Assembly: GCF_027912455.1 (NCBI RefSeq)
Contig: NZ_CP115446.1
Coordinates: 1,325,501-1,389,500 of the forward strand
Length of the DNA: 64,000 bases
Reading direction: 5' to 3'
Source: Aurantiacibacter sp. MUD61
GTDB lineage: Bacteria; Pseudomonadota; Alphaproteobacteria; Sphingomonadales; Sphingomonadaceae
Shown here: in pieces, positions 1 through 64,000 of the stretch
How the letters are laid out: every line of letters begins with the position of its first letter
Position numbering within the stretch: position 1 is the first letter of the stretch
Made by a program: the position numbers and the translations under genes
Notes under the pieces: model-generated
The model's input: only the letters and a program-made list of their open reading frames with translations
What the model was told of the DNA's origin: nothing
Databases searched by the model: none

Positions 1-172
1 TCAAGACATTTGGAACAAGCGTCAAGACAATCCAAGGACTGCTAAATTCGCTTACGCCCATCCCACCCAGCAGAAACCAAGCAGCTGCATTGATCAGAAA
101 AAGCGCACCCACCTTGGGGCTATTTTCAATTTCTAGATTGAGATGATGATGGGCCCGTTCGAAGATTTTCAT
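1..172 (-). CDS. Partial hypothetical membrane protein (N-terminal 57 residues)
   Basis: The gene runs off the left edge, so only the first 57 codons are visible. The N-terminus is polar with a His run (ERAHHHLNLEIE) and leads into two hydrophobic stretches, roughly residues 21-40 and 45-57, which look like membrane segments. The ATG is preceded by AGAGG at very short spacing, so the start is plausible rather than certain. The gene lies upstream of comM on the same strand, 37 bases from its end region. I do not recognise the family. Confidence 0.5.
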   Translation of the reverse strand, partial: MKIFERAHHHLNLEIENSPKVGALFLINAAAWFLLGGMGVSEFSSPWIVLTLVPNVL

Positions 173-208
173 ACCTCTATTCGCTTTCCGCTAATATGAA
201 ACAAACCG

Positions 209-1705
209 CTAAGCCCGCGGCGGCTGTCTGCGATAACTCAGCGCCTCAGCGATATGCACGCGGCCCACGCGTTCGGCGCCGGCCAGATCGGCGATCGTGC
301 GGGCGACGCGGAGCATTCTTGTGTAGCCGCGGGCGGAAAGGCGCATCGCTTCGGCGGCCTGCATCAGCAAAGTGCGGCCTGCGTCATCCGGTCCGGCGTA
401 TTGCTCCAGCGCGTCGCCTTCCAATTCGGCGTTGCTGCGTACGCCGCGCGCGGTTTGCACCCGGCGCGCTGCCGCCACGCGGCTGGCCACTTCGGCGCTG
501 CCTTCTGCAGCCGGGGGCAGGGCAAGGTCCGCAGCGGAGACAGGATCTACCTCGACATGCATATCGATCCGGTCGAGCATCGGGCCGGAGACTTTGCTCT
601 GGTAATCGGCGGCGCAGCGCGGGGCGCGTGAGCAGGCGAGCGCGGGATCGCCAAGATGGCCGCAGCGGCAGGGGTTCATCGCCGCGATCAACTGCACCCG
701 CGCCGGAAAAGACACATGCGCATTGGCGCGCGCCACATCGACCTTGCCCGTCTCCAAGGGCTGGCGCAGCGAATCGAGCACCGCACGCTGGAATTCGGGA
801 AGCTCGTCGAGGAACAGCACACCCAGATGCGCGAGGCTGACTTCGCCCGGCTTCACTTTCAGCCCGCCGCCGGTCAACGCAGCCATGCTTGCTGAATGAT
901 GCGGAGCGCGGAATGGCCGCTCCCGGCTGATGCGCCCGCCCTCCAGCGTGCCCGCGACCGAGGCGACCATGCTCACTTCCAGCGCCTCTGTCGGGGAAAG
1001 CGGCGGCAGGATGCCGGGCAGGCATGACGCGAGCAGCGATTTGCCCGCACCCGGAGGTCCATTCATCAAAAGATTATGTCCGCCAGCAGCCGCGATCTCG
1101 AGAGCGCGCTTGGCGGTTTCCTGCCCTTTAACCTGTTTCAGATCCGGCCCCGGTGCGGCTTCCTCCACTTCTCCCGGCTGCGGTTCGGCGAGCTGGGCCG
1201 TTCCGCGCAAATGATTGAGCAGGCTGGTGAGATCGGGCGCGGCGCATACGCGAATATCGCTCGCCCAGCGCGCCTCGGGTCCTTGGTCCGCGGGGCAGAT
1301 CAGCCCCGACTCCTGCTCGCTTGCATGGAGCGCTGCGAGCAACACGCCGGGCGAAGCTGCGATGCGGCCATCGAGCGCGAGCTCTCCTACGGCGAGCCAC
1401 TCGCTCATCGCTTCTGCGTCCACCACGCCCATGGCCGCTAGCAGCGCGAGCGCGATGGGCAGATCGTAATGCGAGCCTTCCTTGGGGAGGTCCGCAGGTG
1501 ACAAGTTTACCGTGATCCGTTTGGGCGGCAGCGAGAGACCCATGGCAGAGAGCGCGGCGCGCACCCGCTCCTTGCTTTCACCAACTGCCTTGTCGGCCAG
1601 CCCGACGATATTGAACTTCGGCATGCCCGGCGCGAGCGAGCACTGTACTTCCACGCTGCGCGCCTCGAGCCCCAGATAGGCAACCGTGCTGACCATTGAA
1701 ACCAA
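209..1705 (-). CDS. comM: YifB/ComM family Mg-chelatase-like AAA+ ATPase
   Basis: The 498-residue product is a ComM-type AAA+ helicase. In naturally transformable bacteria ComM promotes branch migration of incoming DNA; in other species the role is less clear. The N-terminal Lon-like fold domain (about residues 1-190) carries the family pattern MPKFNIVGLADKAVGES and a later LPKEGSHYDLPIALALL stretch. The Walker A motif GPPGAGKS is near residue 220, Walker B LGVLFLDELPEF near residue 300, and the Zn-finger-like block CRCGHLGDPALAC near residue 350. Length is normal for the family. The chosen start is a TTG about 9 bases after GGGGG; an ATG three codons later (1696) is also possible. Confidence 0.93.
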   Translation of the reverse strand: MVSMVSTVAYLGLEARSVEVQCSLAPGMPKFNIVGLADKAVGESKERVRAALSAMGLSLPPKRITVNLSPADLPKEGSHYDLPIALALLAAMGVVDAEAMSEWLAVGELALDGRIAASPGVLLAALHASEQESGLICPADQGPEARWASDIRVCAAPDLTSLLNHLRGTAQLAEPQPGEVEEAAPGPDLKQVKGQETAKRALEIAAAGGHNLLMNGPPGAGKSLLASCLPGILPPLSPTEALEVSMVASVAGTLEGGRISRERPFRAPHHSASMAALTGGGLKVKPGEVSLAHLGVLFLDELPEFQRAVLDSLRQPLETGKVDVARANAHVSFPARVQLIAAMNPCRCGHLGDPALACSRAPRCAADYQSKVSGPMLDRIDMHVEVDPVSAADLALPPAAEGSAEVASRVAAARRVQTARGVRSNAELEGDALEQYAGPDDAGRTLLMQAAEAMRLSARGYTRMLRVARTIADLAGAERVGRVHIAEALSYRRQPPRA

Positions 1706-1832
1706 TGTATTTTTCCCCCTTGTTCTATGGTGATAGCGGAGAACGCCGCGCTGTCGAGGGGAGGTGTCGTTAATTTAATAGCAACCCCGTCTCTTTGGGA
1801 TTGCGCAGCATCGGCCTGCCACTTTGGCTGGC

Positions 1833-2618
1833 ATGTTCCGGCATTTGTCCATCCTTGCAGCACTTATCGCTCCGCTATGCGCTGTGCCTGCAGCCGCGCA
1901 GCAGGGCGAGGTCGTGGTGGTTATCGAGGAATGGGTCGAGGTGCGCGGTGCCTCCCGTTACGTGTCGCCCGAGCACGAGGCGGCGGATCGCGATGCGCTG
2001 GCCGCCTTCGGACCCTTCCGCGTCATCGATGATCGCACGGCCGCGCTGGTCGATATCACCGACGGCCGCTCGCCTTCCCAATTTGCCGCCATGTTGTCGG
2101 CATTTCCGCAGATCGCGGTGCTCGAATTTATCGAAGCTCCGGGTACGCATAACGATCTCGCCAATCTGCGCGTCGGGCGCATGATACGCGAGCATGGCAT
2201 TGTGACCCGTGCGCCAGAGGGCGGCTCCGTACGCTCGGGCGCGGTCGAACTGTTTCTTGCCGGTGTCTCCCGCGAAATCGCCGCCGGTTCGAGCTTTGCC
2301 GTCCACGGATGGCTCGACGATTACGGGATGGGTGCCGAAGATTATCCAGCTGGTGCTCCCGAGCATCGCCGCTATCTCGATTACTATTCCGAAATGGGCA
2401 TGGATGAGGCGTCTGCGCGGGCATTTTACGCCATGACCAATTCAGTGCCCTTCGAGGATGCGCTGTGGCTGACCGGCGCGGAAATGCAAAACTGGATGAG
2501 CGAATCGCCAGAAGCTGCTAAGCAAGCCGCAGATGGTGCGCAGGACATGCCAATCATCGAGGCGGAAGAGGTAATTCCTCGGCTCGCCTATCTTGACTTG
2601 GACCCCGTCCTCCAGTAA
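1833..2618 (+). CDS. Secreted protein resembling periplasmic ClpP/crotonase-fold (COG3904-like) proteins
   Basis: A clear signal peptide (MFRHLSILAALIAPLCAVPAAA then QQ) predicts export. The mature part shows the order seen in COG3904-like predicted periplasmic proteins: FIEAPGTHNDLANLRVG..IREHGIVTRAP, then VRSGAVELFLAGVSREI, VHGW, a Tyr-rich RRYLDYYSEMG segment and a PFEDALWLTGAEMQNW end. The Ser in VRSGAVELF sits where the catalytic Ser of this ClpP-like fold would be, but the surrounding SACA-type motif is altered, so activity is uncertain. An in-frame TTG three codons upstream is less likely than this ATG. The gene is divergent from comM and is followed by a good terminator. Confidence 0.6.
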   Translation: MFRHLSILAALIAPLCAVPAAAQQGEVVVVIEEWVEVRGASRYVSPEHEAADRDALAAFGPFRVIDDRTAALVDITDGRSPSQFAAMLSAFPQIAVLEFIEAPGTHNDLANLRVGRMIREHGIVTRAPEGGSVRSGAVELFLAGVSREIAAGSSFAVHGWLDDYGMGAEDYPAGAPEHRRYLDYYSEMGMDEASARAFYAMTNSVPFEDALWLTGAEMQNWMSESPEAAKQAADGAQDMPIIEAEEVIPRLAYLDLDPVLQ

Positions 2619-2637
2619 GCGCGCCACCAATGTTTGC

Positions 2638-2664
2638 GGCCGCCCCCGTTTGGCGGCCCTTTTT
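2638..2664 (+). terminator. Rho-independent terminator
   Basis: GGCCGCC and GGCGGCC form a 7-bp stem with a 7-base loop, followed by TTTTT. It lies 20 bases after the secreted protein gene and just before rpmH, so it separates the two transcription units. Confidence 0.75.
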
Positions 2665-2687
2665 GTTCATATTTGAAGGTATTTGCC

Positions 2688-2822
2688 ATGAAGCGCACTT
2701 TCCAGCCGAGCAACCTTGTGCGCGCTCGTCGCCACGGTTTCTTCGCCCGCAAGGCCACCCCGGGTGGCCGCAAGGTCCTGCGCGCGCGCCGTCGTCGCGG
2801 TCGCAAGAACCTCTGCGCGTAA
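2688..2822 (+). CDS. rpmH: 50S ribosomal protein L34
   Basis: This 44-residue, highly basic protein has the invariant L34 pattern [23 protein letters not shown] and RARRRRGR, and it is full length. L34 is a small protein of the large ribosomal subunit. AAGGTATTTGCC before the ATG provides the ribosome binding site. The classic rpmH-rnpA order is kept, but a strong terminator and two hairpin repeats lie in the 335-base gap, so most rpmH transcripts may end before rnpA. Confidence 0.97.
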
Positions 2823-2828
2823 TTTTCT

Positions 2829-2858
2829 TTGCGAACCCGCATCCGCGGGTTGGTCCTC
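2829..2858 (-). repeat. Inverted hairpin repeat, copy 1
   Basis: Read on the minus strand, this 30-base unit is GAGGACCAA then CCCGC-GGAT-GCGGG then TTCGCAA. The hairpin stem is 7 bp with a GGAT loop. It matches copy 2 at 3084-3113 at 27 of 30 positions. One pair of differences is compensatory (C-G here, G-C in copy 2), so the structure appears conserved. Confidence 0.7.
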
Positions 2859-2948
2859 GCTAGGCGCGCAGGCAAGCTGCGCCCGCGACGTTTACCCTGA
2901 GCGACTGCCGCAGGCAGGCAGTCGAAGGGGGCGGCCAATTCGGCCTTG

Positions 2949-2973
2949 CGGGCTCCTCTCGGAGCCCGTTTTT
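2949..2973 (+). terminator. Rho-independent terminator after rpmH
   Basis: CGGGCTCC, loop TCTC, GGAGCCCG, then TTTTT: an 8-bp perfect GC-rich stem with a T-run. It should end or attenuate rpmH transcription before rnpA. Confidence 0.8.
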
Positions 2974-3083
2974 GCGTTTATAGAATAGGGTTTAGTTCGG
3001 GCGCGAAGCGACCGACCGAGCGCACGCCGCGACCCGCAGGTGCCGCGCAGCGGGAACGAAGTCCCCGCGGAGCGAATAGCACT

Positions 3084-3113
3084 GAGGACGAAGCCGCGGA
3101 TGCGGCTTCGCAA
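3084..3113 (+). repeat. Inverted hairpin repeat, copy 2
   Basis: GAGGACGAA then GCCGC-GGAT-GCGGC then TTCGCAA. It is an opposite-orientation copy of the unit at 2829-2858. The stem here is extended by one G-C pair. It lies 45-74 bases upstream of rnpA. Confidence 0.7.
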
Positions 3114-3157
3114 TAAAAGACTCCCCCAAACGTGCTGCACTACCTAGATAACACACC

Positions 3158-3538
3158 ATGACCCCGACGGTCCTCACCAAACGCGCGGATTTTCTCGCGG
3201 CGAATCGCGGGCTGCGCGTTGCGCGGCCGGGTTTCGTGCTGCTTGCTCGACCTAATGGCGGCGAGGGTGTGCGCTACGGAATTACCGTCACGAAGAAGAT
3301 AGGCAATGCGGTGGTGCGCAATCGCATGAAGCGGCGCTTTCGTGAATTGCTGCGTGCCGCACTGCCGGAGCATGGTCTGCCCGATCACGATCACGTGCTG
3401 ATTGGCCGAGATGGTGGGGTGGAGTGCGATTTTGCGCAGCTTGGCGTGGAGCTGGAAGCCGCTCTCACCCGCGCTCGCGAAGGCAAAGGGGACCCGCCAC
3501 GCCGCCCACGCAAGGGCAGCAGGAGGCCGCGCCGGTGA
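3158..3538 (+). CDS. rnpA: Ribonuclease P protein component
   Basis: The 126-residue basic protein is the protein subunit of RNase P, which matures the 5' ends of tRNAs together with the RNA subunit (not found in this window). The diagnostic RNR-type motif is seen in GNAVVRNRMKRRFRELLRAA, near residues 50-68, and the N-terminal KRADFLAANRGLR and GITVTKKIG segments also fit. The tail PPRRPRKGSRRPRR is an unusually Arg-rich extension. The stop codon overlaps the GTG start of yidD (GTGA), so the two are translationally coupled. Confidence 0.95.
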   Translation: MTPTVLTKRADFLAANRGLRVARPGFVLLARPNGGEGVRYGITVTKKIGNAVVRNRMKRRFRELLRAALPEHGLPDHDHVLIGRDGGVECDFAQLGVELEAALTRAREGKGDPPRRPRKGSRRPRR

Positions 3539-3792
3539 AGCGCGTTTTGATCCTCATCGCGCGCTTCTGGCAAGTGGGGCCAAGCCGCATTCTGCCGCCC
3601 ACCTGCCGCTTCCAGCCCAGTTGCAGCGCCTATGCGATCGAGGCTCTCGAAAAACATGGTGCAATCAGGGGTGGATGGATGGCGCTCAAGCGTATAATGC
3701 GCTGCCATCCCTGGGGAGGGCATGGTCACGATCCGGTCCCACCGGCGCGCGCCGCCGCCACGCTCCCCGACACAGATAATCGCGACGGATAA
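3535..3792 (+). CDS. yidD: Membrane protein insertion efficiency factor YidD
   Basis: The start is GTG overlapping the rnpA stop, giving an 85-residue protein typical of YidD. The family signature is present: an amphipathic N-terminus, SRILPPTCRFQPSCSAYAIEALEKHG, then GGWMALKRIMRCHPWGGHGHDPVP. The three conserved Cys and the CHPW block are intact. YidD helps insert membrane proteins together with YidC, encoded next. It is predicted to associate with the inner membrane through its amphipathic helix. Confidence 0.95.
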   Translation: MKRVLILIARFWQVGPSRILPPTCRFQPSCSAYAIEALEKHGAIRGGWMALKRIMRCHPWGGHGHDPVPPARAAATLPDTDNRDG

Positions 3793-3798
3793 TTCATC

Positions 3799-5574
3799 TT
3801 GGACAATCAGCGTAATCTCATTCTCGCCGTAGTGCTGAGCGCGGTCCTGCTTTTTGGCTGGGACTTCGTCATGCGGACCTATTATCCGGAGCCGGAAGAA
3901 ACGCCCGCCAATATGGCCGGGCGCGAAGACACGCAGATTGGCCGCGCCGATGGCAGTGTCGATGTGGCCGGGTCTGGCGAGGATGTCAGCGCCGAACAAG
4001 AAGTCGATCTCGACACCGCGCTCGCCAGCACGGAACGCGTCGTTATCGACGCGCCGGAGATTCACGGATCGATCAATCCGGTAGGTGCGCGGGTCGATGA
4101 CATCGATCTCAAGACGCACCGTGAAACGGTGGATGCGGATAGTGACAATGTGCGCATGTTCTCGCCTGCCGGCACCAGCGCGCAGCATTATGCCGCGTTT
4201 CGCTGGGATGGAGATGGCGTTTCATTGCCTGGGCCTGAGACCGTCTGGAGCGTGGCCGACGGCGATCAGCTGACGCAGGAGACGCCTGTCACCCTGTCAT
4301 GGGACAATGGTGCGGGCCTCACTTTCCTGCTGCGCTATGAAATCGACGAGCACTACATGCTTACCGTCACGCAGGCCGTGCGCAATGCGGGTGAATCCTC
4401 TGTCGCCTTGCGCCCCTTCGCCACCGTGACGCGCACAAGTGAGACCGCCAGCGCCAGCACTTGGAACGTCCATTCCGGTCCCATCGCGGCCACCGGAGAG
4501 GGCGTCGATTTCGATTGGGACTACGATGAAGTCCTTGAGGAAGGGCCGATCAATTTCGGCGGCGATACCGACTGGGTCGGCTTTACCGATATCTACTGGC
4601 TCTCGGCGCTTATCGCGCAGGAAGGCGAAGCGACCAGCGGCTATGTCCGCTCGCTCGGCAACAACCTTTATCGCTCCGAACTTCTGTATGATGCGGTGAA
4701 CGTGCCCGCCGGCGAAACCGTATCGCGCACCACACGCCTTTTCGCGGGCGCCAAGGAAAGCGGAGTGCTCGATGAGTATGAGGCGCAGGGTGTTGAGCGC
4801 TTCGGCCTCGCTATCGACTGGGGCTGGTTCCGCTGGATCGCCTGGCCGATGTGGCAGGTGCTGATCTTCCTGTTCGGCCTCGTTGGCAATTTCGGCATAG
4901 CAATTATCTGCCTGACGCTGATCATCCGCATGATCCTTTTCCCGATCGCGCAGAAGCAGTTCCATTCCATGGCGCAGATGCGCGCGGTACAGCCGAAGAT
5001 GAAAGCGCTGCAGGAACGCTACAAGGACGACAAGGCAGAGCTGCAGCAGCAGATGGCGAAGCTCTACAAGGATGAGAAGGTCAATCCGCTCGCGGGCTGC
5101 CTGCCGATTTTCATCCAGATCCCGATCTTTTTCGCACTGTACAAGGTGCTGCTGCTGGCGATCGAGATGCGCCATCAGCCTTTCACCTATATCGAAGACC
5201 TTTCGGCGCGCGATCCGGCAACGATCCTGAACATGTTCGGCCTGCTCGATTTTACCCCGCCGGGCTTCCTGGCGATCGGCGTGCTGGCGGTGTTGCTGGG
5301 CTTCACCATGTGGCTGCAGTTCAAGCTGAACCCGGCGGCAATGGACCCGATGCAGCAGCAGATCTTCATGATCATGCCGTGGGTGCTGATGTTCGTGATG
5401 GCGCCATTTGCAGCGGGCCTGCTGCTTTACTGGATCAGCAACAACATCCTGACGCTCGCCCAGCAGAAATATCTCTATTCGCGCAATCCGCAGCTAAAGG
5501 CGCAGATGGAGAAGGAACGCGAAGAAAAGGCCCGTGAGGCCGAGCGCAAAAAGGCGGAACAGGCGGAGGGGTAA
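3799..5574 (+). CDS. yidC: Membrane protein insertase YidC
   Basis: At 591 residues this is a full Gram-negative YidC. It has an N-terminal membrane segment (about residues 7-23), a large periplasmic domain (about 30-330), then the conserved insertase core with membrane segments beginning near WFRWIAWPMWQVLIFLF. NPLAGCLPIFIQIPIFFALYKVL in the core is a YidC hallmark. The C-terminus is a charged helix (EKEREEKAREAERKK). The start is a TTG six bases after the yidD stop. YidC inserts and folds inner membrane proteins alone or with SecYEG. Confidence 0.96.
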   Translation: MDNQRNLILAVVLSAVLLFGWDFVMRTYYPEPEETPANMAGREDTQIGRADGSVDVAGSGEDVSAEQEVDLDTALASTERVVIDAPEIHGSINPVGARVDDIDLKTHRETVDADSDNVRMFSPAGTSAQHYAAFRWDGDGVSLPGPETVWSVADGDQLTQETPVTLSWDNGAGLTFLLRYEIDEHYMLTVTQAVRNAGESSVALRPFATVTRTSETASASTWNVHSGPIAATGEGVDFDWDYDEVLEEGPINFGGDTDWVGFTDIYWLSALIAQEGEATSGYVRSLGNNLYRSELLYDAVNVPAGETVSRTTRLFAGAKESGVLDEYEAQGVERFGLAIDWGWFRWIAWPMWQVLIFLFGLVGNFGIAIICLTLIIRMILFPIAQKQFHSMAQMRAVQPKMKALQERYKDDKAELQQQMAKLYKDEKVNPLAGCLPIFIQIPIFFALYKVLLLAIEMRHQPFTYIEDLSARDPATILNMFGLLDFTPPGFLAIGVLAVLLGFTMWLQFKLNPAAMDPMQQQIFMIMPWVLMFVMAPFAAGLLLYWISNNILTLAQQKYLYSRNPQLKAQMEKEREEKAREAERKKAEQAEG

Positions 5575-5601
5575 TCCCTTCGCCGGTTCGGAGACATCGC
5601 A

Positions 5602-6243
5602 ATGACCGAGGAAGAAGAGCAGTTGGCAGAGGAAGCGCGGCGCCTGTTTTCAGGCCGTGTTGAATTCCTGCTGTCTGCACCGCAGCTTAAATTCCTGCCT
5701 GAGCCGGATTATCCGGAGATCGCCTTTTGCGGCCGGTCCAATGTCGGCAAAAGCTCGCTCATCAATGCGCTGACCGGGCGCAAGGCCATCGCGCGCGCAT
5801 CGGTAACACCGGGACGCACGCAGGAGCTCAATTTCTTCGAAGTGGGAGAGCCAACGCAGTTCCGCCTCGTCGACATGCCGGGCTATGGCTTTGCCAAGGC
5901 ACCGGTGAAAGTCGTCGCGAAATGGAAGAACCTCGTCAAAACCTTCCTGCGCGGCCGGGTGCCGCTGAAGCGGACGATGGTACTGGTGGACAGTCGCCAT
6001 GGCTTGAAGGATTCAGACCGCGAGATGATGAAAATGCTCGATGAGGCCGCGGTCGGATATCGCGTCGTGCTGACCAAGGCGGACAAGATCAAGGCCAGCG
6101 CATTGGAAGCGGTGACCGCGAAGACCGAAGCTGAAGCGCGCAAGCACGTGGCGGCTTTCCCGCAAATTCATGTCACTAGTGCGGAAAAGGGCATGGGCCT
6201 CGATGAACTGCGCGCTGCGCTGCTGCGTGATGTGCGGCTTTAA
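5602..6243 (+). CDS. engB: Ribosome biogenesis GTP-binding protein EngB (YihA/YsxC)
   Basis: The 213-residue GTPase shows G1 GRSNVGKSSL, a switch region with TPGRTQ, G3 DMPGYGFA, and G4 TKADK. These are the EngB-type motifs (DMPGYG is characteristic). EngB acts in late assembly of the large ribosomal subunit. It follows yidC by 27 bases on the same strand, a conserved alphaproteobacterial order, and probably shares its transcript. Confidence 0.95.
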   Translation: MTEEEEQLAEEARRLFSGRVEFLLSAPQLKFLPEPDYPEIAFCGRSNVGKSSLINALTGRKAIARASVTPGRTQELNFFEVGEPTQFRLVDMPGYGFAKAPVKVVAKWKNLVKTFLRGRVPLKRTMVLVDSRHGLKDSDREMMKMLDEAAVGYRVVLTKADKIKASALEAVTAKTEAEARKHVAAFPQIHVTSAEKGMGLDELRAALLRDVRL

Positions 6244-6282
6244 GGGCCGAATTTGTTCGCGAGATTGCTTCTAAAGCGAACA

Positions 6283-6308
6283 CAAAAAAGGGCGCCAGCG
6301 GCGCCCTT
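6283..6308 (-). terminator. Rho-independent terminator for the EAL/17-codon unit
   Basis: AAGGGCGC and GCGCCCTT form an 8-bp stem with a 5-base loop. On the minus strand it is followed by TTTTTT. On the plus strand the following bases (ATTCGT) are poor in T, so it mainly serves the minus-strand unit, although it could weakly end engB transcripts. Confidence 0.75.
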
Positions 6309-6338
6309 ATTCGTATCTATAAAATCTCTTGGCTGAGG

Positions 6339-6392
6339 TTAGCCGCGCTGACCGCCACGACCAAAGAGCCAATCCCAAATGCTTCTACCCAT
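6339..6392 (-). CDS. Putative 17-residue small protein downstream of the EAL gene
   Basis: A complete ORF encodes MGRSIWDWLFGRGGQRG. It has ATG, a Shine-Dalgarno AGGAG eight bases before it, a TAA stop, and a Rho-independent terminator about 30 bases after the stop. The peptide is amphipathic and aromatic (IWDWLF) with a basic Gly/Arg end, as in some small membrane-associated peptides. It lies 57 bases after the EAL protein stop on the same strand. I do not recognise a family. The case for translation is the SD-start-stop-terminator arrangement; it could still be chance. Confidence 0.45.
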   Translation of the reverse strand: MGRSIWDWLFGRGGQRG

Positions 6393-6401
6393 GGGTTTTC
6401 T

Positions 6402-6415
6402 CCTGTTTGAACAGG
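6402..6415 (-). promoter_or_regulatory. Hairpin overlapping the ribosome binding site of the 17-codon ORF
   Basis: CCTGTT and AACAGG form a 6-bp inverted repeat around two bases. On the minus strand its 3' arm shares the AGG of the Shine-Dalgarno AGGAG of the small ORF, so folding would partly hide that site. A regulatory role is inference. Confidence 0.35.
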
Positions 6416-6449
6416 ATGAAACTGCATTAACCAAAGGTATTTGTAAAGT

Positions 6450-8759
6450 TTAAACTATGTTTTCCAGAAGCGTTTTTGGGTTATCCTTTTGAAATTTAAT
6501 GATTTTATCGAAATCGACGGGCCGGGAAATGCCAAATCCCTGCGCCACGAGGCACCCGGAATCACGCAAAAGGGTTAACGTTCCGCTGTCTTCAACCCCT
6601 TCAGCAACAACGATGATTCGCAAATCCTTGCCCATCTGAAGGATGGAGCGAACGATGCCTTCGGCCTTGGCGCTGGTGGTCATTTGCGAGACAAAAAGCC
6701 GGTCGATTTTCAGCTCTGAAAACGGCAAGCGCAGCAGCGCTTCGAGGCTGGCCGCACCCACACCAAAGTCGTCCATCGAAATCTTTGGCCCGAGCTTGTG
6801 CAAGCTGTTCAGCACCTCGGCCGCGCGATCGATATTCGAAATACGATAGGTTTCGGTGATCTCCAGCGTCAGGCGACGCGGATCGAAACCTGTCTTGTCC
6901 AACACGTTGGATACCATGGTGACGATTTGGTTTTCGTGCACCAGCGTGGCCGAAATGTTGACTGCAATCGGCAGGTTGAGGCCTTTGTCTTCAAACGCAT
7001 TGCCAGCCTTGCAGGCCTCCTCAAGGACAAAGCGCGTGAGCTGGGTCATCCGTCCTGCAGTCTCGCACTGGCGGATGAAATTGTCTGGCGGGATGTGGCC
7101 TTTTACCGGGTCTTTCCAGCGCACGAGTGCCTCGACGCCGATAATTTCGCCGGTCTGCACCATCACCTTGGGTTGGAAGGCGAGATAGATTTCGCCGTTT
7201 GAGAGCGCAGCATCGATGCGGGCTTGTAGCGAGATATTCCAGATCAGATCATCGTCCGATGCGGTATCGGCGATCGCTATCGGCTCATAAGTCTCATTGG
7301 TTTTTTCGGCGACTTCGACCGCTGATGCCAGTCGCCGTGCGACATTGGGGCTGGGTGAAATATCGACGCCGAAGGAAATTCCGACATCGACTTGCTGGTC
7401 TGACACAAGCAATGGAGCAGAGAAAAGGGCGCGCAAGCCTTCCAAATGCTCACGCAACAGGGCCGGATCCTTCTCATGCATGACCCATGCGATCAGGTGT
7501 CCCTGGCCAAGATAGATCGTAGCATCCTGCGTTGCCGCCTTCAGCCGGTTGGTAATGCGCAGCATATATTCGGCGTGCAGGTCTTTTGGCAGTGATCGGC
7601 GCACCTGCTCAAACCGGTGAATCTTGGCGACAATGATAGCGGGTACGGTCTCCGATACGTCTTTGTCGGTTTCCAGCGCCGCAAAGCTCGGCAGATTGGT
7701 TTCGAGATCGACCAGAGCGAAGGATTCTTTCCAGACGGTCCGCAGTCGGAAAATCGCGAAAATTGCCGCGAAAGCGAGAGCATCGGCAAATCCCATCCGC
7801 CAGCCGAGCACGGCAGCAAACGCGATGAAACCAAAGAGCGTAACAAGCAGCGATGCATACAAGGCCCGCCGGACCGTTCTTTCTGTTACCAAGCCGGCTA
7901 TCAACACCAATAGCGCAAGAACGCCCGCGGCATAAATGCCAGGGACGAACCTTGTAACGCCTGCCTTCAGCGATTCTGCGGCAAACACATGGGTCAGAAC
8001 GGATGGAATATCCCTCACGCCCGGAATGCTGAAGCCTTCGACCTGCGAAGCTTCAATGATGACTACCGTCCCGGCGAAGCGCGAAAGGTCGGCATCGGCT
8101 GGGCGAGCCTCTCTAAAGCTCATTGAAGGGATTGTGCTCAAGTCGAAGGAATAGTTGATTGGGAAATGGTTTGTTTCCTGTGGCTCAACACCGGCGGCCT
8201 TCATCGCGATTGAAGGACGCGGGCCTTCCGGTGTATCGACAAGTAATTCACCCTCCCAGTCAAACCCGAGAAAATTGAAGAATTTGTCGGAGGCCACTTC
8301 GGGAACGCCCTCTGCGATTTGGGCGACCGATTGCTTGGTTTCGAGTTGCAAAGAAACCGATTCAAAAACGCGCTGCGCAAGGTATGCTTCGCCGCTGAAA
8401 TTGCGAAGCGAATTGTTCAGCGCTAAGTCCGCTTCGTTGGAAGTTGCTTGGGAGAACACCCCATCTACGTAGATTTCTGTCGCACCGGCTTCGTCGAGGC
8501 GATTGATCAAATCTGCCAATTGTATGCGGCGTTCTGGGAAATTGGGATCGGTGAGGTCGCTTTCCGTCCAGATGTAAGCAACCTCTCCAGAAGCTTCCTC
8601 GGAAATCGATAGATGCTGCGCGACCCAAATCGTCTGATCGACGGGGCTAAACAGTCCCATTACAGCGCACAGGCACGCAATCAGCCCTGCCCAAAGAGCA
8701 TGCTTAAGGCGTTCAATACGCCGGGCTTTCGCCCTTCCTGTCGGTTTTGTGCCGACCAC
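6450..8759 (-). CDS. CHASE2-like membrane protein with degenerate GGDEF and intact EAL domain (c-di-GMP phosphodiesterase)
   Basis: The 769-residue protein starts with a membrane segment (about 21-38), then a periplasmic CHASE2-like sensor (about 40-265), then three membrane segments (about 272-340). A GGDEF-like domain (about 350-495) lacks a GGDEF motif: the expected loop reads YLGQGHLIAWVM, so it is not a cyclase. The EAL domain (about 510-755) keeps the EALVRW motif with E543, N601 in NISA, E633 in LEITET, DDFG at 663-666, K684 in LKIDR, E720 in VVAEGVED and Q740 in QGFGISRP. These are the metal and substrate ligands needed for c-di-GMP hydrolysis. The start is GTG with GAGGGG upstream. 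Base composition looks somewhat less GC-rich than its neighbours. Confidence 0.88.
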   Translation of the reverse strand: MVGTKPTGRAKARRIERLKHALWAGLIACLCAVMGLFSPVDQTIWVAQHLSISEEASGEVAYIWTESDLTDPNFPERRIQLADLINRLDEAGATEIYVDGVFSQATSNEADLALNNSLRNFSGEAYLAQRVFESVSLQLETKQSVAQIAEGVPEVASDKFFNFLGFDWEGELLVDTPEGPRPSIAMKAAGVEPQETNHFPINYSFDLSTIPSMSFREARPADADLSRFAGTVVIIEASQVEGFSIPGVRDIPSVLTHVFAAESLKAGVTRFVPGIYAAGVLALLVLIAGLVTERTVRRALYASLLVTLFGFIAFAAVLGWRMGFADALAFAAIFAIFRLRTVWKESFALVDLETNLPSFAALETDKDVSETVPAIIVAKIHRFEQVRRSLPKDLHAEYMLRITNRLKAATQDATIYLGQGHLIAWVMHEKDPALLREHLEGLRALFSAPLLVSDQQVDVGISFGVDISPSPNVARRLASAVEVAEKTNETYEPIAIADTASDDDLIWNISLQARIDAALSNGEIYLAFQPKVMVQTGEIIGVEALVRWKDPVKGHIPPDNFIRQCETAGRMTQLTRFVLEEACKAGNAFEDKGLNLPIAVNISATLVHENQIVTMVSNVLDKTGFDPRRLTLEITETYRISNIDRAAEVLNSLHKLGPKISMDDFGVGAASLEALLRLPFSELKIDRLFVSQMTTSAKAEGIVRSILQMGKDLRIIVVAEGVEDSGTLTLLRDSGCLVAQGFGISRPVDFDKIIKFQKDNPKTLLENIV

Positions 8760-8967
8760 TCATACCCCTCATTTGAACGGGACTTGCCCGAAGGTCAGTG
8801 GCTGTCATGGCAGAGGATGGTTAACAAACCGGGAAGGCATTTTACATTTTGTGCGATAACCACGTCGGCCAAACCGGTTGAAACCGTGTTTTGGGCGGGC
8901 TTTCGTTCAGCCTCGACAGCGCCAATCTTAACCGTTAGGCCTCGCTGAAACGGGGAAAGAGCACTGC

Positions 8968-9645
8968 ATGAAGCTGATTATCGGCAATAAGAACTATTCC
9001 AGCTGGTCGCTGCGCGGCTGGCTGGCGGCCAAGCAAAGCGGCCTCAATTTTGAAGAACTGATCGTGCACATCGCCGGGGAGGAATGGGAGGCGACAAAGT
9101 CGCAGCAAGGCGAATTCCAGCCCTCCAACGGCAAGGTGCCAGTGCTGTGGGATGGCGATGTCGTCGTTTGGGACAGCCTCGCCATCATGGAATATCTTGG
9201 CGACAAGGTCGGGCGCGATCGCTTCTGGCCCAAGGACGACGAAGCGCGCGGCATGGCGCGGGCGATGGTGGCGGAAATGCATTCCTCCTATCAATCGCTG
9301 CGCCGCAATTGCCCGATGAACATCCGCGCGAAAGTCGCGGTTGAGCTCAGCGATGAGACGAAGTCCGATATCGTGCGCATCCTCGGCCTGTGGGCAGAGG
9401 CGCGGGCGCGCTTCGGCAAAGGCGGGCCGTTCCTGTTCGGCACTTTCAGCGCGGCGGATATCTTCTACGCGCCCATCGTCAGCCGCTTCGTCACCTACGG
9501 CATCACCGTCCCGGGCTTTGCGCAGGCCTATATGCAGGCGGTGTGGGAACATGACTGGATGCAGCAATGGATCGATGCCGCGCTGTCCGAGGAATGGACC
9601 ATTTCCCAATTCGAAATCGGTGATGCGCGGGAGAACGGCGCGTGA
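8968..9645 (+). CDS. Glutathione S-transferase family protein
   Basis: The 225-residue protein has an N-terminal thioredoxin-like domain beginning MKLIIGNKNYSSWSLRGW, where the SSWS segment holds the likely catalytic Ser. A GSH-binding block follows: NGKVPVLWDGDVVVWDSLAIMEYL (P and the D-S pair). The rest is the all-helical C-terminal domain. GSTs conjugate or isomerise electrophilic compounds with glutathione; the substrate cannot be read from sequence. GGAAAGAG lies upstream of the ATG. The stop overlaps the GTG start of dapE, so the two are co-translated. Confidence 0.88.
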   Translation: MKLIIGNKNYSSWSLRGWLAAKQSGLNFEELIVHIAGEEWEATKSQQGEFQPSNGKVPVLWDGDVVVWDSLAIMEYLGDKVGRDRFWPKDDEARGMARAMVAEMHSSYQSLRRNCPMNIRAKVAVELSDETKSDIVRILGLWAEARARFGKGGPFLFGTFSAADIFYAPIVSRFVTYGITVPGFAQAYMQAVWEHDWMQQWIDAALSEEWTISQFEIGDARENGA

Positions 9646-10784
9646 GCAAGGATCCGCTGGCCAATGCCCAGCACCTGATGGCCTGCGAAAGCGTGACGCC
9701 TGCGCGTGGCCCCGTCTTCGCCATGATGGAGGAAATGCTTCAGGCTATCGGCTTCGATGTGCATCGCTTCACCCGCGGAGAAGGACCAGAAGGTTCGGAT
9801 GAGGAAGCGGTAGAGAATCTCTTTGCTATCCGTCGCGCACCAGCGGATTCGAAGCATTTCGCCTTTGCCGGTCATCTCGATGTGGTGCCGCCGGGCGAGG
9901 GCTGGTCGAGCGATGCCTTTGAACCCGAAATTCGCGGGGAGCTGCTCCATGGGCGCGGTGCGGTGGATATGAAAGGCGCGATTGCCTGCATGGTCTCCGC
10001 GGCAGCCGAAGTGCCGCAGGATGCAGGGACAATCAGTTTTATCATCACAGGCGATGAGGAGGGACCAGCGCTCCACGGCACACGCGCGCTGATCGACTAT
10101 ATGCGCGAAGCGGGCCAGACACCCGACCTGATCCTTGTCGGCGAACCCACCAGCGTAAACCGGCTCGGCGACATGATGAAGATCGGTCGACGCGGTTCGG
10201 TCAATATCTGGATCGAAGTCGATGGCACGCAGGGCCACGTCGCCTATCCGCACCTTGCCGATAATCCGCTGCCCAAGCTGGTCGCGATCCTCGCCGAACT
10301 GGATGCTCTGGTGCTTGATGAGGGGACCGACTGGTTCCAGCCGAGCAATCTCGAAATTACCGAGATCAACGTGCCCAACAAGGCGCATAACGTGATCCCC
10401 GGCAAGGCCAGCGCACGCATTTCGATCCGTTTCAACGACCAGCATACGGGCGCGTCGCTTTCCGAGAAGGTGACAGCGATTGCCGAGAAGCACGGCGGCA
10501 CTGCACGCCCGATCATCAGCGGAGAGCCATTTCTCACTCCGCCGGGTGAATTTTCCGACATGATCGCAAAAGCGGTAGTAGCAGAAACGGGCGTCGATCC
10601 GGAACGCTCCACCACCGGCGGCACTTCCGATGCGCGTTTCCTGAAGGACATCGCGCCGGTTATCGAATTCGGGCTGGTCAACGCGACCATGCATAAGACG
10701 GACGAGGCAGTGGCCATCGCCGATCTTCATGCGCTAAGCCGCATTTATACGACCATCGCCTGCGAGGCGCTCAAGGCGAGCTAG
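9642..10784 (+). CDS. dapE: Succinyl-diaminopimelate desuccinylase
   Basis: This M20 family metallohydrolase cleaves N-succinyl-LL-diaminopimelate to LL-diaminopimelate and succinate in lysine and cell-wall precursor synthesis. Metal-site motifs are present: FAGHLDVVPPGEGW (H, D), GRGAVDMKGAIACM (bridging D), and the catalytic Glu pair in ITGDEEGPA. Later segments GRRGSVNIW.VDGTQGHVAYPHLADNP and GGTSDARF fit DapE rather than ArgE. The 380-residue length is normal. The GTG start overlaps the GST stop. dapB of the same pathway lies 4 kb downstream on the other strand. Confidence 0.95.
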   Translation: MSKDPLANAQHLMACESVTPARGPVFAMMEEMLQAIGFDVHRFTRGEGPEGSDEEAVENLFAIRRAPADSKHFAFAGHLDVVPPGEGWSSDAFEPEIRGELLHGRGAVDMKGAIACMVSAAAEVPQDAGTISFIITGDEEGPALHGTRALIDYMREAGQTPDLILVGEPTSVNRLGDMMKIGRRGSVNIWIEVDGTQGHVAYPHLADNPLPKLVAILAELDALVLDEGTDWFQPSNLEITEINVPNKAHNVIPGKASARISIRFNDQHTGASLSEKVTAIAEKHGGTARPIISGEPFLTPPGEFSDMIAKAVVAETGVDPERSTTGGTSDARFLKDIAPVIEFGLVNATMHKTDEAVAIADLHALSRIYTTIACEALKAS

Positions 10785-10800
10785 GGAAGGGACGCATCAC

Positions 10801-12057
10801 ATGAAATTCTGGTTCGCAATTCCGCTTTGGCAGCGCGTGATCGCGGCGCTGATCCTGGGGATCGTCGTCGGCTATTTCTGGGGCGAGGATGCGACTAGCA
10901 TCAAATGGATCGGCGACTTCTTTATCGCTTCGATCCGCATGCTGGTGGTGCCGCTGATCTTCTTCAGCCTGGTGGCAGGTGTCGCCGCCATCGGCGATCT
11001 TCGCAAGCTCGGCTCCGTTGGTGGGCGGGCGATCCTCTTGTTCATTGTCACCGGCCAAATCGCCGTGTGGCTGGGCCTTGGTCTCGGTACAGTGCTCGCC
11101 CCCGGTTCGGGCGTCGATGCGAGCGGCATGGATCTCGACCAGACGCGCCTCGAAAGCGCGCAGGCCGCACAGGAAAACGCCAAGACCTTCACCGACATGA
11201 TCGTTGAGATCGTCCCCGCCAGCCCGGTGCAGGTGATGGCTGATGTGAATGTGTTGCCGCTTATCGTATTCTCGCTGCTAATCGGCATCGGCATCCTCAT
11301 GGCGAAGGAAGAAGGCAAGCCGGTCCAGAAGGTGTTCGATTCCGGCGCGATCATCATGCAGAAGGTCACGATGGTGGTGATGGAACTCACCCCCTTTGGT
11401 GTGTTTGCACTGATGGCGTGGGTCGCGGGAACGCTCGGCCTCGATGCGCTGGCGGCGCTCGCGCAGCTGGTCGTGCTCAATTACGTGGGCTGTCTGCTGA
11501 TCATCCTCGTCATCTATTCGGCGATGATCAAATTCCTCGCAAAGCTGCCGGTGATCGACTTCTTCCGCGGCATCGTGGATGCGATTGCGGTCAGCTATTC
11601 CACCGCCAGCTCCAACGCGACGCTGCCGGTCACGCTGCGCTGTGCGGAGCGTAACCTCGGCGTGTCGAACTCGGTCGCGGCCTTCGTGATCTCGCTCGGC
11701 GCAACGATCAATATGAACGGCACCGCCATGTATCTGGGCCTCGCGACGCTGTTTGGCGCGCAGGTGTTCGGCGTGGATTTGAGCTGGGGCCAGTATTTCC
11801 TCATCTCGATCCTGGCGACGCTGGGCGCAATCGGCGCAGCGGGTATTCCGGGCGCAGGTCTCATCATGATGGCGCTGGTGTTCGGCGCAGTCGGCGTGCC
11901 GCTGGAAACCATCGCACTGGTCGCTGGCGTGGACCGGATCATGGACATGATGCGAACCACCACCAACGTCTCCGGCGATGCTGCCGTGGCAACGACCGTG
12001 GCGAGCATGACCGGCGATCTCGATCGCGCGGAAATGATCAGCGCGGACGATGTTTAG
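10801..12057 (+). CDS. Dicarboxylate/amino acid:cation symporter (DAACS family)
   Basis: The 418-residue membrane protein belongs to the GltP/DctA family, which takes up C4-dicarboxylates or glutamate/aspartate with Na+ or H+. The re-entrant hairpin motif appears as STASSNATLP (near residue 265), then GATINMNGTAMY, AGIPGAGLIMM and GVDRIMDMMRTTTNVSGDAA. These contain the substrate and cation ligands of the family. The first segments (WQRVIAALILGIVVGYFW, IRMLVVPLIFFSLVAGV) also match. It starts 16 bases after dapE. The substrate is not determined. Confidence 0.93.
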   Translation: MKFWFAIPLWQRVIAALILGIVVGYFWGEDATSIKWIGDFFIASIRMLVVPLIFFSLVAGVAAIGDLRKLGSVGGRAILLFIVTGQIAVWLGLGLGTVLAPGSGVDASGMDLDQTRLESAQAAQENAKTFTDMIVEIVPASPVQVMADVNVLPLIVFSLLIGIGILMAKEEGKPVQKVFDSGAIIMQKVTMVVMELTPFGVFALMAWVAGTLGLDALAALAQLVVLNYVGCLLIILVIYSAMIKFLAKLPVIDFFRGIVDAIAVSYSTASSNATLPVTLRCAERNLGVSNSVAAFVISLGATINMNGTAMYLGLATLFGAQVFGVDLSWGQYFLISILATLGAIGAAGIPGAGLIMMALVFGAVGVPLETIALVAGVDRIMDMMRTTTNVSGDAAVATTVASMTGDLDRAEMISADDV

Positions 12058-12526
12058 GACAGCTCTACTACCGGTGATATTCGTCGCGCTAGCCGGGTGC
12101 GCGCCGCTGAACATGCCTGTCGACAATCCGTCAGACCTGGCTGTGGCGGGTGTTCCTGAACCGCAGGAAATCATGGATCAGTGGCTTGCTGCGCACAACG
12201 CAAATGATGCGGCTAGATTGGCATCATTATATGAGCCAGACGGCCGCCACTCGACAAACCTCACCTATCGAGGCCGAAACGAGCTAGAGGCTATGTTTGC
12301 CCGCAGCGTCTCGGATGTCGACGAATTCGAGGCACTAGACCGGCGGTTCGTGTTACAAGGCGAGTATGCTTTCGAGACCGGAATCGCCGTTCAGCGGGGC
12401 AGTGTTGATGGACAACGAATCGAGGTTCGCGGCGACTATATGATGCTGTTCGCTAGGCAAGCGGACGGGACATGGCTCATCCGTCACCTCGTTGCGGGCA
12501 ATCCGCAAATGACCCGGATCAACTAA
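12050..12526 (+). CDS. Lipoprotein with SnoaL/DUF4440-like domain
   Basis: The N-terminus MFRTALLPVIFVALAGC is a lipoprotein signal with lipobox LAGC. The mature part looks like a SnoaL/NTF2-like (DUF4440) fold: EIMDQWLAAHNANDAARLASLYEPDGRH near residues 40-68, then YRGRNELEAMF, and a C-terminal YMMLFARQADGTWLIRHLVAG strand pair. The function is unknown; members are often small-molecule binders or stress proteins. It overlaps the symporter stop by 8 bases. Codon use looks less GC-biased than its neighbours. It is convergent with nth, overlapping by 4 bases. Confidence 0.65.
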   Translation: MFRTALLPVIFVALAGCAPLNMPVDNPSDLAVAGVPEPQEIMDQWLAAHNANDAARLASLYEPDGRHSTNLTYRGRNELEAMFARSVSDVDEFEALDRRFVLQGEYAFETGIAVQRGSVDGQRIEVRGDYMMLFARQADGTWLIRHLVAGNPQMTRIN

Positions 12527-13173
12527 CGCCCCTTAGGCTTCTCCAGAACCTTCTTCCGGAAGCTGCACAGATCGACCAGATCGCAGCGCCAGCATTCGGG
12601 TGTGCGCGCCTTGCACACATAGCGGCCGTGGAGAATCAGCCAGTGGTGGGCGTGCAGGCGGAAGGGCTGGGGCACGCGTTTTTCAAGCTTGGCTTCGACC
12701 TGTTCCGGCGTTTTGCCTTTCGCCAGACCCGTCCGGTTGCCGACGCGCAATATGTGGGTGTCGACGGCAAAGGTCTCCTGCTTGAACCAGCAATTGAGCA
12801 CGACATTGGCCGTCTTGCGGCCCACGCCAGGCAGGCGGACGAGGTCTTCGCGCGTGTCGGGCACTTCCCCGCCATATTCGTCCACCAGCAGCTGGCTCAG
12901 GGCGATCACGTTCTTTGCCTTGGAGTTGAACAGGCCGATGGTCTTGATGTGATCGGTAAGCGCGTCGATCCCCAGATCGAGCATTTGCTGCGGGGTCTCG
13001 ACCTTCGCGAAAAGCGAACGCGTCGCCTTGTTCACACCCACATCGGTTGCTTGTGCCGATAGCGCCACGGCGACGACAAGCTGGTAGCAATTGCCATATT
13101 CCAGCTCGGTCTCCGGCTCCGGATTGTGCTCGGCCAGCCGGCGGAAGAATTCAAAAATCTGGTCTTTGGTCAT
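12523..13173 (-). CDS. nth: Endonuclease III
   Basis: This 216-residue DNA glycosylase/AP lyase removes oxidised pyrimidines in base excision repair. The helix-hairpin-helix motif is LPGVGRKTANVVLN, containing the catalytic Lys. The catalytic Asp is in VDTHILRVGNR. A C-x6-C-x2-C-x5-C [4Fe-4S] cluster motif is present near the C-terminus (CKARTPECWRCDLVDLC). The ATG at 13173 gives the usual family length. An upstream in-frame extension to 13221 would overlap the neighbouring gene and is not needed. Confidence 0.96.
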   Translation of the reverse strand: MTKDQIFEFFRRLAEHNPEPETELEYGNCYQLVVAVALSAQATDVGVNKATRSLFAKVETPQQMLDLGIDALTDHIKTIGLFNSKAKNVIALSQLLVDEYGGEVPDTREDLVRLPGVGRKTANVVLNCWFKQETFAVDTHILRVGNRTGLAKGKTPEQVEAKLEKRVPQPFRLHAHHWLILHGRYVCKARTPECWRCDLVDLCSFRKKVLEKPKGR

Positions 13174-13183
13174 GGAGTATCCA

Positions 13184-13702
13184 TTAGCGCAGCCAGCGCG
13201 ACATGCCCGGAAAAGATTCAATGCCCTGCGCCATCGCCGTGCGAAGATCGGCTGTCATCCCGTAATAGCCGAGCATCGGCGCGCCGATATAGTGGCCGGT
13301 GGCAAAGGCGGTGCGCAATCTGGCGCTGTCATCACGGTAGCCACCGTCATGAAACAACTGTTCAAGCGTGACGCAGCATTGGCGGGCGGCGGCGAAGGAC
13401 CAGGCAATGGCCATCATCTCGTCGGTCGGATCCGCCTCGATCGGGCCAAGGCTGGTGCGCTTGTCAGGATCGGCCACTGCGATATGCCCGCCTTCATGCA
13501 GCAGATCACTCGGCCAGACAGGCGTATCTGGATCAATCAGTAGCCTACCTTCGTAAATGGCGAGCCCATCGAGCAGCTGCGCCTCTTTCTCGCCTAGCAG
13601 GTCGACCTCAATGCCAACGTCCGCGAGGAAACGCAGACAGCGCCGGGCGACATCCTCACCCCCTCCCTCTTCGCGCCATGAGCAGTTTTCAGCAGCAACC
13701 AT
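13184..13702 (-). CDS. Hypothetical protein with HExxH-type motif
   Basis: The 172-residue protein has no family I can name. It contains LLHEGGH at residues 68-73 (His69, Glu70, His73), the zinc-binding HExxH pattern of metallopeptidases, preceded by IYEGRLLIDPDTPVWPSDLL. A third metal ligand may be a Glu or Asp in the downstream GPIEADPTDEMMAIAWSFAA helix. No signal peptide is seen, so it should be cytoplasmic. Its stop is 10 bases before nth and it follows the M48 protease gene, so all three may be co-transcribed. A TTG start at 13738 is an alternative. Confidence 0.6.
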   Translation of the reverse strand: MVAAENCSWREEGGGEDVARRCLRFLADVGIEVDLLGEKEAQLLDGLAIYEGRLLIDPDTPVWPSDLLHEGGHIAVADPDKRTSLGPIEADPTDEMMAIAWSFAAARQCCVTLEQLFHDGGYRDDSARLRTAFATGHYIGAPMLGYYGMTADLRTAMAQGIESFPGMSRWLR

Positions 13703-13762
13703 GCGCCTGACAAAACCATTTTCGCGCGGGCTTGCCAATCGTTTCGCGTCGTTGAGCTAGAG

Positions 13763-14941
13763 TTACTCCGCGCCGCCGTTGTCGGCTTGTGGATTGGCAG
13801 CTTTCCATTCCATTGCGCGGCGCACGCGGTTTTCGACCGTGGGGTGGGTGTAGAAGATCGCCTCTTCAATGGGGCCTGCGAGCGGATAGCGATATTCTGC
13901 CGTCTTGATCAGCGCGCCCGACAGGGCATCGGGGAGGCCGACATTTTCGAGCGAATAGGCATCCGCTTCACGCTCCCCGATGCGCGTCATCGCATTGGTG
14001 ACGGGCGTTGCCAGCAGGAAGTAGAAGCCGAAAACGAAAGCGAGGACCGGCAGACCGCGAGGATCGGAGAGGGCCGCATCGGTGCCGAATTTGCGCGCGA
14101 ACCAGCCATAGGTGCGGTCGGTCAGGAAGAAGACCAGCACTGCCAGGACACTGATCACGATTAGCGTGCGCCAGATATGGCCGAGGACGTAATGGCCGAT
14201 CTCATGCCCGGTCACCGCCTTCACTTCATCAAGCGAGGCCTGATCCATCGCCACATCGGAAATCGCGATGCGCGCAGAGCCGCCCACGCCCGAAACGTTG
14301 GCCGTGAAATTGTTCGACTGGCGCGAGCCATCGAACATGAACACACGATCTTCGGGCACGCCTGCATCGGCGGCGAGTTCCAGCACGGCGTCGCGTACTT
14401 CGCCCTCGGGGATGTACTCATACTGGTTGAAGATCGGCTCGATCACGACGGGTGACAGCAACAGCAGGAAAGAAGTGGCGCCCGCCACCAGCGCGCCGCT
14501 CCACGCCCACCAGAACCGTCCCGCCTTGCGGATGAGGAAATAGAGGCCGGTCAGGAAAAGCCCGCCAAGCACGGCGCCAATCACCGTGCCGATGGCGCCC
14601 TGGCTGATGAAGTCCGCGAGTGGCTGGCTGGTGCGGCCATATTGCGTCTCGCGCCACCAATCCTCGTAAATGCCGAAAGGCAGCGTGAGGAGTGAACTCA
14701 CGAAGACGTAGACCACGGCAATCGAGAAAGTGCGCAGGAAAAAACCGCGCGCGACCAGCTTCTCCGCGACTTTGTCCAGCACGCCGCTGCGCACGATGAC
14801 CCAGGTGATGAAGGCAGAAACCAGCAGTCCTGCCAGAAGCAGCCAGTGATTGCCCGTGGTGTAATCGCGAGCGAGGGCCAGCTCCTCGGCGCTCAGCGTG
14901 TCGATATAGGCCTGTGTGGCAGCTGCCGGAACCAATGCCAT
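13763..14941 (-). CDS. M48 family metallopeptidase, Ste24/CAAX-protease-like
   Basis: The 392-residue integral membrane protease has an early membrane segment (HWLLLAGLLVSAFITWVIV), several further segments, the zinc motif VTGHEIGHYVLGH, and a distal ligand region GEREADAYSLENVG. DGSRQSNNFTANVSGVGGSARIAISD just before the active site is typical of Ste24-type M48 enzymes. In bacteria these act on membrane or exported proteins; the physiological target is unknown. The ATG at 14941 has GGGGAGGGG upstream and is preferred to 14959. Confidence 0.9.
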   Translation of the reverse strand: MALVPAAATQAYIDTLSAEELALARDYTTGNHWLLLAGLLVSAFITWVIVRSGVLDKVAEKLVARGFFLRTFSIAVVYVFVSSLLTLPFGIYEDWWRETQYGRTSQPLADFISQGAIGTVIGAVLGGLFLTGLYFLIRKAGRFWWAWSGALVAGATSFLLLLSPVVIEPIFNQYEYIPEGEVRDAVLELAADAGVPEDRVFMFDGSRQSNNFTANVSGVGGSARIAISDVAMDQASLDEVKAVTGHEIGHYVLGHIWRTLIVISVLAVLVFFLTDRTYGWFARKFGTDAALSDPRGLPVLAFVFGFYFLLATPVTNAMTRIGEREADAYSLENVGLPDALSGALIKTAEYRYPLAGPIEEAIFYTHPTVENRVRRAMEWKAANPQADNGGAE

Positions 14942-14968
14942 GTGAATTCCCCTCCCCAAAATCGGGTA

Positions 14969-15697
14969 TCAGAGATCAAGCACATCCTTCATCGTATAGC
15001 GTCCCGCTTCTCGTCCAATGAGCCATGCCGCTCCACGAACGGCACCGCGGGCGAAGATGCTACGGTTTTCGGCGCTGTGGGAGAGGGTGATGCGCTCTTC
15101 CTCGCCGGCAAGGATCACCGAATGCTCTCCGGCCACCGTACCGCCGCGAAGGGCTGCAAAGCCGATTGCCCCTTTCGCGCGCGCGCCCGTATGCCCGTCG
15201 CGCCCGCTTTCGGTTGTCTCGCTCAGTGTGATGCCGCGCGCATCCGCAGCCGCTTGGCCAAGCAGCAGCGCCGTGCCCGATGGCGCGTCGACTTTCATGC
15301 GGTGATGCATTTCGAGGACTTCGACGTCCCAGTCATCGCCAAGCCTTGCGGCGGCTTCATGCACCAGATGGGCGAGCAGGGTCACGCCCAGCGACGTGTT
15401 GCCGGTCTGGAGCACGGGAATATGCTTTGCCGCCTCGTCGATTGCTGCATGATGTTCGTGCGCCAGCCCCGTGGTGCCGATCAGGAGCGGAATGCCCGCT
15501 GCGCTCGCGGCATCGAGATTCGCCTGCAGCGCGGCGGGGGAGGAGAAGTCGACCAGCGCATCGCTGCGTTTGGCCAGTTCCGCAACGTCGCCATCTTTGT
15601 CCGCGCCGCCCGCGCACTCATGCTCGCCTGCGTCCAGTACCGCTGCGATGGCCTGCCCCATGCGCCCCTGGCTGCCGATGATTCCGATACGTGCCAT
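14969..15697 (-). CDS. dapB: 4-hydroxy-tetrahydrodipicolinate reductase
   Basis: DapB reduces hydroxy-tetrahydrodipicolinate to tetrahydrodipicolinate using NAD(P)H in lysine/diaminopimelate synthesis. The dinucleotide-binding loop is GIIGSQGRMGQAI at the N-terminus. The substrate and catalytic motif is EMHHRMKVDAPSGTALLLG (His-His, Lys and DAPSGTA). VDFSSP and GTTG are the usual cofactor-side motifs. The ATG at 15697 has AGGAG at ideal spacing. It is divergent from the sirtuin gene and upstream of the M48 gene. Confidence 0.96.
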   Translation of the reverse strand: MARIGIIGSQGRMGQAIAAVLDAGEHECAGGADKDGDVAELAKRSDALVDFSSPAALQANLDAASAAGIPLLIGTTGLAHEHHAAIDEAAKHIPVLQTGNTSLGVTLLAHLVHEAAARLGDDWDVEVLEMHHRMKVDAPSGTALLLGQAAADARGITLSETTESGRDGHTGARAKGAIGFAALRGGTVAGEHSVILAGEEERITLSHSAENRSIFARGAVRGAAWLIGREAGRYTMKDVLDL

Positions 15698-15732
15698 TGC
15701 CACTCCTATGTGTGACATGCTTCATGCAGCGC

Positions 15733-16443
15733 ATGAGCAGCATCCGCAACATCGTGATCCTGACAGGCGCAGGGATTTCCGCCGAAAGCGGTCTCAAGAC
15801 GTTCCGCGCAGAAGACGGTCTTTGGGAAAACCATCCCGTGGAACAGGTCGCCACGCCGGAGGGATTCGCCCGCGATCCCGATCTCGTCCAGCGCTTCTAT
15901 GACGAACGGCGCGCCAATGTGCTCGCCGCGCAGCCCAACGCCGCGCACGAATCCCTCGGGCGGCTCGAGGCGGAGTTCGATGGCGAAGTGCTCCTCGTCA
16001 CCCAGAATATCGACGATCTGCACGAACGCGGCGGGGCGCGAAACACGCTCCATATGCATGGCGAAGTGCTCTCGGCATGGTGCCGCGCTTGCGATGTCCG
16101 GCACAAGTGGGAAGGGACATTGCGCGACGGACCGGATTGCCCCGCCTGCGGAAAAGCGAGCATGCGCCCTGACATCGTCTGGTTCGGTGAAATGCCGTAT
16201 CAGATGGATCGCATCTTCGCCGCGATCGCGCAGGCCGACCTGTTCGTCAGCATTGGCACCAGCGGCGCCGTCTATCCGGCGGCAGGCTTCGTGCAAGAGG
16301 CGAACCGCGCAGGAGCGCGCACGCTGGAACTCAATCTGGAACGCAGCGCCGGATCGCACTTCTTCGACGAAACAAGGCTCGGCCCGGCGAGCGAGCTGGT
16401 CCCGGAATGGGTGGAGGAGCTATTGGCGGACAGCCCCACTTGA
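15733..16443 (+). CDS. cobB: NAD-dependent protein deacylase (sirtuin, CobB-like)
   Basis: The 236-residue sirtuin removes acyl groups from protein lysines using NAD+. Visible motifs are GAGISAESGLKTFR (NAD binding), TQNIDDLHERGG, catalytic His in LHMHGE, and a four-Cys zinc site (CRAC and CPAC). The YDER segment in RFYDERRANV carries the Tyr-x-x-Arg pair that marks desuccinylase-capable sirtuins such as SIRT5 and E. coli CobB, so the enzyme may prefer acidic acyl groups. The start may instead be the ATG at 15724; neither has a strong Shine-Dalgarno. Confidence 0.93.
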   Translation: MSSIRNIVILTGAGISAESGLKTFRAEDGLWENHPVEQVATPEGFARDPDLVQRFYDERRANVLAAQPNAAHESLGRLEAEFDGEVLLVTQNIDDLHERGGARNTLHMHGEVLSAWCRACDVRHKWEGTLRDGPDCPACGKASMRPDIVWFGEMPYQMDRIFAAIAQADLFVSIGTSGAVYPAAGFVQEANRAGARTLELNLERSAGSHFFDETRLGPASELVPEWVEELLADSPT

Positions 16444-16473
16444 GCTGCCCGCCAATCGCTTGCGTCGTAGCTG

Positions 16474-16941
16474 TTATTCGGCGCCCAGCATGTTGATTTC
16501 GCGCAGCAAATACACGCCCTGTATTTCGCGAATTTCATTATACAGATTGATCACGGTTTCATTCGCTTGGTCCATATTGGCCTCACCCCAAGCTGCCATG
16601 AACTCGTCATAACGTTCGCGCGAAGGCTGCATGTTCTCGCCCGGAAAGGTGATAACCAGCATCAGGTGAAAGGATCCGCCAGAAGGCGCCATATTGGAGT
16701 AGATCCCGTAATCGACGATGTGGCCAAGTTCTTTCGCCACTTCGTTGCCCGCAACCCATGTAGAGTTCAGGCCTTCGAGATAGGTTTCCAATTGCCCGGG
16801 CTCGATGCGGACGGTGGTCAGCTCGACCACATTCTCCGAATATTCGTAATCCTCGTACTCACGCACCTGTGCCGCAGCCGGCGCACTGATTGCGGTCACC
16901 GCGAGCGCAGCAGCCATAGTAGCAAGAGTTAGTTTTTTCAT
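16474..16941 (-). CDS. Hypothetical exported protein
   Basis: The ATG at 16941 follows GGGGGGAAAT. The product begins with a strong signal peptide (MKKLTLATMAAALAVTAISAPAAAQ). The mature 130 residues contain an acidic, Tyr-rich start (REYEDYEYSENVVELTTVRIEPG) and a domain running to INLYNEIREIQGVYLLREIN. This looks like an NIPSNAP- or dimeric alpha-beta-barrel-like periplasmic protein, but that is a guess from the pattern VRIEPGQLETYLEGLNSTW. No catalytic motif is visible. It is convergent with the sirtuin gene. Confidence 0.6.
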   Translation of the reverse strand: MKKLTLATMAAALAVTAISAPAAAQVREYEDYEYSENVVELTTVRIEPGQLETYLEGLNSTWVAGNEVAKELGHIVDYGIYSNMAPSGGSFHLMLVITFPGENMQPSRERYDEFMAAWGEANMDQANETVINLYNEIREIQGVYLLREINMLGAE

Positions 16942-17061
16942 ATTTCCCCCCATAGGTTCGGACGCGCGTAATCGCGCAGGATTAACCAATGGGCGAGCGA
17001 CCCTCCCCCTCACGAAGGTCGCCTAATGGTGGACACTTTATGAAGTTCGAGCGCGTTTGAG

Positions 17062-17856
17062 TCAATCGCGGTGGCTTGGATTGCACCCCCTGCACTCCGG
17101 ATCCTTGGCAATCGTGATAGGCCGCATGCCGGGTTTCATCCCGTCCATCAGCTGTAGTGTACCCCAGGCGGGATCGCCCATGTTCGCAGCCTTGCTCACC
17201 AGAATGCGCACGGCCTGCATCGCAGCGAACGTACCGACCCAGCCGACCATTGCTCCGAGCACGCCGTCTTCGGCGCAGGTGTCGCAATCCTCCGCATCAA
17301 AGGCATCTCCGACGAAGCAACGGTAGCAGGGCTCACCTTCAAGGTGCCCCTGGAAGGCTGCGACCTGACCCTGAAAGCGGCCCACGGCGGCGGAGAGCAG
17401 CGGGATTTTCGCGTGGACGCATGTGTCGGATACGGCGAGGCGGGTGGCGAAATTGTCCGTTCCGTCAATGACAAGATCGGCGTCGCCGAACAGCCTCTCC
17501 GCATTTTCTGCGACTATGCGCTGGTCGTGAATCTCGACGCTCAGCTTGTCATCGAAATTGGCCAGCCACCGGCGTGCCGAAACGGCTTTGCCATGGCCTA
17601 TATCGCGCGTTGTATAGATGGTCTGGCGTTGGAGGTTGCTCGCCTCCACATCGCCATCATCGACCAGAGTGAAGCGCCCCACGCCTGCTCCTGCAAGATA
17701 TTGCAGTACTGGAGCACCGATGCCGCCGAGCCCGATGAGCGCGACATGGCTGCGCGACAAGGCCATCTGCCCCGCGCCGCCCAGTTCGGGCAGGACGATA
17801 TGCCGCGCGAAGCGATCGATCCGTTCTTGCGACAGGGGGTGGGGTGGTTCGTCCAT
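17062..17856 (-). CDS. HesA/MoeB/ThiF family adenylyltransferase
   Basis: The 264-residue E1-like enzyme adenylates the C-terminus of a ubiquitin-like sulfur carrier (MoaD or ThiS type). Motifs are the start SQERIDRFARHIVLPELGGAGQ, nucleotide loop IGLGGIGAPVLQYLAGAGVG, DDGDVEASNLQRQ, the GTDNFATRLAVSD block, and two zinc CxxC pairs (CYRC and CRGC). A catalytic Cys for thioester formation is not obvious, since CDTCAED is the only other Cys group. Whether it serves molybdopterin or thiamine synthesis cannot be decided here. The start is the ATG at 17856. Confidence 0.88.
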   Translation of the reverse strand: MDEPPHPLSQERIDRFARHIVLPELGGAGQMALSRSHVALIGLGGIGAPVLQYLAGAGVGRFTLVDDGDVEASNLQRQTIYTTRDIGHGKAVSARRWLANFDDKLSVEIHDQRIVAENAERLFGDADLVIDGTDNFATRLAVSDTCVHAKIPLLSAAVGRFQGQVAAFQGHLEGEPCYRCFVGDAFDAEDCDTCAEDGVLGAMVGWVGTFAAMQAVRILVSKAANMGDPAWGTLQLMDGMKPGMRPITIAKDPECRGCNPSHRD

Positions 17857-17925
17857 GCGCGCCTGTTGGCATTGGCGGGGCGCAGTGTCGACACTTTTGC
17901 TCAAGCCCGTCTGGAAGACGCGCAC

Positions 17926-17949
17926 AAAAAAGCCGGCACTGTGGCCGGC
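17926..17949 (-). terminator. Rho-independent terminator
   Basis: GCCGGC and GCCGGC form a 6-bp stem with a 6-base loop, followed on the minus strand by TTTTTT. It lies 26 bases after the stop of the 70-residue gene. Confidence 0.7.
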
Positions 17950-17974
17950 CTTTCTGGATAAGTTTCGCGCTTGC

Positions 17975-18187
17975 CTAGACGGGCGCTTTATCAAGCCGCT
18001 GCTCGTCTTGGCGTAGGCGCGGCTTTTCCTCCCGCTCCTCTTCGAGGCGCTGCTCCTGCAGGCGCTCTTCCGGGTGGATGTCGTTATTCTCCGGCAGCTT
18101 GCGCTTCATCTTGCGATACTGCTGCACGCCCACGGCGGCACCTGCGCCAAGCGTCATGAGGGAAAGTGCAATAAGTGGACCAGCCAT
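17975..18187 (-). CDS. Small membrane protein with charged tail (70 aa)
   Basis: The N-terminal 20 residues (MAGPLIALSLMTLGAGAAVG) form a membrane segment or uncleaved signal. The rest is a highly charged, coiled-coil-like tail rich in Glu, Arg and Lys (RLQEQRLEEEREEKPR). AGGAG stands 7-8 bases before the ATG, and a terminator follows, so this is a stand-alone expressed gene. I do not recognise the family. Confidence 0.7.
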   Translation of the reverse strand: MAGPLIALSLMTLGAGAAVGVQQYRKMKRKLPENNDIHPEERLQEQRLEEEREEKPRLRQDEQRLDKAPV

Positions 18188-18290
18188 GTTAAATCTCCTG
18201 TAGTTATCGATTTAATCGATCAGGAGGTGCCTCGTTCCGAACCCAGCATCGCTATCACGACCAAGCGTTGCCGGAACGCGGCAGGGCACA

Positions 18291-18398
18291 TTATCCAAGC
18301 AAAAACCGAGTCTTAAGTCTGTATCCAACCCAGCGGACGCGCATGTGCGCAAGGCTGTGCATAGCCCTGTGCAAATGCCGTCGATTTGCGGTGGATAG
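18291..18398. other. Cluster of degenerate DnaA-box-like nonamers
   Basis: Between dnaA and the 70-residue gene are five words close to TTATNCACA: TTATCCAAG (18291), GTATCCAAC (18321), TGTGCATAG (18356), TGTGCAAAT (18368) and GGTGGATAG (18390); the last three are in reverse orientation. TGTGCATAG differs at one defined position and the others at two or more. The upstream stretch 18195-18220 is AT-rich. This could be an origin or autoregulatory site, or chance. Confidence 0.3.
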
Positions 18399-18444
18399 GC
18401 TGTGGTCCGGCGACGCAGGCAGGCCGCGCCGCCGGTAACCGGTC

Positions 18445-19848
18445 TCAGCTTTCGAGCTGGCGCAGCAGGCTGCGCACATCGCCGTCCATATCGGCATCAC
18501 GCTCGCGCAGGTCCTCGATCAGGCGCACGGCGTGGATCACGGTCGAGTGATCGCGGCCACCGAATTTGCGACCGATTTCAGGATAGCTGCGCGGCGTTAG
18601 CACCTTGGCGAGATACATGGCCACCTGGCGCGGACGCACCACGGCGCGTGCACGGCGCTTGCTGCTCATTTCGCTGCGGTCGATGCGGTAGAATTGGCAT
18701 ACGGTGCGCTGGATCTCGTCAATCGTGATGCGGCGGCGATTGGCCGAAAGGATATCGGTCAGCTGCTCTTCGGCGAGCTGGAGCGACACTTCCTGCCCCG
18801 TCAGCTGTGCGTAAGCGATCAGCTTGTTGAGGCCGCCAACCAGTTCACGCACATTGCGCGACACAGTGCGGGCGAGGAAATCGATCACATCGGCGGGCAC
18901 TTCGAGCGGCGCGAAACGCGTGAGCTTGGATTCAAGGATCGCGCGGCGCAGTTCGATATCGGCAGGCTGGATGTCGGCGACAAGGCCCATCGACAGGCGG
19001 CTGAGCAGGCGCGGTTCGACACCGTCGAGCGCCTGCGGCGCGCGATCGGCGGCGAACACCAGTCGCTTGCCTTCGGCGAGCAGCGCATCGATCGTGTAGA
19101 GCAATTCTTCCTGCGCGGCGGCCTTGCCGATGATGAACTGGATGTCGTCCACCAGCAGCAGGTCAAACGCGCGCAGGCGGCCTTTGAACTCGATCATCTC
19201 GTTCGACTTCAGCGCCTGGACGAATTCCACCATGAAGCGTTCTGCGCTGCAGTAGAAGATGCGGGCGCGGGGGAAGGCCTGCAGGTAGCTGTGGCCGATG
19301 GCGTGCAACAGGTGAGTCTTGCCCTGGCCTGTCGCGGCCTTGAGGTAGAGCGGGCTGAACTGCGGCTTCTCGGCCTTGGACATGCGCTCTGCGGCATTCT
19401 TGGCGAGCACATTGGTGCTGCCGGTCACGAAAGCGGCAAAGGTCTGGCTCGGGTCGAGGCCGACCGAGCTGGTGAAGCCGTCATCGCCGATCGATTCCAT
19501 CGCCAGCGTCGCGTCATTGGCGGCGCGGTGGCCAAAGCCGTCATCCCCGCGCAGATCGAAATCGGCGATCTTGCGGCGGCCAGGATGCACTTCGACCTTT
19601 ACGTGACGAACTTCGCCGCGGGCGATCTTCCAAGCGAGTGACAAGCGGTCGTGATAGCGATCGCGCACCCAATTGGCGGAAAATTCGGTCGGCAGGAAAA
19701 GCTGCAGCGTGCCGCTTTCCTTGTCGATCTTGCCCAGCTGGATCGGCTTGATCCATTGGGTGAAAAGCTGGTGACCAAGATCCTTGCGTAGGCCCTGGCT
19801 GATATCTGCCCAATCGGCGGCCAGGTCTACTGCTTCGTGATCTTCCAT
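18445..19848 (-). CDS. dnaA: Chromosomal replication initiator protein DnaA
   Basis: The 467-residue AAA+ protein binds DnaA boxes and opens the origin. Domain I is at the N-terminus (ADISQGLRKDLGHQLFTQWIKPIQ). The AAA+ core has Walker A AATGQGKT, Walker B LLLVDDIQFI and sensor regions. Domain IV carries the DnaA signature GGRDHSTVIHAVRLIEDL. The first Gly of Walker A is replaced by Ala, unlike the usual GGxGxGKT. The ATG at 19848 follows TTGAGGACAAT; a start at 19914 would add an implausible extension. The linker after domain I is short and contains RGDDGFGHRAAN. Confidence 0.97.
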   Translation of the reverse strand: MEDHEAVDLAADWADISQGLRKDLGHQLFTQWIKPIQLGKIDKESGTLQLFLPTEFSANWVRDRYHDRLSLAWKIARGEVRHVKVEVHPGRRKIADFDLRGDDGFGHRAANDATLAMESIGDDGFTSSVGLDPSQTFAAFVTGSTNVLAKNAAERMSKAEKPQFSPLYLKAATGQGKTHLLHAIGHSYLQAFPRARIFYCSAERFMVEFVQALKSNEMIEFKGRLRAFDLLLVDDIQFIIGKAAAQEELLYTIDALLAEGKRLVFAADRAPQALDGVEPRLLSRLSMGLVADIQPADIELRRAILESKLTRFAPLEVPADVIDFLARTVSRNVRELVGGLNKLIAYAQLTGQEVSLQLAEEQLTDILSANRRRITIDEIQRTVCQFYRIDRSEMSSKRRARAVVRPRQVAMYLAKVLTPRSYPEIGRKFGGRDHSTVIHAVRLIEDLRERDADMDGDVRSLLRQLES

Positions 19849-20369
19849 ATTGTCCTCAACCGCTGTTTTTTTGGTGGCTCCAGAACGCCCGCTGTGCGGC
19901 CCCATTCTTATCATCTTGTGAACCCCGTCCCAATTATCGTGCGCCTTTGAAGGCTGCCCCTCTCATCGACGACACAGGCACAACTTCCCCAACCTGAAAC
20001 CCGAGTATGGGAGCTTCAGAACCTTTGTCGTCGATAACTAAATATTTGCCGGCTGCGGTGCGATGCGCCGCGTCCAGAACCCTGTTATGAACGTCTCACG
20101 CCGGGGGGCAAGAGTGTGGTGACAAATTTATTAAAATATAGGTTCTTGACTCGCCTGTAAGCCGCAGCCTTCCGTTCAAGTCGCTGATTTCCCACAATAG
20201 TTATGTGACAGTCTCGCGAATCGCGGGAATCCCTAGATTTCTTGGAAGCGCTCTCGGGCAAGTTCGCAGGCGCAAAAAAAGAGGCCCGGGAAAACCCCGA
20301 GCCTCGTTCTGATTTCGTTCCGTTCTGACGAGCCGACTGCGCGCGAATCGCAGCCGCCGTGTCAGCGAA
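19849..20369. other. 520-base rpsT-dnaA intergenic region
   Basis: No credible gene is seen. It contains the rpsT terminator at 20274-20305 and an AT-rich block at about 20121-20152 (AAATTTATTAAAATATA), which may hold the dnaA promoter. I found no good match to a DnaA box. The length suggests a long dnaA leader or regulatory region. Confidence 0.4.
20274..20305 (-). terminator. Rho-independent terminator of rpsT
   Basis: GAGGC and GCCTC close a stem continued by CGGG/CCCG around a TTTT-containing loop, followed on the minus strand by seven T residues. Confidence 0.8.
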
Positions 20370-20630
20370 TCAGAGAGCGGCGACGCGCTTCGAAAGCCGG
20401 CTCATTTTACGAGCGGCCGTGTTCTTGTGCATCACGCCGCGCGCAACACCGCGAGCGATTTCCGGCTGCGCAGCGCGCAGTGCTTCTTCAGCCGACTTCT
20501 TGTCGCCTTCGGAAACGGCCACTTCGACCTTTTTCACGAAGCCACGGATGCGGCTCTTGCGGGCACCGTTGATCTCGGCGCGGGTATTGTTGCGACGAAT
20601 GCGCTTCTTGGCTTGCGGCGTATTGGCCAT
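20370..20630 (-). CDS. rpsT: 30S ribosomal protein S20
   Basis: The 86-residue basic protein starts [21 protein letters not shown], continues with [15 protein letters not shown] and ends [12 protein letters not shown], all characteristic of S20. It is a primary 16S rRNA-binding protein. The start at 20630 is supported by the invariant MANxxxAKKR beginning. It sits between mutM and dnaA on the same strand, an order common in alphaproteobacteria. Confidence 0.97.
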
Positions 20631-20759
20631 GTATAAATCCTGTATCTCAGCCGTCCGCGAACGGCCGGTCCATTGTCTCGTTAGAATCGGTAAAAGGGCG
20701 CAAAAAGCGCCGCATCGGCGGGGCATTTAGTGTCGCGAAGCGCTCAGGTCAAGGATTCG

Positions 20760-21575
20760 CTACGTTTGGCATTTCGGACAATACCACGTGCTGCGCCCGC
20801 CCTGCACGACCCGCCTGATAATTCCGCCGTCCCCGCGCACGCAGGGCTCGCCTTCGCGTCCGTATACCTGAAAGCGCGTGGCGAAGTAGCCGAGTTCTCC
20901 ATCGGGGCGGGCGTAGTCGCGCAAGGTGGAGCCGCCATCGGTAATCGATTGGGTGAGCACATCCCTGATCGCGGGCACCAGCTTTTCCAATGCCGGCCGG
21001 AACACACGTCCGCCAGCCTTGCGCGGATTGATACCGGCGCGAAACAGCGCCTCGCACACATATATATTGCCGAGCCCTGCTACCACGTGCTGATCGAGCA
21101 GCAGCAGCTTGATCGCCTGTTTCCGGCCGCTGATCGCTGCGCGCAGATGCTCGACCGTCAGATCATCGCTCAGCGGCTCCGGGCCCATAGCTGCAAAGGC
21201 GGGCCATTGCTGGAGCGCTGGCGTGTCGACGAGATCGACATAGCCGAACCGTCTCGGATCATTGAGTGCGAAGCGATTGCGCGCGGTCTCTATAACAAGG
21301 TGATCGTGCTTCTCATCGGCTTCGGGATCGATCCGCCATCGTCCGCTCATGCCGAGATGAAAGATAAGCGTGCTGTCCCGGTCCGTATGAATAAGGCCGT
21401 ATTTGGCGCGGCGTCCAAGGCTGCTCACTCTCGCGCCGGTGAGCGATTGAACCAGTCCTTGCGGGAAGGGAAAGCGCATGTCCGGACGATTGAGTTGGAC
21501 GCGCGTGATCCGCTCGCCATCCATAAAACGCGCCAATCCGCGCACGGTTGTCTCGACTTCTGGCAATTCCGGCAT
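20760..21575 (-). CDS. mutM: Formamidopyrimidine-DNA glycosylase (Fpg/MutM)
   Basis: The 271-residue enzyme removes oxidised purines such as 8-oxoguanine. The start MPELPEVET places catalytic Pro2 and Glu3. Lys in the RRAKYGLIHTD loop and the QAIKLLLLDQHVVAGLGNIYVCEALF helix-two-turn-helix fit the family. The C-terminal zinc finger is unusual: it reads CVRGDGGII...YCPKC, so the second of the four usual Cys is absent. Reading on into 21611 adds 12 residues and would remove the N-terminal catalytic Pro, so 21575 is the start. Confidence 0.95.
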   Translation of the reverse strand: MPELPEVETTVRGLARFMDGERITRVQLNRPDMRFPFPQGLVQSLTGARVSSLGRRAKYGLIHTDRDSTLIFHLGMSGRWRIDPEADEKHDHLVIETARNRFALNDPRRFGYVDLVDTPALQQWPAFAAMGPEPLSDDLTVEHLRAAISGRKQAIKLLLLDQHVVAGLGNIYVCEALFRAGINPRKAGGRVFRPALEKLVPAIRDVLTQSITDGGSTLRDYARPDGELGYFATRFQVYGREGEPCVRGDGGIIRRVVQGGRSTWYCPKCQT

Positions 21576-21631
21576 GGCTACAGCCTTTAACACCCTTTGC
21601 GCGGGGCACAATTGCCCCTAAGTGAGCGGCC

Positions 21632-22363
21632 ATGAGTGAAAAGGTATCCTTCGGCTACGAAGACGTGGCGCCCGATGAGAAGACTGCGCGCGTGGGCGGG
21701 GTCTTTTCCAATGTCGCGGCCAAATATGACATCATGAACGATGCCATGTCGGGCGGGATGCATCGGCTTTGGAAGGACAAATTCGTCAGCCGCGTGAAAC
21801 CGCAGCCGGGCGAGGCGATTCTCGATATGGCCGGCGGCACGGGTGATATTGCCTTCCGCATGGCAGATCGCGGCGCAGATGTGGTGGTTGCCGACATCAA
21901 TCAGGACATGCTTGATGTCGGGATCGAACGGGCGATGGATCGCGGGATCGATGGCTTGTCGTGGTCCTGTCAGAACGCCGAAGAGCTCACCTATCCCGAT
22001 CGCCAGTTTGATGCCTACACCATCGTTTTCGGCATTCGGAACGTCACCTATATCGAAAAGGCGCTGGCCGAAGCACACCGCGTGCTGAAATTTGGCGGAC
22101 GCTTCTTCTGCATGGAATTCAGCAACACCGAATGGAGCGGCTTCAAGGAAGTCTACGATCTCTATTCTCACAGGCTGATGCCGCAGATCGGCAAGGCGAT
22201 CGCCAATGACGAGGACAGCTATCGCTACCTTGCCGAAAGCATCCGCCGCTTTCCCAAGCCGCCCGAATTCGAAGCGATGATCCAGCGAGCCGGTTTCGCG
22301 CATACGAAGGTTGAGAGCATTCTTGGCGGCGCGGTAAATATCCATTCCGGGTGGAAGATTTAA
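21632..22363 (+). CDS. ubiE: Ubiquinone/menaquinone biosynthesis C-methyltransferase UbiE
   Basis: The 243-residue SAM-dependent methyltransferase acts on the quinone ring in ubiquinone synthesis. The SAM motif I is ILDMAGGTGDIAFRMADRG, and the UbiE patterns YDIMNDAMSGGMHRLWKDKFV, YTIVFGIRNVTYIEKALAEAHRVLKFGGRF and the C-terminal GGAVNIHSGWKI are present. It is divergent from mutM with a 56-base promoter region and starts an operon with ubiB, whose GTG lies four bases after the stop. Confidence 0.96.
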   Translation: MSEKVSFGYEDVAPDEKTARVGGVFSNVAAKYDIMNDAMSGGMHRLWKDKFVSRVKPQPGEAILDMAGGTGDIAFRMADRGADVVVADINQDMLDVGIERAMDRGIDGLSWSCQNAEELTYPDRQFDAYTIVFGIRNVTYIEKALAEAHRVLKFGGRFFCMEFSNTEWSGFKEVYDLYSHRLMPQIGKAIANDEDSYRYLAESIRRFPKPPEFEAMIQRAGFAHTKVESILGGAVNIHSGWKI

Positions 22364-22366
22364 CGC

Positions 22367-23923
22367 GTGACGCGGCCTTCGACCCATATCTGGCGGCTTC
22401 TCAAATGGGGCCGGACGCTGGCGCGGCATGGCGCGCTGCGGGGGATCGAGCGCGATCCCAACACGCCTGCCCCTGTCAAACGCTTGGTGCGGATCGCCCG
22501 TTTCGGCACCATCCAGCCGCGTGAACCCGACTATGCCGGAGCATTCCGTGCTGTAGGGCCGGCGGCGATCAAGCTCGGGCAATCCCTGGCGACGCGCCCC
22601 GATCTTGTGGGCGATGAAGCGGCGCATAATCTGCTCAGCCTGCAGGACAATCTGCCGCCCGTTCCCTTTGCAGAGATCAAGCGCCATATTGAAGCGAGCT
22701 TTGAACGGCCGCTCGAAGAACTCTTCAGCCATGTCGATCCTGATCCCGTAGGTGCCGCCAGCATCGCGCAGGTGCACAAGGGCATCACGACCGAAGGCCG
22801 CGAAGTCGCGATCAAGGTGCTGCGCCCCGGCATTCGTGAGAAATTCGCCGAGGACCTCGCGACCTATGAATGGGCCGCTGCGCATCTCGAGGCGCTTGGC
22901 GGAGAAGCATCGCGCCTTCGCCCGCGCCTGACCATTGCCAATTTCAAACGCTGGACCAATCGCGAGCTCGACTTGCGGCGCGAGGCGGCTTCGGCTTCGG
23001 AACTAGCCGAGGCGATGCGCGGGATCGAGCGCTATCATATTCCCGACATCGACTGGGATCGCACCAATGGCCGGGTGATGACCATCGAGTGGGTCGACGG
23101 GATCAAGATTTCCAATCGCGACGCGCTGGTTGCGGCGGGCCACGATCTGCCTGAACTCGCCAATCGGCTGGTGCTCGCTTTCCTGACGCAGGCGATTGCG
23201 GGCGGTTTCTTCCACGCCGACATGCACCAGGGCAATCTGTTCGTGAAGGATGATGGCACCATCGTTGCCATCGACTTCGGGATCATGGGGCGCATCGATA
23301 CGCAGGCACGGCAGTGGCTGGCGGAAATTCTCTACGGCCTCATCACAGGCGATTACAAACGCGTCGCCGAAATCCATTTCGAGGCGCAATATGTGCCGAG
23401 CTATCACGATGTCGGCGAATTCGCGACCGCGCTGCGCGCCGTGGGTGAACCGATGCGCGGCAAACCGGTGAGCGAGCTTTCGGTCGGGCAGATGCTCGAC
23501 GGGCTGTTCGCCATTACGCGCGATTTCGACATGCAGACACAGCCGCACTTGCTGCTGCTGCAAAAGACCATGGTGATGGTCGAAGGTATCGCCACCCAGC
23601 TCGATCCTGCAATCAACATGTGGGAGACGTCTGCACCCTATGTCCGCAGCTGGATGCGTGACGAGCTTGGGCCGGAAGCGGCGATTGCCGATCGCATTCG
23701 CCACGATACCGAGACATTGCTGCGGGTGCCGCAGCTCATCCGCCGGCTGGAAGAGAAATTCCCGCCCAAGGGCGGCGCGCCCGAACAGCCGCCGCTCGAC
23801 GACGTGGAGCTCATCTGGGATCGCCGCGAAAGACAGGGTCGCGGCTGGCTCGGCTATATAATGGCGGCGCTTGTGGGAGGCGCCTTGGTGTTCGGGGGCA
23901 TTGAAACAGGGTGGCTAGGCTAA
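22367..23923 (+). CDS. ubiB: UbiB-type atypical kinase/ATPase (2-polyprenylphenol 6-hydroxylase accessory)
   Basis: The 518-residue protein belongs to the ABC1/ADCK family of atypical kinase-like ATPases needed for ubiquinone synthesis. The KxGQ region is GPAAIKLGQSLATRPDLV; then the Ala-rich loop DPVGAASIAQVHKG, REVAIKVLRPG Lys, catalytic segment GGFFHADMHQGNLFV, and DFG-like VAIDFGIMGRI. C-terminal hydrophobic residues (GWLGYIMAALVGGALVFGGI) form a membrane anchor. The GTG start four bases after ubiE supports co-transcription. Confidence 0.95.
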   Translation: MTRPSTHIWRLLKWGRTLARHGALRGIERDPNTPAPVKRLVRIARFGTIQPREPDYAGAFRAVGPAAIKLGQSLATRPDLVGDEAAHNLLSLQDNLPPVPFAEIKRHIEASFERPLEELFSHVDPDPVGAASIAQVHKGITTEGREVAIKVLRPGIREKFAEDLATYEWAAAHLEALGGEASRLRPRLTIANFKRWTNRELDLRREAASASELAEAMRGIERYHIPDIDWDRTNGRVMTIEWVDGIKISNRDALVAAGHDLPELANRLVLAFLTQAIAGGFFHADMHQGNLFVKDDGTIVAIDFGIMGRIDTQARQWLAEILYGLITGDYKRVAEIHFEAQYVPSYHDVGEFATALRAVGEPMRGKPVSELSVGQMLDGLFAITRDFDMQTQPHLLLLQKTMVMVEGIATQLDPAINMWETSAPYVRSWMRDELGPEAAIADRIRHDTETLLRVPQLIRRLEEKFPPKGGAPEQPPLDDVELIWDRRERQGRGWLGYIMAALVGGALVFGGIETGWLG

Positions 23924-25041
23924 GATCACGGTCCAAGCCGTGGGACAGGTTTGCGCATTGGGCGCCGGGTGCGGCCATGCTGGCGCTCGCGCTGGTGGCT
24001 GCCGTGCTGCTCGCTGCAGCGATTACCGCGCAGGACACGCAGGCAGGGCTGGATGTGACCGCCCCTGCCGATGCGGGCCCTGTCGAGCTGGTGGAAGAGC
24101 GCGCCGAGGATGTGCAGAGCGCAATACCCCGCGATACCGATCTCCAACTTTATGACCGGATTGCCGAGCGCGTTGCTGCCGGTGAGAATTATTACGAAGT
24201 AGCGGTCGAGGAACAGCGCGCTCGCGACTTTCCGGTGCGCCCGGGGCTGGCAGTGCGCCTGCCAACGCTCGCGCATATTACTGCACTGGTCGGGCAGGGC
24301 GGGCTGATTGTTCTCGCCATAATCCTTGGGGTCTCGACCGTTACGGCCTGGCATTTCCGCCTGCGCGACGTGCAGGGCGGGCCGGGGCGTCTTCGCTATC
24401 TCCTTCTCCTGCTGGTGATCGGATCGGTCAGCGGATTGAAGCCGCAATATCTTGCCCTGCACGAAGTGTGGGCAGGCATGCTGATTGCGCTTTCGATCGG
24501 GCTCTACCGGCCTGAGCGATGGATTTGGGCAGTGCTCGCCGCAGCGCTGGCGGTATTCATCCGCGAACTGGCCTTGCCTTTCGTCCTGCTGATGGGCGCG
24601 ATCGCGCTGATGCGCGGAAAGCGGGCGGAGGCGGCGACATGGGGAGCGCTGGTGCTGGTGTTCGGCGCGGCGCTGACCATGCACCTTCTCGCGGTCGGAG
24701 CCGTCACTTCCGAGGCAGATCCCGCATCGCCCGGCTGGCTGTCCCTTCGCGGTCTGGGCGGGTGGACGGCCAATATCGTGCTTTCCAGTCCGCTCTACCT
24801 GTTGCCGCCTGTTATCGCTGCACCGCTCGCGCTCCTGCCGCTGCTCGGCTGGGCGGGCTGGCGCAGCTGGTTCGGGCTGACCGGTTTCCTCCTGTGCCTC
24901 GGCTATGGTGTGCTGTTCATGATCGCGGGGCGTGACAACAATTTCTACTGGGCGCTGATCGTCATGCCGGTGTGGTTCGTCGGCCTCGCCATGGTGCCGC
25001 GTGCGCTTTCCAGCCTGTGGAATTCGGCGCGTGGACATTGA
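23911..25041 (+). CDS. Hypothetical multi-pass membrane protein (paralogue of the next gene)
   Basis: The 376-residue product has an N-terminal membrane segment (about 19-40), a roughly 90-residue exoplasmic loop with the pattern LYDRIAERVAAGENYYEVAVEEQR, and about eight further membrane segments. The pattern PERWIWAVLAAALAVFIRELALPFVLL recurs in the following gene. Its architecture resembles glycosyltransferase-C/DUF2029-type or uncharacterised integral membrane enzymes, but no catalytic motif is clear. It starts with GTG, overlapping ubiB by 13 bases, and is followed 32 bases later by its paralogue. Confidence 0.7.
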   Translation: MARLRSRSKPWDRFAHWAPGAAMLALALVAAVLLAAAITAQDTQAGLDVTAPADAGPVELVEERAEDVQSAIPRDTDLQLYDRIAERVAAGENYYEVAVEEQRARDFPVRPGLAVRLPTLAHITALVGQGGLIVLAIILGVSTVTAWHFRLRDVQGGPGRLRYLLLLLVIGSVSGLKPQYLALHEVWAGMLIALSIGLYRPERWIWAVLAAALAVFIRELALPFVLLMGAIALMRGKRAEAATWGALVLVFGAALTMHLLAVGAVTSEADPASPGWLSLRGLGGWTANIVLSSPLYLLPPVIAAPLALLPLLGWAGWRSWFGLTGFLLCLGYGVLFMIAGRDNNFYWALIVMPVWFVGLAMVPRALSSLWNSARGH

Positions 25042-25073
25042 GGCGGCGCGCTTCCCGGTTCAAAGTCAGGATT

Positions 25074-26186
25074 ATGAGTGTTTTACGCGATCCGATTGGC
25101 TGGTGGGACGGACTGGACCGCCCCCTGCGCCATTTGCCGCGCGCTGCCGCGGCTGCGCTGCTCCTACTGCTCGCCTTTGCGATGGCCTGGGCGGCGTGGA
25201 GCGCCTATCCGGTCGCAGCGCCCGAGAACGATGCGGCTGAAGCGCAGGCCGATCTCGACGAAGGTGACGGCGATATCGCGCTTTACCAGCGTATTTCGGA
25301 ACGGGTAATCGCCGGCGAGAATTACTACGCCGCCGCCCTCGCAGAGCAGCGCGCGAATGGTTACCCCACAGTCCCCTTCGTGACCGTGCGCCAGCCGACG
25401 CTCGCGATGCTGCACCGCTGGATCGGCGTGGAAATGCTCGGCTACATCCTGTTTGCCGCGCTGCCCGCGATCATTCTCCTGCTCGTCAGCAAGCTGAAGG
25501 ATCGCACCCGGCTGCCCGAATGGGTTTGCGCGGCGCTGTTCACCGTGCTCGGAGGCGTCGGGCTGATGATACCGCAATCGGCGATGATCCATGAAATTGC
25601 GGCGGGCGCTTGCCTAGGCCTTGCGCTCGTGACCTATACGCCGGAACGCTGGTGGATCGCCCTGGTCTTTGCCGCCCTCGCTCTGGCCCTCCGCGAGCTT
25701 TCCCTGCCCTTCGTCCTCCTCTGGCTGGCCTTCGCTCTCGCCGGTCGGCGCTGGAAGGAGGCGGCGGGCGTTACAGCGGTGCTTGCCCTCTTCGCGATCG
25801 GCATGTTCGCCCATTACCTCGGTGTCGAGGCGGCGCGGTTGCCGGGCGATCCCGTGTCTCCCGGCTGGGATGCGATGGCGGGGCCGATGCTGTCGCTTGG
25901 CGCCCTGTCGAAGCTCGCCGCCATCCCCTTCGTGCCCAAATGGCTGGAAATCGCGCTGATGATCCTGCCGCTCGTCGGCTGGTTGGCACTGGGCGGACGG
26001 CTGGGGCTCTTCGCCACGCTCTGGTTTGCAGGCTTTCTCACCGCAGTCGCCCTGTTCGCCCGGCCGGAGAATTTTTACTGGGTGCAATTGACCCTGCCGG
26101 TCTACCTTGCGGGCCTGGCATTTGCGCCCCGCGCGCTCGCCGATCTTTTCGCCGCCACGCGGACACAAAAACCAACACTATCTTAA
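25074..26186 (+). CDS. Hypothetical multi-pass membrane protein, tandem paralogue
   Basis: The 370-residue protein shares order and motifs with the gene just upstream: LYQRISERVIAGENYYAAALAEQR, VRQPTLAML, TPERWWIALVFAALALALRELSLPFVLLW, and SPGW then NFYWVQLTLPVYLAGLAFAPRAL. Both have one N-terminal membrane segment, an exoplasmic loop and a multi-pass C-terminal part. The ATG at 25074 follows CAGG. I cannot assign a function. The tandem pair probably arose by duplication and may form a heteromer. Confidence 0.7.
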   Translation: MSVLRDPIGWWDGLDRPLRHLPRAAAAALLLLLAFAMAWAAWSAYPVAAPENDAAEAQADLDEGDGDIALYQRISERVIAGENYYAAALAEQRANGYPTVPFVTVRQPTLAMLHRWIGVEMLGYILFAALPAIILLLVSKLKDRTRLPEWVCAALFTVLGGVGLMIPQSAMIHEIAAGACLGLALVTYTPERWWIALVFAALALALRELSLPFVLLWLAFALAGRRWKEAAGVTAVLALFAIGMFAHYLGVEAARLPGDPVSPGWDAMAGPMLSLGALSKLAAIPFVPKWLEIALMILPLVGWLALGGRLGLFATLWFAGFLTAVALFARPENFYWVQLTLPVYLAGLAFAPRALADLFAATRTQKPTLS

Positions 26187-26233
26187 CCATCATTTGCGAA
26201 GGCGCACGCTTGGACTAATAGTGGACAGGCAAA

Positions 26234-27964
26234 GTGCTCCAGCAGCGCATCAACAAGGACGGAGAACAGGACATCTCGACCAATCCCCGCATCCTGCTTG
26301 TCGTGGGTGGTGGTATTGCCGCTTACAAGAGTTGCGAACTGGTCCGCCTCATCAAGAAGGGCGGGGCCGATGTGTCCTGCGTGCTGACCGAAGGCGGGGC
26401 GCAATTCGTCACGCCGATGTCGCTCGCCGCGCTTTCCGGCAATCAGGTTTTCACCACGCTGTGGGACCTGAAGAACGAGGCCGAGATCGGCCATATCCAG
26501 TTGTCGCGCGAAGCCGACCTTGTGGTCGTATGTCCCGCCACGGCAGACCTGCTCGCCAAGATGGCGGCAGGCATTGCAGACGATCTCGCGACCACGATGC
26601 TGCTCGCCACCAATACGCCGGTCCTGACCGTGCCTGCCATGAATGTAAAAATGTGGCAGCATGAAGCGACCGTGCGCAATGTGCAGACCCTGCGCGATAG
26701 CGGCGTCAATGTGATGGAACCCGACATGGGCAGCATGGCCTGCGGTGAATTCGGCCCCGGCCGCCTGCCAGAGCCTGAGGCTGTGTTCCTCGAAATCGCC
26801 GATGCGCTCGGCCTTGATGCAGCCGCTGCCAGCACCGATATCGCTGCCTACCTCGCCCGTCGGAATGACGTTGAGCTCGGCGAAGAGGACGAAGGCGAAG
26901 ATGGCGGCATGGGCCTTGGCGGCCTGCTCGGCAATATCATCCCGCGTGCAGCGGCGAAGGAACAGGACGAATTCGACGACGACGAATTCGCCGATATGGA
27001 ATTGCCCGAAGGCATCGTGCCTGGCCCCGAATTGCCTGAGCCCGACTTGTCCGGCGCGGAGCATCTCTTCGCGAAGAAAGGCAAGGCCAGCGCCGCCCCG
27101 CCGACAGACCGCGAGGCAATCAATCACGAAGTCAACGCCCGCCAGCAGGCCCCGCAGCCCTTCGAAGGCGAAGATGCCGCAGCACCCGTCGGCCCTATGG
27201 CTCGCGGCCCTGCCAATCCGGTGGATGCACCGTCCGAAAGCGGGCTTGGTCCGGCATTCGATGCTTTCGATCCGCTCGAAGGCCAGCCTGCATTCGACGA
27301 AGACCCCGAGAAGCGCCCGCTCTACGGCAAGCATGTGCTTGTCACCGCCGGGCCCACGCATGAACCGATCGATCCGGTGCGCTATCTCGCCAATCGGTCG
27401 AGCGGCAAACAGGGCTATGCGATCGCCGCCGCCGCCGCTGCTGCCGGCGCGAAGGTCACACTCGTCTCTGGCCCTGTAAACCTGCGCACGCCGCTGGGCG
27501 TAGACCGGATCGATGTCGGCAGCGCGCAGGACATGGCCGATGCGGTGAAGAAAGCGCTGCCCGCCGATGTCGCAATCATGGTCGCTGCCGTCGCCGACTG
27601 GCGCCCGCGCGACTACATCGAGAAGAAGATCAAGAAACGCGGCGCCGCACCGCCCGCACTGATCCTCGCTGAAAACCCCGATATTCTCGCAGGCGTCGCC
27701 GCCAGCACGGATCGGCCCGAATTGCTGATCGGCTTTGCGGCGGAAACCGACGATGTCGTCGAAAATGCCCGCAAGAAGCGCAAGAGCAAGGGCGTCGACT
27801 GGATCGTCGCCAATGATGTCTCCGAAGATGTGATGGGCGGGGATGACAACCAGATCCACCTTGTGCGTGAAGGCAAGGTCGAGCACTGGGATGAAATGAC
27901 CAAGCAGGACGTAGCGATGAAGCTCGTCACCCAGATTGCCGAGAGACTGACTGAGGATGCCTGA
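26234..27964 (+). CDS. coaBC: Bifunctional phosphopantothenoylcysteine decarboxylase/phosphopantothenate-cysteine ligase with large acidic linker
   Basis: CoaBC makes phosphopantothenoylcysteine and decarboxylates it, in coenzyme A synthesis. The CoaC half (about 16-195) has His87 in [15 protein letters not shown] at 134-141 and the Cys170 clamp in [16 protein letters not shown]. The CoaB half (about 364-576) has [33 protein letters not shown] and KKIKK. A linker of about 160 residues (about 200-362) joins them; it is acidic and Pro/Ala-rich ([18 protein letters not shown]). E. coli Dfp has 406 residues, so the 576 here reflect this insert. The start is GTG. It overlaps dut by 8 bases. Confidence 0.95.
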
Positions 27965-28415
27965 TAAAGTACCGGTGCAGATCAAGCGCCTGCCGCACGG
28001 CCACGGCCTCGATTTTCCCGTTTACGCAACGCTCGGTGCTGCTGGCATGGATGTGGTCGCCGCCGAAAGCCTGACGCTCCGCCGCGGACAGCGCCGCGCG
28101 GTTGCGACCGGCTTCGCGATTGCCATTCCCGATGGATATGAAGTGCAGGTTCGCCCCCGCTCCGGCCTTGCGCTGAAGCACGGCATCACTCTGCCCAACA
28201 CGCCCGGTACGATCGATTCCGATTACCGCGGCGAGCTGAAGATCATCATGATCAATCTCGGCGATGATGACTTCCCCATCGAGCGCGGAGACCGGATCGC
28301 GCAATTGGTGCTGGCCCCAGTCACACTGGCGGCATGGGAAGAAGTCGAAGAATTGAGCGTGACCGCGCGCGGCAAGGGCGGCTTCGGCTCAACAGGTGGC
28401 CACGGGAAGCTTTAG
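27957..28415 (+). CDS. dut: dUTP diphosphatase
   Basis: The 152-residue enzyme hydrolyses dUTP to dUMP and pyrophosphate, limiting uracil in DNA and feeding thymidylate synthesis. All five trimeric-dUTPase motifs are seen: [40 protein letters not shown] and the flexible C-terminal arm [11 protein letters not shown]. The start overlaps coaBC by 8 bases, the conserved alphaproteobacterial order. It is convergent with the next gene, overlapping by 4 bases. Confidence 0.97.
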
Positions 28416-28969
28416 GCTGCCATCCTCGCCGCGCGGTCGAAAAACCACGAGGCACCGCCCCAGATAAGCGCAAATACGGCGAGCACGCCCCATTCGACAG
28501 CGTGGCCGGGCATCGTAAGCATGCCCACGAACCCCATGACGATCTGCGAGACGGCAATCACCGCGGTAACGACCTGCATCGGCCTCACCCGGAGCCGGGT
28601 CACGGCGGCTGCTGCAACCGCGCCGAGCGCGAGCACCGTGAAGCCGAAATTCACCGGCTCACCCTCGTCCCCGATGATGCCCACGGCGCCATTCGCCCAC
28701 AGCGTCAGGAACACCGCCAGCGCGGTAACGACGATTGCGACCCGGGCCGGTGTGCGCCGCGCGCCATGAACGGCGAATTCGACTGCGCCGCCAAGAAACG
28801 ACAGTAGGACGGCTGCGAAGACGAAATCACTGCCCGTCCACCCGACTTCCGTCGTGAATTGCATGGCAATGGCGGGCAGCATCAGCAGCGCCAACAGGCT
28901 GCCCCAGCCAGCTATGCGCCAGCCATTGAGGAATTTGCGGGGGCGGAAGTTGTGGACAGACTTGGTCAT
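28412..28969 (-). CDS. Hypothetical six-segment membrane protein
   Basis: The ATG at 28969 gives 185 residues: a basic N-terminus ([18 protein letters not shown]) followed by about six hydrophobic segments, for example [36 protein letters not shown] and [18 protein letters not shown]. No conserved motif is known to me. It is divergent from a wHTH regulator and may be its target. A longer frame to 29125 exists but would run into the regulator. Confidence 0.6.
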
Positions 28970-29100
28970 GGGAAAAAGACTTTCATGGCAGTTGCGATGC
29001 CATTTCCCTGCACTGGCCTGCGCCTGAGCGGCATGAGCAATTTGTGAGGAATGGCTGAAAACCTTCCCGAACCGTGTCGATAACCCTAGAAGTCTGGCTG

Positions 29101-30120
29101 ATGGACGCAGATCCCAATATAGCAAGTTTCGGCCGCTTCACGCTCGATCGCAGCAACCGTCAGCTCATGTATGATGGGGCGCCAGTGGAGTTGGGCAGCC
29201 GCTATTTCGATGCGCTCGCGCTGCTGGTGGAACGACGCGGCGAGCTTGTCACCAAGGACGAGTTCATGGACCGCGTCTGGCGCGGGATACCCGTCACCGA
29301 TGAAGCGCTGACCCAATGCATCCGCTCGCTGCGCAAGGCGTTGGGAGACGAGGCCGGTGCACCGCGCTTCATCCAGACAGTGCCGAAACACGGCTATCGC
29401 TTCGTGGCCACGATCGCGGAGGAGGGGGAAAGCGAAACTGTTGTGGCAGCTCCGGCTCAGCCCGCGTCCCGACTGGCCGGGACATGCACAGTGGGCGGGC
29501 TGGTGGCAGGTTTGCTCGGCGGCTTCGCTTATGGCGTGCTGGCAGGCACGGGCGGTGCGGCAGGCAGCCTCATGCTCGCAGCCATGATTGGTGCGCTCGG
29601 CACGCTGGCGGGTGCGGCGCTGGGCTTGGCGATGGCAGCGATGCTGGCGTGGCGCAAAACGGCGGATCCGATGCTGGTGATGGCGGGAGCGGTCGGCGGC
29701 CTACTCGCGGGGCTTGTCGGCAATATGCTCGCCTATCAGGGGGTGGGCCTGCTGACCGGAAGAAGCCTTGGCGATGTGACAGGCCCGCTGGAGGGTCTAC
29801 TGATCGGCAGCGCTACCGGCTTTCTCGCATGGCTCGCGCTGGGCGGGAGAGCCCGCGGGCTTGTGCTGGGCTGCGCGGTTCTCTCGGGTATCGCCACCGG
29901 TATTCTCATACGACTGACAAACGGTACGTTGCTCGCCGGGTCGCTGCTCAGCCTGCAATTGGAAATGCCGCGTATGCAGCTCGATCTGGCGCGACTTGGC
30001 CTGAGACTGGGTGACGCCGGATGGGCAATTCCTGCGCATCTGTGGGCCACCGTAATCGAAGCGACCGTATTCGTCGTCGCGATGGCCTTCGCCGCCCTGT
30101 CTGCGCGCCACCGGCAATAA
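29101..30120 (+). CDS. ToxR/CadC-like winged-helix regulator with multi-pass membrane domain
   Basis: The first ~105 residues are an OmpR/PhoB-type DNA-binding domain: FTLDRSNRQLMYDGAPVELGSRYFDALALLVERRGELVTKDEFMDRVWRG, then TDEALTQCIRSLRKALGD and the HGYRF strand. The rest holds about six to seven small, Gly/Ala-rich membrane segments (for example GLVAGLLGGFAYGVLAG). This is unlike CadC, which has one membrane segment plus a periplasmic sensor. It would be a membrane-tethered transcription factor. The start is ATG 29101; the GTG at 29074 is an alternative. The signal sensed is unknown. Confidence 0.75.
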   Translation: MDADPNIASFGRFTLDRSNRQLMYDGAPVELGSRYFDALALLVERRGELVTKDEFMDRVWRGIPVTDEALTQCIRSLRKALGDEAGAPRFIQTVPKHGYRFVATIAEEGESETVVAAPAQPASRLAGTCTVGGLVAGLLGGFAYGVLAGTGGAAGSLMLAAMIGALGTLAGAALGLAMAAMLAWRKTADPMLVMAGAVGGLLAGLVGNMLAYQGVGLLTGRSLGDVTGPLEGLLIGSATGFLAWLALGGRARGLVLGCAVLSGIATGILIRLTNGTLLAGSLLSLQLEMPRMQLDLARLGLRLGDAGWAIPAHLWATVIEATVFVVAMAFAALSARHRQ

Positions 30121-30121
30121 A

Positions 30122-30145
30122 AAGGGCCCCGCGATGGAGGCCCTT
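30122..30145. terminator. Bidirectional Rho-independent terminator
   Basis: AAGGGCC and GGCCCTT form a 7-bp stem with a 10-base loop, flanked by an A-run on the left and TTGTTCT on the right. It lies between two convergent genes and can end transcription from either side. Confidence 0.75.
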
Positions 30146-30170
30146 GTTCTACTCGATAAAGTCGTTCCGA

Positions 30171-30875
30171 TCAGTCGCCGCGGCGCTCTGCGCGATCTTC
30201 CGGAGCAATCGAAATGCGTACCGTTTCGCCCGAATTGCCGGGGAAGTCGGTAAACATCGCCTCCACCAGATTCGGCACGAGATATTGCAGGCGATTGGAC
30301 TGCGACAAGGCCTGGGCATTGCCTTCGAACAGGCGCTCCCCCGTGGCAGCATCGTCGATCTTCAGGTCGATGCCGCTGGTGTAGACCGTGTAGCTGACGA
30401 CGTCATTGCCAAAGAATGGATCGTGCCAGCCGTAACCCCAACGACGGGTGGGCACGTAGGCAATGCGTACGCGGCCCTGCCGATCACGATACGCGACGCG
30501 GCGACCGTAAGTGCGCCATGGGCTGTAGAACGGATCATTGCGGAAGCCGGTCGAGCGGACACGCTCACGGCCATTGTCTACGCCATAGTCGAAGCGGACC
30601 AGCAGGGTGGCGTCTTCGGCAGAAGCGGCTTGCGAATAGCCAAGCGCGGCCATTTCTTCTTCGACTTCGTCGGCATAGAGCGAGAATTCGAGGCCGCCCG
30701 CGAGAGCCGGATCATCGGCGACGACGTAGAAGCTCTGCCCTTGCGGTGCCGGAAGCTGGCTTTCGAAGCGCGATACGTCGGCGCGGAAAGGTGATGCGCA
30801 GGCTGCGAGCGCCAGCGCGAGGGCAGGCACAGCTGCCAGTTTCAGATTGCGCATGCGCGCCTTTGTATGGGTCAT
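30171..30875 (-). CDS. DUF4136-like lipoprotein
   Basis: The N-terminus has a lipoprotein signal with lipobox LAAC near residue 25. The mature protein resembles DUF4136: strands FYVVADDP..., DATLLVRFDYGVDNGRER, a Trp/Tyr-rich central segment (RRWGYGWHDPFFGN) and VYTSGIDLKIDDAATGERLFEGNAQ, then PNLVEAMFTDFPGNSGETVRISI. DUF4136 members are envelope lipoproteins of unknown function. AGAGG is placed six bases before the ATG at 30875. Confidence 0.75.
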   Translation of the reverse strand: MTHTKARMRNLKLAAVPALALALAACASPFRADVSRFESQLPAPQGQSFYVVADDPALAGGLEFSLYADEVEEEMAALGYSQAASAEDATLLVRFDYGVDNGRERVRSTGFRNDPFYSPWRTYGRRVAYRDRQGRVRIAYVPTRRWGYGWHDPFFGNDVVSYTVYTSGIDLKIDDAATGERLFEGNAQALSQSNRLQYLVPNLVEAMFTDFPGNSGETVRISIAPEDRAERRGD

Positions 30876-31032
30876 AATAAACCTCTTGCAGTCCCTTGCG
30901 CTACCCGAGCGAAGCCCGACTCAGCGCCCAATAATGTCTACGATGACCCGGTGTTTATCAAGGGCGGGCTGAATACGCCTTGAACCAGCGCATTGACAAA
31001 TGTTTACAATTCAGAGATTTGCAGGGTTCCGC

Positions 31033-32052
31033 TTAGCCGCGCACCAGGCCGAGCGCCTTGTATGCGGCATCGAGCGTAGGCGCCGCAGCTTCGCGGGCCT
31101 GTGATGCGCCGCGCGCCAGAATGGCGTCCAACGCCTCGCGATCTTCCTTCAGCTCGACAAAGCGATCGCGGATCGGGCCGAGCGTGCTCACCAGCAGTTC
31201 CGCCATGGCCGGCTTGAACTTGCCGAAGCCTTCGCCGCCAAATTGATCGAGCACAGCCTGCGGGCTGGAGCCTTCCAGCGCGGCGTAAATGCTGACGAGG
31301 TTGAGCGCTTCTGGGCGATCGGCGAGGCCCGCCACTTCGCTTGGCAGCGGCTCGGGATCGGTCTTCGCCTTCTTGATCTTCTGGGCCATGGTGTCGGCAT
31401 CGTCTGTCAGACTGATGCGGCTCATATCCGACGGATCGGACTTGCTCATCTTCTTCGAGCCATCACGCAGGGACATGATCCGCGCAGCCTCTTCAGGGAT
31501 GTAGGGATCGGGCAGTGTGAAGACGGGCGCGTCTTCCGAGGCGAAATCATTGTTGAACTTCTGCGCAATGTCGCGCGCCAGTTCCAGATGCTGCTTCTGG
31601 TCTTCGCCCACGGGAACGTGGGTCGTCTGGTACAGCAGCACATCGGCGGCTTGCAGCACGGGATAGCCGAACAGCGCGACCGACTGGCCTTCGCGGTTCT
31701 TGCCAGCCTTGTCCTTCCACTGCGTCATGCGGTTGAGCCAGCCCATGCGCGCCGTGCCCATCAGCAGCCATTGCAGTTCTGCATGCTGCGGCACCTGCGC
31801 CTGGTTGAAGAGCACCGACTTCGCAGGATCCAGCCCGCAGGCGACCAGTGTGGCGACCATTTCCAGCGTGCTTGCATGCAGTTCAGCCGGGTCATGCGGC
31901 ATGGAGATCGCATGCAGGTCAGCCAGGAAGATGAAGCATTTGCCGCCATTCGCATGCGCTTCATCCTGCAATTTCACGTAATTGCGGATCGCACCGAGAT
32001 AATTGCCGAGATGCGGCTTGCCGGTGGGCTGGATTCCGGAAACGACGATCAT
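31033..32052 (-). CDS. trpS: Tryptophan-tRNA ligase
   Basis: The 339-residue class I synthetase charges tRNA-Trp. The HIGH-type motif is PTGKPHLGNYLGA and the KMSKS motif is KKMSKSDPS. Other features (GWLNRMTQWKDK, PVGEDQKQHLELARDIAQKFN) are TrpRS-specific. The ATG at 32052 overlaps the murJ stop (ATGA), so it is translationally coupled; any upstream in-frame extension would be inside murJ. Confidence 0.96.
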   Translation of the reverse strand: MIVVSGIQPTGKPHLGNYLGAIRNYVKLQDEAHANGGKCFIFLADLHAISMPHDPAELHASTLEMVATLVACGLDPAKSVLFNQAQVPQHAELQWLLMGTARMGWLNRMTQWKDKAGKNREGQSVALFGYPVLQAADVLLYQTTHVPVGEDQKQHLELARDIAQKFNNDFASEDAPVFTLPDPYIPEEAARIMSLRDGSKKMSKSDPSDMSRISLTDDADTMAQKIKKAKTDPEPLPSEVAGLADRPEALNLVSIYAALEGSSPQAVLDQFGGEGFGKFKPAMAELLVSTLGPIRDRFVELKEDREALDAILARGASQAREAAAPTLDAAYKALGLVRG

Positions 32053-33632
32053 GATGCTTCGGGCACTCTCTTCTTTGTGTAGGCTTTCAACCGATCCCGG
32101 CTGACCGCGCCGATGGCAAAGGCCACGGCGAAATAAACGATGCCGGCGCAGCCGACGAGCGCGCCTACTGCCACGAGACGGGCAAAGAGGCCAGCCGCGT
32201 AATAATCGGCGAGATAGTCCTGTGCGTAATAGAGCGCGACGCCCATGGCGGCGGCGGCGATCAACTGACGTGCCACGCGGCCGATCAGGGACCAGTCCGC
32301 CCGGTAATATCCGCGTAAGCGAAGCACGGTGTAAAGGATCGTTGCATTCAGCCACGCGCCGATGGCAGAGGCCGCCGCTACTCCTTCCACGCCGAAGCGC
32401 TGCAGGAAGGCGACGTTGAACCCGATGAACACAGCCAGCGCGGCGAAGGCGGCATAGACCGGCGTCTTCGTGTCCGACCGGGCGTAGAAGCTCGGCACCA
32501 GCACTTTCACCAGCACGTAAGCGGGCAGGCCGAGCACAAGGATCGCGAGGATACTGCCCGACATGGCGGCATCTTCCATGGTGAAGCGTCCGCCCTGGAA
32601 GATGATGGTGATGAAAGCCTCTGCACAAATCGCCAGCGCCACGGCCGCCGGGATCGTCAGCAACATGCCCAGCTCGATGGCGTTCGACTGGATGCGCGCT
32701 GCGCCAGCGCCATCATTCGCGCCGATGAACTTGGAAAGGCTCGGCAGGATCGCGGTCGACAAGGCAATGCCGATGATGCCCAGCGGCAGCTGGTTCAGCC
32801 GGTCGGCATAGTTCATCCAGCTCACCGTGCTGCCATCCAACTGGTTGAGGAAATAGACCTGCAGCAGCGTATTGATCTGATAGGCGCCGCCCCCGATGGC
32901 TGCGGGCAGCGCGATGATGCCAAGGCGCTTCACCTCCGGCGTCAGGCGCGGCCGGGTGATCCAGCGCGGGCGAAAGCCCTCGACATGCGCCCAATACACC
33001 AGCCAACCGAGCTGCAACACGCCCGCCGCAGGCACCGCCCAGGCGACGATATAGCCCATCGCTTCCACGCCCAGCCCGGTCGTCTCGACATAAAGCAGCG
33101 TGCCGATCAGCACGAGGTTGAGGATGATCGGAAAACTCGCCCCGGGGCCGAAGCGGCTCACCGAATTGAGCATGCCGGTGAGCAGCGTCACCACGCTGAC
33201 CAGCAGGATATAGGGGAACATGATCCGTGCGAAATCGACCGAATAGTCGAACTTGCCCGGGTCGATCGGCTTGTCTGAGAGGAGCCAGATCACCCCCGGC
33301 ATGGCGATTTCGAAAATGGCAGTGAGGAGGATCAGTGCGGGCACGAAGACGCTGATCACGTCCTGCGAGAAGCTGCGCGCGGCGTCCAGATCCTGCGCGC
33401 CGCCTTCGCCCGAATGCAGACGCTTGGAGAACATCGGCACGAAAGCCGCCGAGAACGCGCCCTCCGCGAACAGGCGGCGGAATACGTTGGGAATGATCAG
33501 CGCCTGGAACCAGGCATCGGTCACCTCATTGGCGCCGAGGACACGCGAGAAAATCATCTCGCGCGCCATCCCGGCGACCCGGCTGACCATCGTCAGCGAG
33601 CCGATCGTGCCGACATTCTTGAGCAGGCTCAT
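32049..33632 (-). CDS. murJ: Lipid II flippase MurJ
   Basis: The 527-residue protein has about 14 membrane segments and belongs to the MOP superfamily. It starts MSLLKNVGTIGSLTMVSRVAGMAREMIFSRVLGAN, the standard MviN/MurJ N-terminus with Arg residues lining the cavity. PLGIIGIALSTAILPSLS is a typical later segment. It moves lipid II across the inner membrane for cell wall synthesis. Coupled to trpS, it is 30 bases downstream of secB, all on one strand. Confidence 0.95.
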   Translation of the reverse strand: MSLLKNVGTIGSLTMVSRVAGMAREMIFSRVLGANEVTDAWFQALIIPNVFRRLFAEGAFSAAFVPMFSKRLHSGEGGAQDLDAARSFSQDVISVFVPALILLTAIFEIAMPGVIWLLSDKPIDPGKFDYSVDFARIMFPYILLVSVVTLLTGMLNSVSRFGPGASFPIILNLVLIGTLLYVETTGLGVEAMGYIVAWAVPAAGVLQLGWLVYWAHVEGFRPRWITRPRLTPEVKRLGIIALPAAIGGGAYQINTLLQVYFLNQLDGSTVSWMNYADRLNQLPLGIIGIALSTAILPSLSKFIGANDGAGAARIQSNAIELGMLLTIPAAVALAICAEAFITIIFQGGRFTMEDAAMSGSILAILVLGLPAYVLVKVLVPSFYARSDTKTPVYAAFAALAVFIGFNVAFLQRFGVEGVAAASAIGAWLNATILYTVLRLRGYYRADWSLIGRVARQLIAAAAMGVALYYAQDYLADYYAAGLFARLVAVGALVGCAGIVYFAVAFAIGAVSRDRLKAYTKKRVPEAS

Positions 33633-33662
33633 TGCTCGCTGGCCCGCTTCATCTGTGGGGGC

Positions 33663-34202
33663 TTAGCCTTCGCCGCCGGGCGCGGGAGCCTGACCGGCCG
33701 CCGCTTCCTGCGCGCGCTTCTGCTGCAGCTGCTGCACATACAGGCCGTTGAAATCGATCGGATCGAGCATCAGCGGGGTGAAGCCTGCATCGCGCACGGC
33801 ATCCGAAATCACGCGGCGCGCGAAAGGAAACAGGATGCGCGGAGCCTCTGCATAGAGGAAAGCGTGCTGCTGCTCTTCGGGCAGATTGCGCATACCGACG
33901 AGGCCGCAATAGGACAGGTCGACGATATAGGCGGTGCCTTCCGACGTCTTGCTGGTGGCGGTGACCTTCAGCTCGACTTCGTTCAGCTCGTCCGAAATCT
34001 TGCGCGAAGCAATGTTGAACTGCACGTCCATTTCGGGCTGCTGGCGCCATTTGAAGCTGTCCGGCGCCTTCGGGTTTTCAACCGAGAGGTCTTTCACATA
34101 TTGCGAGATGATACCCGCCACCGGCTGGTTGTCTGCGCCATTGCCGGCATTTGCGGCATTGCCATCATCGAGGTTCTTCAGGACGTCGCCTTCATCGGCC
34201 AT
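33663..34202 (-). CDS. secB: Protein-export chaperone SecB
   Basis: The 179-residue acidic chaperone keeps preproteins unfolded for SecA. SecB patterns present are YVKDLSVENPKAPDSFKW, VQFNIASRKISDELNEVELKVTATSKT, AYIVDLSYCGLVGM and the AEAPRILFPFARRVISDAVRDAGFTPLMLDPIDF block. An alphaproteobacterial-type C-terminal QKRAQEAAAGQAP tail follows. It is divergent from the Tim44-like gene across a 291-base gap. Confidence 0.95.
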   Translation of the reverse strand: MADEGDVLKNLDDGNAANAGNGADNQPVAGIISQYVKDLSVENPKAPDSFKWRQQPEMDVQFNIASRKISDELNEVELKVTATSKTSEGTAYIVDLSYCGLVGMRNLPEEQQHAFLYAEAPRILFPFARRVISDAVRDAGFTPLMLDPIDFNGLYVQQLQQKRAQEAAAGQAPAPGGEG

Positions 34203-34493
34203 GATCTGTGTTCTTTCGCTGTCTGTAATTGCGCTGCGGATGCGGGACCCGGCGCTATGGAAATTCCGGCTGCGCGCCTATCACCCTTGGCCATGCGTTT
34301 CAACGCAATGTATTGCTCTCGGACCCGTGATTACCGCTCTGTTTACGACGAGACGGTATGGAGGCGCTTCAGCAAGGCTTAAGTCGGCCTTGCCCATTTG
34401 CTATTGGCACTTATCTGGTTCACATATGTTGTAATCCTGCGGGCAGCGTTTCGGCGCTCGTAAAGTGCAGGGAAGAAGTGGGAAATTTATCGC

Positions 34494-35165
34494 GTGATTT
34501 GGGAAATCGTCATCCTCGCCATGATTGCAGCCTTTCTGGGCATGCGTCTGTATTCCGTGCTGGGCCGCAAGGCCGAGCATGAGGAGGAGCTGATTGCCAA
34601 CCGGCTTGAACGTGCGCAGCAGGAAGCCGACGCGGAAGCAGATGCGCAGCAGAAAGCTGCCGCCCCGGCTGGTGAACCTGCGCGCACCGAACGTGCGCTA
34701 GCCGGTTTCTCGCCCGCTATCGAATCTGGCCTGCGCGATATCCAGGCCGCTGATCGTAGCTTTGAATTGCTGCCTTTCCTTGAAGGTGCGAAGGGCGCTT
34801 ACGAAGTCGTGCTCGATGCTTTCTGGCGCGGCGACAAGGAAGAGCTGCGCGATCTATGCGATGACGATGTGTACGAGAGCTTCGTTGCCGCGATCGATGA
34901 TCGCGAAGCCAATGGCCTGAAGCTCGACAATCGCCTGATCCGCATCGAAGACGAAACGGTGCATTCCGCCGTGCTCGACGGCAAGATCGCCCGCATCGCC
35001 GTGCGCTTCGTGGCCGATATCGCCAGCGTGACGCGCGACAAGGATGGAAATGTGGTGGCCGGTTCGCTCGATGATGCGATCGAAAGCCGCGATATCTGGA
35101 CCTTCAGCCGCGATACGCGCTCCAGCGATCCGAACTGGCTGCTCGACGAGACCGACGCTGGTTGA
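34494..35165 (+). CDS. Tim44-like domain protein (TimA type)
   Basis: The 223-residue protein starts with a membrane segment (IVILAMIAAFLGMRLYSVLG), then a charged helix (AEHEEELIANRLERAQQEADAEA) and a C-terminal Tim44-like domain (about 80-223): FEGAK-type LEGAKGAYEVVLDAFWRGDKEELRDLCDDDVYESFVAAIDDRE, then FVADI and RDIWTFSRDTRSSDPNWLLDETDA. In alphaproteobacteria such proteins are anchored at the inner membrane. The neighbours secB, mltA and the Smr gene are the usual context. The start codon is GTG. Confidence 0.85.
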   Translation: MIWEIVILAMIAAFLGMRLYSVLGRKAEHEEELIANRLERAQQEADAEADAQQKAAAPAGEPARTERALAGFSPAIESGLRDIQAADRSFELLPFLEGAKGAYEVVLDAFWRGDKEELRDLCDDDVYESFVAAIDDREANGLKLDNRLIRIEDETVHSAVLDGKIARIAVRFVADIASVTRDKDGNVVAGSLDDAIESRDIWTFSRDTRSSDPNWLLDETDAG

Positions 35166-35187
35166 TAGCAGTGGCGGCGTGACAACG

Positions 35188-36363
35188 ATGCGCCACCTCC
35201 TCCCATTATGTGCCCTAGGCCTGCTCGCTGCCTGCGCGCGGGTTATTCCTGCAACTGACGGACCTGGCCCTGTTCCGCCTGTAGGCGCGACGGCTGCGGC
35301 GATGGGCGCGGTGCAGGTACCCGCGCTCTCCTTCGCCAGTATCCCGGCAAGCGAGCTTCGTACTGATTTCGACGCGTTTCGCCTGTCCTGCCGCGTCGCG
35401 ACGAGCCGCGAAGACCAGTCCGGTCTCACGCGCCCCGAAGACTGGCAGATCCCATGCAATGCCGCAGCAGAATGGCCGCGCGAGCGCGCAGCGGAATTTT
35501 TCGCGACGCAGTTCGTGCCCGTTCGCGTGGGCGATGGCAGCGCTTTTGCGACCGGCTATTTCGAGCCCGAAATTCTCGGCAGCCGCACTCGCCGTTCGGC
35601 CAGCGATGTGCCGGTCTATGCCCCGCCGCGCGATCTGGAGCGCTGCTGGCGCGACGATATTCCCGAGAGCGAACGCACGGGCCGCGCGCCCTTGAGCCGA
35701 CGCACGGCGGACGGACGCTGCGTGCCGCATTATACGCGGGCGCAGATTGAAGATGGCGCGCTCGATGGCAGCGCTGAAGTGCTCGCCTATGCCAGCGATC
35801 CGGTCGAATTCTTCTTCCTCCAAATCCAGGGCTCCGGCCGCTTGCGCGATCCGCAGACAGGCGAGATCATCCGCATCGGCTATGCCAACCAGAATGGTCA
35901 TGCCTACACCGGCATTGGCGGCGTGATGCGAGAGCGCGGCCTGCTGGGAGACGGGCCGGGCCAATATGCCGGATCGATGCAGGGCATCATGCAATATATT
36001 CGCGAGAATCCCGAAGAGGGCGCGGATCTGATGCGTCTCAATGAAAGCTGGGTGTTCTTCCGCGAGCTCGAAGGCGAGGGCCCCATCGGCTCGATCGGCG
36101 TGGCTGTTCGCGCGCGCAACGCCGTCGCGGTCGATCCTAAGTATGTGCCCTATGGCGCGCCGGTGCTGCTCGATCTCGATCGTGACATCGCAGACGGCAT
36201 CTGGATCGCGCAGGACACGGGCGGAGCCATTCGCGGGTCCAATCGCTTCGACACCTTCTGGGGCGGTGGACCGGAAGCACGCGAGATTGCCGGTGGAATG
36301 AGCGGGCGCGGCCAGGCTGTGATCCTGCTGCCGCACGCCTCCGCTGCACGTCTTCGCCGATGA
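35188..36363 (+). CDS. mltA: Membrane-bound lytic murein transglycosylase A
   Basis: The 391-residue lipoprotein (lipobox LAAC in MRHLLPLCALGLLAACA) cleaves peptidoglycan to 1,6-anhydro products. Its MltA barrel domain includes TGYFEPEILGSR and PVYAPP, then the catalytic 3D domain with FFLQIQGSGRL, NQNGHAY and IAQDTGGAIRGSNRFDTFWG, which holds the catalytic Asp. It overlaps the Smr gene stop-to-start by 4 bases (ATGA). A GTG three codons upstream (35179) is an alternative start. Confidence 0.94.
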   Translation: MRHLLPLCALGLLAACARVIPATDGPGPVPPVGATAAAMGAVQVPALSFASIPASELRTDFDAFRLSCRVATSREDQSGLTRPEDWQIPCNAAAEWPRERAAEFFATQFVPVRVGDGSAFATGYFEPEILGSRTRRSASDVPVYAPPRDLERCWRDDIPESERTGRAPLSRRTADGRCVPHYTRAQIEDGALDGSAEVLAYASDPVEFFFLQIQGSGRLRDPQTGEIIRIGYANQNGHAYTGIGGVMRERGLLGDGPGQYAGSMQGIMQYIRENPEEGADLMRLNESWVFFRELEGEGPIGSIGVAVRARNAVAVDPKYVPYGAPVLLDLDRDIADGIWIAQDTGGAIRGSNRFDTFWGGGPEAREIAGGMSGRGQAVILLPHASAARLRR

Positions 36364-36932
36364 GCGCCCCGCGCGGCCTTTCGCCCGAAGAGGCTGCGCT
36401 ATGGAACAAGGTCGCAAGCACGGTGAAGCCGATGCATCCCGACCAGCACACTGCCAAACTCGCGTCGCCACCTCCGGCCAAACCGAAGAAGCCTGTGCAG
36501 TCCGCTGCACCGCGCCCCGTTCCCGGCAGCGTGCGAGAGAGGCCGCCAACCGTAGTCTCGCCCCAACCGCTTGCAACGCAAGCACCGCACGGCCTCGATT
36601 CGCATTGGGAGCGCCGGCTCTCGCGCACTGCTACCGAGCCGGACTTCTCGCTCGACCTGCACGGCCACACGCTCGATCAGGCCTATGTCCGCCTGAATGA
36701 CGGACTCATGCAGGCCAAGGCCATGGGCGCGCGGCTGGTACTGGTGGTGACCGGCAGGCCGCGCCCGGTCGATGCGGCGGACCGCTCAAGCAAGCGCGGC
36801 GCGATAAGGGCGAAAATCCTCGACTGGCTGGCAGCGGGTCAGCATGCCTCCGATATCGCCGCCATACGAAAGGCGCACCGCCGCCACGGAGGCGAGGGTG
36901 CGCTTTATATCGTATTGAAGCGGCGGCGCTGA
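36360..36932 (+). CDS. Smr domain protein
   Basis: The 190-residue protein begins with LSPEEAALWNKVASTVKP, then a Pro-rich linker, and has a C-terminal Smr domain: DFSLDLHGHTLDQAYVRL (LDLHG motif), ARLVLVVTGRP and RGAIRAKILDWLA. Smr domains are nucleases or nucleic-acid binding folds; RNA or DNA cutting is possible but not shown. The start overlaps the mltA stop. It is convergent with the DUF2306 gene. Confidence 0.9.
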   Translation: MSAPRGLSPEEAALWNKVASTVKPMHPDQHTAKLASPPPAKPKKPVQSAAPRPVPGSVRERPPTVVSPQPLATQAPHGLDSHWERRLSRTATEPDFSLDLHGHTLDQAYVRLNDGLMQAKAMGARLVLVVTGRPRPVDAADRSSKRGAIRAKILDWLAAGQHASDIAAIRKAHRRHGGEGALYIVLKRRR

Positions 36933-36935
36933 GGC

Positions 36936-37490
36936 TCAGCCCCAGCCGAAGAGCATGGCGTTCATCAGGCGGCCTTCAATCGCGAAGGCCCAGATGCCCG
37001 GGATCATCAACGCGCCAAGGTAGAGGCTGACAATCTCGTTGCGGTGACCCTTGATATCGCCGCGGCGAGCCTTGGAAATCGTCAGCCAGGCGGCGCGCAG
37101 CGTCAACGGCACAAAGATGTGAATCCACGAAAGGCGCATGCCGTCATGGATGAACAGCGTGCTGAGTGCAGTGACGACCATCAGCGTGATCCACAGCATG
37201 CCCAGCTGCTTGTGCATCGGTGTGCCCTTGGGGGCGAGCAGAAGGTAAAGGCCTAGCGGCACGCAGGGCAGCACCGTGCTGACATGGAACATAATGACGA
37301 AGTGCTTGAGATGCGGCAGGTCGCCCGACAGGCCGAGCGAGGCCTTGCCGATCGCCAGCACGCAAATCGCCGTCATGAAAGTACCTGACAGGATGACCAG
37401 CCCCTTGATCCAGGGGCCGAGGTCCAGCGCACCTGCTGGACGGTGAAACGGGTTGAGAAACTGAAGCGGATTGGCAGTGGCAGTGGTCAT
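36936..37490 (-). CDS. DUF2306-like membrane protein
   Basis: The 184-residue protein has an N-terminal soluble piece, then four to five membrane segments (LVILSGTFMTAICVLAIGK, KHFVIMFHVSTVLPCVPLGLYLLL, GMLWITLMVVTALSTLF, RNEIVSLYLGALMIPGIWAF). Several His within segments (KHFVIMFH, MHKQLG, RLSWIHIF) suggest a haem- or metal-binding ferric-reductase-like membrane protein, as DUF2306 members often show, but that is inference. The ATG at 37490 follows GGGGAGACC. It is divergent from the LytTR gene. Confidence 0.7.
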   Translation of the reverse strand: MTTATANPLQFLNPFHRPAGALDLGPWIKGLVILSGTFMTAICVLAIGKASLGLSGDLPHLKHFVIMFHVSTVLPCVPLGLYLLLAPKGTPMHKQLGMLWITLMVVTALSTLFIHDGMRLSWIHIFVPLTLRAAWLTISKARRGDIKGHRNEIVSLYLGALMIPGIWAFAIEGRLMNAMLFGWG

Positions 37491-37647
37491 GTGAGGTCTC
37501 CCCTTGGATGTGTTGAGACCCTGTCTGCCCGATGCCCGTTCGCGGGCAATGCGGTTTGCGGGAGCGGCGCGATGCATACGTGAAAAGCGCGGATTTACGC
37601 CAATCTGCCACTTTACGAAGCGCGAATGGGCGCTACTCTGCATTCAA

Positions 37648-38445
37648 ATGAACAGCTCCTCACCACGCGAAGAGAAGCCTTTCGTCAGCCGCCTGCTGGT
37701 GGATCTGGCAACCATGGTAGCGATCGGTGTGGTGCTCGCGCTGATCGGCCCATTCGGCAGTTTCAACGATCCGCTGCACTTGAGGCTGGTTGTATGGATT
37801 GGCTTCGCGGTGCTGGGTTACATTTTGTATGCCCCTATCGACACGCTGGCCCAACGCCTCGCGCCAAAGCTCCAGCTGCCCGCGTGGGCGCTGCGCATTG
37901 CCGGTGTGCTGATTGCATCCTTGCCGATGGCGATAGTGGTCTGGATGATCCAGCGTGGACCGGACCGCTGGGGCTGGCCGGGTCTCGAAACTGCGATGAC
38001 GCATTATATCTATGTGGCGATGATCGGCGCGCTTATCACGATAGTGAACACGCTGATCCAGAGACAGGCGCAGGCCTCTGCTGATCCAGCTTCGGTGCCC
38101 CCCGTCACTCCGTCGGAAACGGAAACGCCCGCGCCAGCACGCTTTCTCGATCGCCTGCCGCCAGAGCTCGGCACGCAGCTGATCGCGCTGGAGATGGAGG
38201 ACCATTACGTCCGCGCCCACACTGCGCTGGGGAGCGAACTGGTGTTGCTGCGGATGCGCGATGCGGTGGCAGAGCTGGACGGAATCGAGGGCGAACAGGT
38301 CCATCGAAGCTGGTGGGTCGCGCGCGGTGCGGTGGCCAATGTAAAGCGCGATGGGCGCAATGTGCGGCTGGTGCTCGATACCGGCATCGAAGCCCCGGTC
38401 AGCCGCGCCAATGTCACGCCGCTGAAGGATGCAGGCTGGTTCTAG
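37648..38445 (+). CDS. LytTR family DNA-binding protein with four membrane segments
   Basis: The 265-residue protein has four membrane segments (about residues 14-165, for example LVDLATMVAIGVVLALIGPF, VVWIGFAVLGYILYAPI, RIAGVLIASLPMAIVVWM, MTHYIYVAMIGALITIVNTL), a short linker, then a LytTR DNA-binding domain (about 175-265): LIALEMEDHYVRAHTALGSELVLLRMRDAVAELDG, VHRSWWVAR and NVKRDGRNVRLVLDTGIEAPVSR. It is probably a membrane-bound transcription regulator. It overlaps the next gene by 4 bases in convergent orientation. Confidence 0.85.
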   Translation: MNSSSPREEKPFVSRLLVDLATMVAIGVVLALIGPFGSFNDPLHLRLVVWIGFAVLGYILYAPIDTLAQRLAPKLQLPAWALRIAGVLIASLPMAIVVWMIQRGPDRWGWPGLETAMTHYIYVAMIGALITIVNTLIQRQAQASADPASVPPVTPSETETPAPARFLDRLPPELGTQLIALEMEDHYVRAHTALGSELVLLRMRDAVAELDGIEGEQVHRSWWVARGAVANVKRDGRNVRLVLDTGIEAPVSRANVTPLKDAGWF

Positions 38446-39062
38446 CCCCGCGCGGGCCGAAGTTTGACGAGCCACACGCTTGCTGCACCGAGCAGGGCGA
38501 AAAATACCGTCAGCCCAGCAATGTTCAGCGTCATCTCGGCCACGCTCAGCGTGTTCGCATCGATGAAGAAATAGACATAGTCGTCCGTCAGGCTTCCGCG
38601 TGCCAGCGCATAGAAGCAGTAGAGCATCGGCCAGATCACCACGAAGGGTACATCGCGCCAACGTGCGGCATTTTTCGGCATCAGCGCGGCGAACCACATC
38701 ACCGTCAGGATCGGTGCGGCGGTATGCACGCCCTGGTCGGCGACGATTTCCCACCCTTCATGCGTGAGATATCGCGCGAGAGCCGCGTGATAGACGATGC
38801 CGACACCGGCGATGGCGGCGGTCATGCAAAGCAGCCAGCGCGGCGAAATGGCCCTACCTGCTGCGATCAGCGCAAAAGTGCCTGCCACCAGCACATTGGT
38901 CAGGATGGTGAAGAACCGGCTCATCGCGGCCAGCACGTCGGCAAGGCTCGACCCGTCGCGGATGTTGAGCCCGACCTGCATGGTCACGCTACCCAGCGCT
39001 ACAATGAAGATGAGAGCCGCTAGTGCGCGAGCCGCAGTAGATTGGGCGTGGGTCGAAGCCAT
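38442..39062 (-). CDS. Pr6Pr family membrane protein
   Basis: The 206-residue protein has six to seven membrane segments with Pr6Pr-type patterns FFTILTNVLVAGTFALI, an HEGWEIVADQGVHTAAPILTVMWF region and VVIWPMLYCFYALARG. These proteins are uncharacterised and are distantly similar to FAR-17a/AIG1-like membrane hydrolases; a function is not assigned. The gene lies downstream of katG with a terminator between them. Confidence 0.75.
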   Translation of the reverse strand: MASTHAQSTAARALAALIFIVALGSVTMQVGLNIRDGSSLADVLAAMSRFFTILTNVLVAGTFALIAAGRAISPRWLLCMTAAIAGVGIVYHAALARYLTHEGWEIVADQGVHTAAPILTVMWFAALMPKNAARWRDVPFVVIWPMLYCFYALARGSLTDDYVYFFIDANTLSVAEMTLNIAGLTVFFALLGAASVWLVKLRPARG

Positions 39063-39092
39063 GCGAACCCCTTAGTACCCCTGCCGGAAAGG

Positions 39093-39126
39093 AAAAGGCC
39101 CCTGACAGCGAGCTGCCAGGGGCCTT
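39093..39126 (-). terminator. Rho-independent terminator of katG
   Basis: AAGGCCCCTG and CAGGGGCCTT form a 10-bp perfect stem with a 12-base loop, followed on the minus strand by TTTTCC. It is placed 61 bases after the katG stop. Confidence 0.75.
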
Positions 39127-39187
39127 CCAGCGACCCGAAAAGACTTGGGGGGCAAGCTCTCCGGGCTTTAGCCGTTTAACCGGCGTG

Positions 39188-41407
39188 TCACCCACTAAAC
39201 TTTGCGTAGCGGATGTCAAACCGATCTGCGTCCATCACCTTAATCCATGCACGGATGAACGTATCTACGAAACGTTTTTCCCCACCATTCTCGGCAAATA
39301 CTTCCGAAATAGCGCGCAGCTGGGAGTTCGATCCGAAGACCAGATCGGTGCGGGTGGCGCGGTATTTCTCCTCGCCCGACTCGCGATCACGACCGACGAA
39401 TTCCTCGTCACCGCTTTCATCGACGACGGTCCACTTGGTGTCCATGCTCAGCAGATTGGTGAAGAAGTCGTTGGACAAAACACCCGGGCGATCGGTCAAC
39501 ACGCCGATCCGGTCGCCATGTTCGGCATGATGGCTGACAGCGCCAAGAGCGCGCATCCCGCCGACCAGTGCGGTCATTTCCGGAATCGAGAGGCCAAGCA
39601 GGTGAGCTTTGTCCACCAGCATGTCCTCGGTCTTCACGCTCGCCTTGGTCTTCAGATAGTTGCGGAAACCATCGGCGAATGGCTCGAGCGGCTCGAAGCT
39701 TTCAGCATCGGTATGCTCTTCACCCGCATCGCCGCGGCCCGTGGTGACCTCGACGCTCACTTCGAAGCCGCCATCCTTGGCTGCCTTTTCGATCGCTGCG
39801 GCACCCGCCAGCACGATGGCATCGGCCATCGAAAGCGAGCCGCGCAGCTCGTCGAGCTTGCTGAGGACCTTGGACAGCTCCTCCGGATCGTTCGCCGCCC
39901 AGTCCTTTTGCGGGGCGAGGCGGACGCGGGCACCATTGGCACCGCCGCGCCGATCCGAATTGCGGAAGGTGGAGGCCGAAGCCCAAGCCGCCTTCACCAG
40001 TTCGGAAACGGTCAGTCCGCTATCGAGCACTGCCGATTTGAAGTTCGACACATCGCTGTCGGACGGTGTCGAGCCAGCGGGGGTCGGATCCTGCCAGATC
40101 AGGTCTTCTTCCGGAACTTCCGGGCCGAGATAGCAGGACTTGGGTCCCAGATCGCGGTGGCACAGCTTGAACCATGCGCGGGCGAAGGCATCGTCCAGTG
40201 CGGCCTGGTTATTCAGGAAGCGCTCCGAAATCTTGCGATATTCGGGGTCGCGCTTCAGCGCCATGTCGGCCGTGGTCATGATGGTCGGGACCTTCTTGTT
40301 CGGGTCACGCGCATCAGGCGCCATATCGGCTTCTTCGGGATCGATCGGCGTCCACTGGTATGCACCGGCAGGCGATTTCACGAGCTCATATTCGTATTTG
40401 AACAGTAGGCGGAAGTAATCGCCACCCCACTGCGTCGGGTTGGGCGTCCACGGGCCTTCAATACCGGAGGTGGTGATATTGCCCTTGGCAATTTCTTCCT
40501 CGTCATGCAGCCAGCCAAAGCCCTGCAGCGCGAGCACTTCGCTTTCCGGAGCGCCGCCGAACGTATCGGCAGGCTTTGCGCCGTGGCACTTGCCGAAAGC
40601 GTGGCCGCCAGCGGTCAGGGCAACGGTTTCCTCGTCATTCATGGCCATGCGGGCGAAGGTTTCGCGCATGTCGCGGGCCATGCCGTCAGGGTCGTGCGGA
40701 TCGCCGCCTGGGCCTTCCGGGTTCACATAGATGAGGCCCATCTGGATCGCAGCGAGCGGGTTGTCGAGCGCCTTGCCTTCATCGGGATTGATGCGCGTCG
40801 GCACGCCTTCGTCGACCCACTGGTCTTCGGTGCCCCAATATACGGTTTCGGGTTCGTAGACGTCTGCGCGTCCACCGCCGAATCCGAAGACCGGTCCGCC
40901 CATGCTTTCGATGGCGACGTTACCGGTCAGGATGAAGAGGTCGGCCCAGCTGATATTCTTGCCGTACTTCTGCTTGATCGGCCAAAGCAGGCGGCGCGCC
41001 TTGTCCAGGTTGCCGTTATCGGGCCAGCTGTTGAGCGGAGCAAAACGCTGCTGGCCGGAGGACGAGCCACCGCGACCATCGCCGGTGCGATAGGTGCCGG
41101 CTGCGTGCCACGCCATGCGGATGAAGAAGGGGCCGTAATGGCCATAGTCGGCAGGCCACCAATCCTTGCTGTCCGTCATCAACGCGGTGATGTCTGCTTT
41201 CAGCGCGTTGTAATCGACGGTGTTGAACGCCTCGGCATAATCGAAATCTTCGCCCATCGGATCGGCGCTGCGGCCTTCCTGCGTCAGGATGTCGAGTTGC
41301 AGTGAGTCGGGCCACCAGTCACGATTGGTACGGCCGAGCAAATCGCGCGTGCCGCCATCGCCGTGGAAGGGGCATCCGCCTGAAATTGAACCGGTCTTAG
41401 CGTCCAT
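39188..41407 (-). CDS. katG: Catalase-peroxidase KatG
   Basis: The 739-residue haem enzyme breaks down hydrogen peroxide. The distal site is [20 protein letters not shown], with the Trp of the Met-Tyr-Trp adduct. The Tyr is in [13 protein letters not shown], the Met in [26 protein letters not shown], which also has the proximal His. The C-terminal half repeats the fold without haem ligands. AGAGGA precedes the ATG at ideal distance. It is next to ahpF/ahpC, forming a peroxide defence block; no oxyR gene is in the window. Confidence 0.97.
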
Positions 41408-41432
41408 TATAATTTTCCTCTCTGCAATTAGG

Positions 41433-41448
41433 GGGACTCGCGAGTCCC
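41433..41448. promoter_or_regulatory. Perfect 16-bp palindrome in the katG leader
   Basis: GGGACTCGCGAGTCCC lies 26 bases upstream of the katG start codon. As DNA it could be a dimeric regulator site; as RNA it would form an 8-bp helix near the ribosome binding site. No matching OxyR or Fur consensus was recognised. Confidence 0.45.
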
Positions 41449-41564
41449 TTGATGAATGCAGGAATGGACCCATAGGGTTCATTAGTCCAATCGATTAGTT
41501 GCCACTCATTGATCGGATTTGACGTTCTCTCGACGAGGCGGTGCTGCGCCGCGCCCAGATGCAC

Positions 41565-41594
41565 AAAAGCCCGCCGCGGCAGAACCGAGCGGGC
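41565..41594 (-). terminator. Rho-independent terminator of ahpF
   Basis: GCCCGC and GCGGGC form a 6-bp stem with a 14-base loop, followed on the minus strand by TTTTG. It is 31 bases after the ahpF stop. Confidence 0.6.
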
Positions 41595-41624
41595 CTTTGT
41601 CAACGTCATGGTTGTTCGTTCGGC

Positions 41625-43226
41625 CTATGCAGGCTCGAGAACTCGCTCTTCCTGCGGTGTCGCTTCGTTGCGGATCAGGAAATCGAAGGCGGAAAGTGCC
41701 GCCTTGGAACCAGCGCCCATCGCCACCACGATTTGCTTGTAAGGCACGGTGGTACAGTCACCGGCGGCAAAGATGCCCGCCAGATTTGTCGCACCGTGGC
41801 TGTCGATCACCACTTCGCCATACTGGCTGAGTTCAAGGTCGCTATCCTTCAGCCATTCGGTGTTGGGGACGAGGCCGATCTGCACGAACACGCCTTCGAG
41901 TTCGAGGCTGTGGCTGTCCGTAGTAGTGCGGTCGGTATAGCTCAGGCCCGACACGCGACTGCCATCGCCGGTGATCTCGGTCGTCTGCGCATTGGTAATA
42001 ATGTCGACATTGGAAAGGCTTTCCAGCTTCGTCACCAGCACCTTGTCCGCGCGCAGTTCCTCGGCGACTTCGATCACGGTGACGTGGCCGACGATGCCTG
42101 CGAGGTCGATCGCGGCTTCCACGCCCGAATTGCCGCCTCCGATCACGGCGACGCGCTTGCCCTTAAACAGCGGGCCATCGCAGTGCGGGCAATAGGCAAC
42201 GCCCTTGTTGCGATATTCCTCTTCACCCGGCACGCCGAGCTGCTTCCACCGCGCACCGGTCGAAAGGATCAACGAGCGCGCCTTCAGCGTGCCGCCATTC
42301 GCTAGTTCAATCGAGTGCAGGCCGCCCTTGGTTTCCGCAGGGATCAGCTTGCTGGCTGTGGCGAGGTTCATCAGGTCGATGTCGCCCTGTGCGGCCACCT
42401 GCCGCTCTAGGTCCGCCGTCAGCTTGGGGCCTTCGGTATATTCGGTGCCGGGCAGATTCTCGATGCCGAGCGTGTCGTTCAACTGGCCGCCGAAGCGTTC
42501 GGCAGCGATACCGGTGCGAATGCCCTTGCGCGCAGTGTAGATGGCCGAGGACACGCCGCCGGGGCCGCCGCCCACTACGAGCACTTCGAACGGCTCCTTG
42601 GCGGAAAGCTTTTCTGCCGCTTTCGCATCGGCGCCATCGTCCAGCTTGGCGAGGATTTCCTCAAGACTCATCTTGCCGTTGTAGAACAGCTCGCCGTTCA
42701 GATAGGTCGAGGGGACCGCCATCACATCGCGTTCGTCGACTTCGGACTGGAATGTTCCACCTTCGATAAGTGTCGCGGAAATGCGCGGGTTTTCGAGCGC
42801 CATCAGCGTCAGCGCCTGCACCACGTCGGGGCAATTGTGGCAGCTCAGCGAGAAATACATCTCGAAATCAAAATCGCCATCGAGTGCGCGGATCGTGTCG
42901 AGCACGTCCTGCTCAACTTTCGGCGGATGACCGCCTGCCCATAGCAGCGCGAGCACCAGCGAGGTGAACTCGTGGCCCATAGGCAGGCCTGCAAAGCGGA
43001 CCGAACGCGTTTCATCCGAGGCACGGGTCACCGCAAAGCTTGGTATACGCGCATCATCGCCATCGAAGCGAGCGGTCACCTTGTCGGACAGCGCCGCAAT
43101 CTCTTCGAGCAGAGCGCGCGTGTCCGCAGACTTCTTCCCATCGTCCAGCGATGCGACGAGCGTGATCGGCTCGCGCAGATTGCCGAGATAGGTCTTGAGC
43201 TGGGTCGTCATGTTCGCATCGAGCAT
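41625..43226 (-). CDS. ahpF: Alkyl hydroperoxide reductase subunit F
   Basis: The 533-residue flavoprotein disulfide reductase passes electrons from NAD(P)H to AhpC. The N-terminal thioredoxin-like domain has the redox pair CHNC near residue 130. The flavin part has [19 protein letters not shown], the second redox pair CPHC in [19 protein letters not shown] loop [15 protein letters not shown] and FAD-binding [16 protein letters not shown]. Length is normal for the family. An alternative start at MTTQLK (43211) is possible. Confidence 0.97.
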
Positions 43227-43268
43227 GGGCGCGGTGCCTTTCGAAAAATCGGGATGTCAGAAAATAGG

Positions 43269-43308
43269 AAGGCCCGGAGCGGGAGGGGGGAGAGATGCTC
43301 CGGGCCTT
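43269..43308 (-). promoter_or_regulatory. Strong hairpin between ahpC and ahpF (hairpin 1)
   Basis: AAGGCCCGGAGC and GCTCCGGGCCTT form a perfect 12-bp stem around a 16-base loop. It has no clear T-run on the minus strand (the next bases are CCTATTTTC), so it may be an mRNA stability or processing element, or a weak terminator, lowering ahpF relative to ahpC. Confidence 0.5.
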
Positions 43309-43338
43309 CGGTATTCCGGGCGTCACGGCCCGGGGGGT

Positions 43339-43373
43339 CTGCAGGGCAAAAGGGAGGGGAGAATGCCCTGCAG
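43339..43373 (-). promoter_or_regulatory. Strong hairpin between ahpC and ahpF (hairpin 2)
   Basis: CTGCAGGGCA and TGCCCTGCAG form a perfect 10-bp stem with a 15-base loop, 16 bases after the ahpC stop. It would protect the ahpC 3' end or end part of the transcription. Confidence 0.55.
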
Positions 43374-43388
43374 CAACCGGTTGTCGGC

Positions 43389-43955
43389 TTAAATCTTGCC
43401 GACAAGATCGAGCGACGGGCTCAGCGTCTCGCTGTCTTCTTCCCATGCGGCCGGGCACACCTGACCGGGGTTTTCGCGGACGTACTGAGCGGCCTTGATC
43501 TTGCGCGTCAGTTCATTGGCATTGCGGCCCACGCCTTCGCAGGTCTGCTCCATGATCTGGATCACGCCATCGGGATCGACGACGAAAGTCGCACGGTCGG
43601 CAAGGCCCATTTCTTCGCGCAGCACATCGAAATTGCGCGCGAGGATGTGGTTCTGGTCACCCAGGAACGGGAAAGTCAGCTTGCCGATACGCTCGCTGGT
43701 GTCATGCCATGCCTTGTGGCTGAAGTGGGTGTCGGTCGACACGCCGTAGACTTCGACGCCCATGCCCTGAAGCATTTCGTACTTTTCGCCCATGTCTTCC
43801 AGTTCGGTCGGGCACACGAAGGTGAAGTCCGCCGGGTAGAAGAAGAATACGGCCCACTTGCCCTTCACGTCTTCGTCGGTGACTTCGAAAAAGTCCTTGC
43901 CGGCCTGAAAAGCGGTGGCTTTGAACGGTTTGATCTGGCTTCCGATAATACCCAA
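43389..43955 (-). CDS. ahpC: Alkyl hydroperoxide reductase subunit C (2-Cys peroxiredoxin)
   Basis: The 188-residue peroxiredoxin reduces hydrogen and organic peroxides. The peroxidatic Cys48 is in [14 protein letters not shown] and the resolving Cys167 in GQVCPAAW. The start is a TTG with AGGAG at good spacing. It precedes ahpF on the same strand with two hairpins between them. AhpF recycles the AhpC disulfide. The leader contains inverted repeats that may bind a peroxide regulator. Confidence 0.97.
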
Positions 43956-44036
43956 GTGAATTCTCCTATGTGTCTGGGTCGACCCGCCGGCGGTTGCTGG
44001 CGGCGTTTAATGTCTCAACGCATGGCACATAGGTTT

Positions 44037-44053
44037 TGTTGCGTCGCACAACA
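44037..44053. promoter_or_regulatory. Inverted repeat upstream of ahpC
   Basis: TGTTG, seven bases, CAACA: a 17-base dyad about 80 bases upstream of the ahpC start. It could be an operator, perhaps for an OxyR-like regulator, but it does not match the ATAG-N7-CTAT consensus. Confidence 0.35.
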
Positions 44054-44075
44054 GTGATTTTGTGCGATTGCGAAC

Positions 44076-44090
44076 ATCGAAATTTTCGAT
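44076..44090. promoter_or_regulatory. Perfect 15-base inverted repeat upstream of ahpC
   Basis: ATCGAAA-T-TTTCGAT is a perfect dyad centred about 128 bases upstream of the ahpC start and about 70 bases from the end of rlpA. It may be an operator for a dimeric regulator. The regulator is not identified. Confidence 0.4.
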
Positions 44091-44150
44091 CAGTGGATTG
44101 TAATAACCGAAAAGTGGCGCAAAGCGCGGCCGCCTTTCAATTGGCGCGTG

Positions 44151-44726
44151 TTAGCTTATCAGCAGGGCAAGATTGACGTTGCCGGTGCCCGAACGGATCA
44201 AGCCGATTTCGCGCGCGGCTGCGGTCGAAAGGTCGATCACGCGGTTCCCGTGATACGGCCCGCGATCGTTGATCCTTACGACTACGCTATCGCCATTTCG
44301 CGGATTGGTCACGCGGACACGGCTGCCCAGGGGCAACGTGCGATGCGCGGCGGTCAACCGGCTGGGATCGAAGACTTCGCCATTCGCAGTCCGGTTGCCG
44401 GCAAGCTCTTCCCCGTAATAGCTGGCTTCACCGCTCGCCATCGCGCTTTCCGATGGGGAAGGCGCAGGTTCGGGCATGGCGAGAGGCTCAAGCGCGGCGA
44501 CAGGCTGCGCATCAACACTGGCTACGCCTTCTCCAAGGCGAACGACTTCTGCAGAAGAGCGATCCTGCCACAAAGCTGCACCAAGCCCGATGGTGAGCGC
44601 TGCCAGCGCGGTCACTCCGCCGAGCAGCATGCGACGCTGCGATTTGAGCTGCATAAAGGCGCGCAGGCGCTCTCTTCGCGATGGCATGGCGTGATTGATC
44701 GGGACGGTCCGGGTGTCAGTTCTCAT
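44151..44726 (-). CDS. rlpA: Septal ring lytic transglycosylase RlpA family protein
   Basis: The 191-residue protein has one membrane segment near residues 33-52 (MLLGGVTALAALTIGLGAALW) and a C-terminal double-psi beta-barrel domain: GEASYYGEELAGNRTANGEVFDPSRLTAAHRTLPLGSRVRVTN, then VVVRINDRGPYHGNRVIDLSTAAA. RlpA proteins act on denuded peptidoglycan glycan strands. The SPOR domain of larger homologues is absent. Confidence 0.9.
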   Translation of the reverse strand: MRTDTRTVPINHAMPSRRERLRAFMQLKSQRRMLLGGVTALAALTIGLGAALWQDRSSAEVVRLGEGVASVDAQPVAALEPLAMPEPAPSPSESAMASGEASYYGEELAGNRTANGEVFDPSRLTAAHRTLPLGSRVRVTNPRNGDSVVVRINDRGPYHGNRVIDLSTAAAREIGLIRSGTGNVNLALLIS

Positions 44727-44833
44727 ACCTAATCAAGAGGTGAGCCACCCCTGATGTTCCGAGAAAGACGGTTCTGGACGGAGTTCTGGGGCCGACCGGG
44801 TGGTCGCTACCCACACTCCGCGAGGGTTCTTGT

Positions 44834-44860
44834 GCGCTATCGCTCGGCTACTTGAGCGCG
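44834..44860 (+). repeat. Duplicate copy of the aroC 3' end
   Basis: These 27 bases match 44870-44896 except for one base, at an offset of 36. Read on the minus strand they repeat the last aroC codons for Q-V-A-E-R and stop. See the finding on this duplication. Confidence 0.6.
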
Positions 44861-44869
44861 ATCTTTTCC

Positions 44870-44896
44870 GCGCTATCGCTCCGCTACTTGAGCGCG
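44870..44896 (+). repeat. Tandem repeat copy covering the aroC stop codon
   Basis: This 27-base stretch overlaps the last codons and stop of aroC and is the second copy of the unit at 44834-44860. Confidence 0.6.
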
Positions 44897-45949
44897 GTGC
44901 AGCAGCTTCTGGTCCGCCAGCACTAGCGCCATCATCGCTTCGACCACCGGCACGCCGCGAATGCCGACGCAGGGGTCGTGGCGGCCCTTGGTCTGGATTT
45001 GGGTCGCTTCGCCTTCCTTCGTGATCGTATCGACCGGGGTCAGGATGGAACTGGTGGGCTTGAAGGCCACGCGGGTGAGAACCGGTTGGCCGGTCGAAAT
45101 GCCGCCTGCCGTGCCGCCTGAATGGTTCGCGCCGAACGCTATCTCGCCGTCTTCGCCGGGCTGCATCGTGTCTGCGTTCTCTTCGCCTGAGAGCCTCGCG
45201 GCAGCAAAACCGTCGCCGATTTCCACGCCCTTGGTGGCATTGATCGTCATCATCGCGGCGGCGATTTCGCTGTCGAGCTTGGCATAGATCGGCGCGCCCC
45301 AGCCGGCGGGTACACCGCGCGCTTCGCAGGCGACTGTCGCGCCGAGCGAGGAACCGGCCTTGCGGGTTGCATCTATCACGCCTTCCCACGCCTTTGCTGC
45401 TTGCGGGTCGGGGCAGAAAAACGGGTTGGCGCGGATCTGCCCCGCTTCGAAATTGGCATAGTCCATGGCGTGCGGGCCGATCGCCTCGGTCCAGCCGGTG
45501 ATGGTGACTTCCGGAATCACAAGCCGCGCAATCGCCCCTGCCGCTACCCGCGCTGCAGTCTCTCTCGCGCTCGACCGGCCACCGCCGCGATAATCGCGAA
45601 AGCCGTATTTCGCGTCATAGGTGTAGTCGGCGTGGCCGGGGCGGTATGCCTTGGCGACCTCGCTGTAATCCTTGCTGCGCTGGTCCGTATTCTCGATCAT
45701 CAAGCTGATCGGAGTGCCGGTGGTGCGGCCTTCGAAAGTGCCCGAGAGAATGCGCACTTCATCTTCCTCGCGCCGCTGGGTTGTGAAGCGGTTCTGCCCC
45801 GGCTTGCGCGCATCGAGGAACGGCTGGATGTCCTTTTCGGAGAGCTCGAGGCCCGGCGGGCACCCGTCCACGACCACGCCCAGCGCAGGCCCGTGGCTTT
45901 CCCCCCAGGTGGTGAAGCGAAATACGCGTCCGAATGTGTTCCAGCTCAT
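44873..45949 (-). CDS. aroC: Chorismate synthase
   Basis: The 358-residue enzyme converts EPSP to chorismate with reduced flavin, the last step of the shikimate pathway. The family patterns are [18 protein letters not shown], the basic segment [25 protein letters not shown], the FMN region [21 protein letters not shown] and the C-terminal [23 protein letters not shown]. The final residues (AQVAER) and their stop codon are duplicated in the downstream spacer. It is transcribed toward rlpA. Confidence 0.97.
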
Positions 45950-46222
45950 GGGCCACGTCCTAGAGCGAAAATTGCAGGCCTGTCGAGCGCAGGGAAACTT
46001 TCCTACAGGATAGGGCCTGTTGCAGCGTTACAGGATGGCCATCGTCACGATCCCTTTTAGCGCGAGAACCGCAGAATTCCGCGCCCCGCAAAGGCCCCGC
46101 GGTTTTTGCGCCAAAACACTGTCACACCTGTCACACCCTTGTTGGGAATCGGTGTTCGCAAATAGCGGACAAGCGCAGCGAAAGGCTGGACTGTTCTCCA
46201 TCTGTCCGCCAAACCTCACCAC

Positions 46223-46828
46223 ATGATTGCAAAGCTATCGGGACGCTTGGACGAAACCGGCGAGGATTGGGCCATCGTGGATGTGCAGGGCGTGGGCTAT
46301 CTCGTCCACTGCTCGACCAAGACGCTGGCCGCGCTCGGCAATGTGGGAGAAGCCTGCACCGTTCACACCGACTTGCAGGTGAGCGAGAACGACATGCGCC
46401 TGCTCGGCTTTGCCGAAAGCTCGGAGCGCGACTGGTTCCGCCTGCTGACCCAGGTGCAAGGGGTGGGGTCCAAAGTGGCGCTCGCGATCCTTTCGGCCCT
46501 TTCGACCGGCGAACTGCGCGATGCCTGCGCCGCTCAGGACGCCGCAACCGTGGCGCGCGCGCAGGGCGTCGGGCCGAAGCTGGCCGGGCGCATTGTGAAC
46601 GAGCTGAAGGACAAGGCGGGCGCGCTTCCGGGTGGCGGCGGCGTGGCTGGAGCAACAGCAGTCTCGCGCGCTGGCGGGGCGAGCGCCGATGCGGTGAGCG
46701 CGCTGCAGAACCTCGGCTTCAAGCCCGCCGTGGCCGCACAGGCCGTGGCGCGCGCGCAGGAGGAACTGGGCGAAGGGGCGGGCGAGGGCGACCTCATCCG
46801 CGTGGCACTGAAGAAGGCGGCAGGGTGA
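46223..46828 (+). CDS. ruvA: Holliday junction branch migration protein RuvA
   Basis: The 201-residue protein binds four-way junctions and loads the RuvB motor. The N-terminal domain starts MIAKLSGRLDETGEDWAIVDVQGVGYLVHCS, followed by helix-hairpin-helix motifs in LTQVQGVGSKVALAIL and ARAQGVGPKLAGRIVNELK. The flexible linker leads to the C-terminal RuvB-binding domain (AVSALQNLGFKPAVAAQAVARAQEELG). Its stop overlaps the next gene. ruvB lies 1.4 kb downstream; ruvC is not in the window. Confidence 0.96.
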   Translation: MIAKLSGRLDETGEDWAIVDVQGVGYLVHCSTKTLAALGNVGEACTVHTDLQVSENDMRLLGFAESSERDWFRLLTQVQGVGSKVALAILSALSTGELRDACAAQDAATVARAQGVGPKLAGRIVNELKDKAGALPGGGGVAGATAVSRAGGASADAVSALQNLGFKPAVAAQAVARAQEELGEGAGEGDLIRVALKKAAG

Positions 46829-47205
46829 TGGACCCGTACCTTGTGATCCTCGCATATCTGTTCGTTTGGGTGGGTGCGCACTTCATCACCGGTGTCCTCA
46901 TGTGGTCCATGAGGTACACAATGGGTATGAAGGGTCCGGCCTTCCGAATGATGACGTTCTATGTCGGCGGCGTGGAACGGATGATTACGCTAACACTCGT
47001 TTTGTGGGCACCCGCCCAATTGCCGCTGTTCATTGGAGGTTGGATCGCGCTGAAGATGGCGGCAAATTGGCAACGGCAAAAAGGCGCCGACGCAGCGCAG
47101 GGCAACCTGCTTGCTCTAGTAGGTAATGCGCTGTCGTTCTCTATACCGATTGCCGTTGGCGTCTGGTTGAACCCAACAGCAATCACAGCTTTGAATGGAG
47201 CTTAG
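46828..47205 (+). CDS. Small hypothetical membrane protein between ruvA and ruvB
   Basis: The 125-residue protein starts on the last base of the ruvA stop (TGATG). It has about three to four membrane segments (LVILAYLFVWVGAHFITGVLMW, MITLTLVLWAPAQLPLFIGGWIALKMA, NALSFSIPIAVGVWL) with short basic loops. Its GC and codon use look lower than neighbouring ruv genes. I do not recognise it. Confidence 0.6.
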   Translation: MDPYLVILAYLFVWVGAHFITGVLMWSMRYTMGMKGPAFRMMTFYVGGVERMITLTLVLWAPAQLPLFIGGWIALKMAANWQRQKGADAAQGNLLALVGNALSFSIPIAVGVWLNPTAITALNGA

Positions 47206-47210
47206 CCGAC

Positions 47211-47768
47211 ATGCGTTTTCTAGCAATCTTAGCAGCTGCAATACTCGCCACCCCCGTAGCCGCGCAGGACATGCCCGAAGGCTTCGCGACCGGCCCGGTG
47301 TTCGAGGACTTCGGCCCGCATGTGGCGGTGGAGGGCATCCCGACTTTCCCGCGACCGACCGCGTTCCGCCACAGCTTCGATGTCGCCCGCCGCGCCGATG
47401 AAGGCACGCGCAATCGCGGCTTCGAAAGCGCCGCGCGCTTCGTCAACATGCACGCTGCCAATGGCATCGACCCGTCGCGGATCCATACCGCGGTGGTGGT
47501 GCACGGTAGCGCCGTGCTCGACCTGCTGACTGACGAGGCATTGGCCGCGCGTCCACGCGAAGAGGGCGAGGCGGCGGCGTCCAACGGCAGTGCCGTCATG
47601 GTGCGCGCGATGCTCGATCATGGCGTACGCTTCATCGTCTGCGGGCAGAGCGCCACCGCGCAGGGCGTCACCGCCGATGACCTGATTCCCGGCGTGGAAA
47701 TGGCTCTCTCCGCCATGACCGCCCACGCGCTGCTGCAACAGCAGGGCTATACGGTGAACCCGTTTTGA
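47211..47768 (+). CDS. Exported DsrE/DsrF-like family protein
   Basis: The 185-residue protein has a signal peptide (MRFLAILAAAILATPVAAQ) and a DsrE-like domain: ARFVNMHAANGIDPSRIHTAVVVHGSAVLDLL, then VRAMLDHGVRFIVCGQSATAQGVTADDLIPGVEMALSAMTAHALLQQQG. The CGQSA Cys matches the sulfur-transfer site of this superfamily. Periplasmic location suggests a role in thiol or sulfur handling, not shown. It starts five bases after the previous stop. Confidence 0.75.
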   Translation: MRFLAILAAAILATPVAAQDMPEGFATGPVFEDFGPHVAVEGIPTFPRPTAFRHSFDVARRADEGTRNRGFESAARFVNMHAANGIDPSRIHTAVVVHGSAVLDLLTDEALAARPREEGEAAASNGSAVMVRAMLDHGVRFIVCGQSATAQGVTADDLIPGVEMALSAMTAHALLQQQGYTVNPF

Positions 47769-48241
47769 TGGCCCGTCGAGCGTCCGCCTTGTTCGCTGTA
47801 ATTGCTCTATTCGCGGCCACGCCAGCAGTTGCGTGTATGGCCGATGGCCCCGAAGGCTACGTTACTGGCTTGGTGTGGGTGAACGAACCGTCGGAAGTTC
47901 CTGAGGGTGCAATCAGCTTGCGTGCGCGTTTGGAAAGACCAATCTCCGGTACATGGATGGGCTTTGTTGCGACAGTCCTGGATGGCCCGTCCGAAATGCG
48001 CGGTCAGCAAATCGATGTCATACCTCAAAACCTGACTTCATGTGTCGGGCTGGGGGTCCGCGAGGGCTATCTCGTGGTTTATGCTGAGCCAGTGGAAGCA
48101 GCGACCGATGCTGGTCCGCGATCTTTCTACGAGGCGATCGATTATCGGCCATCAGAGGAAAATGAGCGGCAAAGACGTCGTGGGGGCGAGCAGTGGCTGT
48201 ATCCGGGCGAGCCGGCCACAAGGGAAGAGTTCTCGTTTTGA
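47768..48241 (+). CDS. Exported hypothetical protein between ruvA and ruvB
   Basis: The 157-residue protein starts on the last base of the DsrE stop (TGATG). The signal peptide ends near VAC or AC-MAD ([17 protein letters not shown]), so it may be a lipoprotein or carry a free Cys at the mature N-terminus. The mature part includes a Tyr/Glu-rich segment and [20 protein letters not shown]. No family is recognised. Base composition is lower in GC than ruvB. Its stop overlaps the TTG start of ruvB. Confidence 0.55.
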
Positions 48242-49266
48242 CCGACCAATCCATCCACACCCCTGATCGCCAGCCGGACGATCCTGACGCGGCGCTGCGG
48301 CCCAAGTCGCTTACCGAGTTCATCGGGCAAGAGGCTGCGCGGGACAATCTACGCGTCTTCATCGAGGCTGCCCGCAAGCGCGGGGAAGCGATGGATCATA
48401 CGCTGTTCTTCGGGCCGCCCGGTCTCGGCAAGACAACACTCGCTCAGATCATCGCCAAGGAATTGGGCGTCGGCTTTCGCGCAACATCTGGCCCGGTGAT
48501 CGCCAAGGCGGGTGACCTCGCAGCGATCCTCACCAATCTCGAACCGCATGATGTGCTCTTCATCGACGAGATTCACCGGCTCAATCCGGTGGTCGAGGAA
48601 GTGCTCTATCCGGCGATGGAGGACCGCGCGCTCGACATCATAATAGGGGAAGGTCCGTCGGCTCGCAGTGTGCGGATCGACTTGCCGGCATTCACGCTGG
48701 TCGGGGCGACGACGCGGCAGGGCCTGCTCACCACGCCCTTGCGCGATCGCTTCGGCATTCCGGTGCGCCTGCAGTTCTACACCGAGAATGAGCTGTCCGA
48801 AGTCGTGCGGCGCGGGGCGCGATTGCTCGATGTCGCCATGGCCGATGAAGGTGCTCGCGAGATTGCCCGCCGTGCCCGCGGAACGCCGCGTGTGGCGGGG
48901 CGCCTGCTGCGCCGGGTGCGGGACTTTGCGCAGGTGAAGGGAAGCGGCGAGGTTACTGCCGATATCGCCGATGAAGCGCTGACCCGGCTGGAGATCGACT
49001 CCCTCGGCCTCGATGCGATGGATCGCCGCTACCTCACCATGATTGCAGAGACCTATAAAGGTGGTCCGGTGGGGGTGGAAACGCTTGCGGCTGGCCTCGC
49101 CGAGCCGCGCGACACGGTGGAGGAAGTGGTTGAGCCGTACCTCATCCAATTGGGCCTGATCGCACGGACTGCGCGCGGGCGCTGCCTCAACGATGGCGGA
49201 TGGAATCACCTGGGAATCACCCCGCCATCGGCACCGCAAAGTGGTCTTTTCGACAGCGGAAAGTGA
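48238..49266 (+). CDS. ruvB: Holliday junction branch migration DNA helicase RuvB
   Basis: The 342-residue AAA+ motor drives branch migration with RuvA. Walker A is [14 protein letters not shown], Walker [12 protein letters not shown], sensor region [18 protein letters not shown], and the C-terminal wing has [30 protein letters not shown]. The likely start is a TTG overlapping the previous stop; it gives the usual family length and has GGAAGAG upstream. Confidence 0.97.
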
Positions 49267-49499
49267 GCTTTGGCGTTAACGGCTTCTTCGGGATTCACCC
49301 GGTTTCGGTTCCATTGTGGGACAGACCTGTGCTGCGCCGCAAAAAACTGCCACTTTCTTGGTTAACACAGGCTTGAATCGCGGCTTAAGGGATTGCCCAA
49401 TCCGCTTTTGCAAGTCTCTCTGGCACGAAGCGGAAAAGGCCGTCGGCTCCACTAAGGGGGCTGCAGGCTGCTTCCGATGAATGAAGAGAGACCAAGCGC

Positions 49500-51230
49500 A
49501 TGTCAGTACGCATGGCCATTGCAAAGCTCAGCGCCGCAGCAGCCGGCGGAGCGATCATCGGTGGGGGCGCCGTTCACGTGGCAGAGCCACAGACCTCGCA
49601 TGTCCGGTACAAATCGGATGAGAATGAGGGTGGGGAGCCGCAGCTCGTCGATGTGAAGACGGAAGGCGAAACGGTCGCCCGTCGTGAAATCCCGCGCGAA
49701 CCCCGCGCCCAGCGCCGTCTGCGCCGCACGATCGAGCGCGCGCCGGAATGCTGTGAGGAAGAATATGCGCTCGCGGGCGTACCGCTTCCGCTTCCGCAGC
49801 TTCCCTCCGCGCCCGTGCGCGGTGGTGGCGGTGGCCAGCCGGTGATTATCGGCGGTTCGGGCGGCTTTGGCGGCGGCTTCGGCGGTGGTTTCTTTGGCGG
49901 CTTCTTCGGTGGCGGCGGCGGCGGTGGTGACGCCAGCGCAGTTGTCGATATGAGCACCACAACCACCACAACGACAGGTGGCGAACCGCAACCGCCTTCG
50001 ACTTCCGGCTCGCCTCCGGGCTCACCTCCTGGCTCGCCTCCGGGCTCACCTCCAGGCTCTCCGCCGACAAGCACGACCACTTCCGGTGGCGAAAGCTCGG
50101 GCGGCATCAACATCATCATTGACATCGACAACAGCTCGACCGGATCGTCGACTTCGACATCAAGCTCGGGCGGTTCTACGTCTACATCGGGCGCTGTCTC
50201 CAGTTCGAGTTCCGGCGATGTCAGCAGCTCTTCGGGCAATGTGACGAGCACAAGCTCGACCGGTGAATTCTCGAGCACGACCTCCTCCTCGACCGGCGGC
50301 GTAACGAGCACGACGACCAGTTCGTCCGGCAGCATCACCAGTACGAGCGGGACGGTGACCAGCACATCTGGCCAGGTGTCCAGCACAGGCTCGTCGTCCG
50401 GCAATGTGTCCTCCTCGACCAGCGGTTCGAGCTCGTCCTCGACATCCTCAAGCACCTCGGGTGGCAGCGGATCGAGCACTTCGACCAGCAGCGGCACGAG
50501 TGGCACATCCGGTACTTCGGGAACGTCTGGCACAAGCGGAACCTCTGGAACGAGCGGCACGACCGGTCATCCGGGCACAACCACAGGCGGCATGACGACG
50601 TCCGGCACCACGACCACGGGCGGGATCACCAGCTCGGGTGGCTCGACCACGTCCTCGTCCTCGGGCAGCAGCACGAGCACGACGAGCGGGAATGTGACGT
50701 CCAGCACCACCACCGGCGGGAACACCACCTCGACCACCTCGGGCGGCGTGACCAGCACGAGCGGCAATGTCAGCACAAGCGGCGGTATCACCTCGACGAC
50801 GACCTCCACCGGTGGATCGAGCGGTACTTCTGGCGCGAGCGGCAGCACCAGCACCGGCGGTGTGACGAGCACCACGACCACCAGTTCGGGCAGCATCAGC
50901 AGCACGAGCGGAACGGTGACGAGCACCACCGGTCAGGTGAGCAGCACCAGCTCCTCTTCGGGTAACGTCTCGAGCTCTACCAGTGGATCAAGCTCGACAT
51001 CGACCAGCACCTCAACCTCGACGAGCACGTCCTCCTCGACGAGTACATCGAGCGGTACTTCGGGAACCAGCGGTACATCCGGCACGAGTGGCACTTCGGG
51101 CACAACCGGCACGCCGGTCCCGGCACCGGGCATGATGCTGCTCTTCGGCGCGGGTGCAGGCGCGGTATTCCTGCGCCGCCGCCGCAAGGATGGCAGTGAG
51201 GCTGAGGAAGGCGAACTCGAGACCGCTTAG
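49500..51230 (+). CDS. Ser/Thr/Gly-rich repetitive surface protein with PEP-CTERM-like C-terminus
   Basis: The 576-residue product has an N-terminal hydrophobic stretch (KLSAAAAGGAIIGGGAV), a charged region with a CC pair (ERAPECCEEEYALAG), a Gly-Phe block (GGFGGGFGGGFFGG), a short (SPPG) repeat run, and about 330 residues of Ser, Thr and Gly repeats, including long SGT runs. The end is VPAPGMMLLFGAGAGAVFLRRRRK. This is a PEP-CTERM-like sorting signal (VPEPG-type motif here VPAPG, then a membrane segment and Arg-rich tail), normally read by an exosortase, which is not in this window. Such proteins often become heavily glycosylated envelope or biofilm material; that is inference. Confidence 0.7.
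   Translation: MSVRMAIAKLSAAAAGGAIIGGGAVHVAEPQTSHVRYKSDENEGGEPQLVDVKTEGETVARREIPREPRAQRRLRRTIERAPECCEEEYALAGVPLPLPQLPSAPVRGGGGGQPVIIGGSGGFGGGFGGGFFGGFFGGGGGGGDASAVVDMSTTTTTTTGGEPQPPSTSGSPPGSPPGSPPGSPPGSPPTSTTTSGGESSGGINIIIDIDNSSTGSSTSTSSSGGSTSTSGAVSSSSSGDVSSSSGNVTSTSSTGEFSSTTSSSTGGVTSTTTSSSGSITSTSGTVTSTSGQVSSTGSSSGNVSSSTSGSSSSSTSSSTSGGSGSSTSTSSGTSGTSGTSGTSGTSGTSGTSGTTGHPGTTTGGMTTSGTTTTGGITSSGGSTTSSSSGSSTSTTSGNVTSSTTTGGNTTSTTSGGVTSTSGNVSTSGGITSTTTSTGGSSGTSGASGSTSTGGVTSTTTTSSGSISSTSGTVTSTTGQVSSTSSSSGNVSSSTSGSSSTSTSTSTSTSTSSSTSTSSGTSGTSGTSGTSGTSGTTGTPVPAPGMMLLFGAGAGAVFLRRRRKDGSEAEEGELETA
50295..50434 (+). repeat. Internal duplication within the repetitive protein, copy A
   Basis: Encodes about 47 residues starting GGVTSTTTSSSGS and ending at GNVSSSTSGSSS. 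A second copy at 50856-50996 encodes a nearly identical peptide with about five changes, while many third codon positions differ. This is a protein-level repeat, not a recent DNA copy. Confidence 0.6.
50856..50996 (+). repeat. Internal duplication within the repetitive protein, copy B
   Basis: Encodes about 47 residues starting GGVTSTTTTSSGS. It matches copy A closely at the protein level. Runs of SGT follow both copies, so the unit may be longer. Confidence 0.6.
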
Positions 51231-51254
51231 GTCTCTTTCAGCGGCTGAAAGCAG

Positions 51255-51287
51255 AAGGGCGGTCGCAACCGGCCGCCCTTTTCTTTT
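51255..51287 (+). terminator. Rho-independent terminator of the repetitive protein
   Basis: AAGGGCGG and CCGCCCTT form an 8-bp stem with a 10-base loop, followed by TTCTTTT. It lies 25 bases after the repeat protein stop and before the convergent oxygenase gene. Confidence 0.8.
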
Positions 51288-51295
51288 GGCTTCGA

Positions 51296-52009
51296 TCAGA
51301 CGTAGCCGTTGATCAGCCGCCAGGGGTCCTCGCGGAACCACAGTGTCACGATGTGCTTGATACCGCGCGTCACGGGCATGCCCGCATGCAGCGTTTTCAT
51401 ATTCGGACGTCCGTCGGGCAGCATGTTGTTCCAGAGCAGCAAGCGGCCCGGCTCTGGTCGAATGCGCAGGTCCAGATGCGGAAAATCGGTCTCTCCGCCC
51501 TCGCGCGGCTGGTTGAGCGTCAGCATCGCTGTCCAGGTGCGCTGGCCGCCGTGGGTCGCTTCATGTTGCCAATAGCGCTCGCCCGTGTGGAAGAAATCGA
51601 AGTGATGCGTGTACTGCTGGCCCTTCTGATAGCGTTGCCCCTGCATGCGCTCGGCATGCAGGATATCGAGCCCTGCTATCTCGCAGATATAACGTTCCAG
51701 CTCGCTCGTGTGCGGATTACCGGGTTCGAAATGGTGTGTATTGCTGGTGCGGATCGTCACCTCATTCTCGCCTGCTAGGGTGGAAGGAACCGCATTCGCG
51801 TTGATCTCGCGGATGATATGCTTGCAGTCAGGACCGGTCAGAAACCGGTCGATCTGATACACTTCCGCGAGCCGTGTCGGCAGGCGCATCGCCTCCTTGA
51901 CTTGCCCGAGTGAGCTGCGCACCTGATGGCCGATTGCAGCCAGCTTCTCGCGGTCGCAATCGGTGTCTTTGCTCGTCTTGGAGCTGGCCAGAGAGGCTTC
52001 ATTCCCCAT
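51296..52009 (-). CDS. Prolyl 4-hydroxylase-like 2-oxoglutarate/Fe(II) dioxygenase
   Basis: The 237-residue protein is in the 2OG-Fe(II) superfamily, prolyl-4-hydroxylase alpha type. Iron ligands are His136 and Asp138 in THHFDFF and His208 in LHAGMP; Lys218 in RGIKHIVTLWFRE is the 2-oxoglutarate anchor. The GRLLLWNNMLPDGRPN and GGETDFPHLDLRIRP blocks are typical. It is convergent with the SPPG-repeat protein. The substrate cannot be read from sequence; peptidyl proline is possible but other targets are equally likely. Confidence 0.85.
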   Translation of the reverse strand: MGNEASLASSKTSKDTDCDREKLAAIGHQVRSSLGQVKEAMRLPTRLAEVYQIDRFLTGPDCKHIIREINANAVPSTLAGENEVTIRTSNTHHFEPGNPHTSELERYICEIAGLDILHAERMQGQRYQKGQQYTHHFDFFHTGERYWQHEATHGGQRTWTAMLTLNQPREGGETDFPHLDLRIRPEPGRLLLWNNMLPDGRPNMKTLHAGMPVTRGIKHIVTLWFREDPWRLINGYV

Positions 52010-52064
52010 GGGCCGGGGTATGGCAGAATCCGGTCAATATTCCTTTAAATGGCGCGTAGGCCGA

Positions 52065-52493
52065 TCAGCTTTCGGGTGAAGTAATCACCTCGCCGCCAGC
52101 AGCATCCCACGCCTGAATGCCGCCTTCCAGATGGCGCACGCGCGTGCCGAGGTAGCTGGCGAGCTGCTCTGCCGCGATACCCGAACGGCGACTGCTGCCG
52201 CAGTATAGGATCGTTTCACGCTCGGCTTCGATCGGGATGCTTGCCGGCACGAACGTCTGCAGCGGCGCATTGAGCGCGCCGGGCAGGCGACCTGCGGCAA
52301 ACTCTTCCGGCGTGCGCACATCGATCAGCACGACTTCGCCCGCTGCGATCAGCGCCATCAGCTCGGAAGCGGGCAGCGTTTCGACCGAAGCCTGCTCCGA
52401 GGCTATCTCTTCCTGCGCCGCCGGTGTGGTGGCGCAGGAGGAAAGAGCCAGCGCAAATGCAGGGACTGCGATCAACGCCGCTCCGAGCCGCAT
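52065..52493 (-). CDS. Rhodanese-like domain lipoprotein
   Basis: The 142-residue protein has a signal peptide with lipobox LSSC, then a single rhodanese domain: VVLIDVRTPEEFAAGRLPGALNAPLQ, active-site loop YCGSSRRSGIAAEQLA and HLEGGIQAWDAAGG. The catalytic Cys is present. It would be an envelope sulfur transferase or a phosphate-type rhodanese fold protein. It starts two bases after the acnA stop and may be co-transcribed with it. Confidence 0.88.
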   Translation of the reverse strand: MRLGAALIAVPAFALALSSCATTPAAQEEIASEQASVETLPASELMALIAAGEVVLIDVRTPEEFAAGRLPGALNAPLQTFVPASIPIEAERETILYCGSSRRSGIAAEQLASYLGTRVRHLEGGIQAWDAAGGEVITSPES

Positions 52494-52495
52494 GA

Positions 52496-55168
<2,673 letters not shown>

Positions 55169-55333
55169 GAATGAGTGATCCTGTTAAAGTGTTGCGAAAA
55201 TGGCCTCCGCAATGCGAAAAGCGGCCATGTTTGGGGGCGAGTTGCGCGTTTGTCGCCGACACGTCAAGTAGCCTTATGTATTAACGCCGTTCGGCGAAGA
55301 TTGTTTCGAGATCGAGCAAGGAAAGTGAAGTGA

Positions 55334-55498
55334 ATGGCCCTCAGTAAGCCGACCCGGCGCAAGGCTCCGCTTGGCGTCACCATAATGCTGCTTTTGCTGG
55401 TTCTTTCCGCCGTGTTCGGTGCGGCGGCCGGGCTGGTGTGGCAAAGCTCCGACTGGTCAGATGAAGAGCCTGAGGAAGAGGTGCTGGTCCGCGACTAG
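55334..55498 (+). CDS. Small membrane protein (54 aa)
   Basis: A short gene encodes a basic N-terminus (MALSKPTRRKAPLG), one membrane segment (TIMLLLLVLSAVFGAAAGLVW) and an acidic tail (SDEEPEEEVLVRD). It is divergent from acnA and overlaps the 3' end of the convergent DMT gene by 4 bases. An AAGGA lies upstream of the ATG but at long distance. It fits the small single-span membrane protein pattern. The function is unknown. Confidence 0.6.
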   Translation: MALSKPTRRKAPLGVTIMLLLLVLSAVFGAAAGLVWQSSDWSDEEPEEEVLVRD

Positions 55499-56388
55499 TC
55501 GCTGGGTACACGCGCAGGCTTCTTCTTGCGCGGAATGGCGAGCCAGCATCCGACCACGATCAGCGACACGCCGAGCATGGTCGGCAATGTCACTTCTTCC
55601 TGAAAGTACAGCCACCCAAGCAGCGCTGCCCAAAGGAAGCTGGTGTATTCCACGGGGACCAGCACCTGCGCCTCAGCCCGGGCGTAGCTCCATGAAATGA
55701 GCATGGACGCGACCGCGGTAAGCGCGGCTGCAAAGCCGATCATGCCGAGAGTTTCGGTGCCAGGCAGGACGAAGAAGAACGGCGCGGCCAGCGCCTGAAC
55801 CAATCCGCCGACGCCCGAGTGGAAGGTCGCGCATTCGAGTGGTTTGGCGACTTGCGACTGGCGGCGAATGACGACGAAATTATAGGCATAGAGCAGGGCG
55901 GAAAAACTCAGCGAGGCAAGACCAAGCGCCACGCCTTCGTCAAAATCGCTGCGCCCAAGCCTGCCGCTGACAATCACGATTGTACCTGCAAACCCGATTA
56001 GCGAAGCGACGATTGCCTGGCGGCTGATCGTTTCGCCGAGGAAAATGCGCGCGAAATAAAGGGCAATCAGCGGGGCGATGAAACTGATCGCGATTGCTTC
56101 GGCAATCGGAAGTTTGGTGAGCGCATAGAAGAAGGTGAGCGCCATCACGGCTGACACGATCCCGCGCTCTATATGCAGCTTCAGCACCGCCCGCTTCGGC
56201 CATGCAAAGCCGGTCGCAAGCCAGATCGGCGCTAGCATGGCGGCCGCCAGCAGCGAGCGCAGCAATGATGCGGTGTAAACCCCGGTCGCGAGCGACGCAC
56301 CTTTCATCAGCGCATCCATAAGGGACAGAAAACCGATCCCGACAAAGGCAGCCAGAAAAGGCAGGAAAAGGCGCTGTTTGTGCTCCAT
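55495..56388 (-). CDS. DMT/EamA family transporter
   Basis: The 297-residue protein has about ten membrane segments in two EamA repeats (roughly 1-135 and 150-295). SFIAPLIALYFARIFLGETISRQAIVASLIGFAGTIVIV and PVEYTSFLWAALLGWLYFQEEVTLPTMLGVSLIVVG are the matching ends of each half. Members export or import metabolites; the substrate is unknown. It is convergent with a 54-residue gene and divergent from the L,D-transpeptidase-like gene. Confidence 0.85.
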   Translation of the reverse strand: MEHKQRLFLPFLAAFVGIGFLSLMDALMKGASLATGVYTASLLRSLLAAAMLAPIWLATGFAWPKRAVLKLHIERGIVSAVMALTFFYALTKLPIAEAIAISFIAPLIALYFARIFLGETISRQAIVASLIGFAGTIVIVSGRLGRSDFDEGVALGLASLSFSALLYAYNFVVIRRQSQVAKPLECATFHSGVGGLVQALAAPFFFVLPGTETLGMIGFAAALTAVASMLISWSYARAEAQVLVPVEYTSFLWAALLGWLYFQEEVTLPTMLGVSLIVVGCWLAIPRKKKPARVPSD

Positions 56389-56465
56389 GGCGTGCCACGC
56401 GCTCTAGGCGGCAGGGCGCCTTTCGTCATCACTCTTTATCGCGGTTCAGCACCGGGAAAGCAGCC

Positions 56466-57887
56466 ATGCTTGATAGCGGAGACGCAAATCGGCACTATCC
56501 GCCGATGATTATGGTTAACAGGGACTCGATTCTGATGCGTTTCCTAGGGTGGAGCGGCGCGCTTGCGAGCCTGGCGGTTATTGCCGCTCCGGGCACGGCG
56601 CAGGTGCTGTTTGCGCAGGATATTCTCGAGCAGGAAGATGCTGCCGAAGTCACGGCAACGCCGGGCCTCCAAAGCAATGAGATCGTCCAGAGCGATCCCT
56701 TCCCTGCCGTCCGGCAATGGTCGCTCGATCAAGCGAGCGCGCTTCTGGACTATGTCGAGAGTGTCGATGCAGAGGGCCTGGTCCCTGGGGATTATCGCCC
56801 GGACCTGCTGCGCGCTGAAATCGCCAATGGAGAGAGCGACGCGCTCAACACCCGGGCCAGCGGCGTGTTCGCCTGGTTGGTCGAGGATCTGCGCGATGGA
56901 CGCACTCCGATGGAATCGCGCCGGCAATGGTTTGTCGTCGACCCGGATCCCGACCTGCTGCCTGTTGGCCCTTTGCTCGCCGAGGCAATAGAAACGGGCG
57001 ACATTGCGGGCGTGCTGTCTTCGCTCAATCCGGCGCATGCCGATTACGCTGCGCTTCGTGATGCGCTCGCCGAAACGCCCGAGAGCGACACACGCCGCCG
57101 CCAGATCATTCGCGCCAATATGGACCGCTGGCGTTGGCTTCCGCGCGATCTGGGCGGGCAATATCTCATCACCAATGTGCCGGAATACCAACTGCGCCTG
57201 ATGGTGAATGATCGCATCATCAGCACCTATCGGACCATTGTCGGCGCGCCGGGACGCACGGCCACGCCGCAGCTGATGGAGACGGTCGAAGGCGTGGTGT
57301 TCAACCCGACTTGGACAGTGCCGCAGAGCATTGTGCGCGGGGAGGGGCTTGGCAACCGCGTGCTTAACAATCCGCAATGGGCACGCCGCAATGGCTATAC
57401 GGCCACGCGCGGTGCCAACGGTTGGATCACCGTGGTTCAGCAGCCGGGGCCAAGCAATTCGCTCGGTATGATGAAGCTCGACATGCCCAATCCGCATGCG
57501 ATCTTCCTGCACGATACGCCCCAGCGCCATCTGTTCGACAGCGACAATCGCGCGCGCAGCCACGGCTGCATCCGTGTGGAACGCGCGCTGGAACTGGCGA
57601 TGACGGTGGCCATCCTCGGTCGCGGCGCAACGCGTGACGAGGCGGTCGCGATCTCGGCGAGCGGCGATTACACCCGCGTGCCGGTGGAGCGGACCATGCC
57701 GGTCTACATCACCTATTTCACCATGGGACTGGACGCGGAAGGCAATCTGCGTAGCTTCGAGGATATCTACAATCGCGATGCACCCGTGCTCGCATCGCTC
57801 GATGCGCCGCGTCAGGGCAATCGCGACCGCGCGACGAGCGAGGAAGTGATCGAGATTGTCGAGGACGCCCGCACCACCGCGAGCTAA
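56466..57887 (+). CDS. L,D-transpeptidase (YcbB-like)
   Basis: The 473-residue protein has an N-terminal membrane/signal segment (WSGALASLAVIAAPGTAQ), a middle domain, and a YkuD catalytic domain: the motif HDTPQRHLFDSDNRARSHGCIRVE holds the active-site His and Cys. These enzymes make 3-3 crosslinks or attach proteins to peptidoglycan. The long N-terminal part matches the YcbB class. The start may be 56505 or 56511 instead; GGGAAAG precedes 56466. Confidence 0.9.
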   Translation: MLDSGDANRHYPPMIMVNRDSILMRFLGWSGALASLAVIAAPGTAQVLFAQDILEQEDAAEVTATPGLQSNEIVQSDPFPAVRQWSLDQASALLDYVESVDAEGLVPGDYRPDLLRAEIANGESDALNTRASGVFAWLVEDLRDGRTPMESRRQWFVVDPDPDLLPVGPLLAEAIETGDIAGVLSSLNPAHADYAALRDALAETPESDTRRRQIIRANMDRWRWLPRDLGGQYLITNVPEYQLRLMVNDRIISTYRTIVGAPGRTATPQLMETVEGVVFNPTWTVPQSIVRGEGLGNRVLNNPQWARRNGYTATRGANGWITVVQQPGPSNSLGMMKLDMPNPHAIFLHDTPQRHLFDSDNRARSHGCIRVERALELAMTVAILGRGATRDEAVAISASGDYTRVPVERTMPVYITYFTMGLDAEGNLRSFEDIYNRDAPVLASLDAPRQGNRDRATSEEVIEIVEDARTTAS

Positions 57888-57893
57888 GCTCGA

Positions 57894-58658
57894 TTAGCTT
57901 TCAGGCAGCGTAGGATTGGCCTCGCGGTAAATCCGGTCCAATTCGCTTTCGCTGGTCTCCGGTTCCGGAGTGTTTCGCGCGCGGCGCTCCGCAATGGCCG
58001 CTTCGAAGTCGACAGGTTCCTGCGGCGGCATCGCGACGTCTTCCCCATCCGCGCCAATTCCCAGCGTATCGGCGAAAATCAGCCTTCCACCGGACAGGCG
58101 ATAGAGCACTTGGGGAAAAGTCTCCGTGCCGAAAGCAGGGCAACCGTTGGAGCGGCCGAGCCGCCCCCATTGGGCCACGTGCCCGGGTGTCGCATAGCCC
58201 GCTGAATGCAGCACAATCGCGCGGTCCAGCGCGTTGGAATTGCTCTCATCCAGCCCGCCGAGCCGCACGGATGTGCCATAGCGCCCTTCATACCATTCCC
58301 AGGTGATATAGGCGCCGCGGCTGGTCGCCCAGCTATCGTGCAAATTGGAATAATCGTTGAGCCAGCCATCATGCTCAGGATCAGAGCCGCTGCCATGCGA
58401 TACGAGCGTGCTGTTTACCCGGCCATTCAGCAGATCAACGAAGTGGAAGCGCGGCTGCGCAGAATGCAGGCCGAAATCGGCTACGCCCACCACATCGCGG
58501 TGCCATAGTGTAGCGCCAACCCGCTCGACTTCCCGCTGGGCGATCTCGATCAAGCGGCGCGTGCGCGGGTCTGGCGCTGCCTGCGCAAACACGCGCGCGG
58601 GCGCGGAAAGCGCGGCACCTGCGGCTATGCCTGATGTGAGAAGCTGGCGGCGATTCAT
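57894..58658 (-). CDS. L,D-transpeptidase catalytic domain (YkuD_2-like) family protein
   Basis: The 254-residue protein has a twin-Arg signal-like N-terminus (NRRQLLTSGIAAGAALSAPARVFA), suggesting Tat export. The catalytic region is RAIVLHSAGYATPGHVAQWGRLGRSNGCPAF, with the Cys in SNGCPA and His in LHSAG. It would act on murein like its convergent neighbour. The C-terminus is Glu-rich. The start ATG 58658 sits within a TGTGCA/TGCACA inverted repeat region. The physiological role is unknown. Confidence 0.8.
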   Translation of the reverse strand: MNRRQLLTSGIAAGAALSAPARVFAQAAPDPRTRRLIEIAQREVERVGATLWHRDVVGVADFGLHSAQPRFHFVDLLNGRVNSTLVSHGSGSDPEHDGWLNDYSNLHDSWATSRGAYITWEWYEGRYGTSVRLGGLDESNSNALDRAIVLHSAGYATPGHVAQWGRLGRSNGCPAFGTETFPQVLYRLSGGRLIFADTLGIGADGEDVAMPPQEPVDFEAAIAERRARNTPEPETSESELDRIYREANPTLPES

Positions 58659-58708
58659 GGTGTGCATATTGCACATGGCGGATGAACCTTGTCCATACGC
58701 CTCCCGCT

Positions 58709-59641
58709 TCAGCGTTGTTTGATCGCCTCGATCGCTTGCAGGCTCGCGAGGATATAGGCGCCATTGTCATGCCGATGCGTGCCGACGAAATGGACGAAGG
58801 CGGTGTCATCGCCCCAATCTTCCGCCCAGTAATTCATGAAGCGATCGTAGGGCAAAACCACAGGTTCGCGCTCATTGGCGAGGTGGAAGTTGGAAGTGAC
58901 CTGCTCGGTGCCCCAGATCGTGACATCGTCCTCGCCGATCAACCGCTTCATCTCGGTGAGGAAAGCAGAGGCGAGCGGGCGGCCTGCACCCATGGCTGAG
59001 AATCCGGCGAATCCGGAACAACCGCGCACATACTTCCAACCGCGCGCCTCATCGACGGTGTCGAGACGGGATTCGATGCGCGCCTGCACATGGCCCTCTG
59101 CCGGACCATCGGGGTAAAAGCGCTTGCGGAACTCTTTCAGCGGCAGGGGGCCGACCGAAGCATCCTCTCCGCCGAGAAAGACGAAACTGCGATTACGCGC
59201 GATCGCTTCGGCAATTTCGGGCACTTCGCCGATCGTTACCGTGTCGCTGTCGAGCTGGATCCAGTATTCGCTTTCGCGGCGGTCGAGAATTGTCAGCAGA
59301 CGCTCCCACGTGCCGCCTGCGGGGAATTCGTTCAGCACGACATCGGAAATGCGCATGATTTCCGGATCGCCGCAGTGATGGGCAAGGATTGCCTTGTCCT
59401 GCGCCGTCAGCGTGCCGTCGTCGAGAATCGCGACCCGCCCGCGCTGGAGATTGTGCCAAAGGCTCTTCACCGCGACGAGATAGGGCAGCAACACTGCCGT
59501 GCCGATCATGGAAAAAAGCACGACGCCATCCTGCTTGGGCACGATGGGCGGCGTCTCGAGAATGTCCGAAATGGCCTCTGCGTGCGCCGCAGCTTCCTTT
59601 TTTGCGCGCCATCGGCGCGGCAGGAGCGAATTCATATTCAT
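58709..59641 (-). CDS. Glycosyltransferase-like hypothetical protein
   Basis: The 310-residue protein has no signal. A DxD-type motif IQLDSDTVT near residue 130 and the surrounding strand order (AVLLPYLVAVKSLWHNLQRGRVAILDDG) suggest a GT-A-type nucleotide-sugar transferase. The C-terminal FVHFVGTHRHDNGAYILA, rich in His, may form the rest of the metal site. The acceptor is unknown. Its start ATG overlaps the aspartic protease stop (ATGA). Confidence 0.6.
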   Translation of the reverse strand: MNMNSLLPRRWRAKKEAAAHAEAISDILETPPIVPKQDGVVLFSMIGTAVLLPYLVAVKSLWHNLQRGRVAILDDGTLTAQDKAILAHHCGDPEIMRISDVVLNEFPAGGTWERLLTILDRRESEYWIQLDSDTVTIGEVPEIAEAIARNRSFVFLGGEDASVGPLPLKEFRKRFYPDGPAEGHVQARIESRLDTVDEARGWKYVRGCSGFAGFSAMGAGRPLASAFLTEMKRLIGEDDVTIWGTEQVTSNFHLANEREPVVLPYDRFMNYWAEDWGDDTAFVHFVGTHRHDNGAYILASLQAIEAIKQR

Positions 59642-60192
59642 GGGCGAGCGCTTTCGAGCACCATGCGATCATCGGCGATTTCAACCGAATTGATGGTGGA
59701 GAGGAAGGATTGGCCGAGCAGCGAAATGCCGAGGCCTTCGGGAATGATCATCGCCTGTACATCGCGCGCTTCAAAATTGCCGAGGCGGACGCTGCTGAGC
59801 TGCGTATGCACGCCATAGACCACGCCGCTGGCACCCTGTGCGACGGGTGCGACTTCGCTTTCATCCCAATAGAGGCCCATCGCCGCCGCATCATCGCCGG
59901 TAAGCGCGATAACGCTGGCCCCTGTGTCGACCATCATGCGCGAGGGGGTGCCGTCGACAACGACTTCGGCATAGAAATGACCATCGCGTTCGCGATCGAG
60001 CCGGACATGGTCGTTCCAGGTCGAGGGAGTGTCCACTTCCAGCGCAGCCAGCTGCGCATCGGCCTGATTTTCGGCTGTCTGTGCAAGCGTTTGCGCCGAC
60101 CCATCGCTGCCGGCATCATCGAATGCCGGCATGATAAATGCCACCAGGCCACCGGCGATCAGCACGCAGGCAAAGGGAACACGGATATCCAT
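59638..60192 (-). CDS. Retropepsin-like aspartic protease (TIGR02281-type)
   Basis: The 184-residue protein has an N-terminal membrane or signal segment (VPFACVLIAGGLVAFIMPAF), then a retropepsin-like fold: HFYAEVVVDGTPSRMMVDTGASVIALTGDDAAAMG, where DTGAS is the catalytic Asp triad. VVYGVHTQLSSVRLGNFEARDVQAMIIPEGLGISLLGQSFL completes the domain. A single copy would dimerise. It is translationally coupled to the glycosyltransferase-like gene. Confidence 0.85.
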   Translation of the reverse strand: MDIRVPFACVLIAGGLVAFIMPAFDDAGSDGSAQTLAQTAENQADAQLAALEVDTPSTWNDHVRLDRERDGHFYAEVVVDGTPSRMMVDTGASVIALTGDDAAAMGLYWDESEVAPVAQGASGVVYGVHTQLSSVRLGNFEARDVQAMIIPEGLGISLLGQSFLSTINSVEIADDRMVLESARP

Positions 60193-60216
60193 GCCGCCAC
60201 TTTAGAGGCGGGGGCC

Positions 60217-61158
60217 TTAAACCCCGGTAAAGATGGATGTGGCGTCGATCAGGTCGCCCGCGCCCGCCTCCGGGAAGGCCATGGCGAGCATCGAGCGGGC
60301 ATGGCGCGCGGCGACTTCGCCTTGGTCCGCGCCATATCCGCCGCCCAGCGCGCTGGCGACCGGTAAGCCGCGCGTGCGGGCCTGTTCGAGAACGTAGCGA
60401 TCGCGCTGAATCAGACCTTTGTCACTAAGGGCGAGGCGTCCCAGTTTGTCATCCCCATGCGGGTCGACCCCAGCCTGATAGAGCACGAAATCGGGCGCGA
60501 ATTGCTGCATGACCGAGGGCAGGTGACGGTCCAGCTCGGCCAGATAATCATCGTCCTCGATCCCATCCGGCAGGCCGATATCGAGCGTTGAGCGCGCCTT
60601 GCGAACAGGGAAATTCTTTTCGGCATGCAACGACAGAGTGAATACGTCGTCGCGCCCAGCCAGCAGGCTTGCCGTGCCATCACCCTGATGCACGTCGAGG
60701 TCGACGATCAGCACGCGGCTGGCTTCACCGGTCGCCAGCAGGCGATTGGCGGTGACGGCCAAATCGTTGAACACGCAATAGCCAGCGCCTGTATCGTGCA
60801 GCGCATGGTGACTCCCCGCAGCCGAATTGGCGGCATAGCCATGCTCTTTCGCCAGCATCGCAGCGAGCCATGTGCCGCCATTGGTATGGCGCACGCGGCT
60901 TGCGATATGCGGGGTGACGGGAAAGCCGATCCGCCGCTCCTTCTCGCGCGGAACGCTGGCGGTGAAAACCTGCTCGACATAATCGGGACAATGCACCGCC
61001 TCGAGCCATTCGCGCGGGGAAGGCTCGGGCGAATGCTCGGTCAGCGCAAAGCCGCTCTGCCGCAAAGCTTCCATGACGAGGTAGTATTTGTCGAATTTGA
61101 ACGTGCCGCGCTCCGGACGCGGAGCCATGTAATCGGCGTGGTGGACGACGTGGAGCAT
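60217..61158 (-). CDS. Histone deacetylase family protein
   Basis: The 313-residue zinc-dependent deacylase has the typical segments GSHHALHDTGAGYCVFNDLAV (paired His), IVDLDVHQGDGTASLLAG (D-x-H zinc ligands), VLYQAGVDPHGDD (second Asp) and GGGYGADQ (active-site Tyr). In bacteria such enzymes act on acetylated amines, polyamines or protein lysines. The target here is unknown. The 313-residue length is normal. Confidence 0.92.
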   Translation of the reverse strand: MLHVVHHADYMAPRPERGTFKFDKYYLVMEALRQSGFALTEHSPEPSPREWLEAVHCPDYVEQVFTASVPREKERRIGFPVTPHIASRVRHTNGGTWLAAMLAKEHGYAANSAAGSHHALHDTGAGYCVFNDLAVTANRLLATGEASRVLIVDLDVHQGDGTASLLAGRDDVFTLSLHAEKNFPVRKARSTLDIGLPDGIEDDDYLAELDRHLPSVMQQFAPDFVLYQAGVDPHGDDKLGRLALSDKGLIQRDRYVLEQARTRGLPVASALGGGYGADQGEVAARHARSMLAMAFPEAGAGDLIDATSIFTGV

Positions 61159-61173
61159 TGAAAGGTCAATGCG

Positions 61174-61782
61174 CTACTGCGCGATTTCGATCCCTTCGAC
61201 AGGCTCAATCAGAGCAGGGCGGTGCGCGAGTTCGACCAGCTCGTCGTAGATCGCGTCCTCGCTGCGGCTGGCAGCGTTGCGCCAGCTTGTGGCGGTGTCG
61301 CGATTGACCAGCAGCCCTTCGGGCGTGACCACGAGGAGGTTGGGGGTGCCTTCGATATTATCGACTCCGAAACGAGCGGCGATATCGAGATTGTGGCCAT
61401 CGCCTGTCTGCGGCAGGCCGATGTTCACGAAGACCAGCTCGTAATGATCCTCGATCAGCGCAGCGAAGCGCTCCGTTTCCAGCCATCCGGCGAGCGCGCG
61501 GCTGTCATGGCACCAGTTTCCGCCCATCACCAGCAGCATCCGCGTGTCGCGCTCCGCCGCTCGGGCAAGAGCGGCGTCGACATCGCCCATCGGGTCTGCC
61601 GAGACGGCGTAGGAATTTGCTTCGAGATAATCGTGATGCGCTTCGGCATCGGCGCTGGCTGTGCTGCCATTATCGGTGACATTGATCGCCACGCATCCCG
61701 GCAGCGCCAGCAATGCGGCGAGCGGCAGGATCGCCATGCGGGTAACCCCCGCGCGAAAAATACCGCCCGCCTGCATCGTCAT
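61174..61782 (-). CDS. Thioredoxin-like lipoprotein
   Basis: The 202-residue protein has a signal with lipobox LPGC. The mature part resembles thioredoxins: RMLLVMGGNWCHDSRALAGWLETERFAALIEDHYELVFVNIG, with single Cys in GNWCHDS where the second Cys of CxxC would be, so redox activity is uncertain. EGTPNLLVVTPEGLLVNRD carries the cis-Pro loop. The ATG overlaps the stop of the 39-residue gene (ATGA), which confirms the start at 61782. Confidence 0.8.
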   Translation of the reverse strand: MTMQAGGIFRAGVTRMAILPLAALLALPGCVAINVTDNGSTASADAEAHHDYLEANSYAVSADPMGDVDAALARAAERDTRMLLVMGGNWCHDSRALAGWLETERFAALIEDHYELVFVNIGLPQTGDGHNLDIAARFGVDNIEGTPNLLVVTPEGLLVNRDTATSWRNAASRSEDAIYDELVELAHRPALIEPVEGIEIAQ

Positions 61783-61898
61783 TTCTTGTGCTTCACATCC
61801 TTGTCACCGCCGCCGCCGCCGGATTTTTCCAACTTCTCGCGGATGATGCGTTTTTCCTCTTCAGGTGACAGCTCGGTGACTTTCTTTTCTTCACTCAT
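61779..61898 (-). CDS. Small hypothetical protein (39 aa), coupled to the thioredoxin-like gene
   Basis: A 39-residue charged peptide, MSEEKKVTELSPEEEKRIIR then EKLEKSGGGGGDKDVKHKK, lies between ispG and the thioredoxin-like gene. Its TGA overlaps that gene's ATG by 4 bases, a strong sign of real translation. GGGGG lies upstream of the ATG. It is 16 bases from the ispG stop. The family is unknown; it may be a short regulatory or stabilising peptide. Confidence 0.65.
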   Translation of the reverse strand: MSEEKKVTELSPEEEKRIIREKLEKSGGGGGDKDVKHKK

Positions 61899-61913
61899 TG
61901 GTATTCCCCCCAA

Positions 61914-63053
61914 TCATTCTGCCGCTTCAGCATGCGGATCGAAGGCCGTGGCGGTGCCCGCCTCGATCTCCGCCGCCTTCTTCTCGACCAGAGCGACAAT
62001 ATGGTCGAGCATGTCTTCCGACTCCACGTGATGGTCGGTGACGCCGGACAAATACACCATATGCTTGCCAGCACCGCCACCGGTGATGCCAATATCGGTT
62101 TCGCGCGCTTCGCCGGGGCCGTTGACCACGCAGCCGAGAACCGAAAGGCTCATCGGCGTCTTGATGTGTTCGAGCCGCGCTTCGAGCGCTTCTACAGTGC
62201 GGATCACGTCGAAACCCTGGCGCGAGCAGCTGGGGCAGGAGACCACGCGAACACCGCGGGTGCGCAGGCCCAGCGCTTTCAGCATTTCGAAGCCTACTTT
62301 GACTTCCTGCTCGGGCTCTGCGGAAAGCGAAACGCGGATCGTGTCGCCGATACCTGCCCACAGGAGCGAGCCGATACCGATGGATGACTTTACCGTGCCG
62401 CCAATCAACCCACCTGCCTCGGTAATGCCAAGGTGCAGCGGGCAATCGACCGTTTCGGCAAGACCGTGGTAGGCTGCGACCGCCAGGAATACGTCGCTGG
62501 CTTTCACCGCCACCTTGTATTCGTGAAAGTCGTGATCCTGCAGCAGCTTGATATGATCGAGCGCGCTTTCAATCAGCGCCTCAGGGCAGGGCTCGCCGTA
62601 TTTCTCCAGCAAATCTTTCTCGAGGCTTCCCGCATTCACGCCAATGCGGATCGCACAGCCGTTGGCCTTTGCCGCGCGGACGACTTCGGCCACCCGGTCT
62701 GACGAGCCGATATTGCCCGGATTGATGCGCAGGCAGGCCGCGCCCTTGTCGGCCGCTTCCAGCGCGCGTTTGTAGTGGAAGTGGATGTCCGCAACGATGG
62801 GGACGTTGGCAGCCTTGGTGATCTTGTCGAAATTCTCAGTCGCCTCTTTGGTGGGGCAGGAGACGCGGATGATATCCGCGCCCACGTCCTCACACCGGCG
62901 GATCTGGTCGATCGTCGCGCCCACATCTTCGGTCGGCGTATTGGTCATGGTCTGCACGGTAATCGGGGCATCGCCGCCCACGGGCACGTTGCCCACCATG
63001 ATTTGTCGGCACTGGCGACGTTCGATGTCGCGCCAAGGTCTTACTGATGACAT
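61914..63053 (-). CDS. ispG: (E)-4-hydroxy-3-methylbut-2-enyl-diphosphate synthase (IspG)
   Basis: The 379-residue [4Fe-4S] enzyme carries out the penultimate step of the MEP isoprenoid pathway. N-terminal TIM-barrel patterns are [38 protein letters not shown] and LRINPGNIG. The cluster-binding C-terminal domain has [14 protein letters not shown] and [13 protein letters not shown]. Length is normal. It is divergent from the CorA/ZntB gene. Confidence 0.96.
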
Positions 63054-63123
63054 GGCACGTCATATAGGCGAGGCGTGATGACTGGGCAATGACAGCCCGC
63101 CGGAATTGCTGCATGGAAGCGCG

Positions 63124-64000
63124 ATGGACGAGAAAGAATTGGAAGCAGAATCACGCGAATTGCTGCCGGAAGACCCCGCGCCCGATTGCCCGCAGGATAC
63201 GCCGCAGCTGTTCGCCCGCGTTCTGGATGGGGTGGGTGCAGGCCGCCCGCTGAGCTGGGAAGAGGCGCAGGCATGGCAGCCGGGTGAGGAGAAAGAAGTC
63301 CTCTGGATGCACCTGTGCCGCAATCAGGCAGGCGTCGACGAATTCCTGCTCAGCCTTAATATCCCCGAACCGACCCGTGAATTGCTGGTGAGCGACCGGA
63401 CCCGCCCGCGCGCGTTCCGCGAGGGTGATACGCTGGTGGCGACGCTGCGCGGGATCAACTTCAATCCGGGCGCCCAGCCTGAAGACATGTTGTCCATGCA
63501 GCTGTGGTGCGATGGGAAACGCCTTATTACCCTGCGCCGCATGCCACTGCAGACCCCGCGCCGCGTGCTCCAGATGATCGACCGACGCGAGGCAGGGCCT
63601 ACCGATGCCGGTGCGCTGATTACCGAACTGGCCGAAGCGATGATCACACGGATGAACCGCTCAATCGTCGACATGAACCAGCATATCGATCGGCTGGAAG
63701 AGATGGAGGATGACGGCAATGCGGAGAAGATGCTCGATGAGATCGCCATCATTCGCCGCAATTGCCTCGGCCTGAAACGCCATATGGGGCCGATGCACGA
63801 GGCGCTTGAGGCCATATCGCGCTATGCGCCGCCGTGGTTCGAAGATCATGACCGGCGCGAAATTGCCGAGAGTATCGACCGGCTGCGGCGGTACTTGGAA
63901 GATCTAGATATCAGCAAGGAAAGCGCTGTCGTGCTGATGGACGACATCCGCGCCAGCTCCATCGCGCGCAACGAGCAGGCGACGTATCTGCTGACCATCG
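63124..64000 (+). CDS. zntB: CorA/ZntB family divalent metal transporter (partial)
   Basis: Only the first 292 codons are seen, since the gene runs past the window end. The cytoplasmic N-terminal part fits ZntB: LLSLNIPEPTRELLVSDRTRPRAFREGDTLVATLRGINFNPGAQPEDM, then LWCDGKRLITLRRMPLQTPRRV and the long helix (AEAMITRMNRSIVDMNQHIDRLEEMEDD) toward the membrane. The GMN motif would lie beyond the edge. ZntB-type proteins move Zn2+ or other divalent ions. Confidence 0.88.
   Translation, partial: MDEKELEAESRELLPEDPAPDCPQDTPQLFARVLDGVGAGRPLSWEEAQAWQPGEEKEVLWMHLCRNQAGVDEFLLSLNIPEPTRELLVSDRTRPRAFREGDTLVATLRGINFNPGAQPEDMLSMQLWCDGKRLITLRRMPLQTPRRVLQMIDRREAGPTDAGALITELAEAMITRMNRSIVDMNQHIDRLEEMEDDGNAEKMLDEIAIIRRNCLGLKRHMGPMHEALEAISRYAPPWFEDHDRREIAESIDRLRRYLEDLDISKESAVVLMDDIRASSIARNEQATYLLTI

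Follow-up and report, generated by a model that had tools for sequence, protein, structure and literature searches.

Co-variation of a prolyl 4-hydroxylase-like oxygenase with a proline tract in the neighbouring PEP-CTERM-type protein of Aurantiacibacter and related bacteria

The pairing of a prolyl hydroxylase with a proline-rich protein is best known from collagen and from plant cell walls. Bacterial prolyl 4-hydroxylases (P4Hs) are common in genomes, and to our knowledge few have a known physiological substrate; nor do we know of a neighbouring substrate gene for the P4H of Chlamydomonas. In the passages of the P4H literature drawn on here (PMC9676403, PMC8968730, PMC4543633 and PMC4295552), the known bacterial substrates are EF-Tu, which is hydroxylated by a Pseudomonas enzyme (PMC4543633), and synthetic (PPG)n peptides, of which (PPG)5 and (PPG)10 are hydroxylated in vitro by the Bacillus enzyme (PMC8968730). 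The Bacillus P4H (5iax, 5hv0, 3itq and 5v7y) also modifies EF-Tu according to the title of 5v7y, and the passages drawn on report no co-varying surface protein beside it. A literature search of partial coverage returned no report that prolines of PEP-CTERM or sphingomonad surface proteins are hydroxylated, and none in which a bacterial P4H is matched by a PEP-CTERM surface protein that co-varies with it.

We analysed a stretch of 64,000 nucleotides (“the window”; G000:C1:1325501-1389500) from the complete 2.97-Mb genome of an Aurantiacibacter species. Among named species A. sediminis is nearest, with an oxygenase 96% identical to the window's. Two convergent genes with 65 bases between them are the subject of this work: (i) REP, an open reading frame of 576 aa (49500..51230, + strand) for a Ser/Thr/Gly-rich exported-type protein with a PEP-CTERM end, the proposed substrate, and (ii) a P4H-like 2OG-Fe(II) oxygenase of 237 aa (51296..52009, − strand), assigned from its reading frame, PF13640 match, residues and fold. 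A terminator-like hairpin with a T run lies between them (51253..51282, + strand); it counts for little because the stretch has 3 terminator-like sites against 2.4 expected. The flanking genes encode a rhodanese-like protein (52065..52493, − strand; PF00581, 6e-19), which is a synteny anchor outside the proposed mechanism, and what we take to be aconitase (52496..55168, − strand), the source of the tree used below. Rfam gave no match in 48000-53000. The oxygenase, rhodanese-like and aconitase genes (51296-55168, − strand) run in the same direction with short gaps and may form a single transcript. Aconitase leads towards 2-oxoglutarate, and its place beside a 2OG enzyme is probably a coincidence of synteny.

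REP begins with a conserved N-terminal domain (49500..49910, + strand; alignment of 9 sequences), which starts with the possibly signal-like MSVRMAIAKLSAAAAGGAIIGGGAVHVAE, has a hydrophobic stretch recognized by eye only, and ends in a glycine/phenylalanine-rich stretch. Next comes the proline tract EPQPPSTSG(SPPG)4SPPT (aa 162-190; 49983..50069, + strand), which is the proposed hydroxylation site, and then a Ser/Thr/Gly repeat region of ~350 residues that is almost without proline (50070..51113, + strand). The sorting signal PVPAPGMMLLFGAGAGAVFLRRRRK, with tail and stop codon, completes the gene (51114..51230, + strand). Like PEP-CTERM/exosortase proteins, REP matches TIGR02595 of NCBIfam (PEP_CTERM; aa 540-563; 21.5 bits, cut-off 16), and its genome holds an exosortase (one match, PF09721, 6.6e-66, 222.6 bits, G000:C1:2366211-2366960); it differs in having the motif PAPG instead of PEP and in falling under the cut-off of Pfam PF07589 (16.9 bits, cut-off 20.7). 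The genome has 3 PEP_CTERM matches above the cut-off, and REP is the best of them. The gene looks mosaic, since its N-terminal domain is nearest that of the relative G063 (93% alike, closer than the species relationship predicts) and its last 45 residues are identical to those of the sister species G024.

The oxygenase matches a single Pfam family (PF13640, 2.9e-15) and none in NCBIfam, and it has no evident signal sequence. Its H136-x-D138, H208 and K218 are intact, and these four residues are invariant in 8/8 class A rows (see below) and in all 28 rows of alignment A3. By analogy, H136, D138 and H208 would bind iron and K218, Y127 and T174 would bind 2OG, the last two aligning with Tyr421 and Thr467 of human C-P4H-II, for which roles at the 2OG carboxylate are given in the passage drawn on (PMC9676403). 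The same source describes, in the part drawn on, how the algal P4H holds its peptide in a tunnel made by two loops, where Tyr140 is in contact with the proline due for hydroxylation (PMC9676403); the equivalent here, and by analogy the contact to the substrate proline, is Y133, which is Phe in 3 of the 8 class A rows (G329, G077 and G291). An AlphaFold2 model (mean pLDDT 89.2) predicts a double-stranded beta-helix of the P4H type, and with this predicted structure both Foldseek and VIA-align ranked the algal P4H with (Ser-Pro)5 first, the VIA-align listing being a second look that says nothing against families absent from the list. A profile of 8 class A sequences found 9 solved sequences at E ≤0.001, which are bacterial, algal, human and viral P4Hs as named by their depositors (3gze by its entry title). 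The best match of a single query is the Bacillus P4H (1.8e-20), like the oxygenase a small, single-domain bacterial protein, and the C. reinhardtii P4H type I (3gze, 2jig and 2jij) is ~28% identical over 192 aligned residues. The nearest solved relatives are thus protein prolyl 4-hydroxylases, not enzymes for free amino acids or antibiotics. Two further P4H-like paralogs, 38-39% identical, are encoded in the genome (G000:C1:2132289-2132963 and 2207323-2207898), both outside the clade described below; similar pairs of paralogs occur in many genomes of the genus. The sequence-only reading had described a run of SPPG units ahead of a Ser/Thr/Gly region and a PEP-CTERM-like end, faced by a convergent 2OG-Fe(II) oxygenase of P4H layout with intact HxD...H...K residues, and this description held throughout, the C end passing TIGR02595 and missing PF07589.

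The fetched loci have the gene order ruvB, REP, [oxygenase], [rhodanese], aconitase, and ruvB-REP-acn is kept across the genus and beyond. Because shared ancestry could explain this order, the adjacency of REP and the oxygenase says little by itself, as the sequence-only reading had cautioned, and we set proximity aside as evidence for the pairing. REP relatives are found in 35/40 genomes of the genus and 243/397 of the family; most have no such neighbour, which makes the oxygenase an optional extra of the REP locus. (Among 3001 candidates scored in a protein search with REP residues 1-120 there was 1 relative; this reflects a limit of the tool, as hundreds are found by genome searches.) In quick trees with SH-aLRT support only, and with several rows on long branches, one branch (SH-aLRT 98) separated 32 REP-adjacent from 73 non-adjacent oxygenases among 105 distinct ones, and the division held (SH-aLRT 97; 32 vs 83) when 10 paralogs from G000, G033, G063, G080 and G202 were included. 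Thus, where a separation of the two genes in close relatives would have spoken against a pair, all 32 REP-adjacent oxygenases form one clade apart from the 83 others. All 32 converge on REP, and the nearest of them lies 14-385 bases from REP in the 29 loci that have any. The clade splits into class A (13 rows, SH-aLRT 95), to which the oxygenase of the window belongs, and class B (19 rows, SH-aLRT 99). Both classes are present in 3 loci (L129 of G291, L076 of G013 and L092 of G006), where they stand in tandem between REP and aconitase with the class A gene closer to REP.

Class A and the proline tract were compared across 213 scanned loci, of which 137 hold REP; collapsing identical proteins left 127. 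This sample includes 80 further regions fetched among the best-scoring listed of the 243 family genomes with REP. Named GTDB genomes were also scanned with the class A profile; the best 80 of 469 loci were kept, and 15 of these hold REP. A protein search lists further class A oxygenases beyond those counted here, e.g., in Qipengyuania sp. ASV99 and Erythrobacter sp. GH1-10. The aconitase tree has 123 rows, as L320 and L334 (no aconitase stretch) and L098 and L322 (short REPs) were dropped. The measure of a tract was the highest proline count reached by any 30-residue stretch of the REP repeat region. At a cut-off of 10, picked after the data were seen, a tract is present in 12/13 class A loci vs 5/110 loci without class A (Fisher p 5e-12, a statistic that ignores kinship). 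Class A changes at least 10 times on the aconitase tree, and among 10 independent tree pairs that differ in class A the tract agrees in 8.7 on average, opposes in 0.0 and does not differ in 1.3 (sign test, median p 0.0039). The picture is unchanged for cut-offs from 4 to 12 (on the tree, for 6 and 12), and omitting the five loci from the oxygenase scan weakens it to 7/8 with a median p of 0.031 (range 0.031-0.125). Proline is the only residue that clearly differs between the class A set and the rest. Class B serves as an internal control, equally linked and convergent, and shows no association with the tract. Since the tract and the class A gene tend to come and go together, the enzyme probably modifies the tract.

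The tracts themselves are varied. In the window, the tract DNA is a 12-base tandem repeat (4.4 copies, 85% matches), and a codon pattern for PPGxPPG has 3 overlapping matches in six frames of the whole 2.97-Mb genome, all inside the REP tract, against 1 match for the reversed pattern as control. The wider DNA pattern for PPxxPPxxPP has dozens of matches in every genome, as GC-rich DNA yields them, and is at most a hint of further coding stretches rich in proline or glycine; its control is void because the pattern is its own reverse. The SPPG run is peculiar to the species of the window. At the same site the sister species (L068) has PPSSTGDPGAPPPSSTGDPGSPP, and other class A tracts are GDFPPPSPPSSSG x3 in A. 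odishensis (G013), TTPPS x5 in G329, GPPP repeats in Erythrobacter fulvus, E. dokdonensis and G077, TGTPPTT in Novosphingobium aquimarinum and NPPPPPTSSGD in a Novosphingobium MAG. The recurring trait is a PP pair with S, T, G or P as the next residue. Among the 13 class A REPs, PPP occurs in 11, PPS in 9, SPP in 8 and PPG in just 5, and PPG is absent from the sister species despite a 96% identical enzyme. We therefore rejected X-Pro-Gly as the defining target; of the idea that REP is a surface protein with a prolyl hydroxylase as its modifier, the pairing gained support from the co-variation and the X-Pro-Gly target did not.

What the tracts have in common appears, from their residues, to be a flexible polyproline-type segment flanked by Ser/Thr, not a collagen repeat. 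PPG triplets are shared with prokaryotic collagen-like proteins; however, collagen has a Gly-X-Y period of three, and the tract of REP has a period of four (SPPG, GPPP). A collagen-like triple helix was accordingly rejected for REP, because the 12-base unit encodes a four-residue period in which Gly is not every third residue. Extensins resemble REP in placing Ser beside Pro runs in a low-complexity extracellular-type protein. Their defining feature in the passage drawn on is a recurring Ser with 3-5 Pro after it (PMC4769139), whereas REP of the window has Ser followed by 2 Pro only; PPPSPPPP-like tracts are found in the relatives G006, G013 and G109.

There are other explanations for the co-variation. 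Enzyme and tract may be functionally unrelated neighbours that travel on one DNA segment: they lie within ~2 kb, the class A species G000 and G024 share identical REP ends, and the Erythrobacter-group class A loci L150, L152 and L154 are mutual nearest REP relatives. We find such linked inheritance unlikely, since the REP N-terminal domain is nearest that of a locus without class A in 10/13 class A loci and since class B, which is equally linked, shows no correlation. In addition, the tracts differ by lineage (SPPG, TTPPS, GPPP, TGTPPTT and NPPPPPTSSGD) and, in L151 and L155, are placed close to the C end, so that no single tract block was passed on. Two comparisons indicate that tract and class A arise on backgrounds that otherwise match loci without them: G063, whose N-terminal domain is the most like that of the window, has neither a clade oxygenase nor a tract, and the N-terminal domain of G013 is 97% like that of G010, which has class B only and no tract.

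The tract could also be incidental to an enzyme with another substrate, such as EF-Tu, a ribosomal protein or some other proline-rich protein. EF-Tu is a substrate of bacterial relatives in the passages and titles drawn on (PMC4543633; entries 5v7y and 4iw3), the action of the Bacillus enzyme on (PPG)n in vitro implies that specificity in the family can be loose (PMC8968730), and class B keeps the same place without any tract to act on. EF-Tu, however, is present in all genomes, while the patchy distribution of class A follows the REP tract, and housekeeping roles would suit the two paralogs outside the REP clade better; a substrate elsewhere is thus improbable. Least credible, to the point that we give it hardly any weight, is an enzyme that is inactive or acts on a free amino acid or on another REP residue (e.g., in the Ser/Thr/Asn/Asp repeats). 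The partners of class B have no prolines in their repeat region and differ slightly in E, C and G, which would suit such an enzyme, but the nearest structures are peptidyl-prolyl enzymes and the residue that differs with class A is proline.

We consider it probable that class A hydroxylates prolines of the REP tract prior to export; the hydroxylation itself, its place, the ring position, export and effect are inferred. Class A would be a dedicated protein prolyl 4-hydroxylase with the tract of the neighbouring REP as substrate. The enzyme shows no evident signal sequence, so that the unfolded REP chain would be modified in the cytoplasm. There the tract, stretched out in the manner of a polyproline helix, would enter a substrate tunnel like that of the algal enzyme, with Fe(II), O2 and 2-oxoglutarate serving to hydroxylate prolines that lie within PP-S/T/G/P. 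REP would then be exported and its C end handled by exosortase, and hydroxylation might stiffen the tract as a stalk or make sugar sites. More tentatively, and with appreciable doubt, the locus may be a bacterial counterpart of hydroxyproline-rich cell-wall proteins, in which REP repeatedly gains a tract together with its own cytoplasmic hydroxylase, the tract is hydroxylated and perhaps glycosylated before exosortase-dependent sorting, and class B provides a second modification of REP. Novelty would lie in the substrate, the setting and the co-evolution, the chemistry being already known. Here enzyme and likely substrate are side by side, and ~10 independent gains or losses make a natural experiment on their link. 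If the proposed hydroxylation is correct, hydroxyproline-bearing surface proteins also exist beyond eukaryotes and viruses, and the variants of the tract (SPPG, GPPP, PPPS and TTPPS) offer a ready specificity panel for small soluble P4Hs.

Some loci depart from the correlation. Croceibacterium salegens (G291; L129/L153) has class A with intact motif residues, as well as class B, and a REP repeat region without proline. Conversely, G202 and G033 (~99 and 100% complete) and G080 (85% complete) have a tract and no clade member in the genome, and in G121 and G192 class B is accompanied by polyproline close to the C end of REP. These are real counter-examples, though they fit the gain or loss of one partner. 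For class B, a link to poly-serine looked promising within the genus (Ser runs of at least 12 in 8/16 class B rows vs 31/94 rows without class B) and was rejected, as the tree pairs split 2.4 to 2.2; the small differences in composition (E, p 0.0055; C, p 0.0096; G, p 0.0097) are not convincing after 23 tests. The REP frame of G002 (L089) may be frame-shifted or mis-assembled, because its usual start is absent and it matches in two pieces. In L131 (G121) and L132 (G192), REP has two polyproline runs with cysteines (CPPPPPPPPPC and GNCPPPP) just before the PEP-CTERM signal.
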